Positions 1 through 64,000 of a stretch of 64,000 nucleotides of DNA are shown in pieces. A program made the translations under genes and the position numbers. This DNA comes from Actinomadura craniellae (GTDB lineage Bacteria > Actinomycetota > Actinomycetes > Streptosporangiales > Streptosporangiaceae): NCBI RefSeq assembly GCF_003289645.1, contig NZ_QLYX01000005.1:124001-188000 (forward strand), read 5' to 3'. The notes beneath the pieces are model-generated. The model did not search any database, was not told where the DNA came from, and saw nothing but the letters and a program-made list of their open reading frames with translations. Position 1 is the stretch's first letter, and each line of letters opens with the position of its first letter.

Positions 1-5
1 CCGGA

Positions 6-929
6 TCAGCGGGTGTGATGGAGGGGGCGGCCAGTGTCGTCGGTAGTGATCCAGATTCCGTCGCCGAGGGGTACGAGGTCGTAGGCGTGGCGGGAGGGGG
101 TGTCAAGAGTCCCCTTGATCTCTCCGGTGCGCGGGTCGACGAGGTGGTGGGTGTGCCATTCCTCCTCGTCCTCAGTCTCGCCGCCCGTCGTGACGACGGC
201 GGTCGTGAGGTCGAGGTAGCCGCCACTCCACTCCATGCGTGTCTCGTCGAGGTCGTGGCCGAAGGACTCCGCCGGGATGCGGACCGTCACCTCGCCGTCG
301 GGATAGGTGTGGAAGGCGACGTCCTCCTGGTCGTGACCAACGGTCATGAAGTGGCGGCCGTCGGGGGCCAGACCCATCAAGCACCGGTCAGCCCACGGAT
401 AGGCGGTCAGTTCGATGGTGTCCTGGACGAGCCGGCCGCGGTAGACCCGCGCGCCGTCCTGGCCCTCACCGACGTCGATCAGCATGTGCTCTCCGTCCGG
501 ATGGGCGAACTGGAACGCGCCGTGCCCGGCGCAGTCCAGTCCGGTTTCCGCGAGGACGTCGCCGGTCCCGGCGTCGATGGCGAGCCAGCGGTCTGGGACC
601 TGGTACATGCCTGCCATGGCGTCGGGCCGGTAGACCCACACCACGGTGCCGTCCGGGGAGAATGCGCATTTCGCCCAGGAGTTGTACGACCTTGTTCGGT
701 CGGGGGTGTAGTCGAGCCGCCACAGCGTCCGGCCGCCGCGGTCTATGCACACCGCCTCGTCGTCCGTCACGTACGTCGCACGGCTCAGGTCCGGTGCCGC
801 CGCGTGGCTGCGCGGCCTCACGCCCTCCGGCAGGGGGAAGGCGACGACGGTCTCAGTGGCGGCCGAGAAGTCGTGGACGTTCAGGGACCCGGGCACGGCA
901 TGGGTCACCAGCCGGGAGATCGCGGTCAT
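6..929 (-). CDS. Hypothetical protein, propeller-like
   Basis: I do not recognise a named family. The product is 307 residues from the ATG at 929 (MTAISRLV...); an in-frame GTG at 995 would add 22 residues of less protein-like sequence. No signal peptide or membrane segment is visible. Short strands followed by DG turns recur (FSPDGT, HPDGEH, APDGRH), which is the look of WD40/PQQ-like beta-propeller blades, so a soluble propeller fold is an inference only. The gene is divergent from the secreted polyesterase gene at 1228, with about 300 bases between them. Its stop codon lies at the window edge, so its downstream neighbour is unseen. Confidence 0.7.
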   Translation of the reverse strand: MTAISRLVTHAVPGSLNVHDFSAATETVVAFPLPEGVRPRSHAAAPDLSRATYVTDDEAVCIDRGGRTLWRLDYTPDRTRSYNSWAKCAFSPDGTVVWVYRPDAMAGMYQVPDRWLAIDAGTGDVLAETGLDCAGHGAFQFAHPDGEHMLIDVGEGQDGARVYRGRLVQDTIELTAYPWADRCLMGLAPDGRHFMTVGHDQEDVAFHTYPDGEVTVRIPAESFGHDLDETRMEWSGGYLDLTTAVVTTGGETEDEEEWHTHHLVDPRTGEIKGTLDTPSRHAYDLVPLGDGIWITTDDTGRPLHHTR

Positions 930-1110
930 GGCGCCCGAGACTAGTCCGCTGCCCTGACAGGTCCGGGATCTCGTGCCCGGCTGAGTCCCCGCCACCAGTG
1001 GGTTCGTCGCCGGACGGGGAGTGCGCCGTCGCGCGCCCCGGACATCTGGTCCGGCCGCACTATCGGGTGCGAAAGATTGCCGCAGGCCACGAAGTCACGC
1101 TCGCCGGGCC

Positions 1111-1128
1111 GCCCCACACTCGTGGGGC
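1111..1128. other. Small hairpin in divergent intergenic region
   Basis: GCCCCAC and GTGGGGC form a perfect 7-bp stem around a 4-base loop. It sits about 100 bases upstream of the polyesterase start, between two divergent genes. It may be a 5'-UTR structure or an operator. Nothing else recognisable is seen between 930 and 1227 apart from a purine-rich ribosome-binding region (GAGAGAGGAC) just before the start at 1228. Confidence 0.4.
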
Positions 1129-1227
1129 ACACCCACCCCCCTGATCAGGGGCCGGAAGCGGGCCTGCCGGCCGTTCCGCGCGCTCTCCGCCGCGGCGTTT
1201 CCGGTCCGAGAGAGGACGGCTCGGCCG

Positions 1228-2094
1228 ATGCGCAAGACGTTCAAGCTGATCCCGGCGGTCGTGGCCCTCGCCGCGGGCCTCGCCACCGCCCCCGTGGCCC
1301 AGGCCACCGCCGCCAGCCCCTACGCCAAGGGTCCGGACCCCACCGAGGCCAGCGTCACCGCCAGCCGCGGGCCGTTCGCCACGGCCACCACGTCGGTCCG
1401 CTCCTACAGCCACCCCGGCTTCAACAGCGGCACGATCTACTACCCGACCGACACCAGCCAGGGCACGTTCGGCGCCATCGCCGTGATCCCGGGCTTCCTG
1501 TCGCCCGAGTCGAGCGTGTCGTGGTACGGGCAGCGGCTCGCGTCCCAGGGCTTCGTGGTCATGACGCTGGAGACTTCCTCCGGCTTCGACCAGCCCGACC
1601 AGCGGGCCAACCAGTTGCTGGGCGCGCTGGACTACCTGACCACGAGCAGTTCGGTGCGCAGCCGGATCGACGTCAACCGGCTCGGCGTCATGGGCTGGTC
1701 CATGGGCGGCGGCGGGACGCTCCGCGCGGCCGAGCGCGGCACCGGCATCAAGGCCGCGATCCCGCTCGCCCCCTGGCACACCAACCAGAACTGGCGGTCC
1801 GTCCGCGTCCCGACGATGATCATCGGTGCGGACAACGACACCATCGCCGGCACCGGCGCGCACGCCGAGCCCTTCTACAACAACCTGACGGGCGCCCGGG
1901 ACCGGGCGTACCTGGAGCTCAACAATGCCGACCACTTCACGTTCACGTCGTCGAACACGACGATCGCGAAGTACAGCATCTCCTGGATGAAGCGGTTCCT
2001 CGACGACGACACCCGCTACGACCGCTTCCTGTGCCCCGCCCCGAGCCCGAGCAGCACCATCCAGGAGTACCGCAACTCCTGCCCGCACTCCTGA
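1228..2094 (+). CDS. Secreted cutinase / PET-hydrolase-family polyesterase
   Basis: Predicted extracellular alpha/beta hydrolase of 288 residues that cleaves ester bonds in polymers such as cutin or aliphatic/aromatic polyesters. A Sec signal peptide runs from MRKTFK to about residue 27 (APVAQATA). The mature part has the PYAKGPDPTE opening typical of actinomycete cutinases. Ser158 lies in GWSMGGG, Asp204 in GADNDT and His236 in NADHF; these form the expected catalytic triad. F90 and M159 supply the oxyanion site, W183 is the substrate clamp, and Cys269-Cys285 match the family's C-terminal disulfide. Length and order agree with Thermobifida cutinases and Ideonella PETase. Unusually, Trp157 precedes the nucleophile (PETase-like; His in thermophilic cutinases) while Phe237 follows the catalytic His (cutinase-like), and the second PETase disulfide is absent (Ala201/Thr238). 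The start was chosen by signal peptide and RBS. Confidence 0.93.
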   Translation: MRKTFKLIPAVVALAAGLATAPVAQATAASPYAKGPDPTEASVTASRGPFATATTSVRSYSHPGFNSGTIYYPTDTSQGTFGAIAVIPGFLSPESSVSWYGQRLASQGFVVMTLETSSGFDQPDQRANQLLGALDYLTTSSSVRSRIDVNRLGVMGWSMGGGGTLRAAERGTGIKAAIPLAPWHTNQNWRSVRVPTMIIGADNDTIAGTGAHAEPFYNNLTGARDRAYLELNNADHFTFTSSNTTIAKYSISWMKRFLDDDTRYDRFLCPAPSPSSTIQEYRNSCPHS

Positions 2095-2150
2095 CCGCAT
2101 GCCGTCGGCGGCCGTCCCGGACCGGGGACGGCCGCCTCCGGCACGCCCGC

Positions 2151-2415
2151 TCACGAGGCGCGGAAGGTACGGCGGTAGGCCGAAGGCGAGGTCTTCGTCG
2201 CGCGGGCGAAGTGGTGGCGGAAGGTCGCCGGGCTCTCGAAGCCGACGGCGGCGCCGACCCCCTCCACGGGCAGCGCACCCGATTCGAGCAGCGGCGGGCC
2301 GGCCATCATCCGCTGCGCGACGACCAATCGCAGCGGGCTCGTCCCCGTGCGGCGGGAGAAGTGCCGGACGAAGGTGCGCGGCGTCAGGTTCGCCTGCCGG
2401 GCGAGGTCGGCGCCG
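2151..2415 (-). pseudogene. Remnant of AraC-family regulator (C-terminal HTH only)
   Basis: In reverse frame this segment encodes ARQANLTPRTFVRHFSRR...VGFESPATFRHHF...SPSAYRRTFRAS and a stop. That is the DNA-binding double helix-turn-helix of a GlxA/FtrA-like AraC regulator. The N-terminal DJ-1/amidase-like domain is missing: upstream of about 2415 the frame runs into GC-rich sequence and then the 3' end of the lipoprotein gene at 2485. No start codon with an RBS is seen. It is best read as a truncated, non-functional relic left by a deletion between the polyesterase and lipoprotein genes. Confidence 0.8.
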
Positions 2416-2484
2416 GGGCGCCCGTCCGCTGGCCGGCCGACCCGCTGACCGTCCCCGCCCGACCCGCCGGCTGCGGCTGCGGTG

Positions 2485-3225
2485 TCACCCTCCCTGGGGG
2501 GTGACGATGTCGCCGGGGGACGGCAGCTGCGCCTGCACGGGCACGTCGTAGATGAAGTCGAGGCGTGACTTCGTGCGGGAGTCGATCATCCGCAGGGCCC
2601 GCGGCTCGCCCTGGGTCGCCACGTAGAGCGTGCCCTTCGTCCCGTCGACCAGGCCGATCACCGGCACACCCCCGATCGCCGCCGGCCGGCCCTTGGTGAG
2701 CCTGCCGCCCTCGGGCTTCAGCAGATCGGTGAAGGCCTCGCGCATGAGGGTCAGCGACCTGAAGTCGGCGAACGGCCCGGGCCTGCCGTCGAGCTTGACG
2801 TACTTGCCGGCCTGCGCCACCGCGCCCGGGTTGGCCACGCTCAGGAACTGCCGGTCGGCCGAGAAGTAGGCGTCGGCCCCGACCCTGACCAGGGTCATCT
2901 TCCCCAGGCCGGCTATCTTCACGGCGCCCGTCGCCGCCTGCTGGCTGATCCGCATGTCGATGGCCATCGCCCCGTCCGCGTCCTGAATGGTGCCCCGGAT
3001 ACGCACGGACGGCGCCGATATCGACGCCTTCGTGGCGGCGGCGAGGATCCGCGCCGCGGTCAGGTTCTCGACGCCGTTCGGCGTGGGCACCGGGGTCGCA
3101 GGAGCTGCCGGAGCCGTCGGGGCGGAGGAGGTGGGTGGGGCGATCGCCGCCGGCTGCTCCTCGGTCCCACATCCGGCGATCAGGGTCAACGTCAGAGGCA
3201 GAACTGCCAGGTGGGCACGGCGCAT
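2485..3225 (-). CDS. Lipoprotein, LppX/LprG-like
   Basis: 246-residue exported lipoprotein. The N-terminus MRRAHLAVLPLTLTLIAGC ends in a lipobox with Cys19 as the lipidation site. A Pro/Ala/Thr-rich linker (about 22-50) follows, then a domain of roughly 190 residues with alternating strands (VRIRGTIQDADGAMAIDMRIS, MTLVRVGADAYFS, YVKLDGRPG) in the style of the LppX_LprAFG fold. In mycobacteria that family carries lipids between the plasma and outer membranes; the role here is inferred from fold resemblance only. It is divergent from the RNA helicase gene, separated by about 320 bases. Confidence 0.8.
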   Translation of the reverse strand: MRRAHLAVLPLTLTLIAGCGTEEQPAAIAPPTSSAPTAPAAPATPVPTPNGVENLTAARILAAATKASISAPSVRIRGTIQDADGAMAIDMRISQQAATGAVKIAGLGKMTLVRVGADAYFSADRQFLSVANPGAVAQAGKYVKLDGRPGPFADFRSLTLMREAFTDLLKPEGGRLTKGRPAAIGGVPVIGLVDGTKGTLYVATQGEPRALRMIDSRTKSRLDFIYDVPVQAQLPSPGDIVTPQGG

Positions 3226-3542
3226 GGCGGGATCCTTCTCCCTAGGTGATCAAGATCCCCGGAGGGTACAGACAAGCCCCGACATTCCGCCGGGAATTTC
3301 ACCATCCGTTGAGAATTTCGCTGTCCGTCGACAACGGATCGGACATCGTTCGGACACGGATGAGACCAGCGCCACCCTGTTCCCGGAGGACCAAGATCTC
3401 CCCTCGGGCATAAGCACACGGGGCGGCGACGTTAGACTGAAGCAATCAACTATGACGCTGTGATGCGTCTGGCTCGTCCTTGTAGCCCACGGATCCCGAA
3501 GTGGTGCCTCCCGAGACGTGCCCCCCTCTCGGAAGGTAATAC
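3226..3542. promoter_or_regulatory. Divergent intergenic region / helicase 5' leader
   Basis: 317 bases without a gene. ATCCGTTG (3304-3311) and CAACGGAT (3332-3339) form an inverted repeat, and GAATTTC occurs twice nearby. TAGACT at 3433-3438 is a reasonable -10 for the helicase gene and would leave a 5' UTR of about 100 nt, which is common for cold-shock-type DEAD-box helicases. The helicase starts at GTG 3543, preceded by GGAAGGTAAT. Confidence 0.45.
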
Positions 3543-5048
3543 GTGTCAGACACGCCCACGTTCGCTGAGCTCGGCCTGCCCGTCGAGCTCGTATCCGCCC
3601 TCGCCCGCCAGGGCATCGAGTCCCCCTTCCCGATCCAGGAAGCGTGCATTCCGGACGTCCTGGCCGGCCGGGACGTGCTGGGCCGGGGCAAGACCGGCTC
3701 CGGCAAGACCCTCGCCTTCGGGCTGCCGATGCTGGCCCGGCTGGCCGGCCGCCGCGCCGCCCCCAAGCGCCCGCGCGGCCTGATCCTGGTCCCCACCCGC
3801 GAGCTCGCCATGCAGGTGCAGACCAACCTCGAACCGCTGGGCCGCACCCTCGGCCTGCGGTTCAAGACCGTCATCGGGCAGACCTCGATGCCCAAGCAGA
3901 TCGACGCGCTGCGCCGCGGCGTCGAGGTGCTGGTCGCCACCCCGGGACGGCTCAAGGACCTGATGCGGCAGGGCGCCTGCGACCTCGGCGACGTCGAGAT
4001 CGTGGTGCTCGACGAGGCCGACCACATGGCCGACATGGGCTTCCTGCCCGATGTGACCGACATCCTCGACCAGGCCCGGCCGGGCGGGCAGCGACTGCTG
4101 TTCTCGGCCACCCTGGACCACGACGTCGACGTCCTCGTCCGGCGCTACCTGCAGGAGCCGGTCACGCACGCCATCGGCCCGGTCGACGAGCCGGTCGCCA
4201 CCATGGACCACCACCTGCTGCTGGTCGCGCCCAAGGAGAAGGCCCCCGTCACCGCCGAGATCGCCGGACGTGACGGCCGGACGATCCTGTTCGCCCGCAC
4301 CAAGCACGGCGCCGACCGGGTCGCCAAGCAGCTCACCCGGGTCGGGGTGCGCGCCGCGGCACTGCACGGCGGGATGAGCCAGAGCCTGCGCACCCGGACG
4401 CTCGCCGAGTTCCGCGAGGGCTCGCTGGGCGTCCTGGTCGCCACGGACGTCGCCGCCCGCGGCATCCACGTCGACGACGTCTCCCTGGTCGTGCACATCG
4501 ACCCGCCGACCGACCACAAGGACTACATGCACCGCGCCGGGCGGACGGCCCGGGCGGGCGAGCGCGGCACGGTCGTCACGCTCGTGCTGCCGCACCAGGT
4601 GCGCTCCACCGCGGCGATGACCCGCCGGGCGGGCGTCGAGGCGGTCCGCACCAAGGTGATGGCCGGTGACGAGCAGCTGGTCAGGCTCACCGGGGCCAAG
4701 ACGCCCAGCGGCGAGCCGATCACCGAGCCGATCATCCCGCCGACGCCCAAGCGCTCCGGCCGGCCCGGTGGCCGTTCCGGTGGCCGGCCGGGCGGCCCCC
4801 GCCGGGGCGGCGGCAAGGGCTGGGGCGGCGAGCGCCGCGGCGGTTCCCACGACGGCGAGCGCGGGTCCTACCGCGGTGAGCGCGGCTCCCACGACGGCGG
4901 CGACCGGCCCGCGCACGGGACCGGCGAGCGCCGCGGCTCGTGGGGCGGCGGCCAGGGCGACGGCGAGCACCGCCCGTACAAGCCCCGCCGCCAGGGCGGC
5001 CAGCGCGGCGGCGACCGCCGCCAGCCCCGCCCCGCGGGCCGCGGCTGA
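3543..5048 (+). CDS. DEAD-box ATP-dependent RNA helicase
   Basis: 501-residue cytoplasmic RNA helicase that unwinds RNA duplexes using ATP; such enzymes act in ribosome assembly, mRNA decay and cold adaptation. All core motifs are visible: Q motif near FPIQEACIP, Walker A GKTGSGKT (49-56), PTRELAMQV, the DEAD box at 157-160 followed by HMADMGF, SAT at 188-190, and HRAGRTARAG in the second RecA domain. After about residue 395 the chain becomes a disordered tail rich in Gly, Arg and Ser (repeated GGRSGG, GERRGG, RGERGS), an RGG-like RNA-binding extension seen in many actinobacterial homologues. The start is GTG with an upstream GGAAGG. Confidence 0.95.
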   Translation: MSDTPTFAELGLPVELVSALARQGIESPFPIQEACIPDVLAGRDVLGRGKTGSGKTLAFGLPMLARLAGRRAAPKRPRGLILVPTRELAMQVQTNLEPLGRTLGLRFKTVIGQTSMPKQIDALRRGVEVLVATPGRLKDLMRQGACDLGDVEIVVLDEADHMADMGFLPDVTDILDQARPGGQRLLFSATLDHDVDVLVRRYLQEPVTHAIGPVDEPVATMDHHLLLVAPKEKAPVTAEIAGRDGRTILFARTKHGADRVAKQLTRVGVRAAALHGGMSQSLRTRTLAEFREGSLGVLVATDVAARGIHVDDVSLVVHIDPPTDHKDYMHRAGRTARAGERGTVVTLVLPHQVRSTAAMTRRAGVEAVRTKVMAGDEQLVRLTGAKTPSGEPITEPIIPPTPKRSGRPGGRSGGRPGGPRRGGGKGWGGERRGGSHDGERGSYRGERGSHDGGDRPAHGTGERRGSWGGGQGDGEHRPYKPRRQGGQRGGDRRQPRPAGRG

Positions 5049-5104
5049 CGAACCCGCACCGGGGCGGCGGCGCACCACACCGCCGCCCCACCCACCACAC
5101 CGCC

Positions 5105-5275
5105 CCTGAAGGACCACCTGCCGGAGGCGGCGCAAAGCACGGCTGATCCTTCAGCTTCCAGGGCGCCATGGCGCCTCGGATCCTGAAGGATCACCTGATG
5201 AGAGCGCATACGGCCGTGATCCTTCAGCATTCGGGGCGCCATAGCGCACTCAAAGCTGAAGGATCAGCCGTGCTT
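5105..5275. repeat. Nested inverted-repeat cluster (TGATCCTTCAG motif)
   Basis: Between the convergent helicase and acetyltransferase genes. A perfect 23-bp inverted repeat has arms 5135-5157 and 5253-5275 (starting AAGCACGGCTGATCC). Inside it the 11-mer TGATCCTTCAG occurs four times in alternating orientation (5144-5154, 5183-5193 reverse, 5217-5227, 5256-5266 reverse), and a degenerate copy lies at 5105-5115. The palindrome GGCGCCATGGCGCC is at 5162-5175, with a decayed version near 5235. The array can fold as one long or two shorter hairpins. It may be a bidirectional terminator, a REP-like element or a protein-binding array. Confidence 0.85.
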
Positions 5276-5338
5276 CGCCTTCGGCGTGTGCTGAGGGCGT
5301 GAGTTCGGCTTGGGGGTTCCGTTGGGCGAGGGGAAGTC

Positions 5339-6091
5339 TCAGCCGGCCTGTTCGCGCATCTTGTCTTGGAGGATCTGAAGGCCCTCCAGGCCGCTGACGG
5401 AGAGCCGGGCCAGTTCGTCCAGCGAGACCAGTGGGGGGCGGCCGCGCAGCGGGGGCTGCCAGCCCTCCTCCGGGTCGTAGCTACGGACGACCTTGGCCGG
5501 CACTCCGGCTATCACGCAGTTGTCGGGGAACTCGCCGCGGACCACCGCGCCGCCCGCCACCGCGACGTTCTTGCCCAGCCGGGTGCCGGGCAGGACGATC
5601 GCCTGGGTGCCGATCCAGCAGCCGTCACCGATCACCACCGGCTGGTTCTCCGGCCACTGCCGGCCGATCGGCATGTGGATGTCGCCGTAGCTGTGGTTCT
5701 GGTCGGTGATGTAGACGTTCGGCCCGGTGAAGACGTCGTCGCCGATCGAGATGGACTGGTGGCCGACGATGTGGGTGCCGCGCCCGATCGAGCAACTGCG
5801 GCCGATCGTCACGATCACGTCGGGCCCCAGGTCGAGGCCGGGCACGAAGCCCGCCGAGATCGTGACGTGCGTGCCGATCAGCGTGTGGTCCCCAATGGAG
5901 ATCCACGGCTCGCCGTACAGCGCCCCGGACGGGAATCCGATGCATGCGCCCTCACCGAGGTAGGCGAACCGGCGCCGGCCGGGCGTGGCGGGGGTGATCT
6001 CGCCGTGCCGTTGGATCTGCTCCCAGCAGCGGTGCACGAGGGAGTGCAGCCCGCGGCGGATCCGACCGGTCAGCGCGTCCTTCAGCGACAT
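5339..6091 (-). CDS. Hexapeptide-repeat O-acetyltransferase
   Basis: 250-residue acyltransferase with a left-handed beta-helix, probably transferring acetyl from acetyl-CoA to a sugar or polysaccharide hydroxyl in the cytoplasm. Repeated [LIV]-G-x-x-x-x turns run from about residue 60 to 180 (ISIGDHTLIGTHVTIS, VIVTIGRSCSIGRGTHIV, ISIGDDVFTG, VVIGDGCWIGTQAIVLPGTRLGKNVAVAGGAVV). NHSYG carries the usual catalytic His of the maltose/galactoside acetyltransferase group. A C-terminal helix follows. The ATG at 6091 (MSLKDALTG) is preferred over an upstream in-frame start at 6175 because the extra residues look non-coding. The exact acceptor cannot be told from sequence. Confidence 0.88.
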   Translation of the reverse strand: MSLKDALTGRIRRGLHSLVHRCWEQIQRHGEITPATPGRRRFAYLGEGACIGFPSGALYGEPWISIGDHTLIGTHVTISAGFVPGLDLGPDVIVTIGRSCSIGRGTHIVGHQSISIGDDVFTGPNVYITDQNHSYGDIHMPIGRQWPENQPVVIGDGCWIGTQAIVLPGTRLGKNVAVAGGAVVRGEFPDNCVIAGVPAKVVRSYDPEEGWQPPLRGRPPLVSLDELARLSVSGLEGLQILQDKMREQAG

Positions 6092-6190
6092 GGCGCACAC
6101 GTTACCTGTTAGTAGCCTGGGCGCGACGTCCGATCCCGGACATATCGGAGTGCCCGGCGCCGTAGCGCCGGGCACTCCGATGGTCGTCGG

Positions 6191-6646
6191 TTAAGGGGCG
6201 TCCACCCGCTCGGCATCCGCCGGCGTGGGTTCCCGCAACGACTCGATCACATCGTCCTGCGCGGCGTGCCGGCCGGGACGGCGGCTGGCCATGGCCCCCA
6301 CCGCACCGACCGCCGCCATGGCGGCCATCGCCATCATGGCGTTGCGGCCGGGCCGCCGGGAGCGCCTGGCGGGCTCGATCCGCCGGCCGGTGTTGGAAAG
6401 GAAGGAACCGACCCGCGGGCCGAGATCCGATTCCACGTACCGCCCGGCCCGTTGCAGCCGCGGGGCGCTCCACCCCCGGGCGACCATCACCCGGTCGGCG
6501 GTGACCGTACGCGCCTGCTGCGCTGCCGGAACGACCCGTCCGGTCACTTGCGACATACCATTGTGGTACGTCTCCTGGACGCGACCGAGCCGCGGCGTCC
6601 GAACGTTCATCCGCGGCCTACGACGGAACTTGATCACTAGGGACAC
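6191..6646 (-). CDS. Conserved actinobacterial protein (DUF5324-like position)
   Basis: 151-residue basic protein. The GTG at 6646 is chosen because GGAGG precedes it by 5 bases; an internal ATG at 6610 lacks this. It contains Arg/Val-rich amphipathic stretches, a short Ala/Met-rich hydrophobic segment (NAMMAMAAMAAVGAVGAMA, about 107-125) that could be membrane-associated, and an acidic tail. No catalytic motif is visible. Its place next to ppiA and the rhomboid gene matches the position of DUF5324-type proteins in Streptomyces; the family assignment is tentative. Confidence 0.65.
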   Translation of the reverse strand: MSLVIKFRRRPRMNVRTPRLGRVQETYHNGMSQVTGRVVPAAQQARTVTADRVMVARGWSAPRLQRAGRYVESDLGPRVGSFLSNTGRRIEPARRSRRPGRNAMMAMAAMAAVGAVGAMASRRPGRHAAQDDVIESLREPTPADAERVDAP

Positions 6647-6818
6647 GCTAACCTCCCTGTCTGCGAGGTCCTGCCTGCACCCTTCCCTGCGGGTGAACCG
6701 TAAACCCGGGTCCATGGGAGTATGCGGTACCCCTACGGTGGGCAGGAGATGACCCCGACGGCGCGTCGGCCCGACCCTGGCCGGCACGCGACCATCGATT
6801 TCGAGGAGGCGGCCCTTC

Positions 6819-7343
6819 GTGGCTGAACAGCTCATCGCAACCCTGAACACCACTCTGGGCACGGTCGTGATCCGGCTCTTCCCGGAGCAGGCGCCCAAGA
6901 CGGTCGAGAACTTCGTGACCCTCGCCGAGGGCTCCCGGACCTGGCTCGACCCGCGCACCGGGCAGAAGTCCAACGACCCGCTGTACAACGGCACGATCTT
7001 CCACCGGGTGATCAGCAACTTCATGATCCAGGGCGGTGACCCGCTGGGCACCGGCACCGGCGGCCCCGGCTACGACTTCGAGGACGAGTTCGGGTCGGGC
7101 CTGCGATTCGACCGGCCGTACCTGCTGGCCATGGCGAACGCCGGGCCGAACACCAACGGCTCGCAGTTCTTCATCACCGTCGACCCGCAGCCGCACCTGA
7201 ACAACCGGCACACCATCTTCGGCGAGGTCGTCGAGGGCGCCGACGTCGTCGACCGGATCTCCAAGGCGCCGACCGACATGCGCAACCGGCCGACCACCGA
7301 CATCGTCGTGGAATCGGTGACGATCGAGCGGCGCCAGTCGTAA
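6819..7343 (+). CDS. ppiA: Cyclophilin-type peptidyl-prolyl isomerase
   Basis: 174-residue cytoplasmic PPIase accelerating cis-trans isomerisation of prolyl bonds during folding. A complete cyclophilin domain is seen: FHRVISNFMIQGGDP carries the catalytic Arg region, followed by GPNTNGSQFFIT and HTIFGEVVEG, which line the substrate groove. GTG start at 6819 with GAGGAGG upstream. The next gene (rhomboid) starts 8 bases after the stop, so the two are probably co-transcribed. This ppiA position near crgA is conserved from mycobacteria (Rv0009) to Streptomyces. Confidence 0.96.
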   Translation: MAEQLIATLNTTLGTVVIRLFPEQAPKTVENFVTLAEGSRTWLDPRTGQKSNDPLYNGTIFHRVISNFMIQGGDPLGTGTGGPGYDFEDEFGSGLRFDRPYLLAMANAGPNTNGSQFFITVDPQPHLNNRHTIFGEVVEGADVVDRISKAPTDMRNRPTTDIVVESVTIERRQS

Positions 7344-7350
7344 TACGGAT

Positions 7351-8262
7351 GTGAGCGCACAACCGCAGCAGCCCCCCGCCTGTCACTGGCATCCGGACCG
7401 CGAGACCTACGTCCGGTGCACCCGGTGCGACCGTCACATGTGCCCCGAATGCATGCGTGACGCGGCCGTCGGTCACCAGTGCCACGAGTGCGTCCGCGAG
7501 GGCAACAAGACCGTGCGGCAGCCCCGCACGATTTTCGGCGGCCGGGTCTCCGCAACCCCGGTCGTCACCTTCACCCTGATCGCCGCGAACGTGCTGGCGT
7601 ATCTCGCCGAGATCGCCGACCCCGCGGTGGTCGACCGGTTCCAGATGGTCGGTCAGGCGCTGCTGGCGCGCAACGGGAACATGTACGTGTCGGACGGCAC
7701 GCCCGTTCCCGGGATGGAACTCGTGGGGGTGGCCAACGGCGAGCCGTACCGGCTGCTCACCTCGGCGTTCCTGCACGCGCCGCCGGGCAGCGGGTTCGGG
7801 GTGGGACACATCCTGTTCAACATGTGGGCGCTGTGGATGATCGGCCCGCAGCTGGAGCAGGTGCTGGGCCGCGCCAGGTTCACCGCGCTGTACCTGCTGT
7901 CGGCGCTGGGCGGGTCGGTACTGCTCTACCTGATCGACCCGAGCCAGCCCGCGGTGGGCGCCTCGGGAGCGATCTTCGGGCTGTTCGGTGCGTTCTTCGT
8001 GATCGGCCGCAAGCTCGGCGCCCCCACCGGCGGAATCACGTTCCTGCTGGTGATCAACTTGGTGATCACTTTTGCCGTTCCGGGCATCTCCTGGCAGGGA
8101 CACCTGGGCGGGCTGGTCGTGGGAGCGCTGCTCGCAACGGCGTACGCCTACGCGCCCGCCCGGCAGCGCTCGATGGTGCACGGTGCGGCGATCGGCAGCG
8201 CCCTGGTGGTGCTGGTGGCGCTGGTGGCCGCACAGACGGTCCAGCTCACCGCGCTCGGTTGA
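7351..8262 (+). CDS. Rhomboid-family intramembrane serine protease
   Basis: 303-residue membrane protease that cuts transmembrane substrates. The first ~50 residues hold a Cys/His cluster (C11, H14, C23, C26, C31, C34, H42, C44, C47) resembling a B-box-type zinc-binding module. Six membrane helices follow. Catalytic Ser205 lies in GASGAIFG and His251 in QGHLGG; His153 and Asn157 in GHILFNMW form the oxyanion side. These positions are those of active rhomboids. Co-directional with ppiA (7-base gap) and convergent with crgA. Confidence 0.93.
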   Translation: MSAQPQQPPACHWHPDRETYVRCTRCDRHMCPECMRDAAVGHQCHECVREGNKTVRQPRTIFGGRVSATPVVTFTLIAANVLAYLAEIADPAVVDRFQMVGQALLARNGNMYVSDGTPVPGMELVGVANGEPYRLLTSAFLHAPPGSGFGVGHILFNMWALWMIGPQLEQVLGRARFTALYLLSALGGSVLLYLIDPSQPAVGASGAIFGLFGAFFVIGRKLGAPTGGITFLLVINLVITFAVPGISWQGHLGGLVVGALLATAYAYAPARQRSMVHGAAIGSALVVLVALVAAQTVQLTALG

Positions 8263-8268
8263 CGGTCA

Positions 8269-8300
8269 GGGTGTCCCCGCTCATCCGGGCGGGGACACCC
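8269..8300 (+). terminator. Hairpin terminator after rhomboid gene
   Basis: GGGTGTCCCCGC (8269-8280) and GCGGGGACACCC (8289-8300) make a perfect 12-bp stem with an 8-base loop six bases after the stop codon. There is no U-tract, as is common in high-GC actinobacteria. It may serve both convergent genes. Confidence 0.8.
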
Positions 8301-8307
8301 GGCCGGT

Positions 8308-8351
8308 TGTGGACAAACTCCGCACCCGCCTTATCCCCAGCCTGTGGATAA
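8308..8351. other. DnaA-box trio in convergent gap
   Basis: TGTGGACAA (8308-8316, reverse of the consensus TTGTCCACA), TTATCCCCA (8331-8339, one mismatch) and TGTGGATAA (8343-8351, reverse of TTATCCACA). The last two face each other as a 21-bp near-palindrome. The region lies between the rhomboid and crgA stop codons and codes for nothing. Confidence 0.75.
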
Positions 8352-8389
8352 CTTCCGTGGATTGGGGCGGGTGGAAAGTGGGTAACCCG

Positions 8390-8647
8390 TTACTCCCACT
8401 TGGTGGAGAGCACCACTCCGACAATGATCAGGCTGAAGCCGATGCCCAGGTTCCAGTTCCCCAGGTCGGTCAGCAGGGGCACCCGGGTACCGGTGCTCGC
8501 CGTCACGTAGAACGTCGCGATCCACCCGAGCCCGACCAGCCAGCAGGCGAGCATGGTCGGCACCAGCCACCGCGGGCTGACCTTAACCTGCTGGGACCGC
8601 TGCGGCGGCGTGTAGACCGCCTTCTTGCGCACTTTGGATTTGGCCAC
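8390..8647 (-). CDS. crgA: Cell division protein CrgA
   Basis: 85-residue inner-membrane protein that in mycobacteria and Streptomyces interacts with FtsZ/FtsI/FtsQ partners and restrains or stabilises the septum. It shows the family layout: a short basic N-terminus (AKSKVRKKAVYTPP), two transmembrane helices (about 29-50 and 64-81) joined by a short loop, and the WNLGIGF signature. GTG start at 8647 with GGAGATC upstream. Convergent with the rhomboid gene and divergent from the DUF881 gene, as in other Actinobacteria. Confidence 0.95.
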   Translation of the reverse strand: MAKSKVRKKAVYTPPQRSQQVKVSPRWLVPTMLACWLVGLGWIATFYVTASTGTRVPLLTDLGNWNLGIGFSLIIVGVVLSTKWE

Positions 8648-8704
8648 GGTTGGATCTCCTTGGGCGGGCGGCAGCACCGGTCCGCGCGTGGGTGGTTTGT
8701 GGGC

Positions 8705-8710
8705 TAGCGT
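8705..8710 (+). promoter_or_regulatory. Probable -10 element for DUF881 operon
   Basis: TAGCGT fits the actinobacterial TANNNT -10 and lies 9 bases before the ATG at 8720. No Shine-Dalgarno sequence precedes that start, so the transcript is likely leaderless or nearly so. Confidence 0.5.
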
Positions 8711-8719
8711 AACCGTTGA

Positions 8720-9466
8720 ATGAGCAGCGTACGACGTCGGACGTGGGGAAGCATCATCCCCGCCCTCACCCTGGCCGCGGGCACACTGTTCGCGGCCAGT
8801 TCGAGCACCGCTCGGGGCACCGATCTGCGCGACGGCGGGCGCACCCGGATCACCGAACTCATCACCGCCGAGCAGCAGCGCAACGACCGCGAACTCGCCC
8901 GGTACCGGCGATTGCGCCGCGAGGTCGACACCATGGCCCGGCAGGCCGGCCGCCGGGACGCCCGGGTCAAGGAGGCCCAGGCCCGCGCCGACGCCCGCGC
9001 CGGATCCGCCGCGTTCACCCCACTGCGCGGCAGCGGCCTGCGCGTCTCGCTCGACGACGCCCCGCAGCGCGGCCGGCTCGGGCACAGCGTCAACCCCGAC
9101 GACCTGGTGGTGCACCAGAGCGACGTGCAGGCCGTGGTGAACGCGCTGTGGGCGGGCGGCGCCACCGGCATGCAGATCATGGACCAGCGGGTCATCACCA
9201 CCAGCGCGGTACGGTGCGTGGGCAATACGCTGATCCTGCAGGGCGTCGTCTACTCCCCGCCGTTCCACATCACGGCGGTGGGCGACCCCGGCCGGCTCCG
9301 CGCGACGCTGGCCGCCTCCCCGGAGATCGGTGTCTACCTGAACCATGTGGAGCAGTACGGGCTCGGGTTCTCGGTGCGAGTGCTCGACTCGGTCACCCTG
9401 CCGTCCTACACCGGCAACGTGACCATGAAGCATGCGGAGCCGGTCACGGGGGACGCACAGTCGTAA
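8720..9466 (+). CDS. DUF881-family membrane-anchored protein
   Basis: 248-residue protein with a signal-anchor (SIIPALTLAAGTLFAASSS, about 11-29), then an extracytoplasmic coiled-coil segment rich in Arg, Glu and Gln (about 35-90) and a C-terminal alpha/beta domain. It includes the conserved GLRVSLDDAP, NPDDLVVHQSDVQAVVNALWAGGA and VGNTLILQGVVYSPP blocks of DUF881. The family is found beside crgA and sortase genes and is thought to act at the division site or envelope; the biochemical role is unknown. The sortase gene starts 6 bases after its stop. Confidence 0.92.
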   Translation: MSSVRRRTWGSIIPALTLAAGTLFAASSSTARGTDLRDGGRTRITELITAEQQRNDRELARYRRLRREVDTMARQAGRRDARVKEAQARADARAGSAAFTPLRGSGLRVSLDDAPQRGRLGHSVNPDDLVVHQSDVQAVVNALWAGGATGMQIMDQRVITTSAVRCVGNTLILQGVVYSPPFHITAVGDPGRLRATLAASPEIGVYLNHVEQYGLGFSVRVLDSVTLPSYTGNVTMKHAEPVTGDAQS

Positions 9467-9472
9467 CGTATC

Positions 9473-10153
9473 GTGACGACGTCGTGCCAGAATCTGACAC
9501 GGGAACGGAGACGGGTGGTGCGGGTTCTGATCCGCGGCTTCGGAGAGCTGTGCATCACCGCCGGGTTGGTCGTGCTGCTGTTCGTGACCTACACGCTGTG
9601 GGGCACCGGCCGCTACACCCGCGCGCAGCAGGAACAGCTCAGCGACCAGCTCCAGCGGACCTGGCGGCAACCCCAGGTCACCACCGAGAAGATCACGCTG
9701 GGCAGCGGCATCGCGCAGATCCGCATCCCCCGGTTCGGGAAGAAGTACCGTTATGTCGTGGTCGAGGGCGTCGATCTGAGCGACCTGCGCAAGGGGCCCG
9801 GACACTACCCCGGCACCGCCCTGCCCGGCCAGGTCGGCAACTTCGTCGTCTCGGGCCACCGCACCACCTACTCCGCGCCGTTCAACCGCGCCGCCGAGTT
9901 GCGGTCCGGCGACGAGATCCTCATCGACACCCGGGACAAGCAGTACGTCTACGAAGTCACCAGCAGAAGAGTGGTCCAGCCCACGGCGATGGAGGTGACC
10001 GCACCGGTACCGTTCCATCCCGGGCGGAAACCCGAGCGGCGACTGCTCACGATCACCACCTGCCACCCCAAGTACTCGGCCGCCCAGCGGCTCATCATCT
10101 TCGGCGAACTGGTCCGGGAACTGCCCCGGGCCACCGCCACCGACCAGGGCTAG
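9473..10153 (+). CDS. Class E sortase
   Basis: 226-residue membrane-anchored transpeptidase that cleaves a C-terminal sorting signal and links the protein to the cell wall. One transmembrane helix spans about 22-43 and the catalytic beta-barrel follows. His129 (SGHRTTY), Cys197 (TITTCHPKYS) and Arg206 (AAQRL) form the active site. Class E enzymes usually recognise LAxTG-type signals in high-GC Gram-positives. The start GTG at 9473 is the first of several; a start inside VVRVL would remove only cytoplasmic residues. No sorting-signal substrate is encoded in the window. Part of the DUF881 to pabA operon. Confidence 0.92.
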   Translation: MTTSCQNLTRERRRVVRVLIRGFGELCITAGLVVLLFVTYTLWGTGRYTRAQQEQLSDQLQRTWRQPQVTTEKITLGSGIAQIRIPRFGKKYRYVVVEGVDLSDLRKGPGHYPGTALPGQVGNFVVSGHRTTYSAPFNRAAELRSGDEILIDTRDKQYVYEVTSRRVVQPTAMEVTAPVPFHPGRKPERRLLTITTCHPKYSAAQRLIIFGELVRELPRATATDQG

Positions 10154-10160
10154 GAGAGCG

Positions 10161-10358
10161 ATGTACGCCTGGATCTGGCGCCGGTTGCCCGGCCACGGGC
10201 CACAGCGTGCGCTGGTCGCGCTCGGGCTGATCCTCGCGGCCGTGGCGATCCTGTGGTACGTGATCTTCCCCTGGCTCGAGCCCAAGCTCCAGTTCGACCG
10301 GGGAGTGGTCGAGAACGGCGTGACGGCTCCGCCCTCCTCCCCTTCGGTGCCGGGCTGA
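10161..10358 (+). CDS. Small single-pass membrane protein
   Basis: 65 residues with one hydrophobic helix (ALVALGLILAAVAILWYVIFPWL, about 17-39), a basic cytoplasmic start and a short polar tail. Preceded by GGAGAG and sandwiched between the sortase gene and pabA; its TGA overlaps the pabA ATG (TGATG). Small proteins of this kind are common in this locus in Actinobacteria. Function unknown. Confidence 0.85.
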   Translation: MYAWIWRRLPGHGPQRALVALGLILAAVAILWYVIFPWLEPKLQFDRGVVENGVTAPPSSPSVPG

Positions 10359-10969
10359 TGCGCGTCCTGGTCGTCGACAACCGCGACAGCTTCGTCTTCA
10401 ACCTCGTGCAGTACCTGCTCGAACTCGGCGCCGACTGCGTGGTCAAGGACCGCTCGGCGGTCACGCTCGCGGACGCCGAGGCCGTGGACGGTGTCCTCCT
10501 CAGCCCTGGCCCCGGGCATCCCCGGGACACGGGGATCTGCCTCGACCTGGTCCGCCGCACCGACCGGCCGCTGCTGGGCGTCTGCCTCGGGCACCAGATC
10601 ATCGCGGTGGCGTACGGTGCAACCGTGTCCCGCGCCCCCGAGGTCGTGCACGGGTACACCAGCGCGATCCACCACTCCGGAGCGGGCCTGCTCGCCGGGC
10701 TACCCAGCCCGTTCCCCGCCACCCGCTACCACTCGCTGGCGGTCGAGCCCGGCACGGTGGCGGCCCCGCTGGAGGTGACCGCCCGCACCGCGGACGGCGT
10801 CGTCATGGGGCTGCGGCACCGGACCCGGCCCGTCGAAGGGGTGCAGTTCCACCCGGAGTCGGTGCTCAGCGAGCACGGCCACGCGCTGCTGGACAACTGG
10901 CTGGCCCGCTGCGCCCCCGCCGGACGCCGACCCGGTGCCCTCGCCCAGAAATATCACCCAGCTGTGTAA
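10358..10969 (+). CDS. pabA: Class I glutamine amidotransferase (anthranilate/ADC synthase component II)
   Basis: 203-residue glutaminase subunit delivering ammonia to anthranilate synthase or aminodeoxychorismate synthase. The triad is Cys76 (GVCLGHQ), His165 and Glu167 (QFHPES). SPGPGHP and the HGYTSAIHHSG loop are typical. The orphan copy at this locus is annotated trpG in mycobacteria; without a trpE/pabB neighbour the choice between folate and tryptophan synthesis is open, and it may serve both. The strong terminator at 11001 closes the operon. Confidence 0.93.
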   Translation: MRVLVVDNRDSFVFNLVQYLLELGADCVVKDRSAVTLADAEAVDGVLLSPGPGHPRDTGICLDLVRRTDRPLLGVCLGHQIIAVAYGATVSRAPEVVHGYTSAIHHSGAGLLAGLPSPFPATRYHSLAVEPGTVAAPLEVTARTADGVVMGLRHRTRPVEGVQFHPESVLSEHGHALLDNWLARCAPAGRRPGALAQKYHPAV

Positions 10970-11000
10970 CAGACCACACTCGCGAGACGAATCCGTAATG

Positions 11001-11042
11001 AGGGGCTTCCGCCATTGCCCCCGAGTGGCGGAAGCCCCTTTT
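11001..11042 (+). terminator. Strong intrinsic terminator after pabA
   Basis: AGGGGCTTCCGCCA (11001-11014) pairs perfectly with TGGCGGAAGCCCCT (11026-11039) over an 11-base loop and is followed by TTTT. This is one of the few classical stem plus U-tract terminators in the window. Confidence 0.93.
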
Positions 11043-11145
11043 GCGTTCCGGTCGCCGAACGCACCGCGCCCCGGCCCTCCGCAAGGGGTCGGGGCGCACT
11101 GTCGACGCACCTGTCTCAGCGCCCTCGGCACACCGCCCCCTCGTC

Positions 11146-11183
11146 GCGGTGAAGATCGCTCGGTTTCTCGCGATCTTCACCGC
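11146..11183 (-). terminator. Hairpin terminator after pknB
   Basis: GCGGTGAAGATCGC (11146-11159) and GCGATCTTCACCGC (11170-11183) form a perfect 14-bp stem with a 10-base loop, about 35 bases beyond the pknB stop. No U-tract on the minus strand. Confidence 0.75.
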
Positions 11184-11216
11184 TCCTCGGTCAGGACGGC
11201 GCGGGCGCCGTTCCCG

Positions 11217-13037
11217 TCAGTCGTCCCCGAAGTGCGGGAAACCACCGGGGCCGCCGGGGCCGGTCGGCGTCCCGGGAGGCGGGGGCTGCTGCGGACGCTT
11301 GGCCACGAAGACCGTCACCGTCTCGCCCCGGGACATCGTGGTGCCCGCGCCCGGGTTGGTGCCGATCACCAGGCCGTCCGGGACGTCGCCCTCCGGCGGG
11401 CGCTCCTCCAGCCGGCACCGTAGGCCGAGCGCCCTGATCCGGTTGCAGGCGGCCGTGCCGGTGCTGTTGCTCACGTCCGGCACCTGCACCTCGTTGGGTC
11501 CGGCGGAAACGTAGAGCGTCACCCGGGAGCCCTTGTCGACCTTGCTCCCGGCCGACGGGGTGGTCTTGATGGCCTGACCCCTCGGGACGTCGTTGCTCGG
11601 CTCCTGCCGGGTGGAGACCCGGAAGCCCGCGGCGGTCAACTCCGCGGCGGCCGACGTCGCGGACTTGCCCTCGACGCTCGGTACCTCGACCTGTTCGGCC
11701 GGCTGTTTGCCCTTGGAGACGACGAGGGCGACCTCGGTGCCCTTGTCGACCTGCTTGGCCTCCTCGGGGTTCGTGCTGATGACGTCGCCCTTGGCGACGT
11801 CGTCGCTGTACTCCTCGGTGACCTCGCCGACCTTCAGCCCGGCGGTGGTCAGCGCCTGCTCGGCCTCCTGCTGGGAGGTGCCGATCACGGCGGGCACCGC
11901 GACCTGCACGGTCTCGTCCGGGTTGTCGCCGCCATTGGTCAGCAGGAACGCGGCCAGCACGGCGAGGCCGATGAAGGCTGCGGCCACCGCCACCCAGATG
12001 GCGGCCTGGCGGCCCTTGCCCTCGCGGCCGTCCAGGTCGTCGTAGTCGTCATAGCGGACGGGCGGCAGGCCGTAGTCGGTGGCGGCCGGGCGGTGCATCT
12101 GGGTACGGCCGGGACCGCCCGGTACCTGACCCATCACCTGGGTGCCCGCCGGAGCGGCGCCCATCATCATGGTGGACGCCGCGGTGGCCGACACCGGCAT
12201 GCCCTGCAACGCCCGCTGCAGGTCGGCCCGGAACTCGGTGGCGCTCTGGTAGCGCTGGTTCGGGTCCTTGGCCATCGCCTTGAGCACGATGGCGTCGAGC
12301 CACTGCGGGATCTCGTGGTCGATCTGGGACGGGGGGATCGGCTCCTCCCGGACATGCTGGTACGCGATGGAGACCGGGGAGTCGCCGGTGAACGGCGGCC
12401 GGCCGGTCAGCAGCTCGTAGAGCACGCATCCGGTGGAGTACAGGTCGCTGCGGGCGTCGACCCGCTCGCCCCGGGCCTGCTCGGGGGAGAGGTACTGCGC
12501 CGTGCCGATCACCTGGGCGGTCTGCGTCATCGTGGCGGCCGAGTCGTCCATGGCCCGGGCGATCCCGAAGTCCATGACCTTGACCTCGTGATTGCGGGTC
12601 AGCATCACGTTGGCCGGCTTGATGTCGCGGTGGATGATCTGACCGCGGTGGCTGTAGTCCAGGGCCCGCAGAATGCCGTCGGTGATCTCCATCGCCCGTT
12701 CCGGCCGCAGCCGGCGGTTCTCGCGCAGGAGGTCGCGCAGCGTGTGGCCGTCGACGTACTCCATCACGATGTAGGGAACGGGAGTGTCACCGATGCGGTC
12801 TTCCCCGGTGTCGTACACGGCGATAACCGACGGGTGGTTGAGCGAAGCGGCCGACTGGGCCTCACGGCTGAAGCGCGCCTGGAAGGTCGGGTCTCGGGCC
12901 AGGTCGGAGCGGAGCGTCTTGACCGCGACGATGCGATCGAGGCGCAGGTCTCTGGCACGGTAGACCTCGGCCATGCCACCACGCCCGATCACGCCGTCGA
13001 GTTCGTAGCGGCCACCGAGCAGCCGAGGCTGAGTCAT
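11217..13037 (-). CDS. pknB: Ser/Thr protein kinase PknB with PASTA repeats
   Basis: 606-residue receptor kinase of the cell-growth operon. Kinase domain about 10-280: glycine loop GRGGMAEVY, Lys40, HRDIKPAN with Asp138, DFG at 156-158, activation loop TMTQTAQVIGTAQYLSPEQ. A Met/Gly/Pro linker leads to a transmembrane helix (about 345-367). Outside are three PASTA repeats (about 378-443, 449-513, 516-580) that bind muropeptides or lipid II, and a Pro/Gly tail. Mycobacterial PknB has four PASTA units, so this one is shorter. The third repeat has Cys531 and Cys541, possibly a disulfide. ATG at 13037 with AGAGG upstream; 31 bases after pknA. Confidence 0.96.
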   Translation of the reverse strand: MTQPRLLGGRYELDGVIGRGGMAEVYRARDLRLDRIVAVKTLRSDLARDPTFQARFSREAQSAASLNHPSVIAVYDTGEDRIGDTPVPYIVMEYVDGHTLRDLLRENRRLRPERAMEITDGILRALDYSHRGQIIHRDIKPANVMLTRNHEVKVMDFGIARAMDDSAATMTQTAQVIGTAQYLSPEQARGERVDARSDLYSTGCVLYELLTGRPPFTGDSPVSIAYQHVREEPIPPSQIDHEIPQWLDAIVLKAMAKDPNQRYQSATEFRADLQRALQGMPVSATAASTMMMGAAPAGTQVMGQVPGGPGRTQMHRPAATDYGLPPVRYDDYDDLDGREGKGRQAAIWVAVAAAFIGLAVLAAFLLTNGGDNPDETVQVAVPAVIGTSQQEAEQALTTAGLKVGEVTEEYSDDVAKGDVISTNPEEAKQVDKGTEVALVVSKGKQPAEQVEVPSVEGKSATSAAAELTAAGFRVSTRQEPSNDVPRGQAIKTTPSAGSKVDKGSRVTLYVSAGPNEVQVPDVSNSTGTAACNRIRALGLRCRLEERPPEGDVPDGLVIGTNPGAGTTMSRGETVTVFVAKRPQQPPPPGTPTGPGGPGGFPHFGDD

Positions 13038-13068
13038 GTCCTCTGCAACTTTCCCTCGTGCGTCTTCC

Positions 13069-14385
13069 CTACTCCTGGAACGTATTCGCCCCTGCCCCCG
13101 GATCATCGGAAGGCGACGGGTCGGGATCCGGAGACTGTGGCGGTTCGGAGTTCGGCGGTGAAGACGGCGGATCGGGTGGTCTGGGGTCGGTCGGGGTGGG
13201 TGGGCTGTTCGGCTTCCTTGAGGGTGACGCGCTGGGCGACGGCGAGGTTGTCGCCCCGCCGTAGGGATTCCGTGACGTCGTCGGGGGGGTGGGCTGAGGC
13301 ACGCCGCCGCTCGGCACCGGACCGACCGAGGGGTCGGGCTGGGCCGGGTCGGCGGGCAGCGGTCGCCCGCGACCGTCGTCCTCGTTCATCAAACCGGCGG
13401 TGGCCGGCCCGCGCCAGAGCGAGCCGATCACAATGAGGCCGAGAAGCAGGATGCCGACCGCCACCGAGGTGTACATCAGCGCCGAGCGTCGTTGCCCGGA
13501 TTCCTCTTCGCTCTCGCTGGGGAGCGTATCTGTCCCTCGGCCGAGGTCCAAGTTGATCGTGTCGTCCCCGAGGGCCAGGGATTCGCGAATGAGGTAGGCC
13601 CGCTCGGCCACCTCGCGGGCGTCGGCGGGGCGGTCGTCGGGCTCTTTGGCGAGCAACGCGCGGATGAGGTCGCGCACCGGCTCGGGAACGATCTCGGGGA
13701 GCTCCGGCGGGGGTTCGCGCACGTGCTGGAGTGCGATGGCCACGGCGGTGTCGCCCTGGAACGGCGGATGACCGGCCAGGCACTCGTACGCCACCACGCC
13801 CAGCGCGTACAGGTCGGTGGCCGGGCCGACGGGCTGGCCGGACGCCTGTTCGGGCGCGACGTAGTGCGCGGTGCCCATGACCATGCCGGTCTGGGTGACC
13901 CCGCTGACCTCCAGCCCCCGGGCGATGCCGAAGTCGGTGATCTTGACCTGCTCGCCCTCGGTGATCATGAGGTTGGCGGGCTTGATGTCGCGATGGACGA
14001 TGTTGGCCTCGTGCGCGACGTGCAGTGCCCGGGCGACCTGGGCCATCAGGTCGAGCGTGGCCTGGGCGTCGAGCCGTTCGATCCGGCGAAGGATCTTTGA
14101 CAGCGGCTCGCCGGGCACGAGTTCCATCACCAGGTAGGCGCGGTCCTCGTGCTCGCCGTAGTCGTAGATCTGCGCGATGCCGCCGTGTTGCACGGCTGCG
14201 GCGAACCGGGCCTCCGCCTGGAACCGGGCCAGCGCCGCCGCGTCGGAGACGTACTCCTGACGTAGCAGCTTGACCGCGACGATGCGGTCGAGCAGCGTGT
14301 CCGTGGCCCGCCAGACCTCGCCCATCCCGCCAGTCGCCAGCCGGTCGTCCAGCCGGTACCGGTCGTTCAGGACGACAGCACTCAT
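13069..14385 (-). CDS. pknA: Ser/Thr protein kinase PknA
   Basis: 438-residue membrane kinase acting with PknB on wall-synthesis and division proteins. Kinase domain about 10-265: ATGGMGEVW loop, Lys39, HRDIKPANL with Asp133, DFG at 151-153, GTAHYVAPEQ. A juxtamembrane acidic/Ser segment precedes the helix at about 303-323. The extracellular part is only a Pro/Ser-rich low-complexity tail without PASTA units, as in other PknA proteins. ATG at 14385 (MSAVVLNDRY) is preferred; a GTG at 14409 is also in frame. Confidence 0.95.
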   Translation of the reverse strand: MSAVVLNDRYRLDDRLATGGMGEVWRATDTLLDRIVAVKLLRQEYVSDAAALARFQAEARFAAAVQHGGIAQIYDYGEHEDRAYLVMELVPGEPLSKILRRIERLDAQATLDLMAQVARALHVAHEANIVHRDIKPANLMITEGEQVKITDFGIARGLEVSGVTQTGMVMGTAHYVAPEQASGQPVGPATDLYALGVVAYECLAGHPPFQGDTAVAIALQHVREPPPELPEIVPEPVRDLIRALLAKEPDDRPADAREVAERAYLIRESLALGDDTINLDLGRGTDTLPSESEEESGQRRSALMYTSVAVGILLLGLIVIGSLWRGPATAGLMNEDDGRGRPLPADPAQPDPSVGPVPSGGVPQPTPPTTSRNPYGGATTSPSPSASPSRKPNSPPTPTDPRPPDPPSSPPNSEPPQSPDPDPSPSDDPGAGANTFQE

Positions 14386-14422
14386 AGCCTGGTCGCCTCC
14401 GACTCGCACACCGGGGAATTCC

Positions 14423-15907
14423 TCATTCGGCCAGCACCGCCCGCATGATCTGGCCGGCCAGCGGGCCGGCCGTCCCGCCGGCGGAGCCGGGGCCGACAGT
14501 GACGACTGCGAAAGCGTACCGGGGGTTGTTCATCGGGGCATACCCCACGAACCAACGATGGTTGGTGTTCCCGATTCCCGTCTCGGCGGTGCCCGTCTTT
14601 CCGGCGATGTTGAACGGCCGGAGATTGGTGGCCGTTCCGCTGGTGACGACCGCGGCCATCATGTCCTTGAGCTGGTCGGCGGTGTCCTCCTTGATCGGCT
14701 GGGCGAACTCGCGCGGCCGGGCCTCGTAGAAGACCGTCTGGTCCTCGCCGTCCTGGACCTTCTGCACCAGGTACGGCTTCATGATCTTGCCCTTGTTGGC
14801 CACCGCGGCGGCGGTCATCGCCATCTGCAGCGGGGTGGCCTGGACGCTGCCCTGGCCGATGCCGGAGCGGGCGGTGTCGTCGCGGCCGACCTTCCTCTTC
14901 TCACCGGTCTGCGGGTCAGTGACCTCGACGGGCACGTCGCTCTGCTGGCCGAGCAGGTCGGGCTCGACCTCGATCGGCTTGCCGAAACCGAACTTCCCGG
15001 CCTCCCGGGCCAGCTCGTCGACGCCCATGTCGAGCGCCATCTGGGCGAACGTCGTGTTGCAGGACTCGGCGAACGCCTGGATCAGCGGCGCCTGGCCCGC
15101 GCATGCACCACCGTCATGCGAGTTGGGCAGCGGGCGGTTCGACTCGGGGAGCAGCAGCTGGCCGGTGAACACGCTGCTGTTCTTGTTGAGGCCCTTCTGC
15201 TCCATGGCCAGCGCGGCCACCACGGTCTTGAACGACGAGCCCGGGAAGAACGTGTCGTTCATCGCCTTGTCGAGCAGCGGCTTGAGCCTCTTGTCGGCGT
15301 CGAGCTGGTTGAGCAGCTGTCCGCCCTTGGTACCGGTCTGCGGGGCGACCTTCTGCGGGTCGAAGGAGGGGAAGCCGGCCAGCACCACGATGGCGCCAGT
15401 CCTGATGTCGATGACCGCGGCCCCGGCGCGCTGGGAGGTGCTGCCCTTGAGCACCTCGTAGGCCCGCTCCTGCGCCTTGGGCTTGATGGTCGTGTAGATG
15501 TCGGCGCCCTTGGGGGCACGGCCGATGAACGCGTCGAACCAGCGCTGGTGGGTGATGCGCCGGTCGCGGCCGTCGAGCAGCGAGTTGTAGGCGAGCTCCA
15601 GCTTGGACTGCCCGCCGGTGGCGGCAAAGAAGCCGGTGACCGGGGAGTAGATCAGGCCCTTGGTGTAGTTACGGGCGTACTTGGGGTTGCTGAGCCCGCT
15701 CTCCTCGGACTCCGCCAGCGTCAGGTTACCGGCGATGATCTTGCCGCGCGGCCGGTTGAAGACGTCGAGGAACTGCCGGTTGTTGAGCCTGTCGGTCTGC
15801 AGGCTCTCGGCCTGGCTGCCCTGGATGTAGTTGACGTTGATCATCAACGCCATGATCAGAAGCAGTGCGAAGATCGTCACGCGCCGGAGGGGTTTGTCCA
15901 TGTTCAT
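14423..15907 (-). CDS. pbpA: Class B penicillin-binding protein PbpA
   Basis: 494-residue peptidoglycan transpeptidase, membrane-anchored by helix about 10-26. The dimerisation region precedes a transpeptidase domain with SSFK (Ser224-Lys227), SCN (282-284) and KTGTAE (437-442). It is expected to pair with the RodA glycosyltransferase encoded just upstream. The C-terminus ends soon after the last strand (no PASTA). It lies between rodA and pknA in the minus-strand operon, as in M. tuberculosis Rv0016c. Confidence 0.96.
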   Translation of the reverse strand: MNMDKPLRRVTIFALLLIMALMINVNYIQGSQAESLQTDRLNNRQFLDVFNRPRGKIIAGNLTLAESEESGLSNPKYARNYTKGLIYSPVTGFFAATGGQSKLELAYNSLLDGRDRRITHQRWFDAFIGRAPKGADIYTTIKPKAQERAYEVLKGSTSQRAGAAVIDIRTGAIVVLAGFPSFDPQKVAPQTGTKGGQLLNQLDADKRLKPLLDKAMNDTFFPGSSFKTVVAALAMEQKGLNKNSSVFTGQLLLPESNRPLPNSHDGGACAGQAPLIQAFAESCNTTFAQMALDMGVDELAREAGKFGFGKPIEVEPDLLGQQSDVPVEVTDPQTGEKRKVGRDDTARSGIGQGSVQATPLQMAMTAAAVANKGKIMKPYLVQKVQDGEDQTVFYEARPREFAQPIKEDTADQLKDMMAAVVTSGTATNLRPFNIAGKTGTAETGIGNTNHRWFVGYAPMNNPRYAFAVVTVGPGSAGGTAGPLAGQIMRAVLAE

Positions 15908-15998
15908 GGCCGCGCCCTCCTCGGTGTCTGCTCAGTGTCCACCATCGTCCCCCGCTTGGGTCGGCCGTCCGTTGAGACGGCCCGGGGCCGCCGGATGT

Positions 15999-17552
15999 TC
16001 ATCGAGTGCTCACCACCTGGGTCATGCCCTCGTCCTGGATCGCCTGCGGCGCCGGCTTGCGCGCGTCATGGCTCATCCGCACCAGGATGGCGATCAGGAT
16101 CCAGTTGGCCATCAACGAGGACCCGCCCTGGGAGAGGAACGGCGTCGTCAGACCGGTCAGCGGAATGAGCCGGGTCACCCCGCCGACGATGATGAACACC
16201 TGGAGTGCGATGACGAACGAGACCCCGCCGGCGAAGAGCTTCAGGAACGGATCTCGGGCGTCGACCGCGGTCTTCATCCCGCGTTGCACGATCAACCCGT
16301 ACAACAACAGGAGCACCATCAACCCCGTCAGCCCCAGCTCCTCACCCATCGAGGTGAAGATGAAGTCGCTGAACGACAGCGGGGTCCGCCACGGCTCGCC
16401 CTGACCCAGGCCCTTGCCGAGCACGCCGCCCTCACCCATCGAGAACAGGCCCTGCATCAGCTGCTCGCTGTCGGAGTACTTGCCGCCCAGCCGGGCGCAC
16501 TTGGTGATGCCGTCCAGGACGATCTGGCCGTCCACGATGTCGGGCGGGGTCTTGACGACCTTGCCGTCGACCAGGCAGCCACCCTGGAAGTAGGGCTTGG
16601 GGTCCTGCCAGATGCTGAGCCGCTGGTTCACGTGGCTCAGGAACGGGATGAACGTGGCGATGAAGATGCCCAGCGCGAGCAGCCCGATACCGATCGCCAC
16701 CCACGAGCCCCGCTGGGTCGCGATGTAGAGCATCGACACGAACAGCCCGAAGTACAGCAGCGCGGTACCCAGGTCCTTCTGGACGAACAGCACGCCCAGC
16801 GTCATGACCCAGATCACCAGGATCGGGCCCAGGTCGCGGGCCCGGGGCAGGCTGATCGGGCCGACCTTCTTACCGACCAGCGACAGCGCCTGCCGCTTGT
16901 TCACCAGATAGCCGGCGAAGAACACGACCAGCGCCAGCTTGGCGAACTCGCCCGGCTGCACCGAGAAACCACCGACCCGGATCCAGACCCGGGCACCGTT
17001 GATCTCGGCGCCCAGCCCCGGCACGATCGGCAGCAGCAGGAGCATGAAGGCGACCGCGCCCACCGTGTAGGTGTAGCGCTGCATCGTCTTGGGCGTCAGG
17101 TTGAACTTCTGGTCGCCCTCCTGCATGTCACGCATGATCACGACCGCGAGGGCGAACAGGAAGATGCCGACGAACGTCCACTGCAACTGGGTCGGCGCGG
17201 ACGCCTCGTCCGCGATGATCTTCTTCCCGGCGGCGATCGCCTCCTGCCGGGTCCGGCTGGTGTCGAGGTCCAGCCGGTAGATCATGGCCAGGCCGAGGCC
17301 GTTCAGCGCGACCGCCAGCGGCAGCAGCAGCGGGTCGGCGTACGGCGCGAACCGCATGATCACGAAGTAGGCGGCCCCGGCCAGGACCGCCAGCCCGCCG
17401 CCATAGCCGACCAGGCCGGCGGGGATACGCCCGTCCCGGGCCAGGCCCACCTGCGCGAAGGCCGCCAGGGTGACGGCCATCGCGAAGACGAGCATCACCA
17501 GGGACGCCGCCTTGCGCGGCTTGGCCGGAAGCTGGGTGGGGAGTGAAGTCAT
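15999..17552 (-). CDS. rodA: SEDS-family peptidoglycan glycosyltransferase RodA
   Basis: 517-residue multipass membrane polymerase that extends glycan strands from lipid II for PbpA to cross-link. Many hydrophobic helices are visible, with the SEDS-typical GWSVQPGEFAKL-like block (GGFSVQPGEFAKLALVVFFAGYL), KDLGTALLYFGLF and GLTTPFLSQGGSSLMANW near the C-terminus. A large extracellular loop (LSIWQDPKPYFQGGC..., about 290-350) holds two or more Cys. ATG at 17552 overlaps the pstP stop (ATGA), so translation is coupled. Confidence 0.95.
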   Translation of the reverse strand: MTSLPTQLPAKPRKAASLVMLVFAMAVTLAAFAQVGLARDGRIPAGLVGYGGGLAVLAGAAYFVIMRFAPYADPLLLPLAVALNGLGLAMIYRLDLDTSRTRQEAIAAGKKIIADEASAPTQLQWTFVGIFLFALAVVIMRDMQEGDQKFNLTPKTMQRYTYTVGAVAFMLLLLPIVPGLGAEINGARVWIRVGGFSVQPGEFAKLALVVFFAGYLVNKRQALSLVGKKVGPISLPRARDLGPILVIWVMTLGVLFVQKDLGTALLYFGLFVSMLYIATQRGSWVAIGIGLLALGIFIATFIPFLSHVNQRLSIWQDPKPYFQGGCLVDGKVVKTPPDIVDGQIVLDGITKCARLGGKYSDSEQLMQGLFSMGEGGVLGKGLGQGEPWRTPLSFSDFIFTSMGEELGLTGLMVLLLLYGLIVQRGMKTAVDARDPFLKLFAGGVSFVIALQVFIIVGGVTRLIPLTGLTTPFLSQGGSSLMANWILIAILVRMSHDARKPAPQAIQDEGMTQVVSTR

Positions 17553-19096
17553 CGGGGCTTCCCTGGGCACTGCTTGGCTGCCGGATCGCCGGAGGCGCAG
17601 GCCTCGGCCTTCGTCTTGAGCTGTGCCAGCCGGGCCTGGGCCTGCGCCCGCGGAATGGGTTGGGGCCGGCTGAGAGAGTCCTGTTCGGGGGTCGGGAGGT
17701 CGGCCACCACGACATCACTGGTGGTGATCTTGGTACGGGCGCAGCCGTCGCGCTGCTCCTGCTCGGTGGCGCCGCGGAACATGGCGACCTTGCCGCCGTC
17801 GTCGAGCAGCGAGTAGCGGCACAGCTTCCAGCCGCGCCAGGCCGTCGCGCTGCTCAGGCCGAGGGGTTCGGTCTTCAGCCTGTCCTGCAGCGGTTTGGGC
17901 AGCTCCTCGACCAGGATCGGCGGGTTCGGCTGGTCCTTCCCCGCGACCTTGCTGGACATGGACAGGCCCAGCACACTGTCGGGGGACCCCTTGTAGACGA
18001 CCAGCCGGCCGTTCTCGGCCTGGGCGTAGAAACCGTCGTTACGCAGATGCTGCACACCGAACGCGGCAGTGCCGATCACCAGCACACCGAACAGGCCGAC
18101 CCCACCGATCAAAAAGCCCCAGCGACGCCTGACCTTAGGCTGCCGGGGTGGTGGGGGCGCTCCGACCCCGGCCGGCGACGCAGCCGCGGGAGCCGGGGCC
18201 GGTGGCGGCATCTCGTCGACCATCACCGGGGGCTGCGGCATCGTGTCGCGCATGTCGCGGGCCCGCTGCGCGGGAGTGTCCGTCGGCGGCGGGCCGCCCG
18301 GCGCCTCCGGCTGGCTGGCCACGTTCGCCGCGGCACCCGCGAGCTGGGGGCCGGTGGCCAGCGGGGGCTGCTGGCTCAGGTCGATGACGTCGGCCACCAC
18401 ACAGGTGATGTTGTCAGGGCCACCGCCGCGGTTGGCCAGGTCGATCAGCTGCCTGATCGCCTGCTCCGGCTCGGCGTAGTCGCTGAGCACCTGGAAGATG
18501 GTCTCGGCGGTGACCACACCGGACAGGCCGTCCGAACACAGCAGGTAGCGGTCGCCGACCTTCGCCTCGCGGATCGACAGGTCCGGGTCGACCTCGCCAC
18601 GCCCGTCCAGCGCGCGCAACAGCAGCGAGCGCTGCGGGTGCGAGGCCGCCTCGTCCTGAGTGATCCGCCCCTCGTCGACCAGCGACTGCACCAGGGTGTG
18701 GTCGTGGGTGATCTGGAACAGGCTCCCGTCGCGCAACAGGTACGCCCGGGAGTCACCGATGTGCACCAGCGCGACCTGGTTACCCGCCCACAGCATCGCG
18801 GTGAGCGTCGTCCCCATCCCCTGCAAGGCGGGATCGGACTCCACGATGTGATGCAACTTCTCGTTGGCGGCCTTGACCGTGTGCTCCAGCGCCGCCAACA
18901 GATCAGCGGCAGGCACGTCGGTGTCGAGCGGCTTCAGCGTCTCGATCGCCGCAGCACTGGCGATCTCGCCACCGACATGACCGCCCATGCCGTCGGCGAC
19001 AGCCAGCAGGTGGGCCCCGGCATACGCGGAGTCCTCGTTGCCTTCGCGCAGCATCCCGACATCGGAGCGCGCGGCATAACGGATTCCTATTTTCAT
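17549..19096 (-). CDS. pstP: PP2C-family Ser/Thr phosphatase PstP
   Basis: 515-residue membrane phosphatase that dephosphorylates PknA/PknB and their substrates. PP2C domain about 5-240 with metal ligands in GNEDSAY, VADGMGG (Asp35), LCSDGLSG (Asp189) and GGPDNIT (Asp229). A Pro/Ala-rich linker is followed by one transmembrane helix (about 326-347) and an extracellular domain of about 165 residues ending in a Cys-containing tail. The extracellular part is longer than in many homologues and has no recognisable fold. ATG at 19096 overlaps the fhaB stop. Confidence 0.95.
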   Translation of the reverse strand: MKIGIRYAARSDVGMLREGNEDSAYAGAHLLAVADGMGGHVGGEIASAAAIETLKPLDTDVPAADLLAALEHTVKAANEKLHHIVESDPALQGMGTTLTAMLWAGNQVALVHIGDSRAYLLRDGSLFQITHDHTLVQSLVDEGRITQDEAASHPQRSLLLRALDGRGEVDPDLSIREAKVGDRYLLCSDGLSGVVTAETIFQVLSDYAEPEQAIRQLIDLANRGGGPDNITCVVADVIDLSQQPPLATGPQLAGAAANVASQPEAPGGPPPTDTPAQRARDMRDTMPQPPVMVDEMPPPAPAPAAASPAGVGAPPPPRQPKVRRRWGFLIGGVGLFGVLVIGTAAFGVQHLRNDGFYAQAENGRLVVYKGSPDSVLGLSMSSKVAGKDQPNPPILVEELPKPLQDRLKTEPLGLSSATAWRGWKLCRYSLLDDGGKVAMFRGATEQEQRDGCARTKITTSDVVVADLPTPEQDSLSRPQPIPRAQAQARLAQLKTKAEACASGDPAAKQCPGKPR

Positions 19097-19563
19097 TTCC
19101 GCAGCTCGATAACGGTCTTGCCGATACGGATCGGAACGCCTGGGGGCACCTGCATGGGCCGCGTCACCTTCGTACGTCCGAGATAAGTGCCGTTGGTCGA
19201 GTTGAGGTCCTCCACGATCCACTGACCGTCCTGCGCGAAGATCCGGGCATGCCGGCTCGAGGCGTAGTCATCGGTCACCACGAGCGTGGAGTCACTCGCC
19301 CGGCCAATGGTGATGTGCGTACCCGACGTGAGCTCGATGGTCGTACCAGTCAGATCACCCTGGGTGACGACCAGCTTGCTCGGCTCACTGCGCCGTGGCG
19401 CCGGCTGCCGGGGGGGCTTGGGCGGTTTCGGCTGACGGGCCGCACGTGTGGCGGACCTCGAGCCGAACAGGTCGGCCCGAATAACCCCCACGGCCGCGAT
19501 GACAAAGAGCCAAAGCACCGCGAGGAACGCCAGCTTGATAAGCGTCAGGGTCAGTTCGGTCAT
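19093..19563 (-). CDS. fhaB: FHA-domain protein FhaB (FipA-like)
   Basis: 156 residues. An N-terminal transmembrane helix (about 6-27) and a Lys/Pro-rich linker precede a C-terminal FHA domain (about 65-150) with GRASDSTLVV, SSRHARI and EDLNSTNGTYL, which form the phosphothreonine-binding surface. In mycobacteria this protein links phosphorylated PknA/PknB signalling to FtsZ/FtsQ. Its stop overlaps the pstP start and it begins 12 bases after fhaA. Confidence 0.95.
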   Translation of the reverse strand: MTELTLTLIKLAFLAVLWLFVIAAVGVIRADLFGSRSATRAARQPKPPKPPRQPAPRRSEPSKLVVTQGDLTGTTIELTSGTHITIGRASDSTLVVTDDYASSRHARIFAQDGQWIVEDLNSTNGTYLGRTKVTRPMQVPPGVPIRIGKTVIELRK

Positions 19564-19575
19564 CGGAGTTCGGGG

Positions 19576-20328
19576 CTACTCCCTGTCACGGCGGAACACC
19601 AGAGTCGTACGGCCCATCGTGACCCGCGAGCCATCGACGAGTGTGACACGTCGCTCCTGCTGCCCGTTCACAAATGAACCGTTTGTTGACCCTAGATCCA
19701 CGAGGACGATTTCGGGACCCTCTACGCGGATCTCGGCGTGATGCCGTGATACGCCAGGGTCGACAAGACGAAGGTCGCAGTCCGTTCCACGGCCCAACAA
19801 AGTCACCGGAGTGGCGATCTCATAGGTCCGCTGAGTACCGTCACTGCCCTCCGCGGTGGACGTCACGAGCAGCCGCGGTCGTCCCCCGAACGCGTTCGCC
19901 CGCCCCTGCGGAATGTCACTGGCCGGCCGCCGAACCTCGCCGCCCTCGACCGTCGCACCACGGATGACCCCCGACCGGATACGGAACATCCCCGTCGCCA
20001 GATCACCCGCCGGGTCGAAACGCACCCGCACCGGACCCACGAAGGAATATCCCTGCTCCTTCGCATACTCCCGGGCCAGATTCGCCAGCTCCTGGCTCAG
20101 GCTGTCGGCATACACCGCCAACCGCTCGCCATCCGCCGTCGAGATCTCGACCACGAAGTCGTTCGGTACCAGCGTGCGCCCCTGAGCCACGATCGCCGCT
20201 CGGTCATCCATCTCACGCTGAACCGCGCTGGCCACCTCGACAGGCTGGAGCTCAGACTTGAAAGCACGGGCGAAGGCCCCCTCCACCATGCCCTCGAGCC
20301 GCCGCTCGAAGCGCTGCAGGACACCCAC
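19576..20328 (-). CDS. fhaA: FHA-domain protein FhaA
   Basis: 250-residue cytoplasmic adaptor. The N-terminal DUF3662 domain (about 1-110: VLQRFERRLEGMVEGAFARAFK...) is followed by a linker and a C-terminal FHA domain (LGRGTDCDLRLVDPGVSRHHAEI, LVDLGSTNGSFVNG). Mycobacterial FhaA binds the phosphorylated MviN/MurJ pseudokinase region to restrain wall synthesis. The GTG at 20328 is chosen because GAGGAGG precedes it by 5 bases and because it aligns with the usual N-terminus. First gene of the seven-gene envelope operon. Confidence 0.94.
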   Translation of the reverse strand: MGVLQRFERRLEGMVEGAFARAFKSELQPVEVASAVQREMDDRAAIVAQGRTLVPNDFVVEISTADGERLAVYADSLSQELANLAREYAKEQGYSFVGPVRVRFDPAGDLATGMFRIRSGVIRGATVEGGEVRRPASDIPQGRANAFGGRPRLLVTSTAEGSDGTQRTYEIATPVTLLGRGTDCDLRLVDPGVSRHHAEIRVEGPEIVLVDLGSTNGSFVNGQQERRVTLVDGSRVTMGRTTLVFRRDRE

Positions 20329-20395
20329 GGGCACCTCCTCTCTCCACTGGTAGACGATCGTATCCGTGCGGGGGTTCGGTAGAAGTATGTGTGTT

Positions 20396-20424
20396 CCAAC
20401 CTGGTGCTGCAGGCGTGCTAACCT
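20396..20424 (+). promoter_or_regulatory. Probable tRNA-Leu promoter
   Basis: TAACCT (20419-20424) fits a -10 box 15 bases before the tRNA 5' end. A weak -35 candidate (CCAACC region, from 20396) lies 17 bases upstream. It overlaps the region upstream of divergent fhaA. Confidence 0.4.
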
Positions 20425-20438
20425 TTCCACGCACCCGA

Positions 20439-20521
20439 GGGCGGGTGGCGGAACGGCAGACGCGCACGGTTCAGGTCCGTGTGTCCGAAAGGACGTGAGG
20501 GTTCAAATCCCTCCTCGCCCA
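20439..20521 (+). tRNA. tRNA-Leu (CAG)
   Basis: GGGCGGG (20439-20445) pairs with CTCGCCC (20514-20520) as the acceptor stem with one G-T pair; discriminator A at 20521. The anticodon arm CACGG-TTCAGGT-CCGTG gives anticodon CAG at 20472-20474, reading CUG. A long variable arm (TGTCC-GAAA-GGACG) marks a class II tRNA, and the T arm is GAGGG-TTCAAAT-CCCTC. CCA is not encoded. A tRNA-Leu next to fhaA is conserved in Actinobacteria. Confidence 0.96.
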
Positions 20522-20584
20522 CTTCGGTCTGGGTCAGTATGGTCGGAGCTTTGCTCCTTCCCTGCTGGCCCTTCGTCGTTTTGT

Positions 20585-20630
20585 CCGGGGGGCGACCCCC
20601 GGGCCCCTGGTGTGGGGGCTCCGCCCCCAC
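20585..20630 (+). terminator. Two hairpins downstream of tRNA-Leu
   Basis: CCGGGGG-GCGA-CCCCCGG (20585-20602) and GTGGGGGC-TCC-GCCCCCAC (20612-20630) are strong GC stems, plausibly terminating the tRNA transcript. The second type of hairpin is often dispersed in actinomycete genomes. The rest of 20522-20884 (363 bases) holds no supported gene, only G/T-rich sequence with two near-copies of GTGGGCGACGTGGG around 20840-20865. Confidence 0.5.
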
Positions 20631-20884
20631 TCCCCCTGTGCGGCTCTGCTTGGTGGGCTGGGGGGTGGCTTCGTTGGGCTGGTTCCTTGAGGGTACGCCT
20701 GGGGGGCTCGTGATCGGGGATCATCTCGGGCTTGATCTTCTTTTGCCGGGGCCGGCCTGCCGTTTCGTTGGGCTCGGCCGTCAGACGGGGGAACTCAAGT
20801 TCATGTCGCGGGTGTTGCGGGGGGATGTGCGCGGGCGACGTGGGGTGCGTGGGCGACGTGGGGGTGCTGTGTGGGGGTGGGGTT

Positions 20885-22060
20885 TTAGGCGTGGGCTCGT
20901 GCTGGTTGTTGGGGTTGGGTGGTTGTGGGGAAGCTGATTTCTATGTGGAGGCCGCCTGCTGGGTGGGGGTGGGCGGTGATGGTGGCGTTGTGGGCTGTTG
21001 CTATGGCGCGGACTATTGAGAGGCCCAGGCCGTGGTGGCCGGTGGTGCGGGCGGGGCGTTCGCCTAGGCGTTGGAAGGGTTCGAAGAGTTGAGGGGTTTG
21101 GTGGGGGGGGATGGTGGGGCCGGTGTTGGTCACTGAGACTAGTGATCGGTTGGCTCTGGTTTCGGTTGTTACTTTTACGTGGCCGCCTGGGATGTTGTGG
21201 TGTACGGCGTTGTCTATGAGGTTGGCGACCAGGCGGGCGGCCAGGGCTGGGTGGCCCTTGGTGGGGGCGGGGTTGATTTGGGTTGTTATGTGTATGTCGG
21301 TTGCGGTTGCTTCCAGGTGGGTTGCGGCTAGGGCCTGATGGGCCAGGTCTGATAGGTCGAAGGGGGTCTGGCGGTCCAGGCCTCGTTCGCTGGTGGTCAG
21401 GGTTAGTAGGGCTTCCAGTAGTTGGGCCTGGTCCTTGCTGAGTTCCAGTAGGCGCTTCGAGGTTGTGCGGTAGGACTCCAGGGTGGCCTCTCGGTCGGTG
21501 AGTGTTTCCTCCAGGAGGGCGCGTTCCAGGGTCAGGGGGGTGCGTAGTTCGTGGGCGGCGTTGGCTACGAAGCGTTTGTGGGCGTTGAGGGCGGTTTCCA
21601 GGCGGCCCAGCAGGGCGTCTACGGTGTCGGCCAGGGCCTTCATCTCGTCGGGGGGGCCTGTTACGGCTAGGCGTTCGTGCACGTTGCGGGCGGAGATCTG
21701 CTGGATCGTGGTTGTCATCGTGCGTAGTGGCCTCAGGACGCGTCCGGCTACCAGCCAGCCGAGTGCGATCGAGATCAGCAGCATGATCGCGAGGGCTATC
21801 GCGGACTGTGTCAGCAGGTCGTGCAGTTGTGCTTCCCTGATTCGTTTCAGGTGTTCGCGGATCTCCGGGCCGTTGCCGTCGTAGGAAATGACCACCAGGC
21901 CCGCCTTGGAGCGGTGCACGAGCAGGTACGTGATCGTGAGAAGGGCCGCGCCGGAGGTCGCGAACAGCGCGCTGTACAGGGCCGTGAGACGCATGCGCAC
22001 GGTTCGGGGGGAAAGAGCGGAAGCGGCGACGGGCGGGCGGAGCGGGTCACGAAGGCTCAT
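20885..22060 (-). CDS. Two-component sensor histidine kinase
   Basis: 391-residue membrane kinase. Helices at about 25-45 and 90-115 flank a short extracellular loop; a HAMP segment (RVLRPLRTMTTTIQQISARNVHERL) leads to the HisKA box RFVANAAHELRTPL with the phospho-accepting His and the HATPase domain (NLIDNAVHHN, GLGLSIV). The ATG at 22060 has AGGTGATG upstream and overlaps the response-regulator stop. The C-terminal third is coded with many CA-ending or ACA/CAA/CCA codons, giving a marked strand bias unlike the neighbouring genes. The signal is unknown; the divergent ABC exporter suggests an envelope-active compound. Confidence 0.92.
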   Translation of the reverse strand: MSLRDPLRPPVAASALSPRTVRMRLTALYSALFATSGAALLTITYLLVHRSKAGLVVISYDGNGPEIREHLKRIREAQLHDLLTQSAIALAIMLLISIALGWLVAGRVLRPLRTMTTTIQQISARNVHERLAVTGPPDEMKALADTVDALLGRLETALNAHKRFVANAAHELRTPLTLERALLEETLTDREATLESYRTTSKRLLELSKDQAQLLEALLTLTTSERGLDRQTPFDLSDLAHQALAATHLEATATDIHITTQINPAPTKGHPALAARLVANLIDNAVHHNIPGGHVKVTTETRANRSLVSVTNTGPTIPPHQTPQLFEPFQRLGERPARTTGHHGLGLSIVRAIATAHNATITAHPHPAGGLHIEISFPTTTQPQQPARAHA

Positions 22061-22721
22061 GGGCATCACCTATTCGGTAGCCGCCCTGCTGGACGGTTTC
22101 GATCAGGGGTGGTGGGCCGAGCTTGGACCGCAGGCGGTTCATCGTGGCCTTGACGGTGGTCGTGAACGGGTCGGTCGCCTCGTCCCAGACCCGTTCCAGC
22201 AGTTCCTCGGCGGACACGACACGGCCGTCGGCGCCGAGCAGGTACTCCAGGACCGCGAACTCCTTCGGGCTCAGCGCCAGGCGCATTCCCGAACGGGTCG
22301 CGATCCGCTGCGCCGGATCCAGTCGCAGGTCGCCGCGGACCAGGACCGGTGGCAGTGCCGGCTGCGCCCGGCGGCCCAGCGCCCTGATCCGGGCCACGAG
22401 TTCGGCGTACGCGAACGGCTTCGGCAGGTAGTCGTCGGCGCCCAGGCTCAAGCCTGACACCCGGTCGGCGATCGTGCCGGAGGCGGTCAGCATCAGGACA
22501 CGGGTACGGCTCGTCCGGCTCACCAGCGAGCGGCACACCTCGTCGCCGTGGACGACGGGCAGGTCCCGGTCGAGCACGACGACGTCGTAGTCCAGCAGCG
22601 AGGTCCGCTCGATGGCCGCCTCGCCGTCGTGGACCACATCGACGGCCATTCCCTCACGGCGCAGAACCCTGGCCACGGACGCCGCGAGCTCGACGTGGTC
22701 CTCGGCCACCAGCACTCTCAT
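22047..22721 (-). CDS. OmpR-family response regulator
   Basis: 224 residues. Receiver domain about 1-115 with acidic pocket EDH (7-9), phospho-acceptor Asp51 (VVLDRDLP), and the Thr (MLTAS) and Lys (LPKPF) switch residues. Winged-helix DNA-binding domain about 125-220 (LSPKEFAVLEYLLGADGRVVSAEELLERVWDE...TTVKATMNRLRSKLG...GGYRI). It probably acts at the GGTCACAG repeats at 22748-22788 between it and the exporter operon. Confidence 0.94.
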   Translation of the reverse strand: MRVLVAEDHVELAASVARVLRREGMAVDVVHDGEAAIERTSLLDYDVVVLDRDLPVVHGDEVCRSLVSRTSRTRVLMLTASGTIADRVSGLSLGADDYLPKPFAYAELVARIRALGRRAQPALPPVLVRGDLRLDPAQRIATRSGMRLALSPKEFAVLEYLLGADGRVVSAEELLERVWDEATDPFTTTVKATMNRLRSKLGPPPLIETVQQGGYRIGDAHEPS

Positions 22722-22747
22722 CGTGTGGTCAGGTTAACCACCGCCGC

Positions 22748-22788
22748 GGTCACAGCCGGGTCACAGGAGCTCTGACTTCGGTGTGACC
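22748..22788. promoter_or_regulatory. Candidate response-regulator operator
   Basis: GGTCACAG occurs twice at an 11-base period (22748-22755, 22759-22766), and an inverted half (GTGTGACC) lies at 22781-22788. Direct repeats spaced by one helical turn are the normal target of OmpR-type regulators. The site lies upstream of both the regulator gene and the exporter operon. Confidence 0.6.
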
Positions 22789-22846
22789 GCCCGTTGTCTA
22801 GACATGGTCTCCAGCGCCCGTCCACCGACGCGAAGGAGACCACGAC

Positions 22847-23365
22847 ATGTCCAAGGCGAAGCCGAAACGGGCACCGGCGCTGCCGCTGGTGGCGCTCGCG
22901 CTCCTCCTGCCGGTGCTCGCGGCCTGCGGTGGGTCGGACGCCCCTTCCGGCGCTTCGGGTGCGGCGGCGGGCGGGGGTTCCGCGGGTACGAGCAGCGACC
23001 CGTATGTGAAGTTCGCGCAATGTATGCGGCAGAACGGGGTGCCGGACTGGCCCGACCCCGTTGACGGGACGAAGTTCCGTATGCCGCGGGGGAAGATCGA
23101 CCCCAACTCGCCGGAGTTCAAGGCCGCGTCGCAGGCATGCAAGCCGCTGGCGCCGCCGGGATGGGGCGGCGAATCCCGGCAGGACCCGGCCGTCCAGGCC
23201 GGAATGCTGAAGTACGCCCAGTGCATGCGCAAGAACGGGGTGCCCGACTTCCCCGACCCCCAGGGCGGAGCACTGGACCTCGGCAACATCGACCTCGACT
23301 CGCCGCAGTTCAAGGCCGCAGAGCAGAAATGCCAGTCATTGCGGCCGGCGGGTGGTGGGGGATGA
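22847..23365 (+). CDS. Lipoprotein with duplicated CMRxNGVPD motif
   Basis: 172 residues. Signal sequence with lipobox (VLAAC, Cys26 or so) and a Gly/Ser/Ala linker, then two copies of a unit KxAQCMRxNGVPDxPDP...PxFKAAxxxC, each bearing two Cys. This small extracytoplasmic family accompanies HlyD/MacB-type exporters in Actinobacteria; its role is unknown and it may be a ligand-binding or accessory subunit. RBS AAGGAG. The stop overlaps the next ATG (ATGA). Confidence 0.85.
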   Translation: MSKAKPKRAPALPLVALALLLPVLAACGGSDAPSGASGAAAGGGSAGTSSDPYVKFAQCMRQNGVPDWPDPVDGTKFRMPRGKIDPNSPEFKAASQACKPLAPPGWGGESRQDPAVQAGMLKYAQCMRKNGVPDFPDPQGGALDLGNIDLDSPQFKAAEQKCQSLRPAGGGG

Positions 23366-24555
23366 GCACCGATGTCGACGCGGCGCCTTCCGGTGTGCCC
23401 GGCACCGGGGACACCGCCCCGGGCATCCCGGTTCCGGACCGCCGGAAACCGCGCCGGCGCGGACGGCGGAAGGTGCTCGCCGGGACGGGGGTCCTGGTGC
23501 TGCTGGCCGCGGTGGGTGTCGCCGTCCTGGGTCCCTTCGATGACGGGGACACCCGGCCCGCGTCCTCGACCGATGGCACCTCGCTGGCGGCCGTGCGGGA
23601 AGGACCGCTGTCCACGCAGGTGACGCAGAGCGGGACGCTCTCGTACGCGGCCCATGGTGACGGGACCCCGTACTCCGTGGTCAACCAGGCCACGGGGATC
23701 TACACCTGGGTCCCCGGCGAGGGCGGGGAGATCGGCTGCGGCAGGGCCCTCTACCGGGTGGACGAGAAACCGGTGGTGCTGATCTGCGGCAGCACACCGG
23801 CCTACCGCGCCCTGTCGGTGGGCGACGAGGGCCGCGAGGTGCGCGACCTCAACAGGAACCTCGTGCGGCTCGGGTACGCCGAGAGGTCCGAGCTCGATCC
23901 CGGCTCGGCCTACTACGGAGCGGAGACCGCGGAGGCCGTCGCCGAACTACAGGAGAAGCTGGGCGTCGACAGGACCGGGAGCCTGGATCTCGGGGACGCC
24001 GTGTTCCTGCCCGGTCCGCTCCGGGTGACGAAGGCGACGGCCAGGGCCGGAACGCGGGCGGCGCCAGGAGCCCAGGTGGCCCAGACCACCTCGGCCAGGC
24101 GCCAGGTGACGGTGGAACTCGCCCCCGGCCAGCAGACCCAGGTCAAGGTCGGTGACCGGGCCCGGATCACGCTTCCCGACAACAGGACGACCCCGGGCCG
24201 GGTGAGCCGCATCGGGACGGTCGCGCGATCCGGCGACGACGAGAAGGACTCGTCCGGCGCCACGATCCCGGTGTACATCACGCTCGACCGGCCGAAGGAC
24301 GCGGGGAAACTGGACGAGGCCCCGGTCCGGGTGCAGATCACGACCGACGGGGTCGAGAAGGCGCTGATCGTCCCGGTCACCGCGCTCCTGGGCAGGGCCG
24401 GAGGCGGCTACGTCGTCGAGGTGGCCGACCCGGCGGGCGGCCGGCAGCGCCGGCTGGTTCCCGTGACGATCGGCATGTTCGACAACGACAACGGGCTCGT
24501 GCAGGTGTCCGGGGACCTGTCCGTCGGTGATCAAGTGGTGGTGCCGGCCTCATGA
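23362..24555 (+). CDS. HlyD-like efflux adaptor with peptidoglycan-binding domain
   Basis: 397 residues. A basic N-terminus and one transmembrane helix (about 38-57) anchor an extracytoplasmic chain. [22 protein letters not shown]...[18 protein letters not shown] (about 154-205) is a PG_binding_1 domain. The remaining beta-rich region ([33 protein letters not shown]..., LIVPVTALL) resembles the barrel and membrane-proximal domains of periplasmic adaptors. It likely couples the downstream ABC transporter to the cell wall. ATGA overlaps at both ends. Confidence 0.88.
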
Positions 24556-25307
24556 GCCCGACTCACAATCGAAACGGCCGGGCTCCCGCGCTCGAACTGG
24601 AAGGCGTCACCAAGATCTACGGAGGGCAGCCGCCCGTGCCCGCGCTGCGGGGCGTGAGTTTCACCGTCCGCCACGGCGAACTGGTCGCCATCGTCGGGCC
24701 GTCGGGGTCGGGGAAGACGACCCTCCTGCACGTCATGGGGACGCTGGAGCGGCCCACGGACGGGTCGGTCCGGATCGACGGGGTCGACGCGGCGGGGCTC
24801 GGCGACCGGCAGCTCGCGGCCCTGCGCGCCCGCAGCATCGGGTTCGTCTTCCAGCAGTTCTTCCTGGCCGAGCACTCCACGGCCCTGGAGAACGTCGCGG
24901 ATGGCCTCCTGTATGCGGGCGTCGAGGTCGGCGAGCGACGGCGCCGTGCCGCCGCCGCGCTCGATCGTGTCGGGCTCGCGCATCGCAGCGGGTTCCGTCC
25001 CACCAGGATGTCCGGAGGTGAGCGCCAGCGCGTGGCCATCGCCCGCGCGCTGGTGGGCAGGCCGGCGATCGTGCTCGCCGACGAGCCGACGGGCAACCTC
25101 GACAGCACCACGGGCGCCTCGATCCTCCAGTTGCTGCGAGAGCTCAACGCCGAGGGCGCGACGATCATCATGATCACGCATGACGTTGACCTGGCCGCGC
25201 GGCTGCCTCGCCGGATGCACGTCCTGGATGGCCGGATCATTTCCGACGACAGCGCCGGCGCGTTCGCCGGCTCGGCCGCGCACGGCGGGCCGGGAGAGGT
25301 GGAGTGA
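24552..25307 (+). CDS. MacB/LolD-type ABC transporter ATP-binding protein
   Basis: 251-residue ATPase. Walker [10 protein letters not shown] (about 52-60), Q loop FQQFF, signature [15 protein letters not shown], Walker [14 protein letters not shown] loop MITHD. The LolD/MacB subfamily pattern (GNLDSxTG) fits a mechanotransmission-type exporter rather than an importer. It overlaps the adaptor gene by ATGA and precedes the permease by 1 base. Confidence 0.95.
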
Positions 25308-25308
25308 C

Positions 25309-26544
25309 ATGCGGATCCCAGCCCATCTCGTGCCGGCCCGCCTACGCGCCGGAGACCAGGCCCGGGTGGCGAGCTCCGGGCTGCGTGCCCGACCGCTGCG
25401 GGCGGTGCTGTCCGCGCTCGGGATCGCGATCGGCACCACGGCGATCGTCGCGGTCCTTGGGCTGTCGGCGTCGTCCCAGGCCGGTCTGCTGGCGGAGATC
25501 GACCGGCTCGGCACGAACCTGCTGACCGCCAAGACCGGCCAGAGCTTCACCCAGGAGGAAGCGGTCATGCCGGTCACCGCACCCGACCGGGTGTCGCGGC
25601 TCGGGTCCGTCGAGGAGGTGGCGCACACCGGCACAGTCCGCGACGCGAACGTGTACCGGAGCCCGTTGATACCTCCGGTCAACACCAACGGGCTGAAGGT
25701 CCAGGCGGCGAGCCTGAACCTGCCGCGGGTGGCCGGCGCCGGCGTCGCCCACGGCCGCTGGCTCAACGAGGCGACGGCGACGCAGCCCGCCGTCGTGCTC
25801 GGTGCGGCGGCCGCGCAGCGGCTGGGGATCGGCCGCGTCCATCCCGGGCAGCGGGTGTGGCTGGGCGGACAGTGGTTCTATGTCGCCGGGATCCTCACCC
25901 CGGCGACGCTCGCGCCGGACGTCGACACGAGCGCCCTGGTCGGATATCCGGCGGCGCGGCGCCATCTCGGCCACACCAGCATGGCCCGCGGCGAGCTGGC
26001 GGACGGCCCGCCGACCACGCTCTACGTACGGGCGGAGACCGAAGCGGTCGGCGAGGTGCAGTCGGTGCTCGCGCGGACCGCGAACCCGGAGGCGCCGAAC
26101 GAGGTCAACGTGAGCCAGCCCTCCGACGCGCTCACCGCGCGTGCCGCGGCGCAGGGAGCGTTCAACAGCCTGTTTCTGGGACTCGGCGTGGTGGCGCTGA
26201 TCGTGGGGGCGGTGGGAGTGGCCAACATCATGATCATCTCCGTCCTGGAGCGCCGCTCGGAGATCGGCCTGCGCCGCGCGCTCGGGGCGACGCGGGGACA
26301 GATCCGCACCCAGTTCCTGGCGGAGGCGATCATGCTGTCGGTGCTCGGTGGCGTGGTCGGCGTGGCCGCCGGGGCGGTGGCGACCGCGGTGTACGCCGGC
26401 GTCAAGGACTGGACGGTCGTCATTCCCACCGAGGCGTGGGCGGGCGGTATCGGCTCGGCCATCGTCATCGGCGCGGTCGCCGGCCTGATGCCCGCGCTGC
26501 GCGCCGCCCGTCTCTCGCCGACCGAGGCCCTACGCACGGCCTGA
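25309..26544 (+). CDS. MacB-type ABC transporter permease
   Basis: 411 residues with the MacB/FtsX layout: an N-terminal helix (about 36-57), a large extracytoplasmic domain (about 60-280), and three C-terminal helices around SLFLGLGVVALIVGAVGVANIMIISVLERRSEIGLRRALGATRGQI, which contains the coupling helix. With the adaptor, ATPase and lipoprotein it forms a probable export system for antimicrobial or envelope-damaging molecules under control of the divergent two-component system. The substrate is unknown. Confidence 0.93.
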   Translation: MRIPAHLVPARLRAGDQARVASSGLRARPLRAVLSALGIAIGTTAIVAVLGLSASSQAGLLAEIDRLGTNLLTAKTGQSFTQEEAVMPVTAPDRVSRLGSVEEVAHTGTVRDANVYRSPLIPPVNTNGLKVQAASLNLPRVAGAGVAHGRWLNEATATQPAVVLGAAAAQRLGIGRVHPGQRVWLGGQWFYVAGILTPATLAPDVDTSALVGYPAARRHLGHTSMARGELADGPPTTLYVRAETEAVGEVQSVLARTANPEAPNEVNVSQPSDALTARAAAQGAFNSLFLGLGVVALIVGAVGVANIMIISVLERRSEIGLRRALGATRGQIRTQFLAEAIMLSVLGGVVGVAAGAVATAVYAGVKDWTVVIPTEAWAGGIGSAIVIGAVAGLMPALRAARLSPTEALRTA

Positions 26545-26606
26545 CCCGTTCGAGTCCCGCACGGTCGAGCCGGTCCGGCCACCGCCTCCGGACGCGCGCC
26601 GGTAAG

Positions 26607-26886
26607 GCGGGCCGGTAAGCCGGGCCAAGCTGGGCCGGGCCGGGCGAGCCGAGCCGGGCCGAGCTGGGCGGGCCGGGCCGGGTCGAGAGCTGGGCCGGGC
26701 GGGCCGGGCCGAGCTGGGCCGGGCCGGGCCAAGCCGGGCCGAGAGCTGGGCCGGGCCGAGAGCTGGGCCGGGCGGGCCGGGCCAAGCTGAGCTGAGCTGG
26801 GCCGGGCCAAGCCGAGCTGGGCTGAGCGGGGCCGGCCGGGCCGAGCTGGGCCGGGCCGGGCCGGGCCGGGCGGGCCGGGCGGGCCG
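26607..26886. repeat. Degenerate GGGCC/AGCT simple-repeat tract
   Basis: About 280 bases built almost only from GGGCC, GGGC, AGCT and AGCC blocks (for example GGGCCGAGCTGGGCC repeated in varying order). Long frames crossing it encode only Gly/Pro/Ala/Arg strings and are not real genes. It fills the gap between the permease and the convergent TetR gene and probably arose by slippage. Confidence 0.85.
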
Positions 26887-26898
26887 GTTCGCCAGGTG

Positions 26899-27552
26899 TC
26901 AGTTGGTGCCGGGCTGGTGTTGGACGGTCGTCGCGGCCAGGCAGAAGGTGACCATGCGCTCGACTTCGGCGGGGGTCGGCGTGGTGCGCTGCCAGAGGTG
27001 GTCGGACAGCCTGCCCAGGACCGCGTGGGCCGCCAGGGACGCGTCCAGGGCCGGGGTGGTGCTGCCCAGGGCGGTGAACGGGCCGTGGAGCAGGGTGGCC
27101 AGCGGGGCGCTGGCGGGGTGGCGGCCCGCGGCCAGGCCCTCGCCGCTGCTGCCGGCGTTCCACAGGACGGCCAGCGTGGTGGTGGCGATCTTCTCGTCGG
27201 TCTGGGTCAGCACGCCTTCCACCCAGCGCCGGACCTGTTCCTCGGGTGCCGGCTCCTTGGCCATCTGGTGGGCCAGGTAGCTGCCGAGCCTGTCGGCCCC
27301 GTCCTCGAGCAGTGCGGTGACCAGGGCTTCCTTCGACGGGAAGTAGCGGTAGAAGGCGTCGTTGGACAGGCCAGCGGCGGTCACGATGTCGGTGACCCGG
27401 GGGCGTGTGGCGGTACCGCAGGCGCTCATGACCTGCAGCGCGGCGTCGAGCAGGCGCCGGACCTCGGCGGCGTAGCTCGCGCCGCGCCGGGACAGGGCCT
27501 GCTGGGCGATCCGGTCCGCTATGTCACCCGAAAGAATTGCGTTCTTTTTCAT
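26899..27552 (-). CDS. TetR-family transcriptional regulator
   Basis: 217 residues. The N-terminal DNA-binding domain (about 28-80) includes RLLDAALQVM and VTDIVTAAGLSNDAFYRYFPSKEALVTALL, the TetR signature. The C-terminal ligand domain is of the type seen beside acyl-CoA dehydrogenases. It is divergent from the acyl-CoA dehydrogenase/kinase pair with only 59 bases between, so it is their likely repressor, acting at the inverted repeat at 27554-27587. Confidence 0.92.
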   Translation of the reverse strand: MKKNAILSGDIADRIAQQALSRRGASYAAEVRRLLDAALQVMSACGTATRPRVTDIVTAAGLSNDAFYRYFPSKEALVTALLEDGADRLGSYLAHQMAKEPAPEEQVRRWVEGVLTQTDEKIATTTLAVLWNAGSSGEGLAAGRHPASAPLATLLHGPFTALGSTTPALDASLAAHAVLGRLSDHLWQRTTPTPAEVERMVTFCLAATTVQHQPGTN

Positions 27553-27553
27553 C

Positions 27554-27587
27554 AGAACCTTATTCTCTCATACGACCGGAAGGTTCT
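27554..27587. promoter_or_regulatory. Candidate TetR operator
   Basis: AGAACCTT (27554-27561) and AAGGTTCT (27580-27587) are perfect inverted 8-mers separated by 18 bases, directly between the divergent TetR and dehydrogenase starts. ACGACCGGA is also directly repeated (27572 and 27592). Confidence 0.55.
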
Positions 27588-27611
27588 CCAGACGACCGGA
27601 GGAGGAGCACC

Positions 27612-28919
27612 ATGCCGTGGGACTTCGAGACCGAACCCGAGTACCAGGCCCAGCTCGACTGGGCCGACCAGTTCGTCCGAGAGGAGATCGAACCGCTCGA
27701 CCTGGTCGCCCCCGACCTGCAGTTCGTGCCGCCGAGCCAGGCGCTCAAGACCGTCCTCGATCCACTGAAGGAGCAGGTCAGGGCACGTGGGTTGTGGGCC
27801 ACTCACCTCGGCCCCGAGCTGGGCGGCCGGGGGCACGGGCAGCTCAAGCTGGCCCTGCTCAACGAGATCCTCGGGCGCTCGCCCTGGGCGCCGCACATCT
27901 TCGGCTGCCACGCGCCCGACACCGGCAACGCCGAGATCCTGGCCCACTACGGCACGCAGGGGCAGAAGGACCGCTACCTGGAGCCGCTGCTCAACGGTGA
28001 GATCTTCTCCTGCTACTCGATGACCGAGCCGCACGCCGGCGCCGACCCCAAGGAGTTCACCACCCGGGCCGTCAGGGACGGTGACGAGTGGGTCATCAAC
28101 GGGTGGAAGTACTTTTCGTCCAACGCCAAGACCGCTTCCTTCTTCATCGTCATGGCGGTGACGGACCCGGACGTCAACGCCTACCAGGGCATGTCGATGT
28201 TCCTGGTGCCGGCCGACACGCCGGGCATCGAGATCGTGCGCAACGTCGGGCTCGCCGGGGAGCAGCCGCTCGACGACGGGTTCCACGCCCTGATCCACTA
28301 CCGGGACGTGCGCGTCCCGGACGAGGCCGTGCTCGGCGGCGAGGGCCAGGCGTTCGTCATCGCGCAGACCCGGCTGGGCGGCGGGCGCATCCACCACGCG
28401 ATGCGGACGATCGGCCTGGCCAGGCGGGCCCTCGACATGATGTGCGAGCGGGCGCTGTCACGTAAGACGCAGGGCACTCTCCTGGCCGACAAGCAGTTCG
28501 TCCAGGGGTACATCGCGGACTCCTACGCCCAGCTCACGCAGTTCAGGCTGTTCGTGCTGTACACGGCGTGGGAGATCGACAAGTACAACGACTACCGCAG
28601 GGTGCGCAAGGACATCTCGGCCATCAAGGCGCTCATGCCCACCGTCCTGCACGACATCGCGCAGCGGGCCATGCAGGTCCACGGCGCGCTGGGCACCACC
28701 AACGAGATGCCCTTCCACCACATGATGCTGGGCGCGCAGGTCATGGCCATCGCCGACGGGCCGACCGAGGTCCACAAGGTGACCGTGGCCCGGCAGGTGC
28801 TGCGGGACCACCAGCCCAGCAAGGACGAGCTGTGGCCCGACCACTACATCCCGGCGCGCCTGCAGGCCGCCCGGGACAAGTACGCCGAGTACCTGGAGAT
28901 GGAGGCCGGAAACCTGTGA
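27612..28919 (+). CDS. Acyl-CoA dehydrogenase (ACAD10/11-like)
   Basis: 435-residue FAD enzyme oxidising acyl-CoA to enoyl-CoA. The N-terminal helical domain, CYSMTEPHAGADP and WVINGWKYFSSNA flavin-binding strands, and a C-terminal helical domain with DKQFVQGYIADSYAQL and QVHGALGTTNEMPFHHMMLGAQVMAIADGPTEVHKVTVARQVL are clear. Length and the MAIADGPTEVH motif fit the ACAD10/11 branch. ATG at 27612 with GGAGGAG upstream. GTGA overlap with the following kinase gene indicates co-translation. Confidence 0.94.
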   Translation: MPWDFETEPEYQAQLDWADQFVREEIEPLDLVAPDLQFVPPSQALKTVLDPLKEQVRARGLWATHLGPELGGRGHGQLKLALLNEILGRSPWAPHIFGCHAPDTGNAEILAHYGTQGQKDRYLEPLLNGEIFSCYSMTEPHAGADPKEFTTRAVRDGDEWVINGWKYFSSNAKTASFFIVMAVTDPDVNAYQGMSMFLVPADTPGIEIVRNVGLAGEQPLDDGFHALIHYRDVRVPDEAVLGGEGQAFVIAQTRLGGGRIHHAMRTIGLARRALDMMCERALSRKTQGTLLADKQFVQGYIADSYAQLTQFRLFVLYTAWEIDKYNDYRRVRKDISAIKALMPTVLHDIAQRAMQVHGALGTTNEMPFHHMMLGAQVMAIADGPTEVHKVTVARQVLRDHQPSKDELWPDHYIPARLQAARDKYAEYLEMEAGNL

Positions 28920-29941
28920 TCGACATCGCACGCCTCGGCCCCTGGATGGACCGGGCCGGCCTCGCCGGCAAGGGCGAACCGATCGAGTGCCGCGCCATCT
29001 CCGGCGGCGCCCAGAACGAGATCTACGAGGTCTCCCGGGGCGACCTGCGCGCCGCCCTGCGCATCCCGCCGGAGCGGGCGCCGGAGGCCCGGGACAAGGG
29101 CATCGTGCGGGAGTGGCGGATCATCGAGGCGCTGGACGGCACCGACGTCCCGCACGTCGCGGCCATCGCGCTGTGCGAGGACACCTCGGTCCTCGGCCGC
29201 GCCTTCTACCTGATGGGCTTCGTCGACGGCTGGTCACCGATGGGCCTGCGAGACCGGGCCTGGCCACAGCCGTTCGCCGGCGACGTCGAGGCGAAGCGGG
29301 GGCTGGCCTACCAGCTCGCCGAGAGCATCGCCCTGCTGTCCAAGGTCGACTGGCGGGCCAGGGGCCTGGGCGACCTGGGCCGCCCGGACGGCTTCCACGA
29401 GCGTCAGGTCGCCCGGTGGACGTCCTTCTACGAGAAGGCCGGCGGCCGCAGGCTGGACGGCTACGACGAGGCCCGGGCCTGGCTGTCCGAGCACCGGCCG
29501 CTCGACTACGTTCCGGGGATCATGCATGGCGACTACCAGTTCGCCAACGTGATGTACCACCACGGCGCGCCCGCCCGGCTGGCGGCGATCGTCGACTGGG
29601 AGATGGGCACGATCGGCGACCCCAAGCTCGACCTGGCCTGGATGCTACAGAACTGGCCCGAGGACACCAGCCCGCCCAGCGCGGCCACCGCGACCTACGT
29701 CGACCTGCGGCACATGCCGACCCCGGCGCAGCTGCTGGCCCGCTACTCCGAGGTGTCGGGCCGGCAGGTGGACGACATCGACTACTACACCGTGCTGGCG
29801 TCGTGGAAACTCGGCGTCGTCCTGGAACAGGGGTTCCAGCGCGCCGGCGACAACCCCAGGCTGCAGGCGTTCGGCCCCCTCGTCCCGGCCCTGTTCGAGC
29901 AGGCCGCCGAACTGGCTGAAAGCACCGACTACCGGCGGTGA
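28916..29941 (+). CDS. APH-fold phosphotransferase (4-hydroxyacyl-CoA kinase-like)
   Basis: 341 residues with the aminoglycoside-phosphotransferase fold. GGAQNEIYEV is the nucleotide loop, IMHGDYQFANVMYH the catalytic loop with its Asp, and IVDWEMGTIGDPKLDLAW the metal-binding motif. In animals this domain is fused to an acyl-CoA dehydrogenase in ACAD10/11, and it phosphorylates 4-hydroxyacyl-CoA before dehydration. Here it is a separate gene sharing GTGA with the dehydrogenase, so a role in hydroxy-fatty-acid use, rather than drug resistance, is inferred. Confidence 0.88.
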   Translation: MIDIARLGPWMDRAGLAGKGEPIECRAISGGAQNEIYEVSRGDLRAALRIPPERAPEARDKGIVREWRIIEALDGTDVPHVAAIALCEDTSVLGRAFYLMGFVDGWSPMGLRDRAWPQPFAGDVEAKRGLAYQLAESIALLSKVDWRARGLGDLGRPDGFHERQVARWTSFYEKAGGRRLDGYDEARAWLSEHRPLDYVPGIMHGDYQFANVMYHHGAPARLAAIVDWEMGTIGDPKLDLAWMLQNWPEDTSPPSAATATYVDLRHMPTPAQLLARYSEVSGRQVDDIDYYTVLASWKLGVVLEQGFQRAGDNPRLQAFGPLVPALFEQAAELAESTDYRR

Positions 29942-29969
29942 CCCGCCGCGATCGGATCTCCGGGTGAAC

Positions 29970-29996
29970 GAGGCCGGCGCCTGCGGCGCCGGCCTC
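29970..29996 (+). terminator. Terminator between kinase and membrane-protein genes
   Basis: GAGGCCGGCGCC-TGC-GGCGCCGGCCTC is a perfect 12-bp stem with a 3-base loop followed by TTC, located between convergent stop codons. Likely bidirectional. Confidence 0.85.
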
Positions 29997-30008
29997 TTCG
30001 CGCGGGGC

Positions 30009-30416
30009 TCAGACCGCGGCGGTGTGGTGGTTGGACGGGACCGTCAGGGCGTAGATGACCAGGACGCACAGGGCGATGGTGACGATGGACCACAGCGGGA
30101 AGGCGGCCAGGAACAGCAGGTGGCCGATGGCCACCAGCGCCGCCAGGACGATGGCCGCCATGCGCGCCCACGTCTGGCCGGTGAAGAGACCCCAGGCGAT
30201 GACCAGCTGGATGATGCCGACGATCAGCCAGGTCCAGCCCCAGGCGGTGAAGTTGAAGATGAGGACCTCGTTGCCCGTGACCACGTAGTAGGCCTTCTTG
30301 AAGATGCCCACCAGGCCGTTGATCACGTTGTAGATGCCGATGAGCAGGAAGATGATGGCGGCGAAGCTGAGCCAGCCCGAGGTCGTGGGACGGCGGGTGG
30401 ACGATGAGGTGGCCAT
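30009..30416 (-). CDS. DUF7144-like four-helix membrane protein
   Basis: 135 residues with four transmembrane helices (about 14-36, 55-77, 84-103, 108-128). It starts at the ATG at 30416 preceded by GGGGGAG. The pattern WLSFAAIIFLLIGIYNVINGLVGIF...WGWTWLIVGIIQLVIAWGLFTGQTWAR is typical of a small actinobacterial family I associate with DUF7144; the family name is from memory and tentative. Function unknown. The 214 bases before the sulfur promoter contain nothing else recognised. Confidence 0.82.
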   Translation of the reverse strand: MATSSSTRRPTTSGWLSFAAIIFLLIGIYNVINGLVGIFKKAYYVVTGNEVLIFNFTAWGWTWLIVGIIQLVIAWGLFTGQTWARMAAIVLAALVAIGHLLFLAAFPLWSIVTIALCVLVIYALTVPSNHHTAAV

Positions 30417-30630
30417 GTGGCTCTCCCCCTTTCGGTCGGTGTCTCCCGCCGCACCTCGGTGGTGCAAAGCTGCGGGGCGCGGCCTCGATGGGGGGTGAGC
30501 GGCCCTGAGGGTTGATCACCTTCCTTGCTTTTACCCGGACTTAGCAGGAGAAAAGGGCGGCTAAGCGTCAAGTTCCCACCATGCTTCGCTGCGCGCGATC
30601 GTGGCCTCCCCGTCAAGTTAACTTTTCAGA

Positions 30631-30659
30631 TTGACTTAGTAGGTATTTCGCTCCATCCT
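30631..30659 (+). promoter_or_regulatory. Promoter of thiol dioxygenase operon
   Basis: TTGACT (30631-30636), 17 bases, CATCCT (30654-30659), then 6 bases to the ATG of the leader peptide. The predicted start of transcription coincides with that ATG, so the leader mRNA is probably leaderless. The ssu leader has the same arrangement (TTGATT, 17 bases, CACCCT). Confidence 0.6.
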
Positions 30660-30665
30660 GTTCGC

Positions 30666-30758
30666 ATGTGGTTCGGCGGTCCCCGTCATGCCCGCCTGCA
30701 CGTCGACCTGCGGCGGCAGGCCAGCGCGCTGTGTCCGGGAGTTCGCGTCTGCTCGTGA
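30666..30758 (+). CDS. Cysteine-containing leader peptide (dioxygenase operon)
   Basis: 30 codons, ATG to TGA, with no Shine-Dalgarno sequence. Residues 9-24 are ARLHVDLRRQASALCP, identical in sequence and position to the leader before ssuC at 36176. Over these 48 bases the two genes differ at only three sites, all synonymous, which is good evidence that the peptide is translated. Cys codons are at 23 and 29. It resembles the actinobacterial leader peptides with an RRxxSAxC-like core found before sulfur-assimilation genes; mycobacterial Cys-rich leaderless ORFs act as cysteine-responsive attenuators. It lies 31 bases before the dioxygenase start. The mechanism here is inferred. Confidence 0.85.
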   Translation: MWFGGPRHARLHVDLRRQASALCPGVRVCS

Positions 30759-30789
30759 ACTGACGGATCCACCCAGAACAGGTACCTGC

Positions 30790-31245
30790 ATGACCATCGA
30801 CACGTCCGCACCGACCCGCGTCCGGCCCGGCGAGATCGCCCGGGCACTGGCCGACGACCCCGACGCATGGGTGACCCGGGTGCGGCTGAGCAATGAGGGG
30901 CGCTGGTACGAGCGCCTGCACCGGGACGAGGAGTACGAGGTCTGGCTGATCAGCTGGCTGCCGGGGCAGTCGACCGGTCTCCACGACCACGGCGGGTCCC
31001 GGGGGGCCTTCGCGGTCGCCCTGGGCTCCCTGGAGGAACGGGACCTGGGCGCGTCCCGGACGCTCGGGCCGGGAGAGCTGCGCGAGTTCGGGGCCGAGCA
31101 CGTGCACGAGGTGCGCAACACCTCCGCCGCCCCGGCCGTCAGCGTGCACGTGTACTCGCCGCCGCTGAGCACGATGCGGCGGTTCGAGCTGACCACCGAG
31201 GGAGAGCTGATCCAGCTCGTCGAGGAAGAGGCCGAACAGTGGTGA
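30790..31245 (+). CDS. Cysteine dioxygenase-family thiol dioxygenase
   Basis: 151-residue cupin enzyme that oxidises a thiol (cysteine or a related mercapto compound) to a sulfinate with O2. Fe ligands are His65 and His67 (GLHDHGGS) and His106 (AEHVHEVRN). The usual Cys-Tyr crosslink Cys is absent, as in many bacterial members, so the substrate cannot be fixed from sequence. Start ATG at 30790 with only a weak AACAGGT upstream. First structural gene after the leader peptide; overlaps the rhodanese gene (GTGA). Confidence 0.9.
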   Translation: MTIDTSAPTRVRPGEIARALADDPDAWVTRVRLSNEGRWYERLHRDEEYEVWLISWLPGQSTGLHDHGGSRGAFAVALGSLEERDLGASRTLGPGELREFGAEHVHEVRNTSAAPAVSVHVYSPPLSTMRRFELTTEGELIQLVEEEAEQW

Positions 31246-31646
31246 GACGACGCTCGATCGACGAGATCCTGGCCGCGGCGCGGGACCGGCTGGCCCGGCT
31301 GGAACCGGCCGCCGCGGCGGCCGAGGTCGCGGCGGGGGCGCTGCTCGTGGACATCCGGCCGGCCGCCCAGCGGGCCGCCGAAGGCGAGGTCCCGGGGGCG
31401 CTGGTGGTGGAGCGCAACGTGCTGGAGTGGCGGCTCGACCCGGCCTCCGACGCGCGGCTGCCCCAGGCCACCGGCTACGACCTCCGCGTCATCGTGCTGT
31501 GCTCGGAGGGCTACACCTCCAGCCTCGCGGCGGCGTCGCTCCAGGACCTCGGGCTGGCCGGGGCCACCGACGTGGCCGGCGGGTTCCAGGCATGGGAGGC
31601 CGCCGGCCTCCCCACAGTGAAGGGAGCGGCACCATCGCCGTCGTGA
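31242..31646 (+). CDS. Rhodanese-domain sulfurtransferase
   Basis: 134 residues with one rhodanese domain. The active-site loop is VLCSEGYTSS with Cys87, preceded by LLVDIRP and followed by DVAGGFQAWEAAGLPT. It would move sulfane sulfur between donor and acceptor thiols. The N-terminal 30 residues are an Ala/Arg helix. A GTG at 31239 is an equal start candidate; GTG at 31242 is taken for its overlap with the dioxygenase TGA. It overlaps the FMN reductase gene by GTGA. Confidence 0.92.
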   Translation: MRRRSIDEILAAARDRLARLEPAAAAAEVAAGALLVDIRPAAQRAAEGEVPGALVVERNVLEWRLDPASDARLPQATGYDLRVIVLCSEGYTSSLAAASLQDLGLAGATDVAGGFQAWEAAGLPTVKGAAPSPS

Positions 31647-32137
31647 CCCTGGTGGGCAACCCCCGGCCCCTCTCCCGGACCAGGCAGGTGGGAATCGACG
31701 CCGCGCAGGCCGTCGCGACCCGGATCGGGCTCGCCGGAGTGGGTGCGGTCGTCGACCTCTCCGCGCCGCCCGCCGAGCGGGAGGGCGCCCTGGAGATCGT
31801 CACCTCCGCGTCCCTGCTGGTGGTGGCCAGCCCCACCTTCAAGGGGACCTACACCGGCCTGATCAAGTCGTTCTTCGACGGTTTCCCCCGGGGCGCGCTG
31901 TCCGGCACGGTCGCCCTGCCGGTGCTGGTGATGCACGACGCGCGGCACGCCCTGGCGGTGGAGGTGCACTTCCGGCCCCTGCTGGTGGAACTGGGCGCCA
32001 CGGTGCCCACCCCGGGGCTGGCCCTGCTGGAAGCCGACATCCCGGGCGGCGAGGCCCTCGGCCGCTGGGCCGACCTGGTGGCGCCCCAGGTGGCCGCCGC
32101 ACTGGCCGGGCCGGTCCGGTCGGCGCAGTCGGCCTGA
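31643..32137 (+). CDS. ssuE: NAD(P)H-dependent FMN reductase (SsuE-like)
   Basis: 164-residue flavodoxin-fold reductase. LVGNPRPLSRT is the FMN phosphate loop, SPTFKGTYTGLIKSFFDGFP the isoalloxazine-binding segment. It should supply FMNH2 to the SsuD monooxygenase, whose gene is in the convergent operon 230 bases away; no other reductase is in the island. GTG overlaps the rhodanese stop. The terminator at 32147 follows. Confidence 0.88.
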   Translation: MTLVGNPRPLSRTRQVGIDAAQAVATRIGLAGVGAVVDLSAPPAEREGALEIVTSASLLVVASPTFKGTYTGLIKSFFDGFPRGALSGTVALPVLVMHDARHALAVEVHFRPLLVELGATVPTPGLALLEADIPGGEALGRWADLVAPQVAAALAGPVRSAQSA

Positions 32138-32146
32138 AGAACGCGA

Positions 32147-32179
32147 CGGGCCCCGGGCGATGTGCCCGGGGCCCGTTTT
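32147..32179 (+). terminator. Intrinsic terminator of dioxygenase operon
   Basis: CGGGCCCCGGGC (32147-32158), a 5-base loop, GCCCGGGGCCCG (32164-32175), then TTTT. Perfect 12-bp stem nine bases after the ssuE stop. Confidence 0.92.
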
Positions 32180-32247
32180 CCTACTTGGGTGACCAGAGGA
32201 GGATGCCGTTCAGGTTCCTTCGATCACCTCCTTCCACTCGGCGGCGC

Positions 32248-32279
32248 GGTGCGGGCCGCGCACCCCCGCGGCCCGCACC
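32248..32279 (-). terminator. Hairpin after ssuD
   Basis: GGTGCGGGCCGCG and CGCGGCCCGCACC make a perfect 13-bp stem with a 6-base loop, between the two convergent sulfur operons. Probably ends the ssu transcript. The remaining bases up to 32366 carry CGCTCGCTCGG-type short repeats only. Confidence 0.7.
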
Positions 32280-32366
32280 TCACCTCGCTCGCTCAGGCGG
32301 TACCGATGCCTCGCTCGCCAGGCGGACCGCTCGTCCCGCACGGCCCACTCCGCTCGCTCGCTCGGC

Positions 32367-33515
32367 TCAGGCGGTGGCGCGGAGGAGGGGGGCGGTTCCC
32401 CGGCGGCGGAGCTCGGGGAGGACGCCCTCGCCGAACCAGTACGCCTCCTCCAGGTGCGGGTAGCCGGAGAGGATGAACTCCTCGATGCCCAGCGCGGCGT
32501 ACTCCTCGATCCGGTCGGCGACCTCGGTGTGGCTGCCCACCAGGGCGGTGCCGGCCCCGCCCCGGACCAGCCCCACCCCGGCCCACAGGTTGGGGGAGAT
32601 CTCCAGGTCGTGCGAGGAGCCGCCGGCGCGGAAGTCCTCGTGCAACGCCCGCATGCGCCGCTGCCCGACCGAGTCGCTGGCGGCCAGTGCCCGCTGCGCG
32701 GTCTCGATGTGGGCGGGGTCGAGGTCGTCGAGCAGCCGGCCGGCCTCGGCCCAGGCGGCCTTGGAGCTGTCCCGGCTGATCGTGTGCAGCCGGATGCCGA
32801 ACCGCAGCGTCCGGCCCCGCTCCTCGGCCAGCTTCCGGATCCAGTCGACCTTCGCGGCGACCTGGGCCGGCGGCTCGCCCCAAGTCAGGTAGACGTCGAC
32901 GTGCCGGGCCGCGACCGGGCCGGCGGCCTCCGACGAGCCCCCGAAGTAGAGTTCCGGCCGGGGTTCGGGCGGGGTCGCCACGGTGGCGCCCGTCACCTGG
33001 TAGTGGTCGCCGGCGAAGTCCAGCGGCCCTTCCCAGGCGCCCCGCACGATGGACAGGAACTCGTCCGTGCGCGCGTACCGCTCGGCGTGCGACAGGTGGT
33101 CGCCGAACCGGGCCTGCTCGGTGGCCTCGCCGCCGGTGACCACGTTGAGCGCCAGCCGGCCGCGGGAGATCCGCTGGTAGGTGGCGGCCATCTGCGCGGC
33201 CAGCGTCGGCGAGATCAGCCCGGGCCGGAAGGCGACCAGAAACTTCAGCCGGGACGTCTCCCGCAGTAGCGCGGCGGTGACCAGCCAGGCGTCCTCGCAC
33301 CAGGTGCCGGTCGGGGTGAGCACCGCCTCGAAGCCGAGTTGCTCGGCCGACCGGGCGATCTGCGCAAGGTAGTCGATGTCCGGCGGGCGGAACCGGTTGG
33401 CGCTGCCCTGCCGCTCGTCGGGCACCCCCACCCCCTTGGGGACGCTGTGGCCGCCGCCGACGAGGGTGCGGCCGTCGCCGGTGGTCGGCAGGAACCAGTG
33501 GAACTTGAGCGTCAT
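32367..33515 (-). CDS. ssuD: FMNH2-dependent alkanesulfonate monooxygenase
   Basis: 382-residue LLM-class monooxygenase that uses FMNH2 and O2 to release sulfite from alkanesulfonates. TIM-barrel features: MTLKFHWFLPTTGD start, GFEAVLTPTGTWCEDAW (with the conserved Cys), FRPGLISPTLAAQMAATYQRISRGRLALNVVTGG and YFGGSSEAA. Size matches E. coli SsuD. Last gene of ssuCBAD; 13 bases after ssuA. Confidence 0.95.
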   Translation of the reverse strand: MTLKFHWFLPTTGDGRTLVGGGHSVPKGVGVPDERQGSANRFRPPDIDYLAQIARSAEQLGFEAVLTPTGTWCEDAWLVTAALLRETSRLKFLVAFRPGLISPTLAAQMAATYQRISRGRLALNVVTGGEATEQARFGDHLSHAERYARTDEFLSIVRGAWEGPLDFAGDHYQVTGATVATPPEPRPELYFGGSSEAAGPVAARHVDVYLTWGEPPAQVAAKVDWIRKLAEERGRTLRFGIRLHTISRDSSKAAWAEAGRLLDDLDPAHIETAQRALAASDSVGQRRMRALHEDFRAGGSSHDLEISPNLWAGVGLVRGGAGTALVGSHTEVADRIEEYAALGIEEFILSGYPHLEEAYWFGEGVLPELRRRGTAPLLRATA

Positions 33516-33528
33516 CTCGATGCGCCTC

Positions 33529-34521
33529 TCACTGCACGGAATCGTTGAAACGGCGGTCGAAGTAGTCCGCGAACCTCACCCGGCCGGGCAGCACCCCGGC
33601 GGCGGAGAACGCGTCGGCGACCCGCTGCTCCTCGGTGACCACGGCGTCGTCGATCTTGATGATCCTGGCGAGGCGGCGCCGGACGGCCAGCTCCGCCACC
33701 GGGACGGGCAGCCCCGTCTCCTTCGACCAGAGCGCGGCCCACTCCTTCTGGTGGCCGTTCACCCACAGCTGGGCGCGCCGGTAGCGGTTCAGGAAGTCCG
33801 CCAGCGCGGCCCGCCGGGCCCGGTCGTCGAGCGCCTTGCGGGAGGTGACCTGGAAGCCGTAGCCGTTGGTGTAGCCGTTGCCGTCGGCCAGCACCCGGGC
33901 CTTCGCCTGGTGCTCGGCCTGGGCGGTGTAGGGCTCCCAGACGGCCCAGGCGTCCACCCGCCGTTCGGTCAGTGCGGCGAGGGCGTCGGCGGGCTGGAGG
34001 AACTGCGGCTGGATGTCCTTGAAGCTCAGCTCGTTCTTCTGCAGCACGGTCAGCAGGTGGTAGTGGGCCGAGCTGCCCTTGGCGACCGCCACCTTCCTGC
34101 CCCTGAGCTCGGTGGGCGAGCGGAGCGGGGAGCCGGCGGGGACGACGACGGCCTGCCCGTCCAGCCGCTGCTCGGTGGCCCCGACGATGACGATCCGGGA
34201 GCGGGCGGCGGCGGCGAAGACCGGCGGGGTGTTGCCCACCGCGCCGAAGTCCACGGCGCCCGCGTTGATCGCCTCCAGGATGGGCGGCCCCGAGGTGAAC
34301 AGCGACCAGCTGATCTTGTACTGGGTGCCGCCGAGCTGGCCGGCCGCCGCGAGCAGGGCCTGGATGCTGGCGCCCTTCTGGTCCCCGATGCGCAGGGTCA
34401 CCTTGCTCAGGTCGACCTTGCCGTCGGGGCCGATCGCCGCGTTGCTCGCGCCGTCCGTCCCACCGCACGCGGCGGCGGTCAGCGTGAGGGCGGCGAGCAG
34501 GGCGGTCAAGCGTTTGATCAT
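33529..34521 (-). CDS. ssuA: Sulfonate ABC transporter substrate-binding lipoprotein
   Basis: 330-residue extracytoplasmic binding protein. Lipobox LTAAAC (Cys19). The NMT1/SsuA pattern is clear: LRIGDQKGASIQALLAAAGQL, FTSGPPILEAINAGAVDFGAVGNTPPVFAAAA, GRKVAVAKGSSAHYHLL and VDAWAVWEPYTAQAE. ATG at 34521 overlaps the ssuB stop (ATGA). Confidence 0.94.
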   Translation of the reverse strand: MIKRLTALLAALTLTAAACGGTDGASNAAIGPDGKVDLSKVTLRIGDQKGASIQALLAAAGQLGGTQYKISWSLFTSGPPILEAINAGAVDFGAVGNTPPVFAAAARSRIVIVGATEQRLDGQAVVVPAGSPLRSPTELRGRKVAVAKGSSAHYHLLTVLQKNELSFKDIQPQFLQPADALAALTERRVDAWAVWEPYTAQAEHQAKARVLADGNGYTNGYGFQVTSRKALDDRARRAALADFLNRYRRAQLWVNGHQKEWAALWSKETGLPVPVAELAVRRRLARIIKIDDAVVTEEQRVADAFSAAGVLPGRVRFADYFDRRFNDSVQ

Positions 34522-35240
34522 GGCGTTTCCTCGGGGGTGACGCCGAGCGCGGTGAGCAGGGCGGCGCGCAGGGCGAGCAGTTCGGGGTGGTCGCGGTGCC
34601 GGGGGCGGGCGACGTCCACCCGGGAGTCGTGGGTGATCCGGCCGTCGGCCAGGACGAGGACGCGGTCGGCCAGCAGCAGGGCCTCGTCCACGTCGTGGGT
34701 GACGAGCAGGATGCCGGGGCGGTGCCTGGCCCACAGTTCGAGCACGAGCCGGTGGATGGTGATCCGGGTCAGCGCGTCGAGCGCGCTGAACGGCTCGTCG
34801 AGCAGCAGCAGGTCGGGCCGGCGGACCAGGGCCCGGGCGAGCGAGGCGCGCTGGGCCTCCCCGCCGGACAGGGTCAGCGGCCAGGCCCGGCCGTGGTCGG
34901 CCAGCCCGACCTCGGCCAGGGCGGCACGGGCCGCGGCGGCCGGGTCGGGGACGTCCAGCCCGAGGGCCACGTTGGCGGCGACCCGCTTCCAGGGCACCAG
35001 CCGGGGTTCCTGGAAGGCCACCGCCACGGTGCCCTCGACCGCCAGCCGGCCGCCGGTGCCGGAGTCCAGCCCGGCCAGCGCGCGCAGCAGGGTGGACTTG
35101 CCGGAGCCGCTGCGGCCGAGCAGCGCGACGAACTCGCCCCGCCGGATCTCCAGGTCGACGCCGTCCAGCACGGTGCGGTCGCCGAACCGCCGGGTGAGTC
35201 CCTCGACCCGGGTCACCGGGCCAGAAAGCCGCGTCGCCAT
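34518..35240 (-). CDS. ssuB: Sulfonate ABC transporter ATP-binding protein
   Basis: 240-residue ATPase. Walker A GRSGSGKST, Q loop FQEPRLVPW (typical SsuB/TauB/NrtD type), signature LSGGEAQRASLARAL, Walker B LLLDEPFSALD, H loop VTHD. It overlaps the end of ssuC by 28 bases. Confidence 0.95.
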   Translation of the reverse strand: MATRLSGPVTRVEGLTRRFGDRTVLDGVDLEIRRGEFVALLGRSGSGKSTLLRALAGLDSGTGGRLAVEGTVAVAFQEPRLVPWKRVAANVALGLDVPDPAAAARAALAEVGLADHGRAWPLTLSGGEAQRASLARALVRRPDLLLLDEPFSALDALTRITIHRLVLELWARHRPGILLVTHDVDEALLLADRVLVLADGRITHDSRVDVARPRHRDHPELLALRAALLTALGVTPEETP

Positions 35241-36034
35241 GCGAGCGCCCTCCTCTCGGCGGAGCGGACGAGCGCGTCGGTGACCAGGCCGAGCAGGGCG
35301 TACACCAGCAGGCCGAGCACGACGATGTCGGTGCGGAGGAACTCGCGGGCGTCGTTGATCATGAAGCCGAGGCCCGAGGAGGCGTTGATCTGCTCGGCCA
35401 CGATCAGCGCGAGCCAGGCGATGCCCAGGCTCTGCCGTAGCCCGACGAGCGTCTGGGGCAGCGCGCCGGGCAGCACGATGTGGCGGACCAGCGCGGCCCG
35501 GCCGAGTCGCAGCACCTGGCCGACCTCGGCCAGTTTCCCGTCCACCCCGCGGATGCCGGCGAACGTGTTGAGGTAGAGCGGGAACGCCACGCCGAACGCC
35601 ACGATGGCGACCTTGGGCGTCTCGCCGATGCCGAACCAGAGGATGAACAGCGGGATCAGGCCGAACAGCGGCAGCGCGCGCAGCATCTGCATCGGCGGGT
35701 CGAGGGCGTTCTCGCCGAACCGGCTGAGCCCGGCGACCAGGGCGAGGCCCACCCCGACCGCGGCGCCGAGGGCGAAGCCGACCAGTGCCCGCCGGAGGGA
35801 GACGCCGATCGCCTCGGGCAGCGTCCCGTCGCGGATCAGTTCCACGGCGGTGGCCGCGATCGTGTCGGGGGCGGCGAGCAGCCGGTCGGGGAGGATCCCG
35901 GTGCTGCCGGCGAGCTGCCAGACCGCGAGCAGGACCAGCGGGCTGAGCAGGCGCGCGCCCGCTCGGGGAAGGCGGGGTCGGGGGAGTCTGATCCGGGCGC
36001 GCGGGCGCGCCAGATCGAGGGAGGAGGTGGACAC
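35213..36034 (-). CDS. ssuC: Sulfonate ABC transporter permease
   Basis: 273-residue permease with about six membrane helices and the EAA-type loop (AEVGQVLRLGRAALVRHIVLPGALPQTLVGLRQSLGIAW). The N-terminus is long and basic (about 30 Arg/Pro-rich residues). GTG start at 36034 with GAAGGA upstream. First structural gene after the leader peptide at 36176, 64 bases away. Confidence 0.94.
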   Translation of the reverse strand: MSTSSLDLARPRARIRLPRPRLPRAGARLLSPLVLLAVWQLAGSTGILPDRLLAAPDTIAATAVELIRDGTLPEAIGVSLRRALVGFALGAAVGVGLALVAGLSRFGENALDPPMQMLRALPLFGLIPLFILWFGIGETPKVAIVAFGVAFPLYLNTFAGIRGVDGKLAEVGQVLRLGRAALVRHIVLPGALPQTLVGLRQSLGIAWLALIVAEQINASSGLGFMINDAREFLRTDIVVLGLLVYALLGLVTDALVRSAERRALAWRRGFLAR

Positions 36035-36098
36035 GGTACGTCCTTCGGGGTGAATCGGATCTACTACGGAGGTCGGCGGGCGGTGGCGGGGACCGCGA

Positions 36099-36176
36099 TC
36101 AGCGCGGACAGAGCGCGCTGGCCTGCCGCCGGAGGTCGACGTGCAGGCGCGCGACGAGGGATTCGGAACGATTCAC
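36099..36176 (-). CDS. Cysteine-containing leader peptide (ssu operon)
   Basis: 25 codons from GTG 36176 (MNRSESLV...) to TGA. Residues 9-24 (ARLHVDLRRQASALCP) are the same as in the leader at 30666, at the same distance from the start; Cys23 uses TGT in both. No ribosome-binding site precedes it and the predicted promoter puts transcription start close to the GTG. It should tune ssuCBAD expression to cysteinyl-tRNA or cysteine supply by ribosome pausing near the end of the leader; that mechanism is inferred from mycobacterial and streptomycete examples. Confidence 0.85.
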   Translation of the reverse strand: MNRSESLVARLHVDLRRQASALCPR

Positions 36177-36183
36177 GGCACCC

Positions 36184-36215
36184 AGGGTGCAACAGATTCC
36201 CTAGTTAATCAATAG
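36184..36215 (-). promoter_or_regulatory. Promoter of ssu operon with CCTA/TAGG dyad
   Basis: On the minus strand: TTGATT (36212-36207), 17 bases, CACCCT (36189-36184), 7 bases, GTG of the leader. A dyad ACCTA...TAGGG brackets the -35 (36198-36217), so a repressor or activator may bind there. Confidence 0.55.
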
Positions 36216-36284
36216 GTTTTATGGACAACTTGGATTGTCGGTGCCCTGCGGCAGGCTGGCCCCCTACCGGCGGAAGGGCGGAAG

Positions 36285-36833
36285 ATGGCGATTCACGTGG
36301 CGAGTCGGCGGCGGAAGCGGGCCTCGATCGAGACCGCCCACCCGGGCGCGCTGATCCTGGACGTCACCTCGCGGGCCGACGAGCCCTGGGTGCGGTTCAG
36401 CCCCTTCTACCCGCACGGCGGGATCCCCGTCCCGCTCTCCCCCGGCGTCACCGCCCAGTCGGTGGAGGGCGTCTGGCAGGCGCTCAAGGTCTTCGCGACC
36501 ACCGGAGTCGACCCGTCCCGGCTGGAGATCACCTCGATGCGGGGACTGAAACGCACCGTCCGCAAGCATGGCGAGGTGCTGGGCCACCGGGCGGGCCTGG
36601 CCGGCGAGGCGCTGCTGCCGTACGAGGAGGCGCGCCGGCAGATCTACCTGCCCGCCTACCGCTGGGTACTGGAGCACCGCGTCGCCGACCTCGTCGCCGA
36701 GTTGGCCCGGCTGGCCGCCGCGGGCGACGTCGTCCTGCTCGACTACACCACCAACGGCGACGTCGCCGACCTCTCCACCCCGCTCTCCCACGCCGCTCTC
36801 ATCCGCGACCATCTCGCCCCCGCACCGGCGTGA
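36285..36833 (+). CDS. Conserved protein, DUF6939-like
   Basis: 182-residue soluble protein. Strongly patterned: MAIHVASRRR..., AHPGALILDVTSRADEPWVRFSPFYPHGGIPVPLSPGVTAQSVEGVWQALKVF, and a C-terminal VVLLDYTTNGDVADLSTPLSHAALI. I associate this with DUF6939 from memory; no function is known. GGAAGATG provides the ribosome-binding site. Followed by a short GC hairpin. Confidence 0.8.
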   Translation: MAIHVASRRRKRASIETAHPGALILDVTSRADEPWVRFSPFYPHGGIPVPLSPGVTAQSVEGVWQALKVFATTGVDPSRLEITSMRGLKRTVRKHGEVLGHRAGLAGEALLPYEEARRQIYLPAYRWVLEHRVADLVAELARLAAAGDVVLLDYTTNGDVADLSTPLSHAALIRDHLAPAPA

Positions 36834-36858
36834 ACGGGCGCCCGAAAACGGGCCGCCC

Positions 36859-36884
36859 CGCCGGAGCCGTGTTCAGCTCCGGCG
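36859..36884. terminator. Bidirectional hairpin
   Basis: CGCCGGAGC (36859-36867) and GCTCCGGCG (36876-36884) form a 9-bp stem with an 8-base loop. It sits between convergent genes and runs into the 3' end of the membrane-protein gene. Confidence 0.6.
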
Positions 36885-37364
36885 GTTCTCCAGGTCGTCG
36901 CGCAGCCGGAGGAGGGCGGTGCGGCGGGCTCGGGCGTGCAGCAGCGCGAGCGCGGCCGCGGCGACGAGGACCAGCCCGGCCGCCAGCGCGGTGAGCACGG
37001 CGGTGGCGTCGCCGCGCTGGGCGGCGATCGTGACCGTCCCGGCGGCGGTGCCCGCGGCGAAGCCGAGGGCGAGCCGGGCGGCGATCACCCGGTCGCGGGC
37101 GTAGAGCGGGCCGCGGCGGGTCAGCGCCCAGCCGGCGAAGCCGGCCCAGCCGAGGCCGACGGCGGTGAGCGCGGCGAACGCCAGGTGGGTGCGTGGCGGC
37201 AGGCCGCCCGGCTCGGTCGCCCACAGGGACGCGATGAGCACCGCCCCCGCCGCGCCGGCGAGCAGCAGCAGCACGTACCGCAGCCGCTGGCGGCCGGTCG
37301 GGCCGAGCCGGGCGATCATCTCCTCGGCGGACAGCGTCGGCTCCTCGAAACGGTCATCGGTCAT
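36873..37364 (-). CDS. Membrane protein, possible sigma-factor partner
   Basis: 163 residues. A cytoplasmic acidic start (TDDRFEEPTLSAEEMIARLGP) is followed by four hydrophobic helices (about 28-47, 60-80, 92-112, 118-138) and a basic C-terminal tail. No zinc-binding HxxxCxxC anti-sigma motif is visible. ATGA overlap with the ECF sigma gene suggests it controls that sigma factor or is its sensor, by position only. Confidence 0.75.
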   Translation of the reverse strand: MTDDRFEEPTLSAEEMIARLGPTGRQRLRYVLLLLAGAAGAVLIASLWATEPGGLPPRTHLAFAALTAVGLGWAGFAGWALTRRGPLYARDRVIAARLALGFAAGTAAGTVTIAAQRGDATAVLTALAAGLVLVAAAALALLHARARRTALLRLRDDLENRRS

Positions 37365-37894
37365 GGGTGGAATCCCTTCTCCAGCAGGATCGCCCGCAGC
37401 ATCCGGCGGGCGCGGAACAGCCGGGACTTGACGGTGCCCACCGGCACCCCGAGGACGTCGGCGCACTCCTGCAACGACAGGTCCTCCAGATGGAACAGGA
37501 CCAGGACCTCCCGTTCGAGCAGCGGCAGGTCGGCGAGACCGGCCAGCAACCGGATCCGGTCGATCACCAGGTCGTCGGCGCCGGTCTCGACCGGTTCCAC
37601 CGCCGGCGGGACGTCCCGCGCGTACTGCTCGCGCAGCCGGTTCGTCAGCGCCCGCCGCGCGATCGTGAACAGCCACGGCGCGAACCGGTCGGGCTCGCGC
37701 AGCCGGGGCAGGCCGCGCATCACCCCGATCCAGGTCTCCTGGGCCAGGTCGTCGGCGGCCTCGGTGGAGTCCGCCATGCGCCGCAGGTAGTTCCACAGCG
37801 GGACGTGCCACCGCCGCACCAGCCGGGCCAGCGCCTCGGGCTCGCCCAGCTGGCAGCGGACCACCAGTAGCGCCGTCTCCTCCGTATCGTCCAT
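37361..37894 (-). CDS. ECF sigma factor
   Basis: 177-residue sigma-70 family factor. Region 2 (NYLRRMADSTEAADDLAQETWIGVMRGLPRLREPDRFAPWLFTIARRALTNRLRE) and region 4 (LPLLEREVLVLFHLEDLSLQECADVLGVPVGTVKSRLFRARRML) are intact; no region 1 or 3. ATG at 37894 with GAGGAGG upstream. A GAACC/CGAC pair upstream suggests autoregulation. Confidence 0.92.
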   Translation of the reverse strand: MDDTEETALLVVRCQLGEPEALARLVRRWHVPLWNYLRRMADSTEAADDLAQETWIGVMRGLPRLREPDRFAPWLFTIARRALTNRLREQYARDVPPAVEPVETGADDLVIDRIRLLAGLADLPLLEREVLVLFHLEDLSLQECADVLGVPVGTVKSRLFRARRMLRAILLEKGFHP

Positions 37895-37920
37895 CCGGCC
37901 TCCTCGTCCGTTCACCTGCA

Positions 37921-37947
37921 CAGTCGGGGCCGGAGGCCGAAAGGTTC
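37921..37947 (-). promoter_or_regulatory. Candidate ECF promoter for the sigma gene
   Basis: On the minus strand GAACC (37947-37943), 16 bases, CGACTG (37926-37921), just before the sigma gene start region. GAACC-type -35 elements are typical for ECF factors that activate their own gene. Confidence 0.45.
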
Positions 37948-38077
37948 ATCCAGCACAACTCGCCACATAAAGTCCTTTGTAAGCAGGACCGATACCACAT
38001 GCGGTCCCTGCGCCGTCCGATGCCGCACGGCCCGCCACAGCGCGACCCGCCGTGCGCCGACCAGCGAGGAAGGGCCC

Positions 38078-39550
38078 ATGGGGGACGTGCCCGTACGGCT
38101 GGCGTCGAGGACCGGACGGTGGGTGGTGCTCGCCACCGTGCTCGGTTCGGGGATCGCCTTCCTGGACAGCTCGGTGGTCAACGTCGCGCTGCCCGCCATC
38201 GGCCGGAGCGTCGGCGGCGGCTTCTCGGTGCTCCAGTGGGTGCTCGACGGCTACCTGCTGACGCTGAGCGCGCTGCTCCTGCTCGGCGGGGCGCTCGGCG
38301 ACCGGTACGGCCGCCGGCGGGTGTTCGCGATCGGCCTGGTGATCTTCACGCTGGCGTCGCTGGGCTGCGGGCTCGCACCGAACGCGGCCACGCTGATCGC
38401 CGCCCGGCTGCTCCAGGGCGTCGGCGGCGCACTGCTGGTCCCCGGCAGCCTCGCGCTGATCGACGCCACGATCGACCGCGCGGACCGGGGACGCGCGGTG
38501 GGCATGTGGGCCGGGCTGTCCGGTGTGGCCGCGGCACTCGGCCCGTTCATCGGCGGCTGGCTGGTGGACGCCGCCTCCTGGCGCTGGGTGTTCTACATCA
38601 ACGTGCCGCTGGCCGCGGTCGCCCTGCTGGTACTCCTGCGGCACGTGCCCGAGAGCCGGTCCCGCGCCGCCGGGCGGCTCGACTACCCCGGCGCGCTCGC
38701 CGCCACCGTCGGCCTGGGCGGCGCGATCTACGCGCTGATCGAGGTTCCCGGCCACGGCTGGACGCCGATCAACGTGGTGCTGACCGCCGTGGGGGCCGCC
38801 GGGCTGCTGCTGTTCCCGGTGATCGAGCACCGGCAGCCGAACCCGCTGCTGCCCCCGGCGCTGCTGCGCTCGGTCCAGTTCGTCGGGGTGAACCTGACCA
38901 CGCTCGCCGTGTACTCGGCGCTCGGCGGCGCCCTGTTCCTGCTCACCCTGCAACTGCAGGTCACGCTGGGCTACTCGGCGCTGGAGGCCGGGCTCGCCAC
39001 GCTGCCGATGACCGTCATCATGATGACGCTGTCCGGCCGGATGGGCGCGCTGGCCCAGCGCATCGGGGCCCGCCCGCTGATGACCGCCGGGCCGCTGGTG
39101 GCCGGGCTGGGCCTGGCACTGATGATGCTCGCCCGCCCCGGGACGGGCTACGTCGCCGGGGTGCTGCCCGGCGTGCTGGTCTTCGGCCTCGGCATGGCCC
39201 TGACCGTGGCGCCGCTGACGTCGACCGTGCTCGCATCGGTCGACGAGGGGCATGTGGGGGCGGCGTCGGGCGCCAACAACGCGGTCGCCCGGCTGGCGAA
39301 CCTGCTCGCCGTGGCCGTGCTCCCGCTGCTCGCCGGCCTGGACATGAACGGGGGCGGCCCGCTGGGGGACGGGTTCGGGCGGGCCATGATGATCTCCGCG
39401 GTGCTGTGCGCGCTCGGCGGGGTGATCTCCTGGTTCACCGTCCGCCGCACCGTACGGGTACGGACGCACCCCCTACCGGGCGTCAACCAGGCCTGCCAGG
39501 ACCCCTGCACCCGGGAACGCGCGGAACAGGGCACCAAGCGACTCCGCTGA
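38078..39550 (+). CDS. MFS drug exporter, DHA2 (EmrB/QacA) family
   Basis: 490-residue transporter with about 14 membrane helices, expected to expel hydrophobic compounds with proton exchange. Motif FLDSSVVNVALPAIGR (helix 1), LLGGALGDRYGRRRVF (motif A), ARLLQGVGGALLVPGSLALI (motif B) and GPFIGGWLVDAASWRWVFYINVP (motif C) are all present. ATG 38078 after GAGGAAGGG. Divergent from the ECF sigma gene, which might regulate it. Confidence 0.95.
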   Translation: MGDVPVRLASRTGRWVVLATVLGSGIAFLDSSVVNVALPAIGRSVGGGFSVLQWVLDGYLLTLSALLLLGGALGDRYGRRRVFAIGLVIFTLASLGCGLAPNAATLIAARLLQGVGGALLVPGSLALIDATIDRADRGRAVGMWAGLSGVAAALGPFIGGWLVDAASWRWVFYINVPLAAVALLVLLRHVPESRSRAAGRLDYPGALAATVGLGGAIYALIEVPGHGWTPINVVLTAVGAAGLLLFPVIEHRQPNPLLPPALLRSVQFVGVNLTTLAVYSALGGALFLLTLQLQVTLGYSALEAGLATLPMTVIMMTLSGRMGALAQRIGARPLMTAGPLVAGLGLALMMLARPGTGYVAGVLPGVLVFGLGMALTVAPLTSTVLASVDEGHVGAASGANNAVARLANLLAVAVLPLLAGLDMNGGGPLGDGFGRAMMISAVLCALGGVISWFTVRRTVRVRTHPLPGVNQACQDPCTRERAEQGTKRLR

Positions 39551-39787
39551 TAGCCCGGGCTGAGGCTCGCACCCCGGTATGCGCGGAGCAGCGGACGACG
39601 GCCGCGCCTCCCCGGCACCTGCTCCCCGCACCCCGGTGCGCGCGGTGAACAGCGCCCGTACCCCGGTCGCGGAGCCAAGACGGCCGGCCTGACCGGCCGG
39701 ATCCGGCGCCCCCGCCGGCATGATCGCCGGGACCCGGCTCGCCGTCCCGCGCGATACCGGGACCGGGTGCGGTCCGAGTGGCCGGGT

Positions 39788-40729
39788 TCACCCGGCCACG
39801 GCGGGCCGCAGCACGGGGTCGGTCACGCCGCCGGGGCAACGCCGGTAGCCCAGATCCCACCGGGCCAGGCGGGCGCCCGCCAGGAAGGCGCTGTCCAGGA
39901 AGGACACCACCGTCTGGACGGGGTCGTCGGCCGAGCGCGCGTCGTCGTAGCGCAGCACCGCCAGGTGGCCGCCCCGGGACTTCAGCCAGGCGGCCCGCTC
40001 CGGGACCAGCGGCTCCCCGGCCAGGCCCGCGGGCTCGGGGGCGGTGTAGGAGTAGAAGGCCGGCCACGGCATCGCCGTGTCGCCGAACCAGAACCCGGCG
40101 CTGATCACCTCGCGCGAGTACGCCTCCCGGGTGACCTGGTCGGCTCCGGGATCCACCTCGGCCTCGCGGCCGGAGAAACGGGTGACCGCGATGTCGAGGG
40201 TGTGCCAGAAGTGGTGCACCGGGCTGGTCTTGCCGCAGTAGCCGGCGGCGTAGCGGTCGAGGACCTGCGCCACCTGGGACAGCACCTGCCAGTAGCGGCC
40301 GGCCTGCTCCGGGTCATAACCGGCGTGCACGGTGTCCTCGGCGAACGGGATGTCGTCGTGCAGGCCGTACGGCCTGCCGAGGATCTCCACGTCGACGCCC
40401 AGCCAGTCCAGCGCGGCGAACAGGTCGCGGTGGAACTCCGCGACCGACCGGCCGGCCAGTGGCAGGGCGGCGGTCCGCCCATCCAGCGCGGAGACAACCA
40501 GCAGGTGGCCCACGAAGTCGAAGTCGATGCAGAACAGCGGGTCCCCGTCCAGCCCGCCCATCGGCCGGGTGGTGATGCCCCGCCCGGTGAGATGGAACGG
40601 GACGTGCCACCAGTGGTTGCGGCGCTGGCTCTTCTCCAGCCTGATCTTGCCCACGATCTGGGCGAACCGGTGCAGCGTCTCCTTGGTGTCGGCCCACTCC
40701 TCCAACGGCATGGCCGGAAACAGTTCCAT
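39788..40729 (-). CDS. DUF5996-family protein
   Basis: 313 residues. The order PLEEWADTKETLHRFAQIVGKIRL, NHWWHVPFHLTGRGITTRPM, FDFVGHLLVV, VHHFWHTLDIAVTRFSGR and AFYSYTAPEPAGL is characteristic of DUF5996, a soluble family of unknown function. ATG at 40729 with GGGGG upstream. Clusters of His and Trp could bind a metal or ligand, but nothing more can be said. The 237 bases before it, after the MFS stop, hold nothing recognised. Confidence 0.87.
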   Translation of the reverse strand: MELFPAMPLEEWADTKETLHRFAQIVGKIRLEKSQRRNHWWHVPFHLTGRGITTRPMGGLDGDPLFCIDFDFVGHLLVVSALDGRTAALPLAGRSVAEFHRDLFAALDWLGVDVEILGRPYGLHDDIPFAEDTVHAGYDPEQAGRYWQVLSQVAQVLDRYAAGYCGKTSPVHHFWHTLDIAVTRFSGREAEVDPGADQVTREAYSREVISAGFWFGDTAMPWPAFYSYTAPEPAGLAGEPLVPERAAWLKSRGGHLAVLRYDDARSADDPVQTVVSFLDSAFLAGARLARWDLGYRRCPGGVTDPVLRPAVAG

Positions 40730-40844
40730 GGCGAGACCCCCGTGTTCGGCGCGCCCCGGAACCGGCGGCCGGGGCCCAGGAATCCCCCTGCCCGCTGAGC
40801 GGACGACGAGACCCGCGGACAGCCGGCGGGGCTCCAGGGTGCGG

Positions 40845-42380
40845 CTACGGGATCGCGCGGGCCAGCGCGGCACGGGCGGCGTCCAGGGCGGCCTCCCGGT
40901 CCGTGCGGACCAGGCCGAGCCGGGTGCGGCGGTCCAGCAGGTCCGACTCGTCCAGCGCGCCCTCGTGCCGGACGGCCCAGACGAGTTCGGCGCCGGTGAC
41001 CGGGTGGCCGGGGACGATCGGTTCCCGCAGCGCGGGGTCGGCGGCGCCGAGGGCGCGCACGGCCGGCGCCTCGACGCCGTACCGGCGGACCAGCCGGGGC
41101 GGGGCGTCGATCCAGGCCAGGGCCCGGCGCGGCGCGGTCCCGACAAGCGGGAGCCGGGCGGTCCGACCTGGCCCGGCCGGCAGGTTCCGGGCGGTGACGG
41201 CCGCGTCCACCGCGTCCTGGGCCATCCGGCGGTAGGTGGTGAGCTTGCCGCCGACGACCGTGACGACCCCGTCGGCCGAGGTCAGCACGGCGTGCCGCCG
41301 GGAGAGGTCCGCCGTGCGGTCGGAGCCGCCGGGCCGGTCGAGCAGGGGGCGCAGCCCGGCGAAGGCGCCGATCACGTCGGAGCGGCGCACGGGGGTCTCC
41401 AGCGCAGCGTTGAGGACGTCGAGCAGGAAGCCGATGTCGGACTCGGGCGCCTCGGGGACGTCCGGAATCGGGCCGTCCACCGGCTCGTCGGTCAGGCCGA
41501 CGTACACCCGGCCGTCCCCCTGCGGCAGGACCAGCGCGAACCGGCCGGGCTCGCCGGGGATGGGCAGGTGCGTCCCGGCGAGCGGGTCGCCGAGGGCCGC
41601 GGCCCGCAGCACCAGGTGGGTGCCGCGGGAGGGGCGCAGCGTGACCCCGTCCACCAGGCCGCCGGCCCACACCCCGGCAGCGTTGATCACCGTGCGGGCC
41701 CGGAGGTCGAACCGCTCGCCGGTCAGTTCGTCCTGGGCGGTCGCGCCCGAGCCGGTGAGGGACAGGGCGCGGACCCGGGTGAGGATCCGGGCTCCGTACC
41801 CGGCGGCGGTGCGGGCGAGGGCGATCACCAGCCGGGCGTCGTCGGACAGTTGCCCGTCCCAGGACAGTAGGCCGCCGCGCAGCCCGTCCGCGCGCAGCCC
41901 GGGGGACAGCCGCAGGGCCCCGGCCGCGGACAGCCGGCGGGGGCCGGGCAGCGTCCGGTGGGCGGTGCCGGCCGAGACCCGGAGCAGGTCGCCGCCGCCG
42001 AGCCCGGCCCGCAGCAGGGCGCCCGCGCGGCGGGAGGTGCGCGGGGTGAGCGGCAGCACGAACGGCAGCGCGCGCACCAGGTGCGGGGCGGTGCGCTCCA
42101 TCAGGATCCCGCGCTCGACCGCGCTCTCGCGGGCGATGCCGACCTGGCCTGAGGCGAGGTAGCGCAGCCCGCCGTGGATCAGTTTGGAGCTCCACCGGGA
42201 GGTGCCGAAGGCGAGGTCGTGGGCGTCGATCGCGGCGACCGACAGGCCCCGGGCGGCGGCGTCGAGGGCCGCTCCGGCCCCGGTCGCGCCGAGGCCGACG
42301 ACGAGCACGTCGACGGTGGTACCGCCGGCCAGCAGGTCCAGGTCCGCGGCCCGGCGGGCGGCGGTCAGCGAGAAGTCCAT
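40845..42380 (-). CDS. glpD: Glycerol-3-phosphate dehydrogenase, FAD-dependent
   Basis: 511-residue membrane-associated flavoenzyme converting sn-glycerol 3-phosphate to dihydroxyacetone phosphate. FAD loop VLVVGLGATGAGAALDAAARG, then FGTSRWSSKLIHGGLRYLASG, INAAGVWAG, the DAO-type core and a C-terminal GlpO-like domain (VVTVVGGKLTTYRRMAQDAVD...). Co-directional with the TetR gene 25 bases upstream and divergent from an alkyl-DHAP-synthase-like gene, so its DHAP product may feed ether-lipid formation. Confidence 0.94.
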   Translation of the reverse strand: MDFSLTAARRAADLDLLAGGTTVDVLVVGLGATGAGAALDAAARGLSVAAIDAHDLAFGTSRWSSKLIHGGLRYLASGQVGIARESAVERGILMERTAPHLVRALPFVLPLTPRTSRRAGALLRAGLGGGDLLRVSAGTAHRTLPGPRRLSAAGALRLSPGLRADGLRGGLLSWDGQLSDDARLVIALARTAAGYGARILTRVRALSLTGSGATAQDELTGERFDLRARTVINAAGVWAGGLVDGVTLRPSRGTHLVLRAAALGDPLAGTHLPIPGEPGRFALVLPQGDGRVYVGLTDEPVDGPIPDVPEAPESDIGFLLDVLNAALETPVRRSDVIGAFAGLRPLLDRPGGSDRTADLSRRHAVLTSADGVVTVVGGKLTTYRRMAQDAVDAAVTARNLPAGPGRTARLPLVGTAPRRALAWIDAPPRLVRRYGVEAPAVRALGAADPALREPIVPGHPVTGAELVWAVRHEGALDESDLLDRRTRLGLVRTDREAALDAARAALARAIP

Positions 42381-42405
42381 GGCGCGCGCCCCTTCCGGCG
42401 GCCGG

Positions 42406-43005
42406 TCACGGCGCGAGGGCCCGGTCCAGGAAGTCGTGCAGTTCCTGGTAGAAGGCCCGGGCGGTGAGTTCGGGGTCGTCCTCGTCGGTCACGGTGCGCA
42501 GCGAGAAGGTGAAGGACTGCGCGACGAGCAGCACCGTGCGGGCCTGCCGGGGGGCGTGCTCCACCCGCACCGAGCCGTCGGCGTGGCCGTTGCGCAGGAT
42601 GGCCTCGATGAACTTCAGCAGGCCCTCCTGGCTGGCGCCCAGCCGGTTCAGCATGTACGGCAGCAGCAGTTCGGGGTCGACGTCCACGATCTTGAGGAAG
42701 AGCGGGTGCTCGCGGAACCCGCGCACCCCGACCACGATCCCGTCGATCAGCTGGTCGCGGACCGGGCGGGTGCCGTCGGCGCCGGCCATCGTCTCGGTCG
42801 CGACGGCGAGCCATTCCCGCGTCATCAGCTCGCGGAACAGGGTGCGCACGTCGGGCCAGCGGCGGTAAATGCTCATCCGGGAGACGCCGGCCCGGCGCGC
42901 CACGTCGGTCAGGGTGGTGCGGCGGACGCCCACGGCCAGGATGCTGTCACGGGCCGCGTCGAGCACGGCGTCGGCGTCGATCCTGTTGTGTCGATTGGAC
43001 GCCAT
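42406..43005 (-). CDS. TetR-family regulator of the glpD/AGPS locus
   Basis: 199 residues. The DNA-binding part is clear (VLDAARDSILAVGVRRTTLTDVARRAGVSRMSIYRRWPDVRTLFRELM). The C-terminal ligand domain has no special motif. It occupies the place of mycobacterial Rv2250c, between glpD and the divergent flavoprotein. Candidate sites lie in the 68-base divergent gap around GTGTCACAGTGT (43005-43020). Confidence 0.93.
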   Translation of the reverse strand: MASNRHNRIDADAVLDAARDSILAVGVRRTTLTDVARRAGVSRMSIYRRWPDVRTLFRELMTREWLAVATETMAGADGTRPVRDQLIDGIVVGVRGFREHPLFLKIVDVDPELLLPYMLNRLGASQEGLLKFIEAILRNGHADGSVRVEHAPRQARTVLLVAQSFTFSLRTVTDEDDPELTARAFYQELHDFLDRALAP

Positions 43006-43073
43006 GTGTCACAGTGTAAAGCACAAAGGGCGCAACATGCTCTGATGGTTCGGCGGCCAAAGGGGGCCATTCC

Positions 43074-44666
43074 ATGGACATGTCGTGGAGCGGCTGGGGA
43101 GATCCGGCCAGGGCGGCACCGTTGCCCGAGCCGGTGGTCGGGCTGCTGCGCGACCTGCTCGGGGTACGGCCCCTCGACACCCCGCCGGTCGGGCTGGCCG
43201 ACATCACCGTCCCCCCGTCCCGGCTGACCGGGGCGGCCCGCAACGCGATCACCCTGGCGGTGGGCGGCGCGGCCCACGTCCGGACCGACGCCGAGAGCCG
43301 GATCCGGCACACCCGCGGGAAGTCCACCCCCGACCTGCTGCGCATCCGCACCGGCGAGGTCTCCGACGCGCCGGACGCCGTCGTCCTGCCGGGCCGGCAC
43401 GACGAGGTACTGGCCGTGCTGCGGACCTGCGCCGAGTACGGCGTCGCCGTCGTCCCGTTCGGCGGCGGAACCTCCGTGGTCGGCGGGCTGGCCCCGCAGC
43501 ACGCCGGCCGGTTCGTCGCCCTGGACCTGCGCCGGATGAACCGGCTCATCACCCTCGACCCGGTGTCGCGCACGGCGACGCTCCAGCCCGGGCTGCGCGC
43601 CCCGCAGGCGGAGGCCCTGCTGAACGAGCAGGGCTTCACCCTCGGCCACTTCCCCCAGTCCTACGAGTGGGCCAGCGTCGGCGGGTTCGCCGCGGCCCGG
43701 TCCAGCGGCCAGGCGTCGGCCGGCTACGGCCGGTTCGACGAGATGGTCCTCTGCCTGACCGTGGCAACCCCGGAGGGCACGCTGGAGGTGGGCCGCGCGC
43801 CGCGCTCGGCGGCCGGCCCCGACCTGCGCCAGCTCGTGCTCGGCTCCGAGGGCGCGTTCGGCGTGATCACCTCGGTGACCGTGCGGGTGCGCCCGCTGCC
43901 GGAGACCAGGAGCTACGAGGGCTGGCGGTTCGCGTCCTTCGAGGCGGGGACGGCGGCGCTGCGCCGGCTCGCCCAGGACGGCCCGCTGCCGACCGTGCTG
44001 CGGCTGTCGGACGAGGCCGAGACGATGGTCGGCCTGGCCAAACCCGACTCCCTCGGCAGTGGCCCGCGGTCGGCCGGCTGCCTGGCGATCGTGGGCTTCG
44101 AGGGCCCCCAGATCGAGGTGGCCGACCGGCTGTTCCGCTCGCACGCCACGCTCCGCGAGCACGGCGGCGAGTTCCTCGACGCCGGGCCGGGGGAGAGCTG
44201 GGCGCGCGGCCGGTACACCGCGCCGTACCTGCGCGACTCCCTGCTGGACGCCGGGGCGTTCGTCGAGACGCTGGAGACCGCGGCCTTCTGGTCGGGCGTC
44301 CCCACGCTGTACGAATCGGTCCGCACGGCGCTCACCACCTCCCTCACCGCGGCGGGCACCCCGCCGCTGGTGATGTGCCACATCTCGCACGTCTACCCGG
44401 CCGGGGCCTCGCTCTACTTCACCGTCGTCTCGGCCCAGGGCGCGGACCCGGTCGCGCACTGGGCCCCGGTCAAGCGGGCCGCCAACGACGCGATCATCGC
44501 GGCGGGCGGCACGATCAGCCACCACCACGGGGTGGGCACCGACCACCGCGACTGGTACGCCGAGGAGATCGGCCCGCTCGGCGTGAAGATCATGCGTGCC
44601 GTGAAGGGCGCGCTCGACCCGGCGGGGATCCTCAACCCGGGCGTCCTCGTCCCCCCGGACCGGTGA
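43074..44666 (+). CDS. FAD-binding oxidase, alkyl-DHAP synthase-like
   Basis: 530 residues of the VAO family. The FAD domain has VVPFGGGTSVVGGL and SYEWASVGGFAAARSSGQASAGYGRFDEMV; the C-terminal part contains HISHVYPAGASLYFT and a His-rich SHHHGVGTDH loop near the active site, all as in alkyldihydroxyacetonephosphate synthase and mycobacterial Rv2251. Expected chemistry is exchange of the acyl group of acyl-DHAP for a fatty alcohol, giving an ether bond; this has not been shown for the actinobacterial branch. GTGA overlap with the lipid kinase gene. Confidence 0.9.
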   Translation: MDMSWSGWGDPARAAPLPEPVVGLLRDLLGVRPLDTPPVGLADITVPPSRLTGAARNAITLAVGGAAHVRTDAESRIRHTRGKSTPDLLRIRTGEVSDAPDAVVLPGRHDEVLAVLRTCAEYGVAVVPFGGGTSVVGGLAPQHAGRFVALDLRRMNRLITLDPVSRTATLQPGLRAPQAEALLNEQGFTLGHFPQSYEWASVGGFAAARSSGQASAGYGRFDEMVLCLTVATPEGTLEVGRAPRSAAGPDLRQLVLGSEGAFGVITSVTVRVRPLPETRSYEGWRFASFEAGTAALRRLAQDGPLPTVLRLSDEAETMVGLAKPDSLGSGPRSAGCLAIVGFEGPQIEVADRLFRSHATLREHGGEFLDAGPGESWARGRYTAPYLRDSLLDAGAFVETLETAAFWSGVPTLYESVRTALTTSLTAAGTPPLVMCHISHVYPAGASLYFTVVSAQGADPVAHWAPVKRAANDAIIAAGGTISHHHGVGTDHRDWYAEEIGPLGVKIMRAVKGALDPAGILNPGVLVPPDR

Positions 44667-45571
44667 CGCGGCGCTTCACCGCCGTCGTCAACCCGGCGGC
44701 GGGCGGTTCCACCGGCACCGTGGACGCGCTGGCCCGGCTGCTGCGCGCGGCCGGCGCCGAGGTCGAGGTCGAGCCGAGCCGCGGGCTGGAGCATGCCCGG
44801 GAGGTGGCGCGGCGGGCGGCCGAGCGGGGGCGGGTGGTGCTCGGGGTCGGCGGGGACGGCATGGTCGGCTGCGTGGGCGGTGCGCTGGCCGGCACGGAGG
44901 CGGTCTTCGGGATCGTCCCGGCCGGGCGCGGCAACGACTTCGCCCGGGCGCTCGGGCTGCCCGACCACCCCGCGGAGCTGGCGGCCCTGCTGCTGGGCGC
45001 CGAGCCGCGGCGGATCGATGCGATCGAGCTGACCTCGGCCCGGCATCCCGGCGTGCCGGTGCTGGGCAGCGTCTACGCCGGGGTCGACGCGCTGGCCAAC
45101 CACTACGCCAACCGGTCCCGGCTGCTGCGCGGCGGCGCCTCCTACTACGTGGGCGGGATGCGCGCCGTCGCGACCTGGCGACCCGCCGCCTACCAGATCA
45201 CCGTGGACGGGCAGGTGTACGAGCGGCGCGCCTACACGGTGGTGGCGGCCAACTCCGGTTACTACGGCTTCGGCCGGCGGATCGCCCCCGCCGCACGGGT
45301 GGACGACGGGCTGCTGGACGTCGTCGTGATCCGCGCGGTCCCCCGGCCGCTGTTCTTCGCGGTGATGAACGAGCTCAAGCGGGGGACGCACGTCAACCGG
45401 CCGCAGGTGGAGACCCTGCGCGGCAGGGAGATCACGATCGCGGCCGACCGGGACCTCCGCTACGGGGCGGACGGCGAGGTGGGCGGCACCCTGCCGGTGA
45501 CCGCCCGGGTCCTGCCGGGCGCACTGAACGTCCTGTGCGAACCCCCGCCGCCGGTCGGGGAACCGGGATGA
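44663..45571 (+). CDS. Diacylglycerol kinase-family lipid kinase
   Basis: 302 residues. NPAAGG and GVGGDGMVGCVGGALAGTEAVFGIVPAGRGNDFARALG are the DAGK catalytic-domain motifs; GYYGFGRRIAPAARVDDGLLDVVVI belongs to the C-terminal beta-sandwich. M. tuberculosis Rv2252, in the same gene order, phosphorylates diacylglycerol and affects PIM synthesis. Start GTG overlaps the upstream stop. Confidence 0.92.
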   Translation: MTRRFTAVVNPAAGGSTGTVDALARLLRAAGAEVEVEPSRGLEHAREVARRAAERGRVVLGVGGDGMVGCVGGALAGTEAVFGIVPAGRGNDFARALGLPDHPAELAALLLGAEPRRIDAIELTSARHPGVPVLGSVYAGVDALANHYANRSRLLRGGASYYVGGMRAVATWRPAAYQITVDGQVYERRAYTVVAANSGYYGFGRRIAPAARVDDGLLDVVVIRAVPRPLFFAVMNELKRGTHVNRPQVETLRGREITIAADRDLRYGADGEVGGTLPVTARVLPGALNVLCEPPPPVGEPG

Positions 45572-45751
45572 CGGGGCGGTAGTACTCGATCGGTTCGGTG
45601 CCGGGGCCGCGGCGATGCGCCGGACTGTTCCGGGAGGGCCGGAAGGCGATGTCCATGCCGCCGAGTTCGCCCAGGGAGGGCCGGGAGGCCAGGCCCGTAC
45701 CGCCGGGCACTTCCCGCGCGGTCCGGCAGATCGGGCGATAACCGACCGGAG

Positions 45752-45999
45752 TTATCCACAGGCTGGGGATTGCGTTCGATCGCCCGCGCCACGTTATCCA
45801 CAGGTTCATGATCTGGGGAAAGTGCGCGTGGAGTTGTCCACAAGGGTTCTCACGGGCCGAGCGCCTTCCACATTGTCCACAGGCTGTGGAAGAACTTCGT
45901 GCACAGGGGCCCACCTGGGCGACCGCGAACTTCTCCACCAGGTGTCCCCAGCGCGGTCCCCAATCGGAGCGACACTGTCCACAACCATGTTTATGCACA
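45752..45999. other. DnaA-box cluster
   Basis: In the 659-base gap between convergent genes. Exact boxes: TTATCCACA at 45752 and 45794, TTGTCCACA at 45834 and 45873. One-mismatch boxes: reverse TGTGGAAGA 45885, TTCTCCACC 45931, CTGTCCACA 45975, TTATGCACA 45991. Nearly all point the same way. Spacing of the exact boxes is 42, 40 and 39 bases, close to four helical turns. No open reading frame, dnaA or dnaN is present. The arrangement fits a DnaA-titrating or reactivating site, or an accessory origin element. Confidence 0.82.
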
Positions 46000-46042
46000 G
46001 GCGGCCCCGGATCCGGCACGCCACACCGGGACTCTCCGGTCG

Positions 46043-46234
46043 GGCCCGGCCGTGGCAGGCCGGGCGGAACCGGTCAGACGCCACCGGACCGTGCAACGGG
46101 CTCCTCCCGGTCGGCCTCGCCCATCAGTTCCGGAACCGGTCAGGCGCTGCTGGGCCGCGCAGCAGGTCCCCCGGTCGGCCTCGCCCAACAGTTCCGGAAC
46201 CGGTCAGGTGCCGCCGGGCCGCGCAGCGGGTCAG
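46043..46234. repeat. 64-bp tandem repeat
   Basis: Units 46107-46170 and 46171-46234 match closely (both begin CCGGTCGGCCTCGCCCA and contain CAGTTCCGGAACCGGTCAGG). A decayed unit precedes them (46043-46106, sharing GGAACCGGTCAG). The last unit runs into the stop codon of the acyltransferase gene. Confidence 0.8.
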
Positions 46235-47472
46235 GTCCGGCCGCGGCGGGCCAGGCGGCGGCCGAGATTCTGGGCGGGGGCCTCGATCCAGCGGTATGCA
46301 GCCCAGCTCAGCACCAGCAGCATCACCACGAAGATGAGCAGCCGGAGCGGGTCCTCCCGCTCGGGGATGAACCCGAACTGGTCGAAGGCCATCAGCAGCA
46401 CCGGGTGCAGGAGGTAGACCGAGAAGCTGATCGTGCCCAGCCCGGTCAGCACGCGGGGGATCCGGCGGTGCCGCAGCAGCGCCCAGCCCGCGGCGAAGGT
46501 CAGCGCGGCCAGCAGCACCGAACCGGACCAGTAGCTCGCGAAGGCGGACGCCTGGTCCGCGGGCAGGGTGCGCGCGTTCCAGCAGCCCGCCGCGATGGCG
46601 GCGACCAGCACGCCGCCCGCGGCCAGCGCGCCGGCGCGCCGGGAGATCTGGCCGTGCTCGGCCCGGTAGAGCGCGGTCCCGGTGAACATCACCGCGAGGA
46701 TGACCAGCCCCTCCCAGGCGCCGGCCCGACCGTTCACGACCACCAGCCCCAGCGCCAGCACCCCGCCCAGCACCCCGCCGGCCACCCGCAGCACGGGCCG
46801 GTCCGTCACGGCGGCGGCGATCGCCGCGACGAGCACCACCGTGCTCACCGCCACCACCAGGTCGACGCCCGCCGTGCGGGACAGCAGGGTCGTCGGTAGC
46901 AGCGCGCCCACCGCCAGTGCGGCCACCGCGAACAGCAGCGCCACCGGTGCCGACCGGCGGTGCGCGCCGGTCACGAACAGCGCGACGACCAGCAGGTAGA
47001 AGACCATCTCGTAGGAGAGCGTCCACAGCACGTTGATGGCGTTGGGCACCGCGAGGACGTCCTGCAACATCGTCAGGTGGGCGAGTGTCGCGGTCACCGG
47101 GTTGTACTGTTCCAGTCCCCCGCGCAGCCCCCGGACGCCCAGCAGGAAGGGCAGCAGGGTCAGCGCGCAGGCCACCAGCAGCAGCGGGTAGATCCGGAAC
47201 AGCCGGCTGATCCAGAAGTTGCGCACCCGGCCGTGCCGCTCCAGCGAGGCCGGCACGATATAGCCGCTGACCAGGAAGAACACCAGCACGCCGTACTTGC
47301 CGGGTTCCAGCCAGGAGACCTCCACCCGGGCCCGTGCCGCCGGCACGAAGTAGTACGTCGCGTGGTGCAGCGCCACCACCAGCGCGGCGACGCCGCGCAG
47401 CAGGTCCAGCCACCCCAGCCGGGTCGTCGTGGACACGGCATCGCGCTGCCGCTCAGCGGTCGGAGTCACCAC
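46231..47472 (-). CDS. Membrane acyltransferase, OafA/YrhL family
   Basis: 413 residues, about ten membrane helices. Acyltransferase_3 signatures: WLDLLRGVAALVVALHHATYYF with the catalytic His, VLVFFLVSGYIVPASL, WISRLFRIYPLLL, and LGTISFSVYLLHPVLLMAF near the C-terminus. Acylates a surface polysaccharide, antibiotic or lipid, acceptor unknown. The start is GTG 47472; a GTG at VSTTTRLGW would be 12 codons shorter. Confidence 0.92.
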   Translation of the reverse strand: MVTPTAERQRDAVSTTTRLGWLDLLRGVAALVVALHHATYYFVPAARARVEVSWLEPGKYGVLVFFLVSGYIVPASLERHGRVRNFWISRLFRIYPLLLVACALTLLPFLLGVRGLRGGLEQYNPVTATLAHLTMLQDVLAVPNAINVLWTLSYEMVFYLLVVALFVTGAHRRSAPVALLFAVAALAVGALLPTTLLSRTAGVDLVVAVSTVVLVAAIAAAVTDRPVLRVAGGVLGGVLALGLVVVNGRAGAWEGLVILAVMFTGTALYRAEHGQISRRAGALAAGGVLVAAIAAGCWNARTLPADQASAFASYWSGSVLLAALTFAAGWALLRHRRIPRVLTGLGTISFSVYLLHPVLLMAFDQFGFIPEREDPLRLLIFVVMLLVLSWAAYRWIEAPAQNLGRRLARRGRT

Positions 47473-47554
47473 CCCGACAGAGTAGATGACGGTTTTTTAC
47501 GGATCTGTCGGTAGGGCCATTTCCATGAAAAACCCGTTCTCGGCCCTCCGATCG

Positions 47555-48148
47555 TCAATGCCCGCGCCCGTTCCCTCCCGGCAGGGGAAACAGCGTGGCC
47601 AGCCGGGGCAGGCGCTCCGCCACCTCGGCCGGGTCGTCGAAGTCCCACGGCACGTCGGCCGGCGCCGGGTCCTCGGGCGTGTCGTGGCCGCGCTTCGCCA
47701 GTTCCGCGTAGATGCCCTCCACCGTGCCCGCGACCTCGTCGTACGTCGTGCGGGCCAGGTAGTTGAACGACTCCCACTCGGGGAACTCGGCGTCCGCCCA
47801 CTCCCCGAGCGGCCGGCCGGCCAGGCGGATCACCTCCGCCACCTCGGCCAGCGTGTCGGGGTCAGCCACGGCCCGCTCGAAGGCGGCCCGCCCCAGCCCG
47901 ATCAGCCAGGCCTGGAAGTACCAGAACCCGTCCCCGGAGCAGTGACCGTCGAAGATCCGGTGGGCGGCGCCCCACATCTGGTGCGTGTCCGACCGTTCCC
48001 GGACGCGGTCGTGGCAGATCTGGAACTCCACGACCTCCGAGAGCGGGTGCCGGGAGAGTTCCGTCGCCAGCATCCCAAGCCGTTCCTCGGGGTCGGAGGC
48101 CCGCAGCCGAACACGTTCGATCATCGTCCAGAAGGCATCGGTGTCCAC
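47555..48148 (-). CDS. DUF4240-family protein
   Basis: 197 residues. The DUF4240 hallmark is plain: DTDAFWTMIERVR..., WGAAHRIFDGHCSGDGFWYFQAWLIGLGRAAFERAVADPDTLAEV and EFPEWESFNYLARTTYDEV. The family is common in Streptomyces and related genera; function unknown. GTG at 48148 taken as start because the homologous N-terminus begins there; an in-frame TTG lies at 48178. Confidence 0.88.
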   Translation of the reverse strand: MDTDAFWTMIERVRLRASDPEERLGMLATELSRHPLSEVVEFQICHDRVRERSDTHQMWGAAHRIFDGHCSGDGFWYFQAWLIGLGRAAFERAVADPDTLAEVAEVIRLAGRPLGEWADAEFPEWESFNYLARTTYDEVAGTVEGIYAELAKRGHDTPEDPAPADVPWDFDDPAEVAERLPRLATLFPLPGGNGRGH

Positions 48149-48340
48149 GCACGGAAGTGTCGCGGCCCCATACGACAAACCCCAACTTTTCGCCAGGAAA
48201 GAGGCATGGAATCACCAGAAAAGCGGCATGAACCCGGCGACCGGAGCGCCACGGCGAACCGGCCGGCGAGATCCGCGCCACCGGGCGTCGCGCCCCTTCC
48301 CGGCTTCGACCGCCGACTCGCCCTGATGCGCGCGCAATGA

Positions 48341-48368
48341 AGTTAGGTTAGGTTTGCCTAACTTAACT
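48341..48368. promoter_or_regulatory. Iron box (IdeR/DmdR-type operator)
   Basis: Arms AGTTAGGTTAGG (48341-48352) and CCTAACTTAACT (48357-48368) are inverted with one mismatch around TTTG. The core TTAGGTTAGG...CCTAA matches the known actinobacterial iron-box pattern. It lies upstream of a 19-codon ORF and the hydrolase gene. The rest of 48149-48420 shows only a dubious 44-codon ORF. Confidence 0.8.
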
Positions 48369-48420
48369 GCAGGGCCCCGGAACAACCCACCCGATGAGGG
48401 ACCGAGCGGAGGCGGCGCGC

Positions 48421-48480
48421 GTGAACACCATCATGTCCAGGTCGGCCGGCGGCCGGCGGCGAGGAGAGGTGGCATCGTGA
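48421..48480 (+). CDS. Possible 19-codon upstream ORF
   Basis: GTG start with GGAGG about 9 bases upstream; encodes MNTIMSRSAGGRRRGEVAS and ends in TGA overlapping the GTG of the hydrolase gene (GTGA). The overlap and RBS suggest translational coupling. Not recognised as any known leader peptide. Confidence 0.45.
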   Translation: MNTIMSRSAGGRRRGEVAS

Positions 48481-49370
48481 CCGGTACCGCCGAGCGGGAT
48501 CCCGCCGTCCAGCACACCTTCGGCCCGGCACGGTTCCGCACCCTGGACGACGGGCGACGGCTGCACTACCGGATCCGCGGCAGCGGATCGCCGACCGTGG
48601 TGTTCGAATCCGGCATGGGATTCTCCGGGTCGATCTGGGGTCTGGTGCAGCCCGCGATCGCGGCACAGACGACGGCCGTCGTCTACGACCGCGCCGGCGC
48701 GGGCGGCAGCGACGACGACCCCGGCCCGCGCACCCTGGAGCGGATCGTCGCCGACCTCGCCCAGCTCCTGCGCACCCTGCCCGGCCCGTTCGTCCTGGTC
48801 GGCGCGAGCTGGGGTGGGCCGATCATCCGCACGCTCGCCGCCTCGGGCGAGTTCCCCGTCCGCGGCCTGGTGCTGGTCGACCAGTCCGACGAGAACGCCC
48901 CCGAGTACTTCACGCCCGCGGGCGAGCGCCGGATGGCGCACGCGGGGTCGTTCACCATGTTCCTGGCCCGCACCGGGATCTACCGGCTGATGGCCCGCCT
49001 GGGCCGCCACCAGCCGGACGACGTGTACGCCGACTTCCGGCGCCAGGACTTCACCGTGCGCGGCGCGCGGCTCATGGGCGCCGAGGTACGCGAGTTCCTC
49101 CCCGCCATGCGCCACCTGCGCGACCACCCCGACCGGCTCGACGGGGTGGAGGTGGCCGTCATCAGCGGAACCAAGGCCGGCCTCGCCGACCGCACCCAGC
49201 GCCCCGCGATCAACCAGGCCCACCGCAAGACCGCCGACCTGCTGGACCGCGGCCGTTTCGTGGCGGCCCCCGGCTCCGGCCACTACGTCATGTTCACCGA
49301 GCCCGAGATCGTCATCCGCGAGATCACCCGCCTGCTGGACGTCCCACCACCGGACCCCGACGAGCCCTGA
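48477..49370 (+). CDS. Alpha/beta hydrolase under iron-box control
   Basis: 297 residues. FESGMGFSGSIWG forms the oxyanion region, YDRAGAGGS the strand-5 turn, GASWGGPI the nucleophile elbow (Ser), and GSGHYVMFTEPE the catalytic His. No signal peptide. GTG at 48477 preceded by GAGGAGAGG. An iron box about 110 bases upstream suggests a role in iron starvation, for example siderophore ester hydrolysis; this is inference, since the protein also resembles general epoxide-hydrolase-like enzymes. Confidence 0.85.
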   Translation: MTGTAERDPAVQHTFGPARFRTLDDGRRLHYRIRGSGSPTVVFESGMGFSGSIWGLVQPAIAAQTTAVVYDRAGAGGSDDDPGPRTLERIVADLAQLLRTLPGPFVLVGASWGGPIIRTLAASGEFPVRGLVLVDQSDENAPEYFTPAGERRMAHAGSFTMFLARTGIYRLMARLGRHQPDDVYADFRRQDFTVRGARLMGAEVREFLPAMRHLRDHPDRLDGVEVAVISGTKAGLADRTQRPAINQAHRKTADLLDRGRFVAAPGSGHYVMFTEPEIVIREITRLLDVPPPDPDEP

Positions 49371-49454
49371 CCGGCGGCTCGACGCCACTCGATGGGCATG
49401 CCCCTTCCGAGTCGGCCTCGTGGAGTGGTGGTCCGGGGGCGGTGGCCCTGCCGG

Positions 49455-49724
49455 TCAGAAGTCCAGGTCGCCGGACTTGATGCTGGTCAGCAGGGCACCG
49501 AAGGCACCAGTACTGACGAGGTGCACCGGCCCGGCGGGGTCCTTGCTGTCTCGTATCGCAACGGCTTCGGCGGCGAGGGCAGCCACCTCGACACAGTTGT
49601 CATTGTTGCCAAGAGATCGACGGCTCCGGCGCCAGACAGCGGCAACCTCGACGCACTCCTCCTTGTCCCCAAGGGAGCGACTGCTCTTGCGCCAGTTGAC
49701 CTCGGATACGTTCATCAGGCTCAC
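49455..49724 (-). CDS. DUF397 protein with duplicated N-terminal unit
   Basis: 89 residues. A normal DUF397 protein has one WRKSSRSxxxxxCVEVA unit followed by VAVRDSKDPxGPxL. Here the first unit occurs twice in tandem (WRKSSRSLGDKEECVEVAAV then WRRSRRSLGNNDNCVEVAAL) before AVAIRDSKDPAGPVHLV. Such proteins are partners of Scr1/WhiJ-type HTH regulators. GTG overlaps the regulator stop (GTGA); an ATG at 49715 is an alternative. Confidence 0.9.
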   Translation of the reverse strand: MSLMNVSEVNWRKSSRSLGDKEECVEVAAVWRRSRRSLGNNDNCVEVAALAAEAVAIRDSKDPAGPVHLVSTGAFGALLTSIKSGDLDF

Positions 49725-50572
49725 TCAATCTGTCGTGCCAAGTAAGCACGAGTGGCCTCGAAATCCATTGCCACCGTGCGCAACCGGTCAAATCTGACCA
49801 TATAGCGCTCAAGCTCGTCCGGTTCCTCAAGCATGCGTCCATCCACGGTCGTCTCCAGATACACGATGTCCCGCTCGGTGGAGTCGGGGAACATGAGGCA
49901 GGTGAACGTCTCGCCCGCTCCGGGATACAGGCCCTTTTCGAGAGGTATGACCTGCACTTCGACGTTTGGACGCTGGGCCAACTTCAACAAGTGGGCGATC
50001 TGTGCGCTCCGAACCCCCTTGTCGCCGATCCGCAACAAGACATGCTCATCAACCACAGCGTGCAGGTGACATGAACGCTGATCACGAAGAAGGATCTTCT
50101 GGCGCTCCAAGCGTGCGTCCGTGCGCCGCTTGATCTCTGCCGGTTCCTCAATACCAGCAATGCGAGTGATCATTTCGATGTACTCGGGCACCTGAAGCAA
50201 ACCCGGCACCACTGTGTTCTGGAATGTCCGGATACTCGACGCTCCCGCCTCGAAGCCCGGGAGTTCGCTTGTGAACACGTCGTTGTACTTGCGCCACCAG
50301 CCGCGTTGCCGGGCCTCGCGGGTGAGCCTGATCAGGGCGTCGCGGTCGGCGCCGTCCACGCCGTACAGCTCGCAGAGGTCGGCGACCGAGTCGCTGTTGG
50401 GGTCGATCCACTTGGCCTTCTCGATGTAGTTGAGCTTGGACGGGCTCCAGTGCAGGCGCTTGCAGACCTCACTGGTGGTCATGCCGCACTGCTCGCGTAG
50501 CGCGACCAGTTTTCGGCTCAGCGCCCGCTTCTTGATGGTCGGGCTGTAGCCACCGGCCTGGATCTCCCGCAT
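49721..50572 (-). CDS. Scr1/WhiJ-like HTH regulator (DUF5753)
   Basis: 283 residues. HTH_31/XRE domain about 18-75 (KLVALREQCGMTTSEVCKRLHWSPSKLNYIEKAKW), then the DUF5753 domain (EAGASSIRTFQNTVVPGLLQVPEYIEMI, RTDARLERQKIL, VDEHVLLRIGD, VQVIPLEKGLYPG, VYLETTVDGRMLEEPDELERY). These regulators control development or antibiotic production together with a DUF397 protein and an ATP-binding protein. Less GC-rich than its neighbours. Divergent from the ATPase gene; the 190-base gap is the likely operator region. Confidence 0.93.
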   Translation of the reverse strand: MREIQAGGYSPTIKKRALSRKLVALREQCGMTTSEVCKRLHWSPSKLNYIEKAKWIDPNSDSVADLCELYGVDGADRDALIRLTREARQRGWWRKYNDVFTSELPGFEAGASSIRTFQNTVVPGLLQVPEYIEMITRIAGIEEPAEIKRRTDARLERQKILLRDQRSCHLHAVVDEHVLLRIGDKGVRSAQIAHLLKLAQRPNVEVQVIPLEKGLYPGAGETFTCLMFPDSTERDIVYLETTVDGRMLEEPDELERYMVRFDRLRTVAMDFEATRAYLARQIE

Positions 50573-50762
50573 GATTCGCCCCTTTCATCCGACTTGCCCA
50601 AGTTCAGTACATCGGATTTTCGAGAATCTAATGCGTACTCCTTGAAACTCCGCTGCGCTGGCAGCAGTATCTAGCACTGCACAGAGAGTCCGCTGGCGAT
50701 TACCCCAAGACGTCCCGACTGGTGATCGCCGCGCACCGGCGACATATCCCCCTCTCCCTCGG

Positions 50763-51593
50763 GTGGTGGCAAGCGTGAAAACCCCCTGTCCGGCGATCCC
50801 GCCGGGTCCCGAACTCCCGTCCGGCCTGCGCAACGGAGGATGCTCCGCATGGCGGCTGCCGGAAGACGAGCGCTGCGCCGCTGCCGGGCGCAGGCTGATC
50901 CGGACCGAGCTGACCAGGCTCGACCTGCCCGACGACCTCGTCCACGACGTGGCGCTGGCGGTGTCCGAACTGGCCACCAACGGGCTGCTGCACGGGCTCG
51001 GCCGCGACGCCCGGGGCCGCTTCCGGCGGAACGGCGGGCCATTGGAGCTGTGGGCCTACCACCGGTGGACCCCGGTGAGCGAACTGGTGATCAAGGTCTA
51101 CGACCCGGACACGCGCTGGCGCGAACCTGCCGGGAAGACCGGCCCGCACGCCGAACACGGGCGGGGCGTGCAGATCGTCGAGGCCCTGGCATGGGCCTGG
51201 GGGCGGCACCTGACCAGGTCGCGCCTCGCACGGCAGGCCGTCCCCGGCAAGGCCGTATGGTTCACCGTCCCGATCCCGCCACCGTACGCTCCGGCCCGGC
51301 CGGGGTCCGCCCGCCAGGCCGCCGAGGCGCTGCACTCCGAACTCGCCGCCCGTGGCCTGCCCGGTCTCCGCCGCGAACACGGCGACGGCACATCGCTGGT
51401 CTCCCTGCCCAACCGCACCATCTGGACGGGCCCGCCCGGGGCGTTCCGGTGGCGGAACCCGGCCGGCGGCTACGTCCACCGCCCTCTCACCGACCTCGTC
51501 GACGTCGCCGAGGACACCGTCCGCCACCACGAGGAGATGACCGCCCCGGCCCTACCCGCCTCGTCGAAACGCAGGGACGGCGAACGCTGGTAA
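50763..51593 (+). CDS. HATPase-domain protein of the Scr1/DUF397 module
   Basis: 276 residues. The GHKL ATPase fold is seen at VHDVALAVSELATNGLLHG (N box), VKVYDPDTRWREP (G1) and HGRGVQIVEALAWAWG (G2), like SpoIIAB/RsbW anti-sigma kinases but without a partner sigma gene. The C-terminal ~100 residues, including HSELAARGLPGLRR and the acidic/His-rich tail, are of unknown fold. GTG 50763 is the first start; GTG 50775 is also possible, and no clear RBS is present. Confidence 0.85.
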   Translation: MVASVKTPCPAIPPGPELPSGLRNGGCSAWRLPEDERCAAAGRRLIRTELTRLDLPDDLVHDVALAVSELATNGLLHGLGRDARGRFRRNGGPLELWAYHRWTPVSELVIKVYDPDTRWREPAGKTGPHAEHGRGVQIVEALAWAWGRHLTRSRLARQAVPGKAVWFTVPIPPPYAPARPGSARQAAEALHSELAARGLPGLRREHGDGTSLVSLPNRTIWTGPPGAFRWRNPAGGYVHRPLTDLVDVAEDTVRHHEEMTAPALPASSKRRDGERW

Positions 51594-51710
51594 AGACCCG
51601 GACACCGGAGCCGACCCTTCGCCGACCTCCCAGACCGGTGGTTCCGCGGGGCGGGGGGCCGGAGTGCGCGCCGACCGGAGTCTGTCGGTATCGGTGGTTA
51701 CCGTGCGGTC

Positions 51711-52178
51711 ATGGGCGAAATCGTTTACGTGCGGGGGGACGCGACCGTGCCCCAGGCCAAGGGCGTCAAGGTCATCGCTCATGTCTGCAACGACCGTGGT
51801 GGGTGGGGCAAGGGGTTCGTGCTGGCGATCTCCAAGCGGTGGCAGGAGCCCGAGCGGGACTACCGCGCCTGGTACCGGTCACGGGACGGGTTCGAGCTGG
51901 GCGCCGTGCGGCACGTCCAGGTCACCCCGTACATCTGGGTGGCCAACATGGTCGCCCAGCGCGGTACCCGGACCGGCAGCAAGGGCCCGCCGATCCGGTA
52001 CGACGCGCTCGACCGCTGCCTCGCCGCGCTGGGCGACCATGCCGCGGAGCTGGGCGCCTCGGTGCACATGCCGCGGATCGGCTGCGGGCTGGCCGGGGGA
52101 AAGTGGGAGCGCGTCGCCCCGCTGATCGAGCGGCGGCTGTGCGAGCGCGACATCCCGGTCACCGTCTACGACCAGTGA
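51711..52178 (+). CDS. Macrodomain protein (Poa1/TARG1-like)
   Basis: 155 residues forming a single macrodomain. YVRGDATVPQAKGVKVIAHVCNDRGGWGKGF carries the ADP-ribose pyrophosphate loop, VANMVAQRGTRTG is central, and VHMPRIGCGLAGGKWERV is the second phosphate loop. Related enzymes remove ADP-ribose from proteins or hydrolyse ADP-ribose 1''-phosphate. No ADP-ribosylating toxin is adjacent. ATG at 51711. Confidence 0.92.
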   Translation: MGEIVYVRGDATVPQAKGVKVIAHVCNDRGGWGKGFVLAISKRWQEPERDYRAWYRSRDGFELGAVRHVQVTPYIWVANMVAQRGTRTGSKGPPIRYDALDRCLAALGDHAAELGASVHMPRIGCGLAGGKWERVAPLIERRLCERDIPVTVYDQ

Positions 52179-52183
52179 CCCCG

Positions 52184-52729
52184 TCAGTTCAGGGAGCCGT
52201 CGTCGACCGCGACGGTGGCGAGGATCTCGGCGATCATGCGGGTGGCGGTCTCGTCGTCGCCGGCAAGGTGGTTGACGTGCTCGGCCAGCAGGAAGGCGGT
52301 GGCCTCCAGTGCGGTCATCTCGGCCTCGGTCCACGGGCCGTACTGCTTGCGCCAGAGGGTGGGGCTCAGGCCGATCGCGGCGGCGATCAGCATGCCCGCC
52401 ATGGTCGGGATGCCCTCGGGCCGGATGCTCCGCCGCATCATCTTCAGGGTGCCCACGACATAGGGGACGACGTGCTCGACGACGTCTTGGTCGTGCGCCT
52501 CGTGGGCCTGGCGCAGCCACTGCATGTACAGGTAGATGAGGGTGCAGGTGCCGTCGATCATGTCGTTGGCCGCCTGGGCGTCGAACGAGTCGATCAGCTG
52601 CCGCAGCAGGTCGTCGGCGTCCTGTGCCGCGCTGCCCGTGCGGATGCGCTTGAGCTGGGAGTCCATGTACATCAGCGCGGCTCCCACATCACCGACGGGC
52701 GCGTGGTCGGGGCTGCAGGGAGAGGACAC
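52184..52729 (-). CDS. Hypothetical protein
   Basis: 181 residues, not recognised. Mostly helical, acidic, with a segment LIYLYMQWLRQAHEAHDQDVVEHVVPYVVGTLKMMRR and an Ala-rich stretch AGMLIAAAIGL. The GTG at 52729 has AAGGAGG five bases upstream and is preferred over an ATG at 52744. Convergent with the macrodomain gene (5-base gap between stops). Confidence 0.72.
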   Translation of the reverse strand: MSSPCSPDHAPVGDVGAALMYMDSQLKRIRTGSAAQDADDLLRQLIDSFDAQAANDMIDGTCTLIYLYMQWLRQAHEAHDQDVVEHVVPYVVGTLKMMRRSIRPEGIPTMAGMLIAAAIGLSPTLWRKQYGPWTEAEMTALEATAFLLAEHVNHLAGDDETATRMIAEILATVAVDDGSLN

Positions 52730-52839
52730 GGCCGCCTCCTTCATCGGTGACCGTACGGTGACGGGCTGTACTCGTACGGTAAGTCCTCGGCGCGCGCCCT
52801 GTCCCGGCTTCCGCGCAAGGAGTGGCCCGGGATCTCGGG

Positions 52840-53186
52840 CACGCGGAGGCCTTACAAGGTGGCCCGGGCCCGTTCCGTCATGGCCATGCTCGAGCACGCG
52901 GAGGCCCTACGGGTGGCCGTGGCAGGCATGTCCAGGTCACGGCAGACTTTCAGCGCGAGAGCACGCGGAGGCCTTACGGGTGGCCGTGGCCGGTCGACTC
53001 CGGTGGCAGCGTCATCGAGGGCGGGCGCGCGGAGGCCCTGCGGGTGGCCGTGGCCTGCGCACCGCGGTGGAGACGCACAAGCCGATCCGGTGCGCGGAAG
53101 CCCTACGAGTGGCCGTGGCTCGTCAGTGTGCGGGGGTGTCGTCGTCAGGGTCGTCGGTGCGCGGCGGCCCTACCGGGTGGTCATGG
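52840..53186. repeat. Six interspersed ~28-bp direct repeats
   Basis: Copies begin at 52840, 52895, 52962, 53026, 53091 and 53158. The best consensus is CACGCGGAGGCCCTACGGG followed by TGGCCGTGG; copies 2 to 4 are nearly identical and the ends are degenerate. Starts are 55, 67, 64, 65 and 67 bases apart, with unrelated sequence of about 27 to 39 bases in between. The layout is CRISPR-like but spacers vary in length and no cas genes are present. The last copy lies inside the 3' end of the DUF6328 gene. Confidence 0.82.
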
Positions 53187-53662
53187 GCGTTGATGCGCTG
53201 GAGGAACGGCTCGACAAACCAGAGCCAGGCCGCCAGCAGTGCCGCGCCCGCGCCGGTGACCAGCGGGAGGATCCCGTCGAAGAGGTAGTTGAGGACCATC
53301 AGGGTGGCGGAGGTCATCGAGACCGCGAGCGCCAGGGTACCGATCAAGCCGTACACGTTCGCCCGGCGGACCAGGAGCTCCTTCTGGCCCCGGCGGAACA
53401 GGATGCGGTGCTGGGCAACCGGGGCGATGAAGAACATCGAGGCGATGGCGGCCGAGACGAGCGCCACGTAGAACAGCCAGCGGTTGGTGTCGGCGGCGCG
53501 GGCGAAGCCGGAGGAGAACGGGACGGTCAGCAGGAACGCGAACAGCACCTGCACCCCGGTCACCGCGACACGGAATCCCTGGAGCAACTCGCTGAAGTTG
53601 CGGTCAGCCCGTTCGGCCGGGCTCTCGCCCGGCAGCGGGGAAGTCGGGCGATCAGCAGTCAC
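53123..53662 (-). CDS. DUF6328-family membrane protein
   Basis: 179 residues with four helices (about 34-55, 65-87, 107-128, 133-153). NFSELLQGFRVAVTGVQVLFAFLLTVPFSSGF...ALVSAAIASMFFIAPVAQHRILFRRGQKELLVRRANVYGLIGT is typical of this family, whose function is unknown. GTG at 53662 with GGAG upstream. The C-terminal HDHPVGPPRTDD is encoded by the last copy of the interspersed repeat. Confidence 0.88.
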   Translation of the reverse strand: MTADRPTSPLPGESPAERADRNFSELLQGFRVAVTGVQVLFAFLLTVPFSSGFARAADTNRWLFYVALVSAAIASMFFIAPVAQHRILFRRGQKELLVRRANVYGLIGTLALAVSMTSATLMVLNYLFDGILPLVTGAGAALLAAWLWFVEPFLQRINAHDHPVGPPRTDDPDDDTPAH

Positions 53663-53870
53663 CGCCGCGCTCCTTCCATCCCGGCGCCTCGGGGGAGAGG
53701 CACCGGAAGATCCTCTACACCGCGCTCCGCTCGCTCCCGCCGGCATCACCCATATTCACGACGATAGGCCGGAAACATCCCCACCCTTGCCATGCTCTGG
53801 CAAGGCTTCCCCGGTCTCGACGCGTCGGTGTCGGCTGCGGCCGGAGATCGGCCGGACTCCCCCGGCCCGA

Positions 53871-53886
53871 TGTTTCCCGTGGAACA
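53871..53886. other. parS-like site (14/16 match)
   Basis: TGTTTCCCGTGGAACA differs from the parS consensus TGTTTCACGTGAAACA at two positions (7 and 12). It lies in the 249-base non-coding gap between the DUF6328 and pentapeptide genes, in what gene content suggests is origin-proximal DNA. Could be a weak or decayed ParB site, or chance. Confidence 0.35.
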
Positions 53887-53911
53887 AGCCGCTCGCAGGG
53901 CGGTCGGCGGC

Positions 53912-54532
53912 TCAGCCGGACCGCACGTCCAGCCCCAGGGCGGTGGCGAGCACCACGGCCTGGAACGGGTCGATGACCGCGCCCTTCAGTTCCGTGGTCA
54001 GCGGATCCAGCGCGGACAGGTCGCTCCCGCGCAGGTCGCACCGGGAGAGGTCGGCCCGGTGCAGCCATGCTCCGCTCAGATCCACCCGCTCGAAGGTCGC
54101 TCCCTCGCACCGCGCCCCGGTGAGATCGGCCTCCCGCATCCGCACCCCGCTGAACGAGGTGCCGCTCAGATCGGCCCCGGGCAGCCCGACGAATGACCAG
54201 TCCCCACCCGTGACCTTCACCAGGCCGAAGGTGCAGCCGTCGAACATGCTGCCGGTGAGCTTGCACCCGGTGAACGCGGCGTCGAAGAACGTGCAGCGGG
54301 TGAAGGTGCAGTTGACGAACGCGGCATCCGAATGGGCGGACACGTTGAACCGCACCCCGCGAAAGGCACACTCCACGAAGGAACCGCCATGGTTCACCGC
54401 CTCGGTCATGTCCACGTCGACGAACGCGACCCGCTCGTGGCGCTCACCCGAAAGATCGCGCCCGTCCCAGTCCGCTGCCCGGACGGTCGTCCGCGTCTCC
54501 GGGGCGGGACGCCCGTGCTTCCGATCAGCCAC
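53912..54532 (-). CDS. Pentapeptide-repeat protein
   Basis: 206 residues, with pentapeptide units A(D/N)LXX from about 25 to 185 (FVECAFRGVRFNV, FVNCTFTRCTFFDAAFTGCKLTGSMFDGCTF, ADLSGTSFSGVRMREADLTGARCEGATFERVDLSGAWLHRADLSRCDLRGSDLSAL). This gives a right-handed quadrilateral beta-helix, as in MfpA/Qnr DNA mimics that protect gyrase. Whether it acts on gyrase is unknown; the C-terminal helix VIDPFQAVVLATALGLDV resembles that of McbG-like members. Confidence 0.92.
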   Translation of the reverse strand: MADRKHGRPAPETRTTVRAADWDGRDLSGERHERVAFVDVDMTEAVNHGGSFVECAFRGVRFNVSAHSDAAFVNCTFTRCTFFDAAFTGCKLTGSMFDGCTFGLVKVTGGDWSFVGLPGADLSGTSFSGVRMREADLTGARCEGATFERVDLSGAWLHRADLSRCDLRGSDLSALDPLTTELKGAVIDPFQAVVLATALGLDVRSG

Positions 54533-54680
54533 ACGTACCTCCCCTTACCGGCTCGCCTGCACGAGCCAGAGCCACGGTAGCCCTCCCCAGGGACAGTCCC
54601 GTGATCATGTGACGGGACGGCCCCAGGAGAGGGGGCCGGAGCACGGCTGCGAACGTGGGCGGGTGTTAGCTTCTTCCCCC

Positions 54681-55310
54681 GTGACGGAGCACCAGGACGA
54701 GACCAGGGCGGCCTACGACGGGATCGCCGAGCTGTACGCGTCGATGTTCGCTGATCGGTTGGAGACGCGCCCGTTCGCGCGGGCCATGGTCGGCAACTTC
54801 GCCGAGCTGGTGCGCGAGACGGGAAACCTGCGGACGGCCGACGTCGGGTGCGGGCCCGGACATCTGACGGCCATGCTGCACGACCTGGGGCTGGACGCCT
54901 TCGGGTTCGACCTCTCCCCGGCCATGATCGACCATGCCCGGCGAGCCCATCCGGCGCTGCGGTTCGGCGAGGCGCGGATGGAGGCCCTGCCGGTCGAGGA
55001 CGGCACGCTCGGCGGCGTGCTGGCCCACTACTCGATGATCCACACCCCTCCCGGGGAACTCCCCGCGCTACTCGCCGAGCAGGTGCGCGTCCTGGCACCG
55101 GGGGGCCTGCTCCTGGTCGCGTTCCCCGCGACCGACGGACCCGAGCCGGTCCGCTTCGACCACAAGGTGACGCCCGCCTACAGCTGGCCGGTGGACCGGT
55201 TCGCCGAGCTGCTGGCCGGAGCCGGGCTCGTCACGTTCGCCCAGATGCTCCACGACCCGGCCTCCGAGCGGGGCTTCCTCGACGCCCACCTGCTGGCCCG
55301 CCGCCGCTAG
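54681..55310 (+). CDS. Class I SAM-dependent methyltransferase
   Basis: 209 residues. ADVGCGPGHLTAML is motif I, AFGFDLSPAMIDHAR motif II, LGGVLAHYSMIHTP the catalytic strand-4 region, LAPGGLLLVAFPA motif of strand 5. Substrate unknown. GTG at 54681 is not preceded by a Shine-Dalgarno sequence; TAGCTT 10 bases before it fits a -10, so a leaderless mRNA is likely. Confidence 0.9.
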   Translation: MTEHQDETRAAYDGIAELYASMFADRLETRPFARAMVGNFAELVRETGNLRTADVGCGPGHLTAMLHDLGLDAFGFDLSPAMIDHARRAHPALRFGEARMEALPVEDGTLGGVLAHYSMIHTPPGELPALLAEQVRVLAPGGLLLVAFPATDGPEPVRFDHKVTPAYSWPVDRFAELLAGAGLVTFAQMLHDPASERGFLDAHLLARRR

Positions 55311-55376
55311 GACCTGTTCAAAGTGAGGCCAGCAGCCCCGCGGTACACCAACGCCGGCTTCCGGCTCCCTGCCCAA

Positions 55377-55426
55377 TGATCGTTGAGGATCGGTGGTGCC
55401 AGAGCACCACCGATCCTCAACGATCA
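55377..55426. terminator. Perfect 23-bp hairpin between convergent genes
   Basis: Arms 55377-55399 (TGATCGTTGAGGATCGGTGG...) and 55404-55426 pair perfectly around CAGA. No U-tract on either side. The stem is longer than needed for termination and could be a mobile or regulatory palindrome. The rest of 55311-55590 shows nothing else. Confidence 0.75.
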
Positions 55427-55590
55427 CCGGCGCAGGCAAGGCGTGCCACGTCAGGGCGGCCGGGGCCCGCGCGAGCGGACCAAGGCCATCGGAACCCGGC
55501 CCACTGCGGAACACGCCTCAGAGCGTCCCGAAAGGCGGCGCCGCCCCGCCGGCGTACCGGCGGGGCGGCGTCACCCGGTCACCGCAGTCG

Positions 55591-56835
55591 TTACCAGTTC
55601 TTGTACTGGACGTCGCCGAGGTTGCAGAAGGTGCAGGTACGGCTCAGGAAGTTCTCCGTGCGGCGGAACTCCTCGTCGGCCAGGTGCCACCGCAGCCAGG
55701 CGGTGATGATGTGCTGGCCGTTGCGGGTGGCCATGATGTGGTCGGTGTTGTCGAGGATGTTGAACCACACCGGCACGTCGGTGTTGCCGTAGTCGCGCTC
55801 CACGTTCCCGGTGGCGAAGTCGTCGTCACCACCGATGTAGAGCGCCGGGTTCCGGAGGTTGTCCGGGCCGTTGCCGTCGAAGGAGCCGCCGGCCACGTGG
55901 ACGGTGGTCTCCAGCCGCGGCTCGTTGGCCACGTCGAACGTCCCGATCGACCCGCGGGAGTGGCCACCGAAGGCCACCTCGGAGAGGTCGAGGTCCTGGT
56001 ACAGCGGGCTGCTCGACCTGGCGTTCTCGTCCTCCAGCCAGTCGAGGGCGTCGACCATGTAGTCACCGCTGCTGGACGAGACCTCGCTGTAGACGACGAA
56101 CCCGTGCGAGGCCCACTGGCGCAGCATGTCCTCGTAGTCGGCGGGGTCGGATCCCGCGCCCGGGCCCCAGACGAAGACCGGGTGGTCCACCCCGTTCTGC
56201 CCGGCGTTCGTCGGGTACACCAGCCACCCGTCCCGGCCAGGGCCGGCCGACTGGTTGATGGTCACCGCGTACGGTCCGGGCCTGGTGACGTCGCTCACCG
56301 GGGGCAGCGACCCGCCCGGCGGGTCCGGGTCCCCGCCGTTCGTGGCATCGACAAGCACGTTGTCGACGGTCAGCGTCTCCAGGGCGCTGCTGGCGTCCAG
56401 CGAAAACCGCAGCCGCAGGTCGCGGCCGTCGACCGAGGCGGGCAGGCGGAACGACGCCGCACCCGTGGCGGTGCGCAGCGACTCCAGCGGGGTGAACGAG
56501 CCGCCGTCGACCGAGTAGGCCGCGGTGAAGGTCTCGCCCGCGTCCAGCCCGGACGCCGCCCGGGTGTAGGACACCGTCACGCCGCTGTACCCGGCCAGGT
56601 CGATGGGCGCGGACGTGATGGACGGGTCGGAGAGCAGCGAACCGCTCAACCGGGCGCCGTACGTGCCGGTCCTGACGGAGCCGGAGGCGGTGAAGCTGCC
56701 GAGCCCGTTGGAGAAATCCTCACTGTAGACCGTGGCGGCGGAGGCGGGGGTCGTGATGGCGCCGGCAGCTCCCATGGTCATGATGCCGATGGCCACGACG
56801 CCGAATTTTCGCAGGCGCCCGCTGATGCGAGACAT
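55591..56835 (-). CDS. Secreted alpha/beta hydrolase with N-terminal beta-sandwich
   Basis: 414 residues. Signal peptide to about residue 34 (ITTPASAA). Residues 35-165 look like a carbohydrate-binding or CUB-like beta-sandwich (YSEDFSNGLGSF...LRLRFSLDASSALETLTVDNVLVDA), then a Gly/Pro linker and a chlorophyllase/cutinase-type hydrolase: VFVWGPGAGSDPADYEDMLRQWASHGFVV, nucleophile elbow GGHSRGS, acid in IGGDDDFA, and His in NTDHIMA. The C-terminal Cys pair (CTFCNLG) may form a disulfide. Substrate unknown, plausibly a polyester or lipid. Confidence 0.88.
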   Translation of the reverse strand: MSRISGRLRKFGVVAIGIMTMGAAGAITTPASAATVYSEDFSNGLGSFTASGSVRTGTYGARLSGSLLSDPSITSAPIDLAGYSGVTVSYTRAASGLDAGETFTAAYSVDGGSFTPLESLRTATGAASFRLPASVDGRDLRLRFSLDASSALETLTVDNVLVDATNGGDPDPPGGSLPPVSDVTRPGPYAVTINQSAGPGRDGWLVYPTNAGQNGVDHPVFVWGPGAGSDPADYEDMLRQWASHGFVVYSEVSSSSGDYMVDALDWLEDENARSSSPLYQDLDLSEVAFGGHSRGSIGTFDVANEPRLETTVHVAGGSFDGNGPDNLRNPALYIGGDDDFATGNVERDYGNTDVPVWFNILDNTDHIMATRNGQHIITAWLRWHLADEEFRRTENFLSRTCTFCNLGDVQYKNW

Positions 56836-56895
56836 GTCTGACGTCCCTTCTGGCCGCGCCGGTGGACTGCGCCGGCGCGCCGTCGTGTCGGTTGC

Positions 56896-56955
56896 GCAAG
56901 CCGTGGCTTGCTCCCGATCACCGAAGATCGTTCCGGAATCGGACTACGCCGATTC
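56896..56955. promoter_or_regulatory. Palindromes upstream of the secreted hydrolase
   Basis: GCAAGCC-GT-GGCTTGC (56896-56911) and GAATCGG-ACTACG-CCGATTC (56936-56955), followed by CGGAATTCCG near 56960. They sit in the 253-base divergent gap between the hydrolase and the TPR gene and are candidate operators. Confidence 0.5.
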
Positions 56956-57088
56956 AAGCCGGAATTCCGAAAGCCGAAATCGGGGAAATCGCCGGTTCGA
57001 ACACCAGCCGGTCTCGTCGGCGGGCGTTGTCGGTGCCGGTCGTTAGCCTCGGCGGGCACGTGGCGGCCCGCCGATCGCAGGAGAGCGC

Positions 57089-57562
57089 ATGACCGACGTA
57101 CAGCCCGACGAGATGATGGCCAGGATCGGGCGGGGGGTCGAGCTGGGGCACGCCGGGGAGCGGGAGGCCGCCCGGCGGCTGCTCGGCGGGTTGTGGGACG
57201 AACTCGGGGAGGGCGGCGACCCGCTGCACCGGTGCGCGCTCGCGCACTACATGGCCGACGTGCAGGACGATGTGCGCGAGGAGCTGCGCTGGGACCTGCG
57301 GGCGCTGGCCGCGGCCGACCTGGTCACCGACGAGCGGGCCGGACAGGCGGGCGTCGCCGGTTCCGTCCGCGGTTTCTACCCCTCCCTGCACCTCAACCTG
57401 GGCGACGCCTACCACCGGCTCGGCGAGCTCGACCAGGCGCGCGACCATCTCGAACGGGGCCGGGCCGCCGTGGACGCGCTCGGCGACGACGGGTACGGGC
57501 AGATGATCAGGGCGGGGCTGGATCGGCTCGCCGACCGGCTCGCCCCGGCCCGGGAGGCATGA
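57089..57562 (+). CDS. TPR-like protein
   Basis: 157 residues, helical. Two TPR-like pairs are visible: ARIGRGVELGHAGEREAARRLLGGLWDEL and PSLHLNLGDAYHRLGELDQARDHLERGRAAVDALG. Probably a cytoplasmic protein-interaction module; no enzyme motif. ATG at 57089 with GGAGAG upstream. Convergent with the thiamine-binding-type gene. Confidence 0.85.
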   Translation: MTDVQPDEMMARIGRGVELGHAGEREAARRLLGGLWDELGEGGDPLHRCALAHYMADVQDDVREELRWDLRALAAADLVTDERAGQAGVAGSVRGFYPSLHLNLGDAYHRLGELDQARDHLERGRAAVDALGDDGYGQMIRAGLDRLADRLAPAREA

Positions 57563-57604
57563 GCCCCGGCGGCTCCCAGTGCCTGGGGGATTCGCGCGCC
57601 GGTG

Positions 57605-57901
57605 TCAGCCGTCCGCCAGGTGGCGTTCGACGCTCTCGACCTTGGCCGTCAGGGCGTCGGTCACCCCGGGCCGGATGTCGGCCTTGAGCACCAGGCCGAC
57701 CCGGGGCGCGTGCTCCGCCACGGCGTCGACGGCCGCCTTGACCACGGCCATCACCTCGTCCCACTCGCCTTCGACCGAGGTGAACATCGCGTCCGTGCGG
57801 TTGGGCAGGCCGCTGGCCCGGACGACCCGCACCGCGTGGGACACGATCTCCCCGACCTCCTCGCCGACCCCGAGCGGCGTGATGGAAAAGGCGACGATCA
57901 T
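57605..57901 (-). CDS. Thiamine-binding-type protein (MTH1187/YkoF fold, DUF77)
   Basis: 98 residues: [61 protein letters not shown]...[14 protein letters not shown]. The ferredoxin-like fold and the SITPLG and KADIRPG motifs are those of the MTH1187 family, whose members bind thiamine or thiamine-like ligands. ATG at 57901 after GGAGGAATC. Confidence 0.92.
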
Positions 57902-57924
57902 CGAGATTCCTCCTGGGAGCTCAG

Positions 57925-57945
57925 CCGTCCACAGGGTGTGGACGG
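57925..57945. other. Head-to-head DnaA-box-like palindrome
   Basis: CCGTCCACA and TGTGGACGG, inverted around GGG, in the 51-base gap between two minus-strand genes. Shares the TCCACA-N3-TGTGGA core with sites near 8331, 45752, 45873 and 63955. Confidence 0.6.
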
Positions 57946-57952
57946 GCGACGG

Positions 57953-58483
57953 TCACGAGAACGCCCGGGCCCCCTCGGCCCAGGTGCGGTCCAGGTCCGA
58001 ACCCCCGGGGAAGCGGCCGTCGATCTCCAGGATCACCATGCCGTGGGCGAACGACCAGAGGGCCTGGGCCCGGTAAGGGTCGCCCGTCGCCAGGAAGAAG
58101 GGCTCCCCCGACCAGTCCTCCAGGCCGGGGGCGAGGCGTTCGCGGGCGAGCGGCCCGGCCGTCGCCAGGCGGTACATGTTGGGGCTGGCGACGGCGCTCT
58201 CCCGGTAGCGGCGCAGCACCGCGGCCACCGGTTCGGGCTCCGCCAGCGCGGCGTGCAACACCTCCCCCAGTTCGGCGAGGCTCCGCTCGATCAGCGCGGC
58301 CTCCAGCGCGGCCTTGTCCGGGAAGTGCTTGTACAGGGACGGCGCGCGGATGCCCAGCCGGCCGGCCAGCACCCGCATCGTCAGGGCCTCCCGCCCCTCG
58401 TCTTCCACCAGGGCCCGGGCGGCCGACACGATGTCGGTCGCCCGGGGGGTCAGCGGCGTGAGCGCCGGCCGCTCTCTGCTCAT
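57953..58483 (-). CDS. TetR-family regulator
   Basis: 176 residues. DNA-binding part IVSAARALVEDEGREALTMRVLAGRLGIRAPSLYKHFPDKAALEAALI; C-terminal domain of the WHG type (RRYRESAVASPNMYRLATAGPLARERLAP). ATGA overlap with the SRPBCC gene upstream. The twin palindromes at 59001-59042 before that operon are its likely operators, giving autoregulation. Confidence 0.93.
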   Translation of the reverse strand: MSRERPALTPLTPRATDIVSAARALVEDEGREALTMRVLAGRLGIRAPSLYKHFPDKAALEAALIERSLAELGEVLHAALAEPEPVAAVLRRYRESAVASPNMYRLATAGPLARERLAPGLEDWSGEPFFLATGDPYRAQALWSFAHGMVILEIDGRFPGGSDLDRTWAEGARAFS

Positions 58484-58986
58484 CCCGGCATCTTCTCAAC
58501 CCGTGCCTTCAGTGCCGCGTTCATGGCCGCGAACCCGTCCGCAACGTCGAGCGCCCTGCCGAGGAAGGGGACGAGCACGCCGGTGAACCGCTCCCCCTGG
58601 ACGAGCCGGCTCCGGCCGTCGCCGGCGGGTTCGATCCGGAAGTAGTGCTCGCCGTCCGTCAGTCCCGGCACCCCGAGCCGGCCGAGCCACCGCAGTTCCC
58701 GGCCGGGCTCGGCGACGAGCACCTTGGGGGTGAAGGTCATGACGCGGTCGCCGTTGGCCATCCGGTTGGTCAGCCGCGCACCCGTCCGGGCCTCGCCGGC
58801 CGCGCTCACGATGAACGGGTTCCACTCGGGGTACGCGGCGAAGTCCACGAGCACCTCCCAGACCCGGTCGGGGGAGGCGTCGATCTCGATCTCGGCGCGG
58901 ACGGTGCGCGGGGCGATCCGGGTCCAGAGGTAGAGCCCGGCAAGGGCAACGACCAGGACGAGGAGCACGATCAGGGCGACGGGCAT
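58480..58986 (-). CDS. SRPBCC-family lipid/ligand-binding membrane protein
   Basis: 168 residues. One N-terminal membrane helix (PVALIVLLVLVVALAGLYLWT) and a START-like domain with VRAEIEIDASPDRVWEVLVDFAAYPEWNPFIVSAAGEARTGARLTNRM. Members bind hydrophobic ligands in a large cavity. ATG at 58986 with GGAGG upstream. First gene of a two-gene operon with the TetR regulator. Confidence 0.9.
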   Translation of the reverse strand: MPVALIVLLVLVVALAGLYLWTRIAPRTVRAEIEIDASPDRVWEVLVDFAAYPEWNPFIVSAAGEARTGARLTNRMANGDRVMTFTPKVLVAEPGRELRWLGRLGVPGLTDGEHYFRIEPAGDGRSRLVQGERFTGVLVPFLGRALDVADGFAAMNAALKARVEKMPG

Positions 58987-59000
58987 TTCCGACCTCCAAG

Positions 59001-59042
59001 GGCTAACAGCGTTAGCCACAGCATAGGCTAACGCCGTTAGCC
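59001..59042. promoter_or_regulatory. Twin TetR operators
   Basis: GGCTAACAGCGTTAGCC (59001-59017) and GGCTAACGCCGTTAGCC (59026-59042): identical 7-bp arms GGCTAAC/GTTAGCC around 3 bases, centres 25 bases apart. They lie directly upstream of the SRPBCC-TetR operon. Confidence 0.88.
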
Positions 59043-59346
59043 TCGCAAGCCCGGGCCGGACCCGGCCCGCCCGCACGACTCCGGAACCCGCCGACCCACA
59101 CCCCACCCCCACCTGGCGACCGAGCCGAGCGGTGAGGTCGAGGGAGCGCGGTTCCGGACCCCGCCCCACCTGGCGACCGGGCCGATCCAGCCGCCCCGAC
59201 CCGCTGCGGACGACCGCCGAACAGGGCGTGAGAATGACGCTCTTTCTATAGGCGAACATAATTGCCATATCCGTCATAGACACGTATCGTCGTGTCGGCC
59301 GGGTGCCGTGACCACCGGCCCGACGACGTCGCAGAGGTGGCCCTTC
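59043..59346. promoter_or_regulatory. Intergenic region before the dehydrogenase pair
   Basis: 304 bases without a gene. CCCACCTGGCGACCG is directly repeated (about 59107 and 59163). An AT-richer stretch 59240-59285 (TTTCTATAGGCGAACATAATTG) is the probable promoter, and GACACG-TATCGT-CGTGTC (59280-59297) is an inverted repeat that could be an operator. Confidence 0.45.
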
Positions 59347-60366
59347 GTGAACCTGGACTTCACCGACGACCAAGAAGCGCTGCGCGCCGCCCTGCGCGAG
59401 TTCTTCCAAAAGGAGTCCCCGCCCCAGACCGTCCGGGCCGCCGAACCCCTCGGGTTCGACGCCGTCCTGTGGCACAAGGCGGTCGAGCTGGGCCTCGGCT
59501 CGATCGCCATCCCCGAGAACCGGGGCGGCGGCGGCGCCGGATTCGTGGAACTCGCCATCGCCGCCGAACTCCTCGGCCGGTCGCTCGCGCCCGTGCCGCT
59601 GATCGAGGCGGCGGTCGCCAACGCCCTGCTCGCCGCGGCGGCGCCGGAGGCGCTGGTGGCGGCCGCCGTCGCCGGCGAGTCGCTGGCGACGCTGGCGCTG
59701 CACCCGGCCGCCGGGGGAGTCGCCCGGCTGGTCCCGGCCGGCGCGGTGGCGGACCTGGTCCTCGTGCTCCGCGACGAGGAACTCCTCGCGGTCCGGCTGC
59801 CCGGCCGGCCGGCCGTCGCCGTGCCCAACCTCGGCGCGATGCCCGTCGCCGACTGCCCCCTGGACGCGGGCGAGACGACCGTCCTGGCCAAGGGGCCGGA
59901 GGCCGTCGCGCTGCACCGCGACGCAGTGCACCAGTGGCGGTCACTGACCGGGGCGGCGCTCGTCGGGATCGCGTCCCGGGCACTCGAGATCGGCGTCGAC
60001 TACGTCAAGCAGCGCCGGGCGTTCGACACCCTGATCGGCGGGTTCCAGTCGGTCCAGCACCGCCTGGCCGACAACGCCACCGCCCTCGAAGGGGCCCGGC
60101 TGCTCGCCTACAAGGCGGCGTGGGCGCACGACGTCGACCTGCCCGCGGCCGGCACGCTGTCCACGATGTCGCTGCTGTTCGCCGCGGAGACCGCGTTCAC
60201 GACGGCGTCCGACAGCCTGCACTTCCACGGCGGCTACGGCTACACCCTCGAATACGACATCCAGCTCTACTTCCGGCGGGCCAAGGCCTGGCCCATGGTG
60301 GCCGGCGACCGCCGGGCCGCCTACGCGGAACTGCCCCACCGCCTGTCCGGCGCGACGGAAGGATGA
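59347..60366 (+). CDS. Acyl-CoA dehydrogenase-like subunit (short)
   Basis: 339 residues, GTG at 59347 with AGAGGTGG upstream. It has the helical N-terminal domain (LDFTDDQEALRAALREFFQKE, GLGSIAIPENRGGGGAGFVELAIAAELLGRSL) and a C-terminal domain with RRAFDTLIGGFQSVQHRLADNATAL and DSLHFHGGYGYTLEYDIQLYFRRAKAW. The middle beta-domain is short and lacks the usual flavin motifs, as in the non-catalytic partners (FadE27/FadE29 type) of actinobacterial alpha2-beta2 enzymes. ATGA overlap with the catalytic subunit. Confidence 0.9.
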   Translation: MNLDFTDDQEALRAALREFFQKESPPQTVRAAEPLGFDAVLWHKAVELGLGSIAIPENRGGGGAGFVELAIAAELLGRSLAPVPLIEAAVANALLAAAAPEALVAAAVAGESLATLALHPAAGGVARLVPAGAVADLVLVLRDEELLAVRLPGRPAVAVPNLGAMPVADCPLDAGETTVLAKGPEAVALHRDAVHQWRSLTGAALVGIASRALEIGVDYVKQRRAFDTLIGGFQSVQHRLADNATALEGARLLAYKAAWAHDVDLPAAGTLSTMSLLFAAETAFTTASDSLHFHGGYGYTLEYDIQLYFRRAKAWPMVAGDRRAAYAELPHRLSGATEG

Positions 60367-61547
60367 CCGTGGACTTCTGGGAGGCCGACGAGCTGGCCGC
60401 GCACCGCGCGACGGCGCGCGCCTGGGCCGAGGCGAACATCGAGCCGCACTGGGCCGAGGAGCAGCACCGCACCGGCTGCCACCAGACGATGGAGCTGCAC
60501 GCGCGGCTCGCCCGCGACGGGATCCTCGCCGCCGGCTGGCCGGCGGAGTACGGCGGGAGCGACGTCGACCCCGCCTTCGCCCAGGCCATCTTCGACGAGT
60601 GCGCCGAGCGCGACCTGCACGTGGACGGGTGGACGACGACGTCCATGGTGCTCCACACGATCGCGCACACCGGCACCGAGGCGCAGAAACACGAGTACAT
60701 CCCCGCCGCGCTGCGCGGCGAGATCCTGATCGCACTCGGGTACAGCGAGCCGGACTCCGGCTCGGACGCCGCGGCGGCCAAGACGACCGCCGTCCGGGAC
60801 GGTGACACCTGGGTCATCAACGGCCAGAAGATGTTCACGAGCACGGCGCAGGTGTGCAGCCACATCTTCGTCCTCACCCGGACGAACCCCGACGTCCCCA
60901 AGCACAAGGGGCTCTCGCTGTTCCTCGTGCCGACGAGCGCCCCCGGGTACGACCTCCAGCCGATCCACACGCTCGGCGGCCAGGTCACCAACGCCACCTT
61001 CTTCACCGATGTGCGCGTCCCCGGCTCGGCCCTCATCGGCGAGCCGGACGGCGGCTGGAACGTCATGCGGGTGGCCCTCATCTACGAGCGGGGCGTCTCC
61101 AGCCCGTCGCGGATCGAGAAGACCCTGGCCGAGGACCTCGCCTCCTGGGCCCGCGAGGCGCGCCGCCCCGACGGAACCACCGTCCTGGACGACCCCCTGG
61201 TCGCCGAGCGGATCGGCCGGATCGCCGTGGACGAGGAGGTCGGCCGGCTGCTCGGCCGCTGGACGAACTGGCAGGCGGCCAAGGGCGGGATCCCCGGCGT
61301 CGAGGGGTCCATGCGCAAGCTCTTCTTCACCGAGGCGGAGCAGCGGCACTTCAGCGACGCCCTCGACATCCTGGGCGCCGAGGGGCTGCTGGCACCGGAG
61401 GCGCCCGGCGCCCCCGCCGGCGGCGCGTTCGAGCACGGCTTCCGGGCGGCCGTGGTCACCACGGTCTACGGCGGGACGAGCGAGATCCTCCGGGACATCA
61501 TCGCCCAGCGGCACCTCGGCCTGCCCCGGAACCGCCCCGGCGGCTGA
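60363..61547 (+). CDS. Acyl-CoA dehydrogenase (catalytic partner)
   Basis: 394 residues. LIALGYSEPDSGSDAAAAKTTAVRDGDTWVINGQKMFTSTA is the flavin/substrate region, and the C-terminal TTVYGGTSEILRDIIAQRHLGLPR closes the active site. Gene pairs of this type in mycobacteria act on steroid or branched side chains as heterotetramers. The substrate here is not evident from neighbours. Confidence 0.93.
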   Translation: MTVDFWEADELAAHRATARAWAEANIEPHWAEEQHRTGCHQTMELHARLARDGILAAGWPAEYGGSDVDPAFAQAIFDECAERDLHVDGWTTTSMVLHTIAHTGTEAQKHEYIPAALRGEILIALGYSEPDSGSDAAAAKTTAVRDGDTWVINGQKMFTSTAQVCSHIFVLTRTNPDVPKHKGLSLFLVPTSAPGYDLQPIHTLGGQVTNATFFTDVRVPGSALIGEPDGGWNVMRVALIYERGVSSPSRIEKTLAEDLASWAREARRPDGTTVLDDPLVAERIGRIAVDEEVGRLLGRWTNWQAAKGGIPGVEGSMRKLFFTEAEQRHFSDALDILGAEGLLAPEAPGAPAGGAFEHGFRAAVVTTVYGGTSEILRDIIAQRHLGLPRNRPGG

Positions 61548-61710
61548 CCCGGGCCCCCGCAGGTGGCATGGCGCTCGTCACCGCGCTTCCGCCCGCGCCG
61601 GCGGCCGCGCCCAAGCGGCCCTCCGTCGCTGACGTGCGCCGCGGATGGACGGTCCGTGTCTGCGGACGGGCCAGGGCGTGGAACATCCCCCACGCCGGCC
61701 GCCGGGTGAA

Positions 61711-61865
61711 CGCCGCCGCCCGCTGCACCGGGGTGCCGAACCTCCCAGCACCGGTCACCGGACGCCGCAGAGCCGCCGCGTGAAGCTGCGCGAGCACGCC
61801 GCCGCCCGCTGCACCCGGGCACCGAACCTCCCAGCACCGGTCACCGGACGCCGCGGAGCCGCCGG
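61711..61865. repeat. 69-bp direct repeat, period 86
   Basis: Copies 61711-61779 and 61797-61865 share CGCCGCCGCCCGCTGCACC and CCGAACCTCCCAGCACCGG with few changes. The second copy includes the last 25 bases of the downstream minus-strand gene, so the first is a duplicated 3' end. The remaining bases 61548-61710 show nothing. Confidence 0.82.
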
Positions 61866-62875
61866 GCGTAGCGCTCGACCGCGGCCCGGGCGGCGGGCAG
61901 GTCGCACGGCGCCCGCCACAGCGACTCGCGGGCCCGCCGGTACAGCTCGGCGAGCGTGGGGTCCCCGGCGACGTCCGCGTCGTGCAGGACGGCCAGCCGG
62001 CCGCGTAACTCGGCGCGCTCGTCCAGCAGCTCACCGAACTGTCGTTCGGCCTGCTGGACCTGCTGTAACGCCCGTTCGGCGGCCCGTTCGAGGTCGTGGA
62101 CGCCGGATTCGAGCGCTGCCCGGTCGGCGGCGCTCTCCCATCGGTCGGTCAGGTCCTCCAGGGCGGACCAGAGCGCGGTCGCACGGTCCGGGACGTCCGG
62201 CACCCGGGTGAAGCAGGCGGCGGCGTGCTCGCGGTGCCCGCGCGCCGCGACCTCCACGGTCTCGAACTCGTCCAGCCGGGCGGCGACCCGCCGCAACCGT
62301 TCCTCCCCTGGGGGAACGGGCTCGCCGGGCTCGGGCGGGAGGTCCTCGCCGGGCAGGTGGATCCAGGCCACCTCGTCCGGTTCCTCCGCGGTGAGCGGCA
62401 CCTGCCGGCAGGCCGCCGGGTCGATGCATCCGGCGACCGCGTCGTACCACTCGCGGGAGACCGCCAGGGCGAGGACGGCCCGGCCGGAGGCCCGGAGCGC
62501 GGCGCGCAGCGGCCGGGCCTCGACGAGCCGGCAGGCGATGTCCAGCGCGCCGCCCGCCCGGCCGCGGCCGTCGCGGGTCACCTCGCCCGCGTGCAGCGAG
62601 ACGCGCAGCCGCAGCCCGGCGCGCTCCCGCAGCCTCTCCTGCAACCCGGCGACGAACGGCCCGGTCAGCGCGGCCTTCGGCACCGTGTCGGGCAGCACCC
62701 AGATCCCGCCGGCGGCGCGGTTCTCCGGTTCCGGGACGTCCCCCGCCGGGACGTGCGCGGCCGTCAGGGCGGCCCGCACGATCCGGCGGAGCGCCGCCCG
62801 GGCCGCACCGGGATCGCCACCGGAATCCTCGATGTCCACGACGACGATCACCTGGTATCGCCATCTGGAAGCCAT
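61841..62875 (-). CDS. Protein with degenerate class III cyclase domain
   Basis: 344 residues. The N-terminal 190 residues resemble a nucleotide-cyclase homology domain (YQVIVVVDIEDSG, LRLRVSLHAGEVTRDGRGRAGGALDIACRLVEARPLRAAL) but lack the paired metal Asp and transition-state residues, so it is probably a non-catalytic sensor or scaffold. The C-terminal part is a long amphipathic, coiled-coil-prone region (about 240-340; ERALQQVQQAERQFGELLDERAELRGRLAVL). ATG at 62875. Confidence 0.78.
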   Translation of the reverse strand: MASRWRYQVIVVVDIEDSGGDPGAARAALRRIVRAALTAAHVPAGDVPEPENRAAGGIWVLPDTVPKAALTGPFVAGLQERLRERAGLRLRVSLHAGEVTRDGRGRAGGALDIACRLVEARPLRAALRASGRAVLALAVSREWYDAVAGCIDPAACRQVPLTAEEPDEVAWIHLPGEDLPPEPGEPVPPGEERLRRVAARLDEFETVEVAARGHREHAAACFTRVPDVPDRATALWSALEDLTDRWESAADRAALESGVHDLERAAERALQQVQQAERQFGELLDERAELRGRLAVLHDADVAGDPTLAELYRRARESLWRAPCDLPAARAAVERYARRLRGVR

Positions 62876-63073
62876 GATGACTCTTCTCTGTGCCCCCGCA
62901 CCGAATGGTGGTCGCCCTGCCCGCGGTGGCTGACGCGGCGGCAGGGCAAGACCATGTCCTAGCGCACGGCGAACTCCGGCTTCTGTGGCATATGACACAT
63001 AGCAGGCAAATAATTCAGATCTTGTCGAAGCGCGGTGCCGGGGCGAGCGGCGCCGCCCCGGCCCGCAGCGTGG

Positions 63074-63727
63074 TCAGGTCCGGTTCCGCGACATGCCGAG
63101 CCAGCCGAGCACCAGACCGGCCACCCCCGCGGCAAGCCCGAGGGCGCCCAGCGTCCGGGCGGCGCCGTCCGACACCGTGGTGCCCGTGGCGGCGGCCCGG
63201 GACCCGGCCGGGACACCGGACCTGGTCAGCCGCAGCGACGGGGCGGGATGGTCGGGGTTGCCGACGTCGGGGTCCTTGTCCCACCGCACGACCTGCCCGC
63301 CGGAGTAGGTCTGCACCATGGGGAACAGCAGCCGGTCTGCGCCCCTGGGCAGCGGCCCCAGCGAGACGTCGAACTCCTGGTACTGGCCGGGCTTGATCCT
63401 GCCGCCGCTCCAGACGATGCGGGAGACGGCCTCGCCACCCTGCCCCTTGACCTGCTCGGCGAGTCGGGCCTTCGTGATCTTGACCGTCCAGCCGGGCACC
63501 GCGCGCACCGAGGCCGAGGTGATCGGATGCTTGGCGGGCAGGTCGATCCGCAGCTTGACCGTGTCGGCGTCCTGCCGCTCGTTGGGCACCCGGAAGGAGA
63601 CCTTCGTGTAGGCGCCCTGCTGGGCCGGGCGCGCGTCGGCGGCGGCCGGACCGCCCGTCCCGAGCGCGGTGAGAGCGGTGACCCCCGCGACGGCGGCGGA
63701 CCTGCGGACGGCATGGTGAAAACGCAT
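63074..63727 (-). CDS. YcnI-like DUF1775 membrane-anchored protein
   Basis: 217 residues. Signal peptide to about residue 31, a DUF1775 beta-sandwich (GAYTKVSFRVPNERQDADTVKLRIDLP, VRAVPGWTVKITKARL, GGRIKPGQYQEFDVSLGPLP), and a C-terminal membrane helix (GALGLAAGVAGLVLGWLGM). YcnI proteins bind Cu(II) through a mature N-terminal His (AHVTV...). Here the mature start is AADARPAQQGAYTK, without that His, so copper binding may be lost. No CopC/CopD neighbour is seen. Confidence 0.88.
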   Translation of the reverse strand: MRFHHAVRRSAAVAGVTALTALGTGGPAAADARPAQQGAYTKVSFRVPNERQDADTVKLRIDLPAKHPITSASVRAVPGWTVKITKARLAEQVKGQGGEAVSRIVWSGGRIKPGQYQEFDVSLGPLPRGADRLLFPMVQTYSGGQVVRWDKDPDVGNPDHPAPSLRLTRSGVPAGSRAAATGTTVSDGAARTLGALGLAAGVAGLVLGWLGMSRNRT

Positions 63728-64000
63728 GTGGCACTCATTTCGAAATGTTCTCGGAGCGGGCCGTGCCCGCGACTGACCGGTTTCGCCGGAGGGACGTCCC
63801 CCCGGACCCCCGTAGAACCGGGTCGGCCGATCATCACTTCGCTCTGGTCGGCTGACCTGCCTCCCCCTGCGACGGCCCGCACCCCTGAAGGGCGGCCGTG
63901 GCGGGCCTCATCCTGCCATCGCACACACCGAAAGCCCGGGGCGCCACTCCGTGACCGTCCACAGCCTGTGGACGGCCGATCACGCTCAGCCGTTCTCCGC
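63728..64000. promoter_or_regulatory. Intergenic region at the right window edge
   Basis: 273 bases upstream of the YcnI gene. CCGTCCACAG-C-CTGTGGACGG (63955-63975) is a perfect 21-bp palindrome matching the one at 57925. No gene is evident; the next gene lies outside. Confidence 0.5.

Follow-up and report, generated by a model that had tools for sequence, protein, structure and literature searches.

Positions 1228..2094 (plus strand) of the window analysed here, a 64,000-nucleotide stretch of the Actinomadura craniellae genome, encode a 288-residue polyesterase of the PETase family (PF12740). This protein is probably a broad-substrate secreted polyesterase with a subsite II similar to that of CaPETase from Cryptosporangium aurantiacum, for which activity with PET and PBAT at moderate temperature is plausible. 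The combination of Trp and Phe with a single disulfide in such an enzyme is not new, because CaPETase is a characterised precedent. As judged from the sequences compared, the residue set of CaPETase recurs in other actinomycetes.

The gene was recognized by its open reading frame, a Pfam match, and an AlphaFold2 model. The reading frame and every residue named in the original prediction were confirmed at their positions by reading of the sequence. PF12740 covers residues 27-286 (E 3.3e-116, 387.7 bits); its curated cut-off of 28 bits is lax, as 4 of 14 control genomes pass it as well. A homologue (L011) has Met at the position that corresponds to the ATG at 1228, which is thus a reasonable start, and a GC3 of 0.98 agrees with what a genuine gene should show in a genome rich in GC. 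Residues 1-28 (MRKTFKLIPAVVALAAGLATAPVAQATA; 1228..1311, plus strand) form a probable Sec-type leader with a cleavage site placed by eye, suggesting a secreted enzyme. Mean pLDDT over residues 1-30 is 53-61, and for most solved homologues listed in the PDB search the alignment starts at residue 28-33. Structure prediction, which had been proposed as a check, yielded a confident model from a 98-row alignment (mean pLDDT 92.7), in which fold and catalytic triad are those of a plain cutinase; an earlier fold, for which the alignment had 7 rows, reached a pLDDT of just 63.8 and was discarded. The nearest solved fold is that of 7ykp, a hydrolase from Thermomonospora curvata (Z 47.0, rmsd 0.8 Å over 260 residues, 60% identity), and 7ykp and the Streptomyces exfoliatus lipase 1jfr together lie at 60% identity and an rmsd of 0.8-0.9. 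Polyester hydrolases of T. curvata, which may differ from the solved 7ykp, are described as acting on PCL and PET nanoparticles (PMC4231364).

The active site is formed by the motifs P88-G89-F90-L91-S92, G156-W157-S158-M159, D202-N203-D204, and D235-H236-F237, all coordinates referring to the plus strand. The enzyme would be a secreted serine ester hydrolase of the cutinase/PET hydrolase family with S158, H236, and D204 as putative triad and, by homology, the backbone of F90 and M159 as oxyanion hole. The catalytic acid D204 (1837..1839) is invariant in 98 sequences. In the segment F90-L91-S92 (1495..1503), the oxyanion-hole aromatic residue is followed by Leu-Ser in place of Thr-Ala/Gly. This whole segment had been set against the Tyr-Thr-Ala/Gly of subsite I; a real departure is L91, as 118 of 171 homologues have Thr, whereas F90 is ordinary (74/137 F, 63/137 Y). 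In W157-S158-M159 (1696..1704), a Trp encoded by TGG (1696-1698) stands beside the nucleophile Ser and is followed by the oxyanion-hole Met. W183 (1774..1776), nearly invariant in alignment A2, is the equivalent of the mobile W185 of IsPETase. H212 and F216 (1861..1875) represent the cutinase pair, in contrast to S214/I218 of IsPETase, the pair which lets W185 move (PMC10080609). The catalytic His loop D235-H236-F237-T238-F239-T240 (1930..1947) contains F237 and T240, which accompany W157. Further unusual residues are D235 preceding the catalytic His and F239-T240 in place of the usual Pro-Asn/Gln, besides the H212/F216 pair. Counted on the sequences, the His loop measures 17 residues from the catalytic His up to the Trp that follows, compared to 20 in IsPETase. 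C269 and C285 (2032..2082), invariant in alignment A2, are predicted to form the single conserved C-terminal disulfide; they are the only cysteines, so that a second disulfide is impossible, as had been predicted. Two PETase-family proteins from other genomes (L132 and L143 from G357 and G347; family code f26) have no cysteine at all, and SM14est is likewise described as having no disulfide (PMC10213408).

In the scheme of Joo et al. 2018 (PMC5785972), all 57 type I proteins have His before the nucleophile, and type II is characterized by an additional disulfide and an extended loop. Against this scheme, the proposed mixture of cutinase and PETase features is real. The enzyme has the predicted single C-terminal disulfide, the non-extended β8-α6 loop, and the Phe (F237) of type I, but W157 instead of His at the place of W159 of IsPETase. 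The Trp at this place is a mark of type II, while the second disulfide and the extended loop of this type are absent, and the mobile-Trp mark of IsPETase-type enzymes, Ser/Ile at S214/I218, is replaced by H212/F216. By definition the window's enzyme is not a type II PETase because of the missing second disulfide and the short His loop. As a novelty, the mixture does not stand: Trp with Phe/Tyr is already the usual pair of type IIa enzymes (PMC11219463), and for CaPETase, Trp and Phe have been published in an enzyme that has one disulfide and lacks the extended loop.

With IsPETase (type IIb), the enzyme shares the Trp before Ser, the catalytic triad, and the oxyanion-hole Met, whereas IsPETase differs by its Ser after His, S214/I218, the second disulfide C203-C239, and a loop that is 3 residues longer. 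With the type I cutinases compared (7ykp/7yko/7ykq from T. curvata, 1jfr, PHL7, LCC, and TfCut2), it shares the fold, the single disulfide, the H212/F216 pair, the loop length, and, in most of them, Phe after His (Leu in PHL7). In contrast to the Trp of the window's enzyme, 7ykq and 1jfr carry His before Ser, and His is also described at this position in LCC variants, BhrPETase, TfCut2, and Cut190 (PMC11219463). Canonical homologues have Thr at position 91 and mostly Asn/Gln at position 240, where the window's enzyme has L91 and T240. The type IIa enzymes Mors1, OaCut, and PE-H have the Trp and Phe/Tyr pair in common with it but are described with two disulfides and an extended loop (PMC11219463). 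The actinomycete enzymes Kubu-P and Mipa-P (Seo et al. 2024, as described in PMC11219463) have one disulfide and no extended loop, as here, and reportedly conserve neither the His nor the Phe of type I. Reports disagree on whether Trp at this place is beneficial: the exchange W159H/S238F in IsPETase decreased PET activity according to one study but increased it according to another (PMC11219463).

The closest functional comparison is offered by CaPETase (PDB 7ym9; M9 variant 7yme), which is reported to have high PET activity at ambient temperature (PMC10382486). It is described as type I-like, but with Trp replacing His while Phe is kept (PMC11219463), and as having one disulfide and no extended loop (PMC10382486, PMC11219463). 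I102 stands in place of a conserved Thr, and I102T lowers activity; an interaction is described between T250 and W168, and replacement of either by its usual counterpart decreases activity and/or stability. Hong et al. term these residues unique (PMC10382486). Matched by the numbering of that paper, I102, W168, and T250 would correspond to L91, W157, and T240. Like CaPETase, the window's enzyme is an actinomycete protein with one disulfide and no extended loop; both have Trp before Ser, Phe directly after His, Thr at His + 4, and, where IsPETase has T88, an aliphatic residue instead of Thr. Thus, the CaPETase-like set of Trp, Phe, Thr at His + 4, and non-Thr at the place of I102 is present as W157, F237, T240, and L91. 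The two enzymes differ by Ile versus Leu at position 91, and identity is 52-53%, a value which applies to the window's enzyme alone among the eight Trp-type proteins described below. A further set of CaPETase residues, F248, Q107, and L133, is not shared and probably corresponds to T238, S96, and Q122, as judged from numbering and motif. The unusual preference for aromatic polyesters that had been proposed may or may not exist, but because of CaPETase, PET activity is more plausible for the window's enzyme than for a random member of the family. PDB searches with a Trp-type protein (L064) and a Trp-type profile (A1) gave no solved Trp-type relative among the top matches; the best five alignments were all with His-type proteins, and CaPETase (7yme) appeared well down both lists. 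PDB searches and open-licence literature revealed no characterised close homologue with the same residues, and accordingly none known to be an ordinary lipase.

The residue before the nucleophile is rarely Trp. A first set of 99 distinct proteins from the window's family and class contained 7 with Trp, 1 with Tyr, and 91 with His. After addition of a class-wide sample, in which 211 of 394 genomes matched at E 0.001, many of them weakly, W157 was present in 7 of 137 distinct homologues (152 matches before removal of redundancy), and Trp was absent from the 37 proteins of this sample that were read from beyond the family. When 341 genomes of the family were searched, 280 of which matched at the same threshold, one further Trp protein was added, resulting in 8 Trp, 1 Tyr, and 162 His in the widest set of 171 distinct proteins read (210 translated matches before removal of redundancy). 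The eight Trp proteins are spread over seven genomes. These counts refer to the proteins read from the matches listed, and further cases may exist; strong class-level matches that were listed in G458, G503, G572, G531, G326, G508, and G440, and one more in G339, lie outside the set read. Since sampling was guided by similarity either to this protein or to Trp-type proteins, the counts probably overstate the real proportion of Trp. The matches in G458 (C1:840745-841593) and G572 (C1:1765228-1766079) each have one internal TGA and are possible pseudogenes. The sole Tyr before the nucleophile Ser among the 171 proteins is found in L015 (GYSMG; G109 C5:228519-229352). A single base change can turn a His codon into a Tyr codon, but not into a Trp codon.

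All eight Trp proteins among the 171 homologues read also carry F237, T240, and an aliphatic residue at position 91. Of the 53 proteins without Thr at position 91, 44 are His-type, and of these F237 is found in 6, T240 in 3, and both in 1. F237 is therefore uncommon in this non-Thr91 branch unless Trp is present. The position most tied to W157 is T240 (7/7 versus 2/27; Fisher 6.7e-6, calculated on an earlier 34-row set and ignoring kinship). For the coupling count and trees, the 137 proteins were reduced to 135 rows, as two had undetermined residues. In the first tree, a branch with an SH-aLRT of 99 separates 68 canonical F/Y-T-A/G proteins, all His-type, from 31 others, which include all 7 Trp rows of the first set; the starred branches of this tree forced just 1 Trp change. 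In a wider tree with IsPETase, a starred branch splits 37 rows (34 non-Thr91, 3 Thr91) from 99 Thr91 rows. The rows closest to the window's enzyme in the trees are the Trp-type proteins L011 and L166, followed by the His-type L010 and the paralogue L002. A careful tree was calculated from the 53 non-Thr91 rows and 16 hand-chosen others with the coupled columns excluded. On this tree, at least 3 changes are needed to explain Trp, 2 of which are forced by starred branches; one change was sufficient in 0 of 200 bootstrap trees, and a single clade of Trp proteins was narrowly rejected (AU p 0.044). Trp and its two partner residues recur in three clades of the tree. The coupling of Trp and Thr comprises at most 3 independent pairs, which is too few for a tree-aware test; it is not significant after tree correction and is thus suggestive. 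In every case read, the Trp-Phe-Thr set travels together, and it probably arose more than once, or else Trp may be ancestral and have been lost later. A mixed origin by recombination was dropped, as the joint occurrence of the same residues in three clades speaks against it. In open-licence PubMed Central, covered mostly by titles and the beginnings of abstracts, no description of the divergent non-Thr91 branch was found.

Other readings of the enzyme have to be considered, none of which excludes the preferred one, so that the confidences given are not shares of a whole. It is quite possible, though the less probable case, that the protein is an ordinary secreted lipase or esterase, in which Trp reflects neutral drift within a divergent actinomycete branch and leaves aromatic polyesters unaffected. 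The branch to which the eight Trp proteins belong is divergent, and many other residues near the catalytic His are changed in it as well; the Tyr of L015 in the same branch indicates that the position tolerates other aromatic residues. In addition, 1jfr, an early solved member, is named a lipase, and the NCBI equivalog model for the BHET hydrolase BdeA (NF051441) scores 437.5 bits, under its curated cut-off of 520. Neutral drift is opposed by the recurrence of Trp and the same two partners in three clades and by the functionality of the same residue set in CaPETase. A specialist for another natural ester such as polyhydroxyalkanoate or wax ester, with D235 and F239-T240 reshaping the cleft, is unlikely. 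Members of the divergent branch often have other residues in place of the Ser before the catalytic His and of the Pro-Asn following it, and 2 of the 7 Trp-type proteins of A1 weakly match the model for intracellular PHA depolymerase (best E 2.5e-4), but for the window's protein itself no match to a PHA depolymerase reached E 0.001, and its fold and triad are those of a plain cutinase. Descent from a type IIa PETase stripped of its second disulfide and extended loop, with Trp inherited from the IsPETase side, is very improbable: the Trp and Phe/Tyr pair is usual there and the type IIa enzyme PET2 (Trp, Trp) reportedly has a single disulfide (PMC11219463), but the window's enzyme groups with actinomycete proteins in a tree with IsPETase as sole type II protein, its nearest rows include the His-type L002 and L010, the rows nearest to IsPETase, whose long branch makes its place unsure, are canonical His-type, and the His loop has type I length.

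The genome of 7.5 Mb (41 contigs) encodes six strong PETase-family members including the window's enzyme, and all five paralogues are His-type; three more matches lie barely above the PF12740 cut-off (29-47 bits). Two paralogues are encoded in tandem on the same contig (G000 C37:439078-441438); both are of the FTA/His type, and no other protein of the genome scores higher with PF12740 (421.8 and 407.6 bits). In a 414-residue protein encoded in the window at 55591-56835 (minus strand), residues 185-381 weakly match the PETase family (46 bits). One protein of the genome matches the Pfam family Cutinase PF01083 (102 bits; 1 of 14 controls). A search for a pathway of the terephthalate type gave two partial matches in the genome (45.4 and 44.3 bits; cut-off 29.8; 0 of 14 controls) to the tannase family PF07519, the family of MHETase; they span only 111 and 135 of 490 positions. 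No conserved operon around the polyesterase gene was found at 12 related loci, with flanks of 1.5 kb at 9 and 3 kb at 3; the only match in these flanks was a DEAD-box helicase near the His-type L167. Between the polyesterase gene and the next gene, an 82-residue AraC-type helix-turn-helix piece (2151-2399, minus strand; HTH_18, E 1.8e-17) looks like the remnant of a regulator because no start codon gives 80 residues or more, and it is absent from the short flanks of the 12 related loci. A 761-residue frame at 8390-10675 (minus strand) matches CrgA in its last 83 residues only, so that the actual gene is likely to be confined to the short 3' end.

According to the preferred reading of a broad-substrate polyesterase, the enzyme does not belong to the canonical F/Y-T-A/G clade and would have a subsite II rebuilt like that of CaPETase. 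W157 would pack against T240 of the catalytic His loop, and in the loop that follows the first oxyanion residue, the aliphatic L91 would take the place of Thr. This should result in a wider and more hydrophobic cleft, with the cutinase H212/F216 pair and the single disulfide retained. The most likely substrates in the host are plant cutin or suberin, lipids, or other natural polyesters, which the enzyme would degrade beside its five strong paralogues; from the comparison with CaPETase, it may plausibly hydrolyse PET and PBAT too, perhaps at moderate temperatures. More tentatively, and with the odds rather against it, the CaPETase subsite may be a recurrent natural module that actinomycete polyesterases with His-type ancestors built repeatedly, under selection for some bulky ester in nature long before the existence of plastics.

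The engineering of PET hydrolases is based on few natural templates, among which CaPETase combines ambient activity with thermostability. The enzyme adds to the cases outside the type I/type II scheme, in which His is present in all surveyed type I proteins. It is well suited as a candidate for testing and does not represent a new kind of enzyme. Eight more natural proteins with the CaPETase set would show whether the Trp-Thr pair matters and would provide new starting points. If the recurrent module is real, the enzyme and its seven fellows would be ambient-temperature PET/PBAT hydrolases from untouched sequence space.
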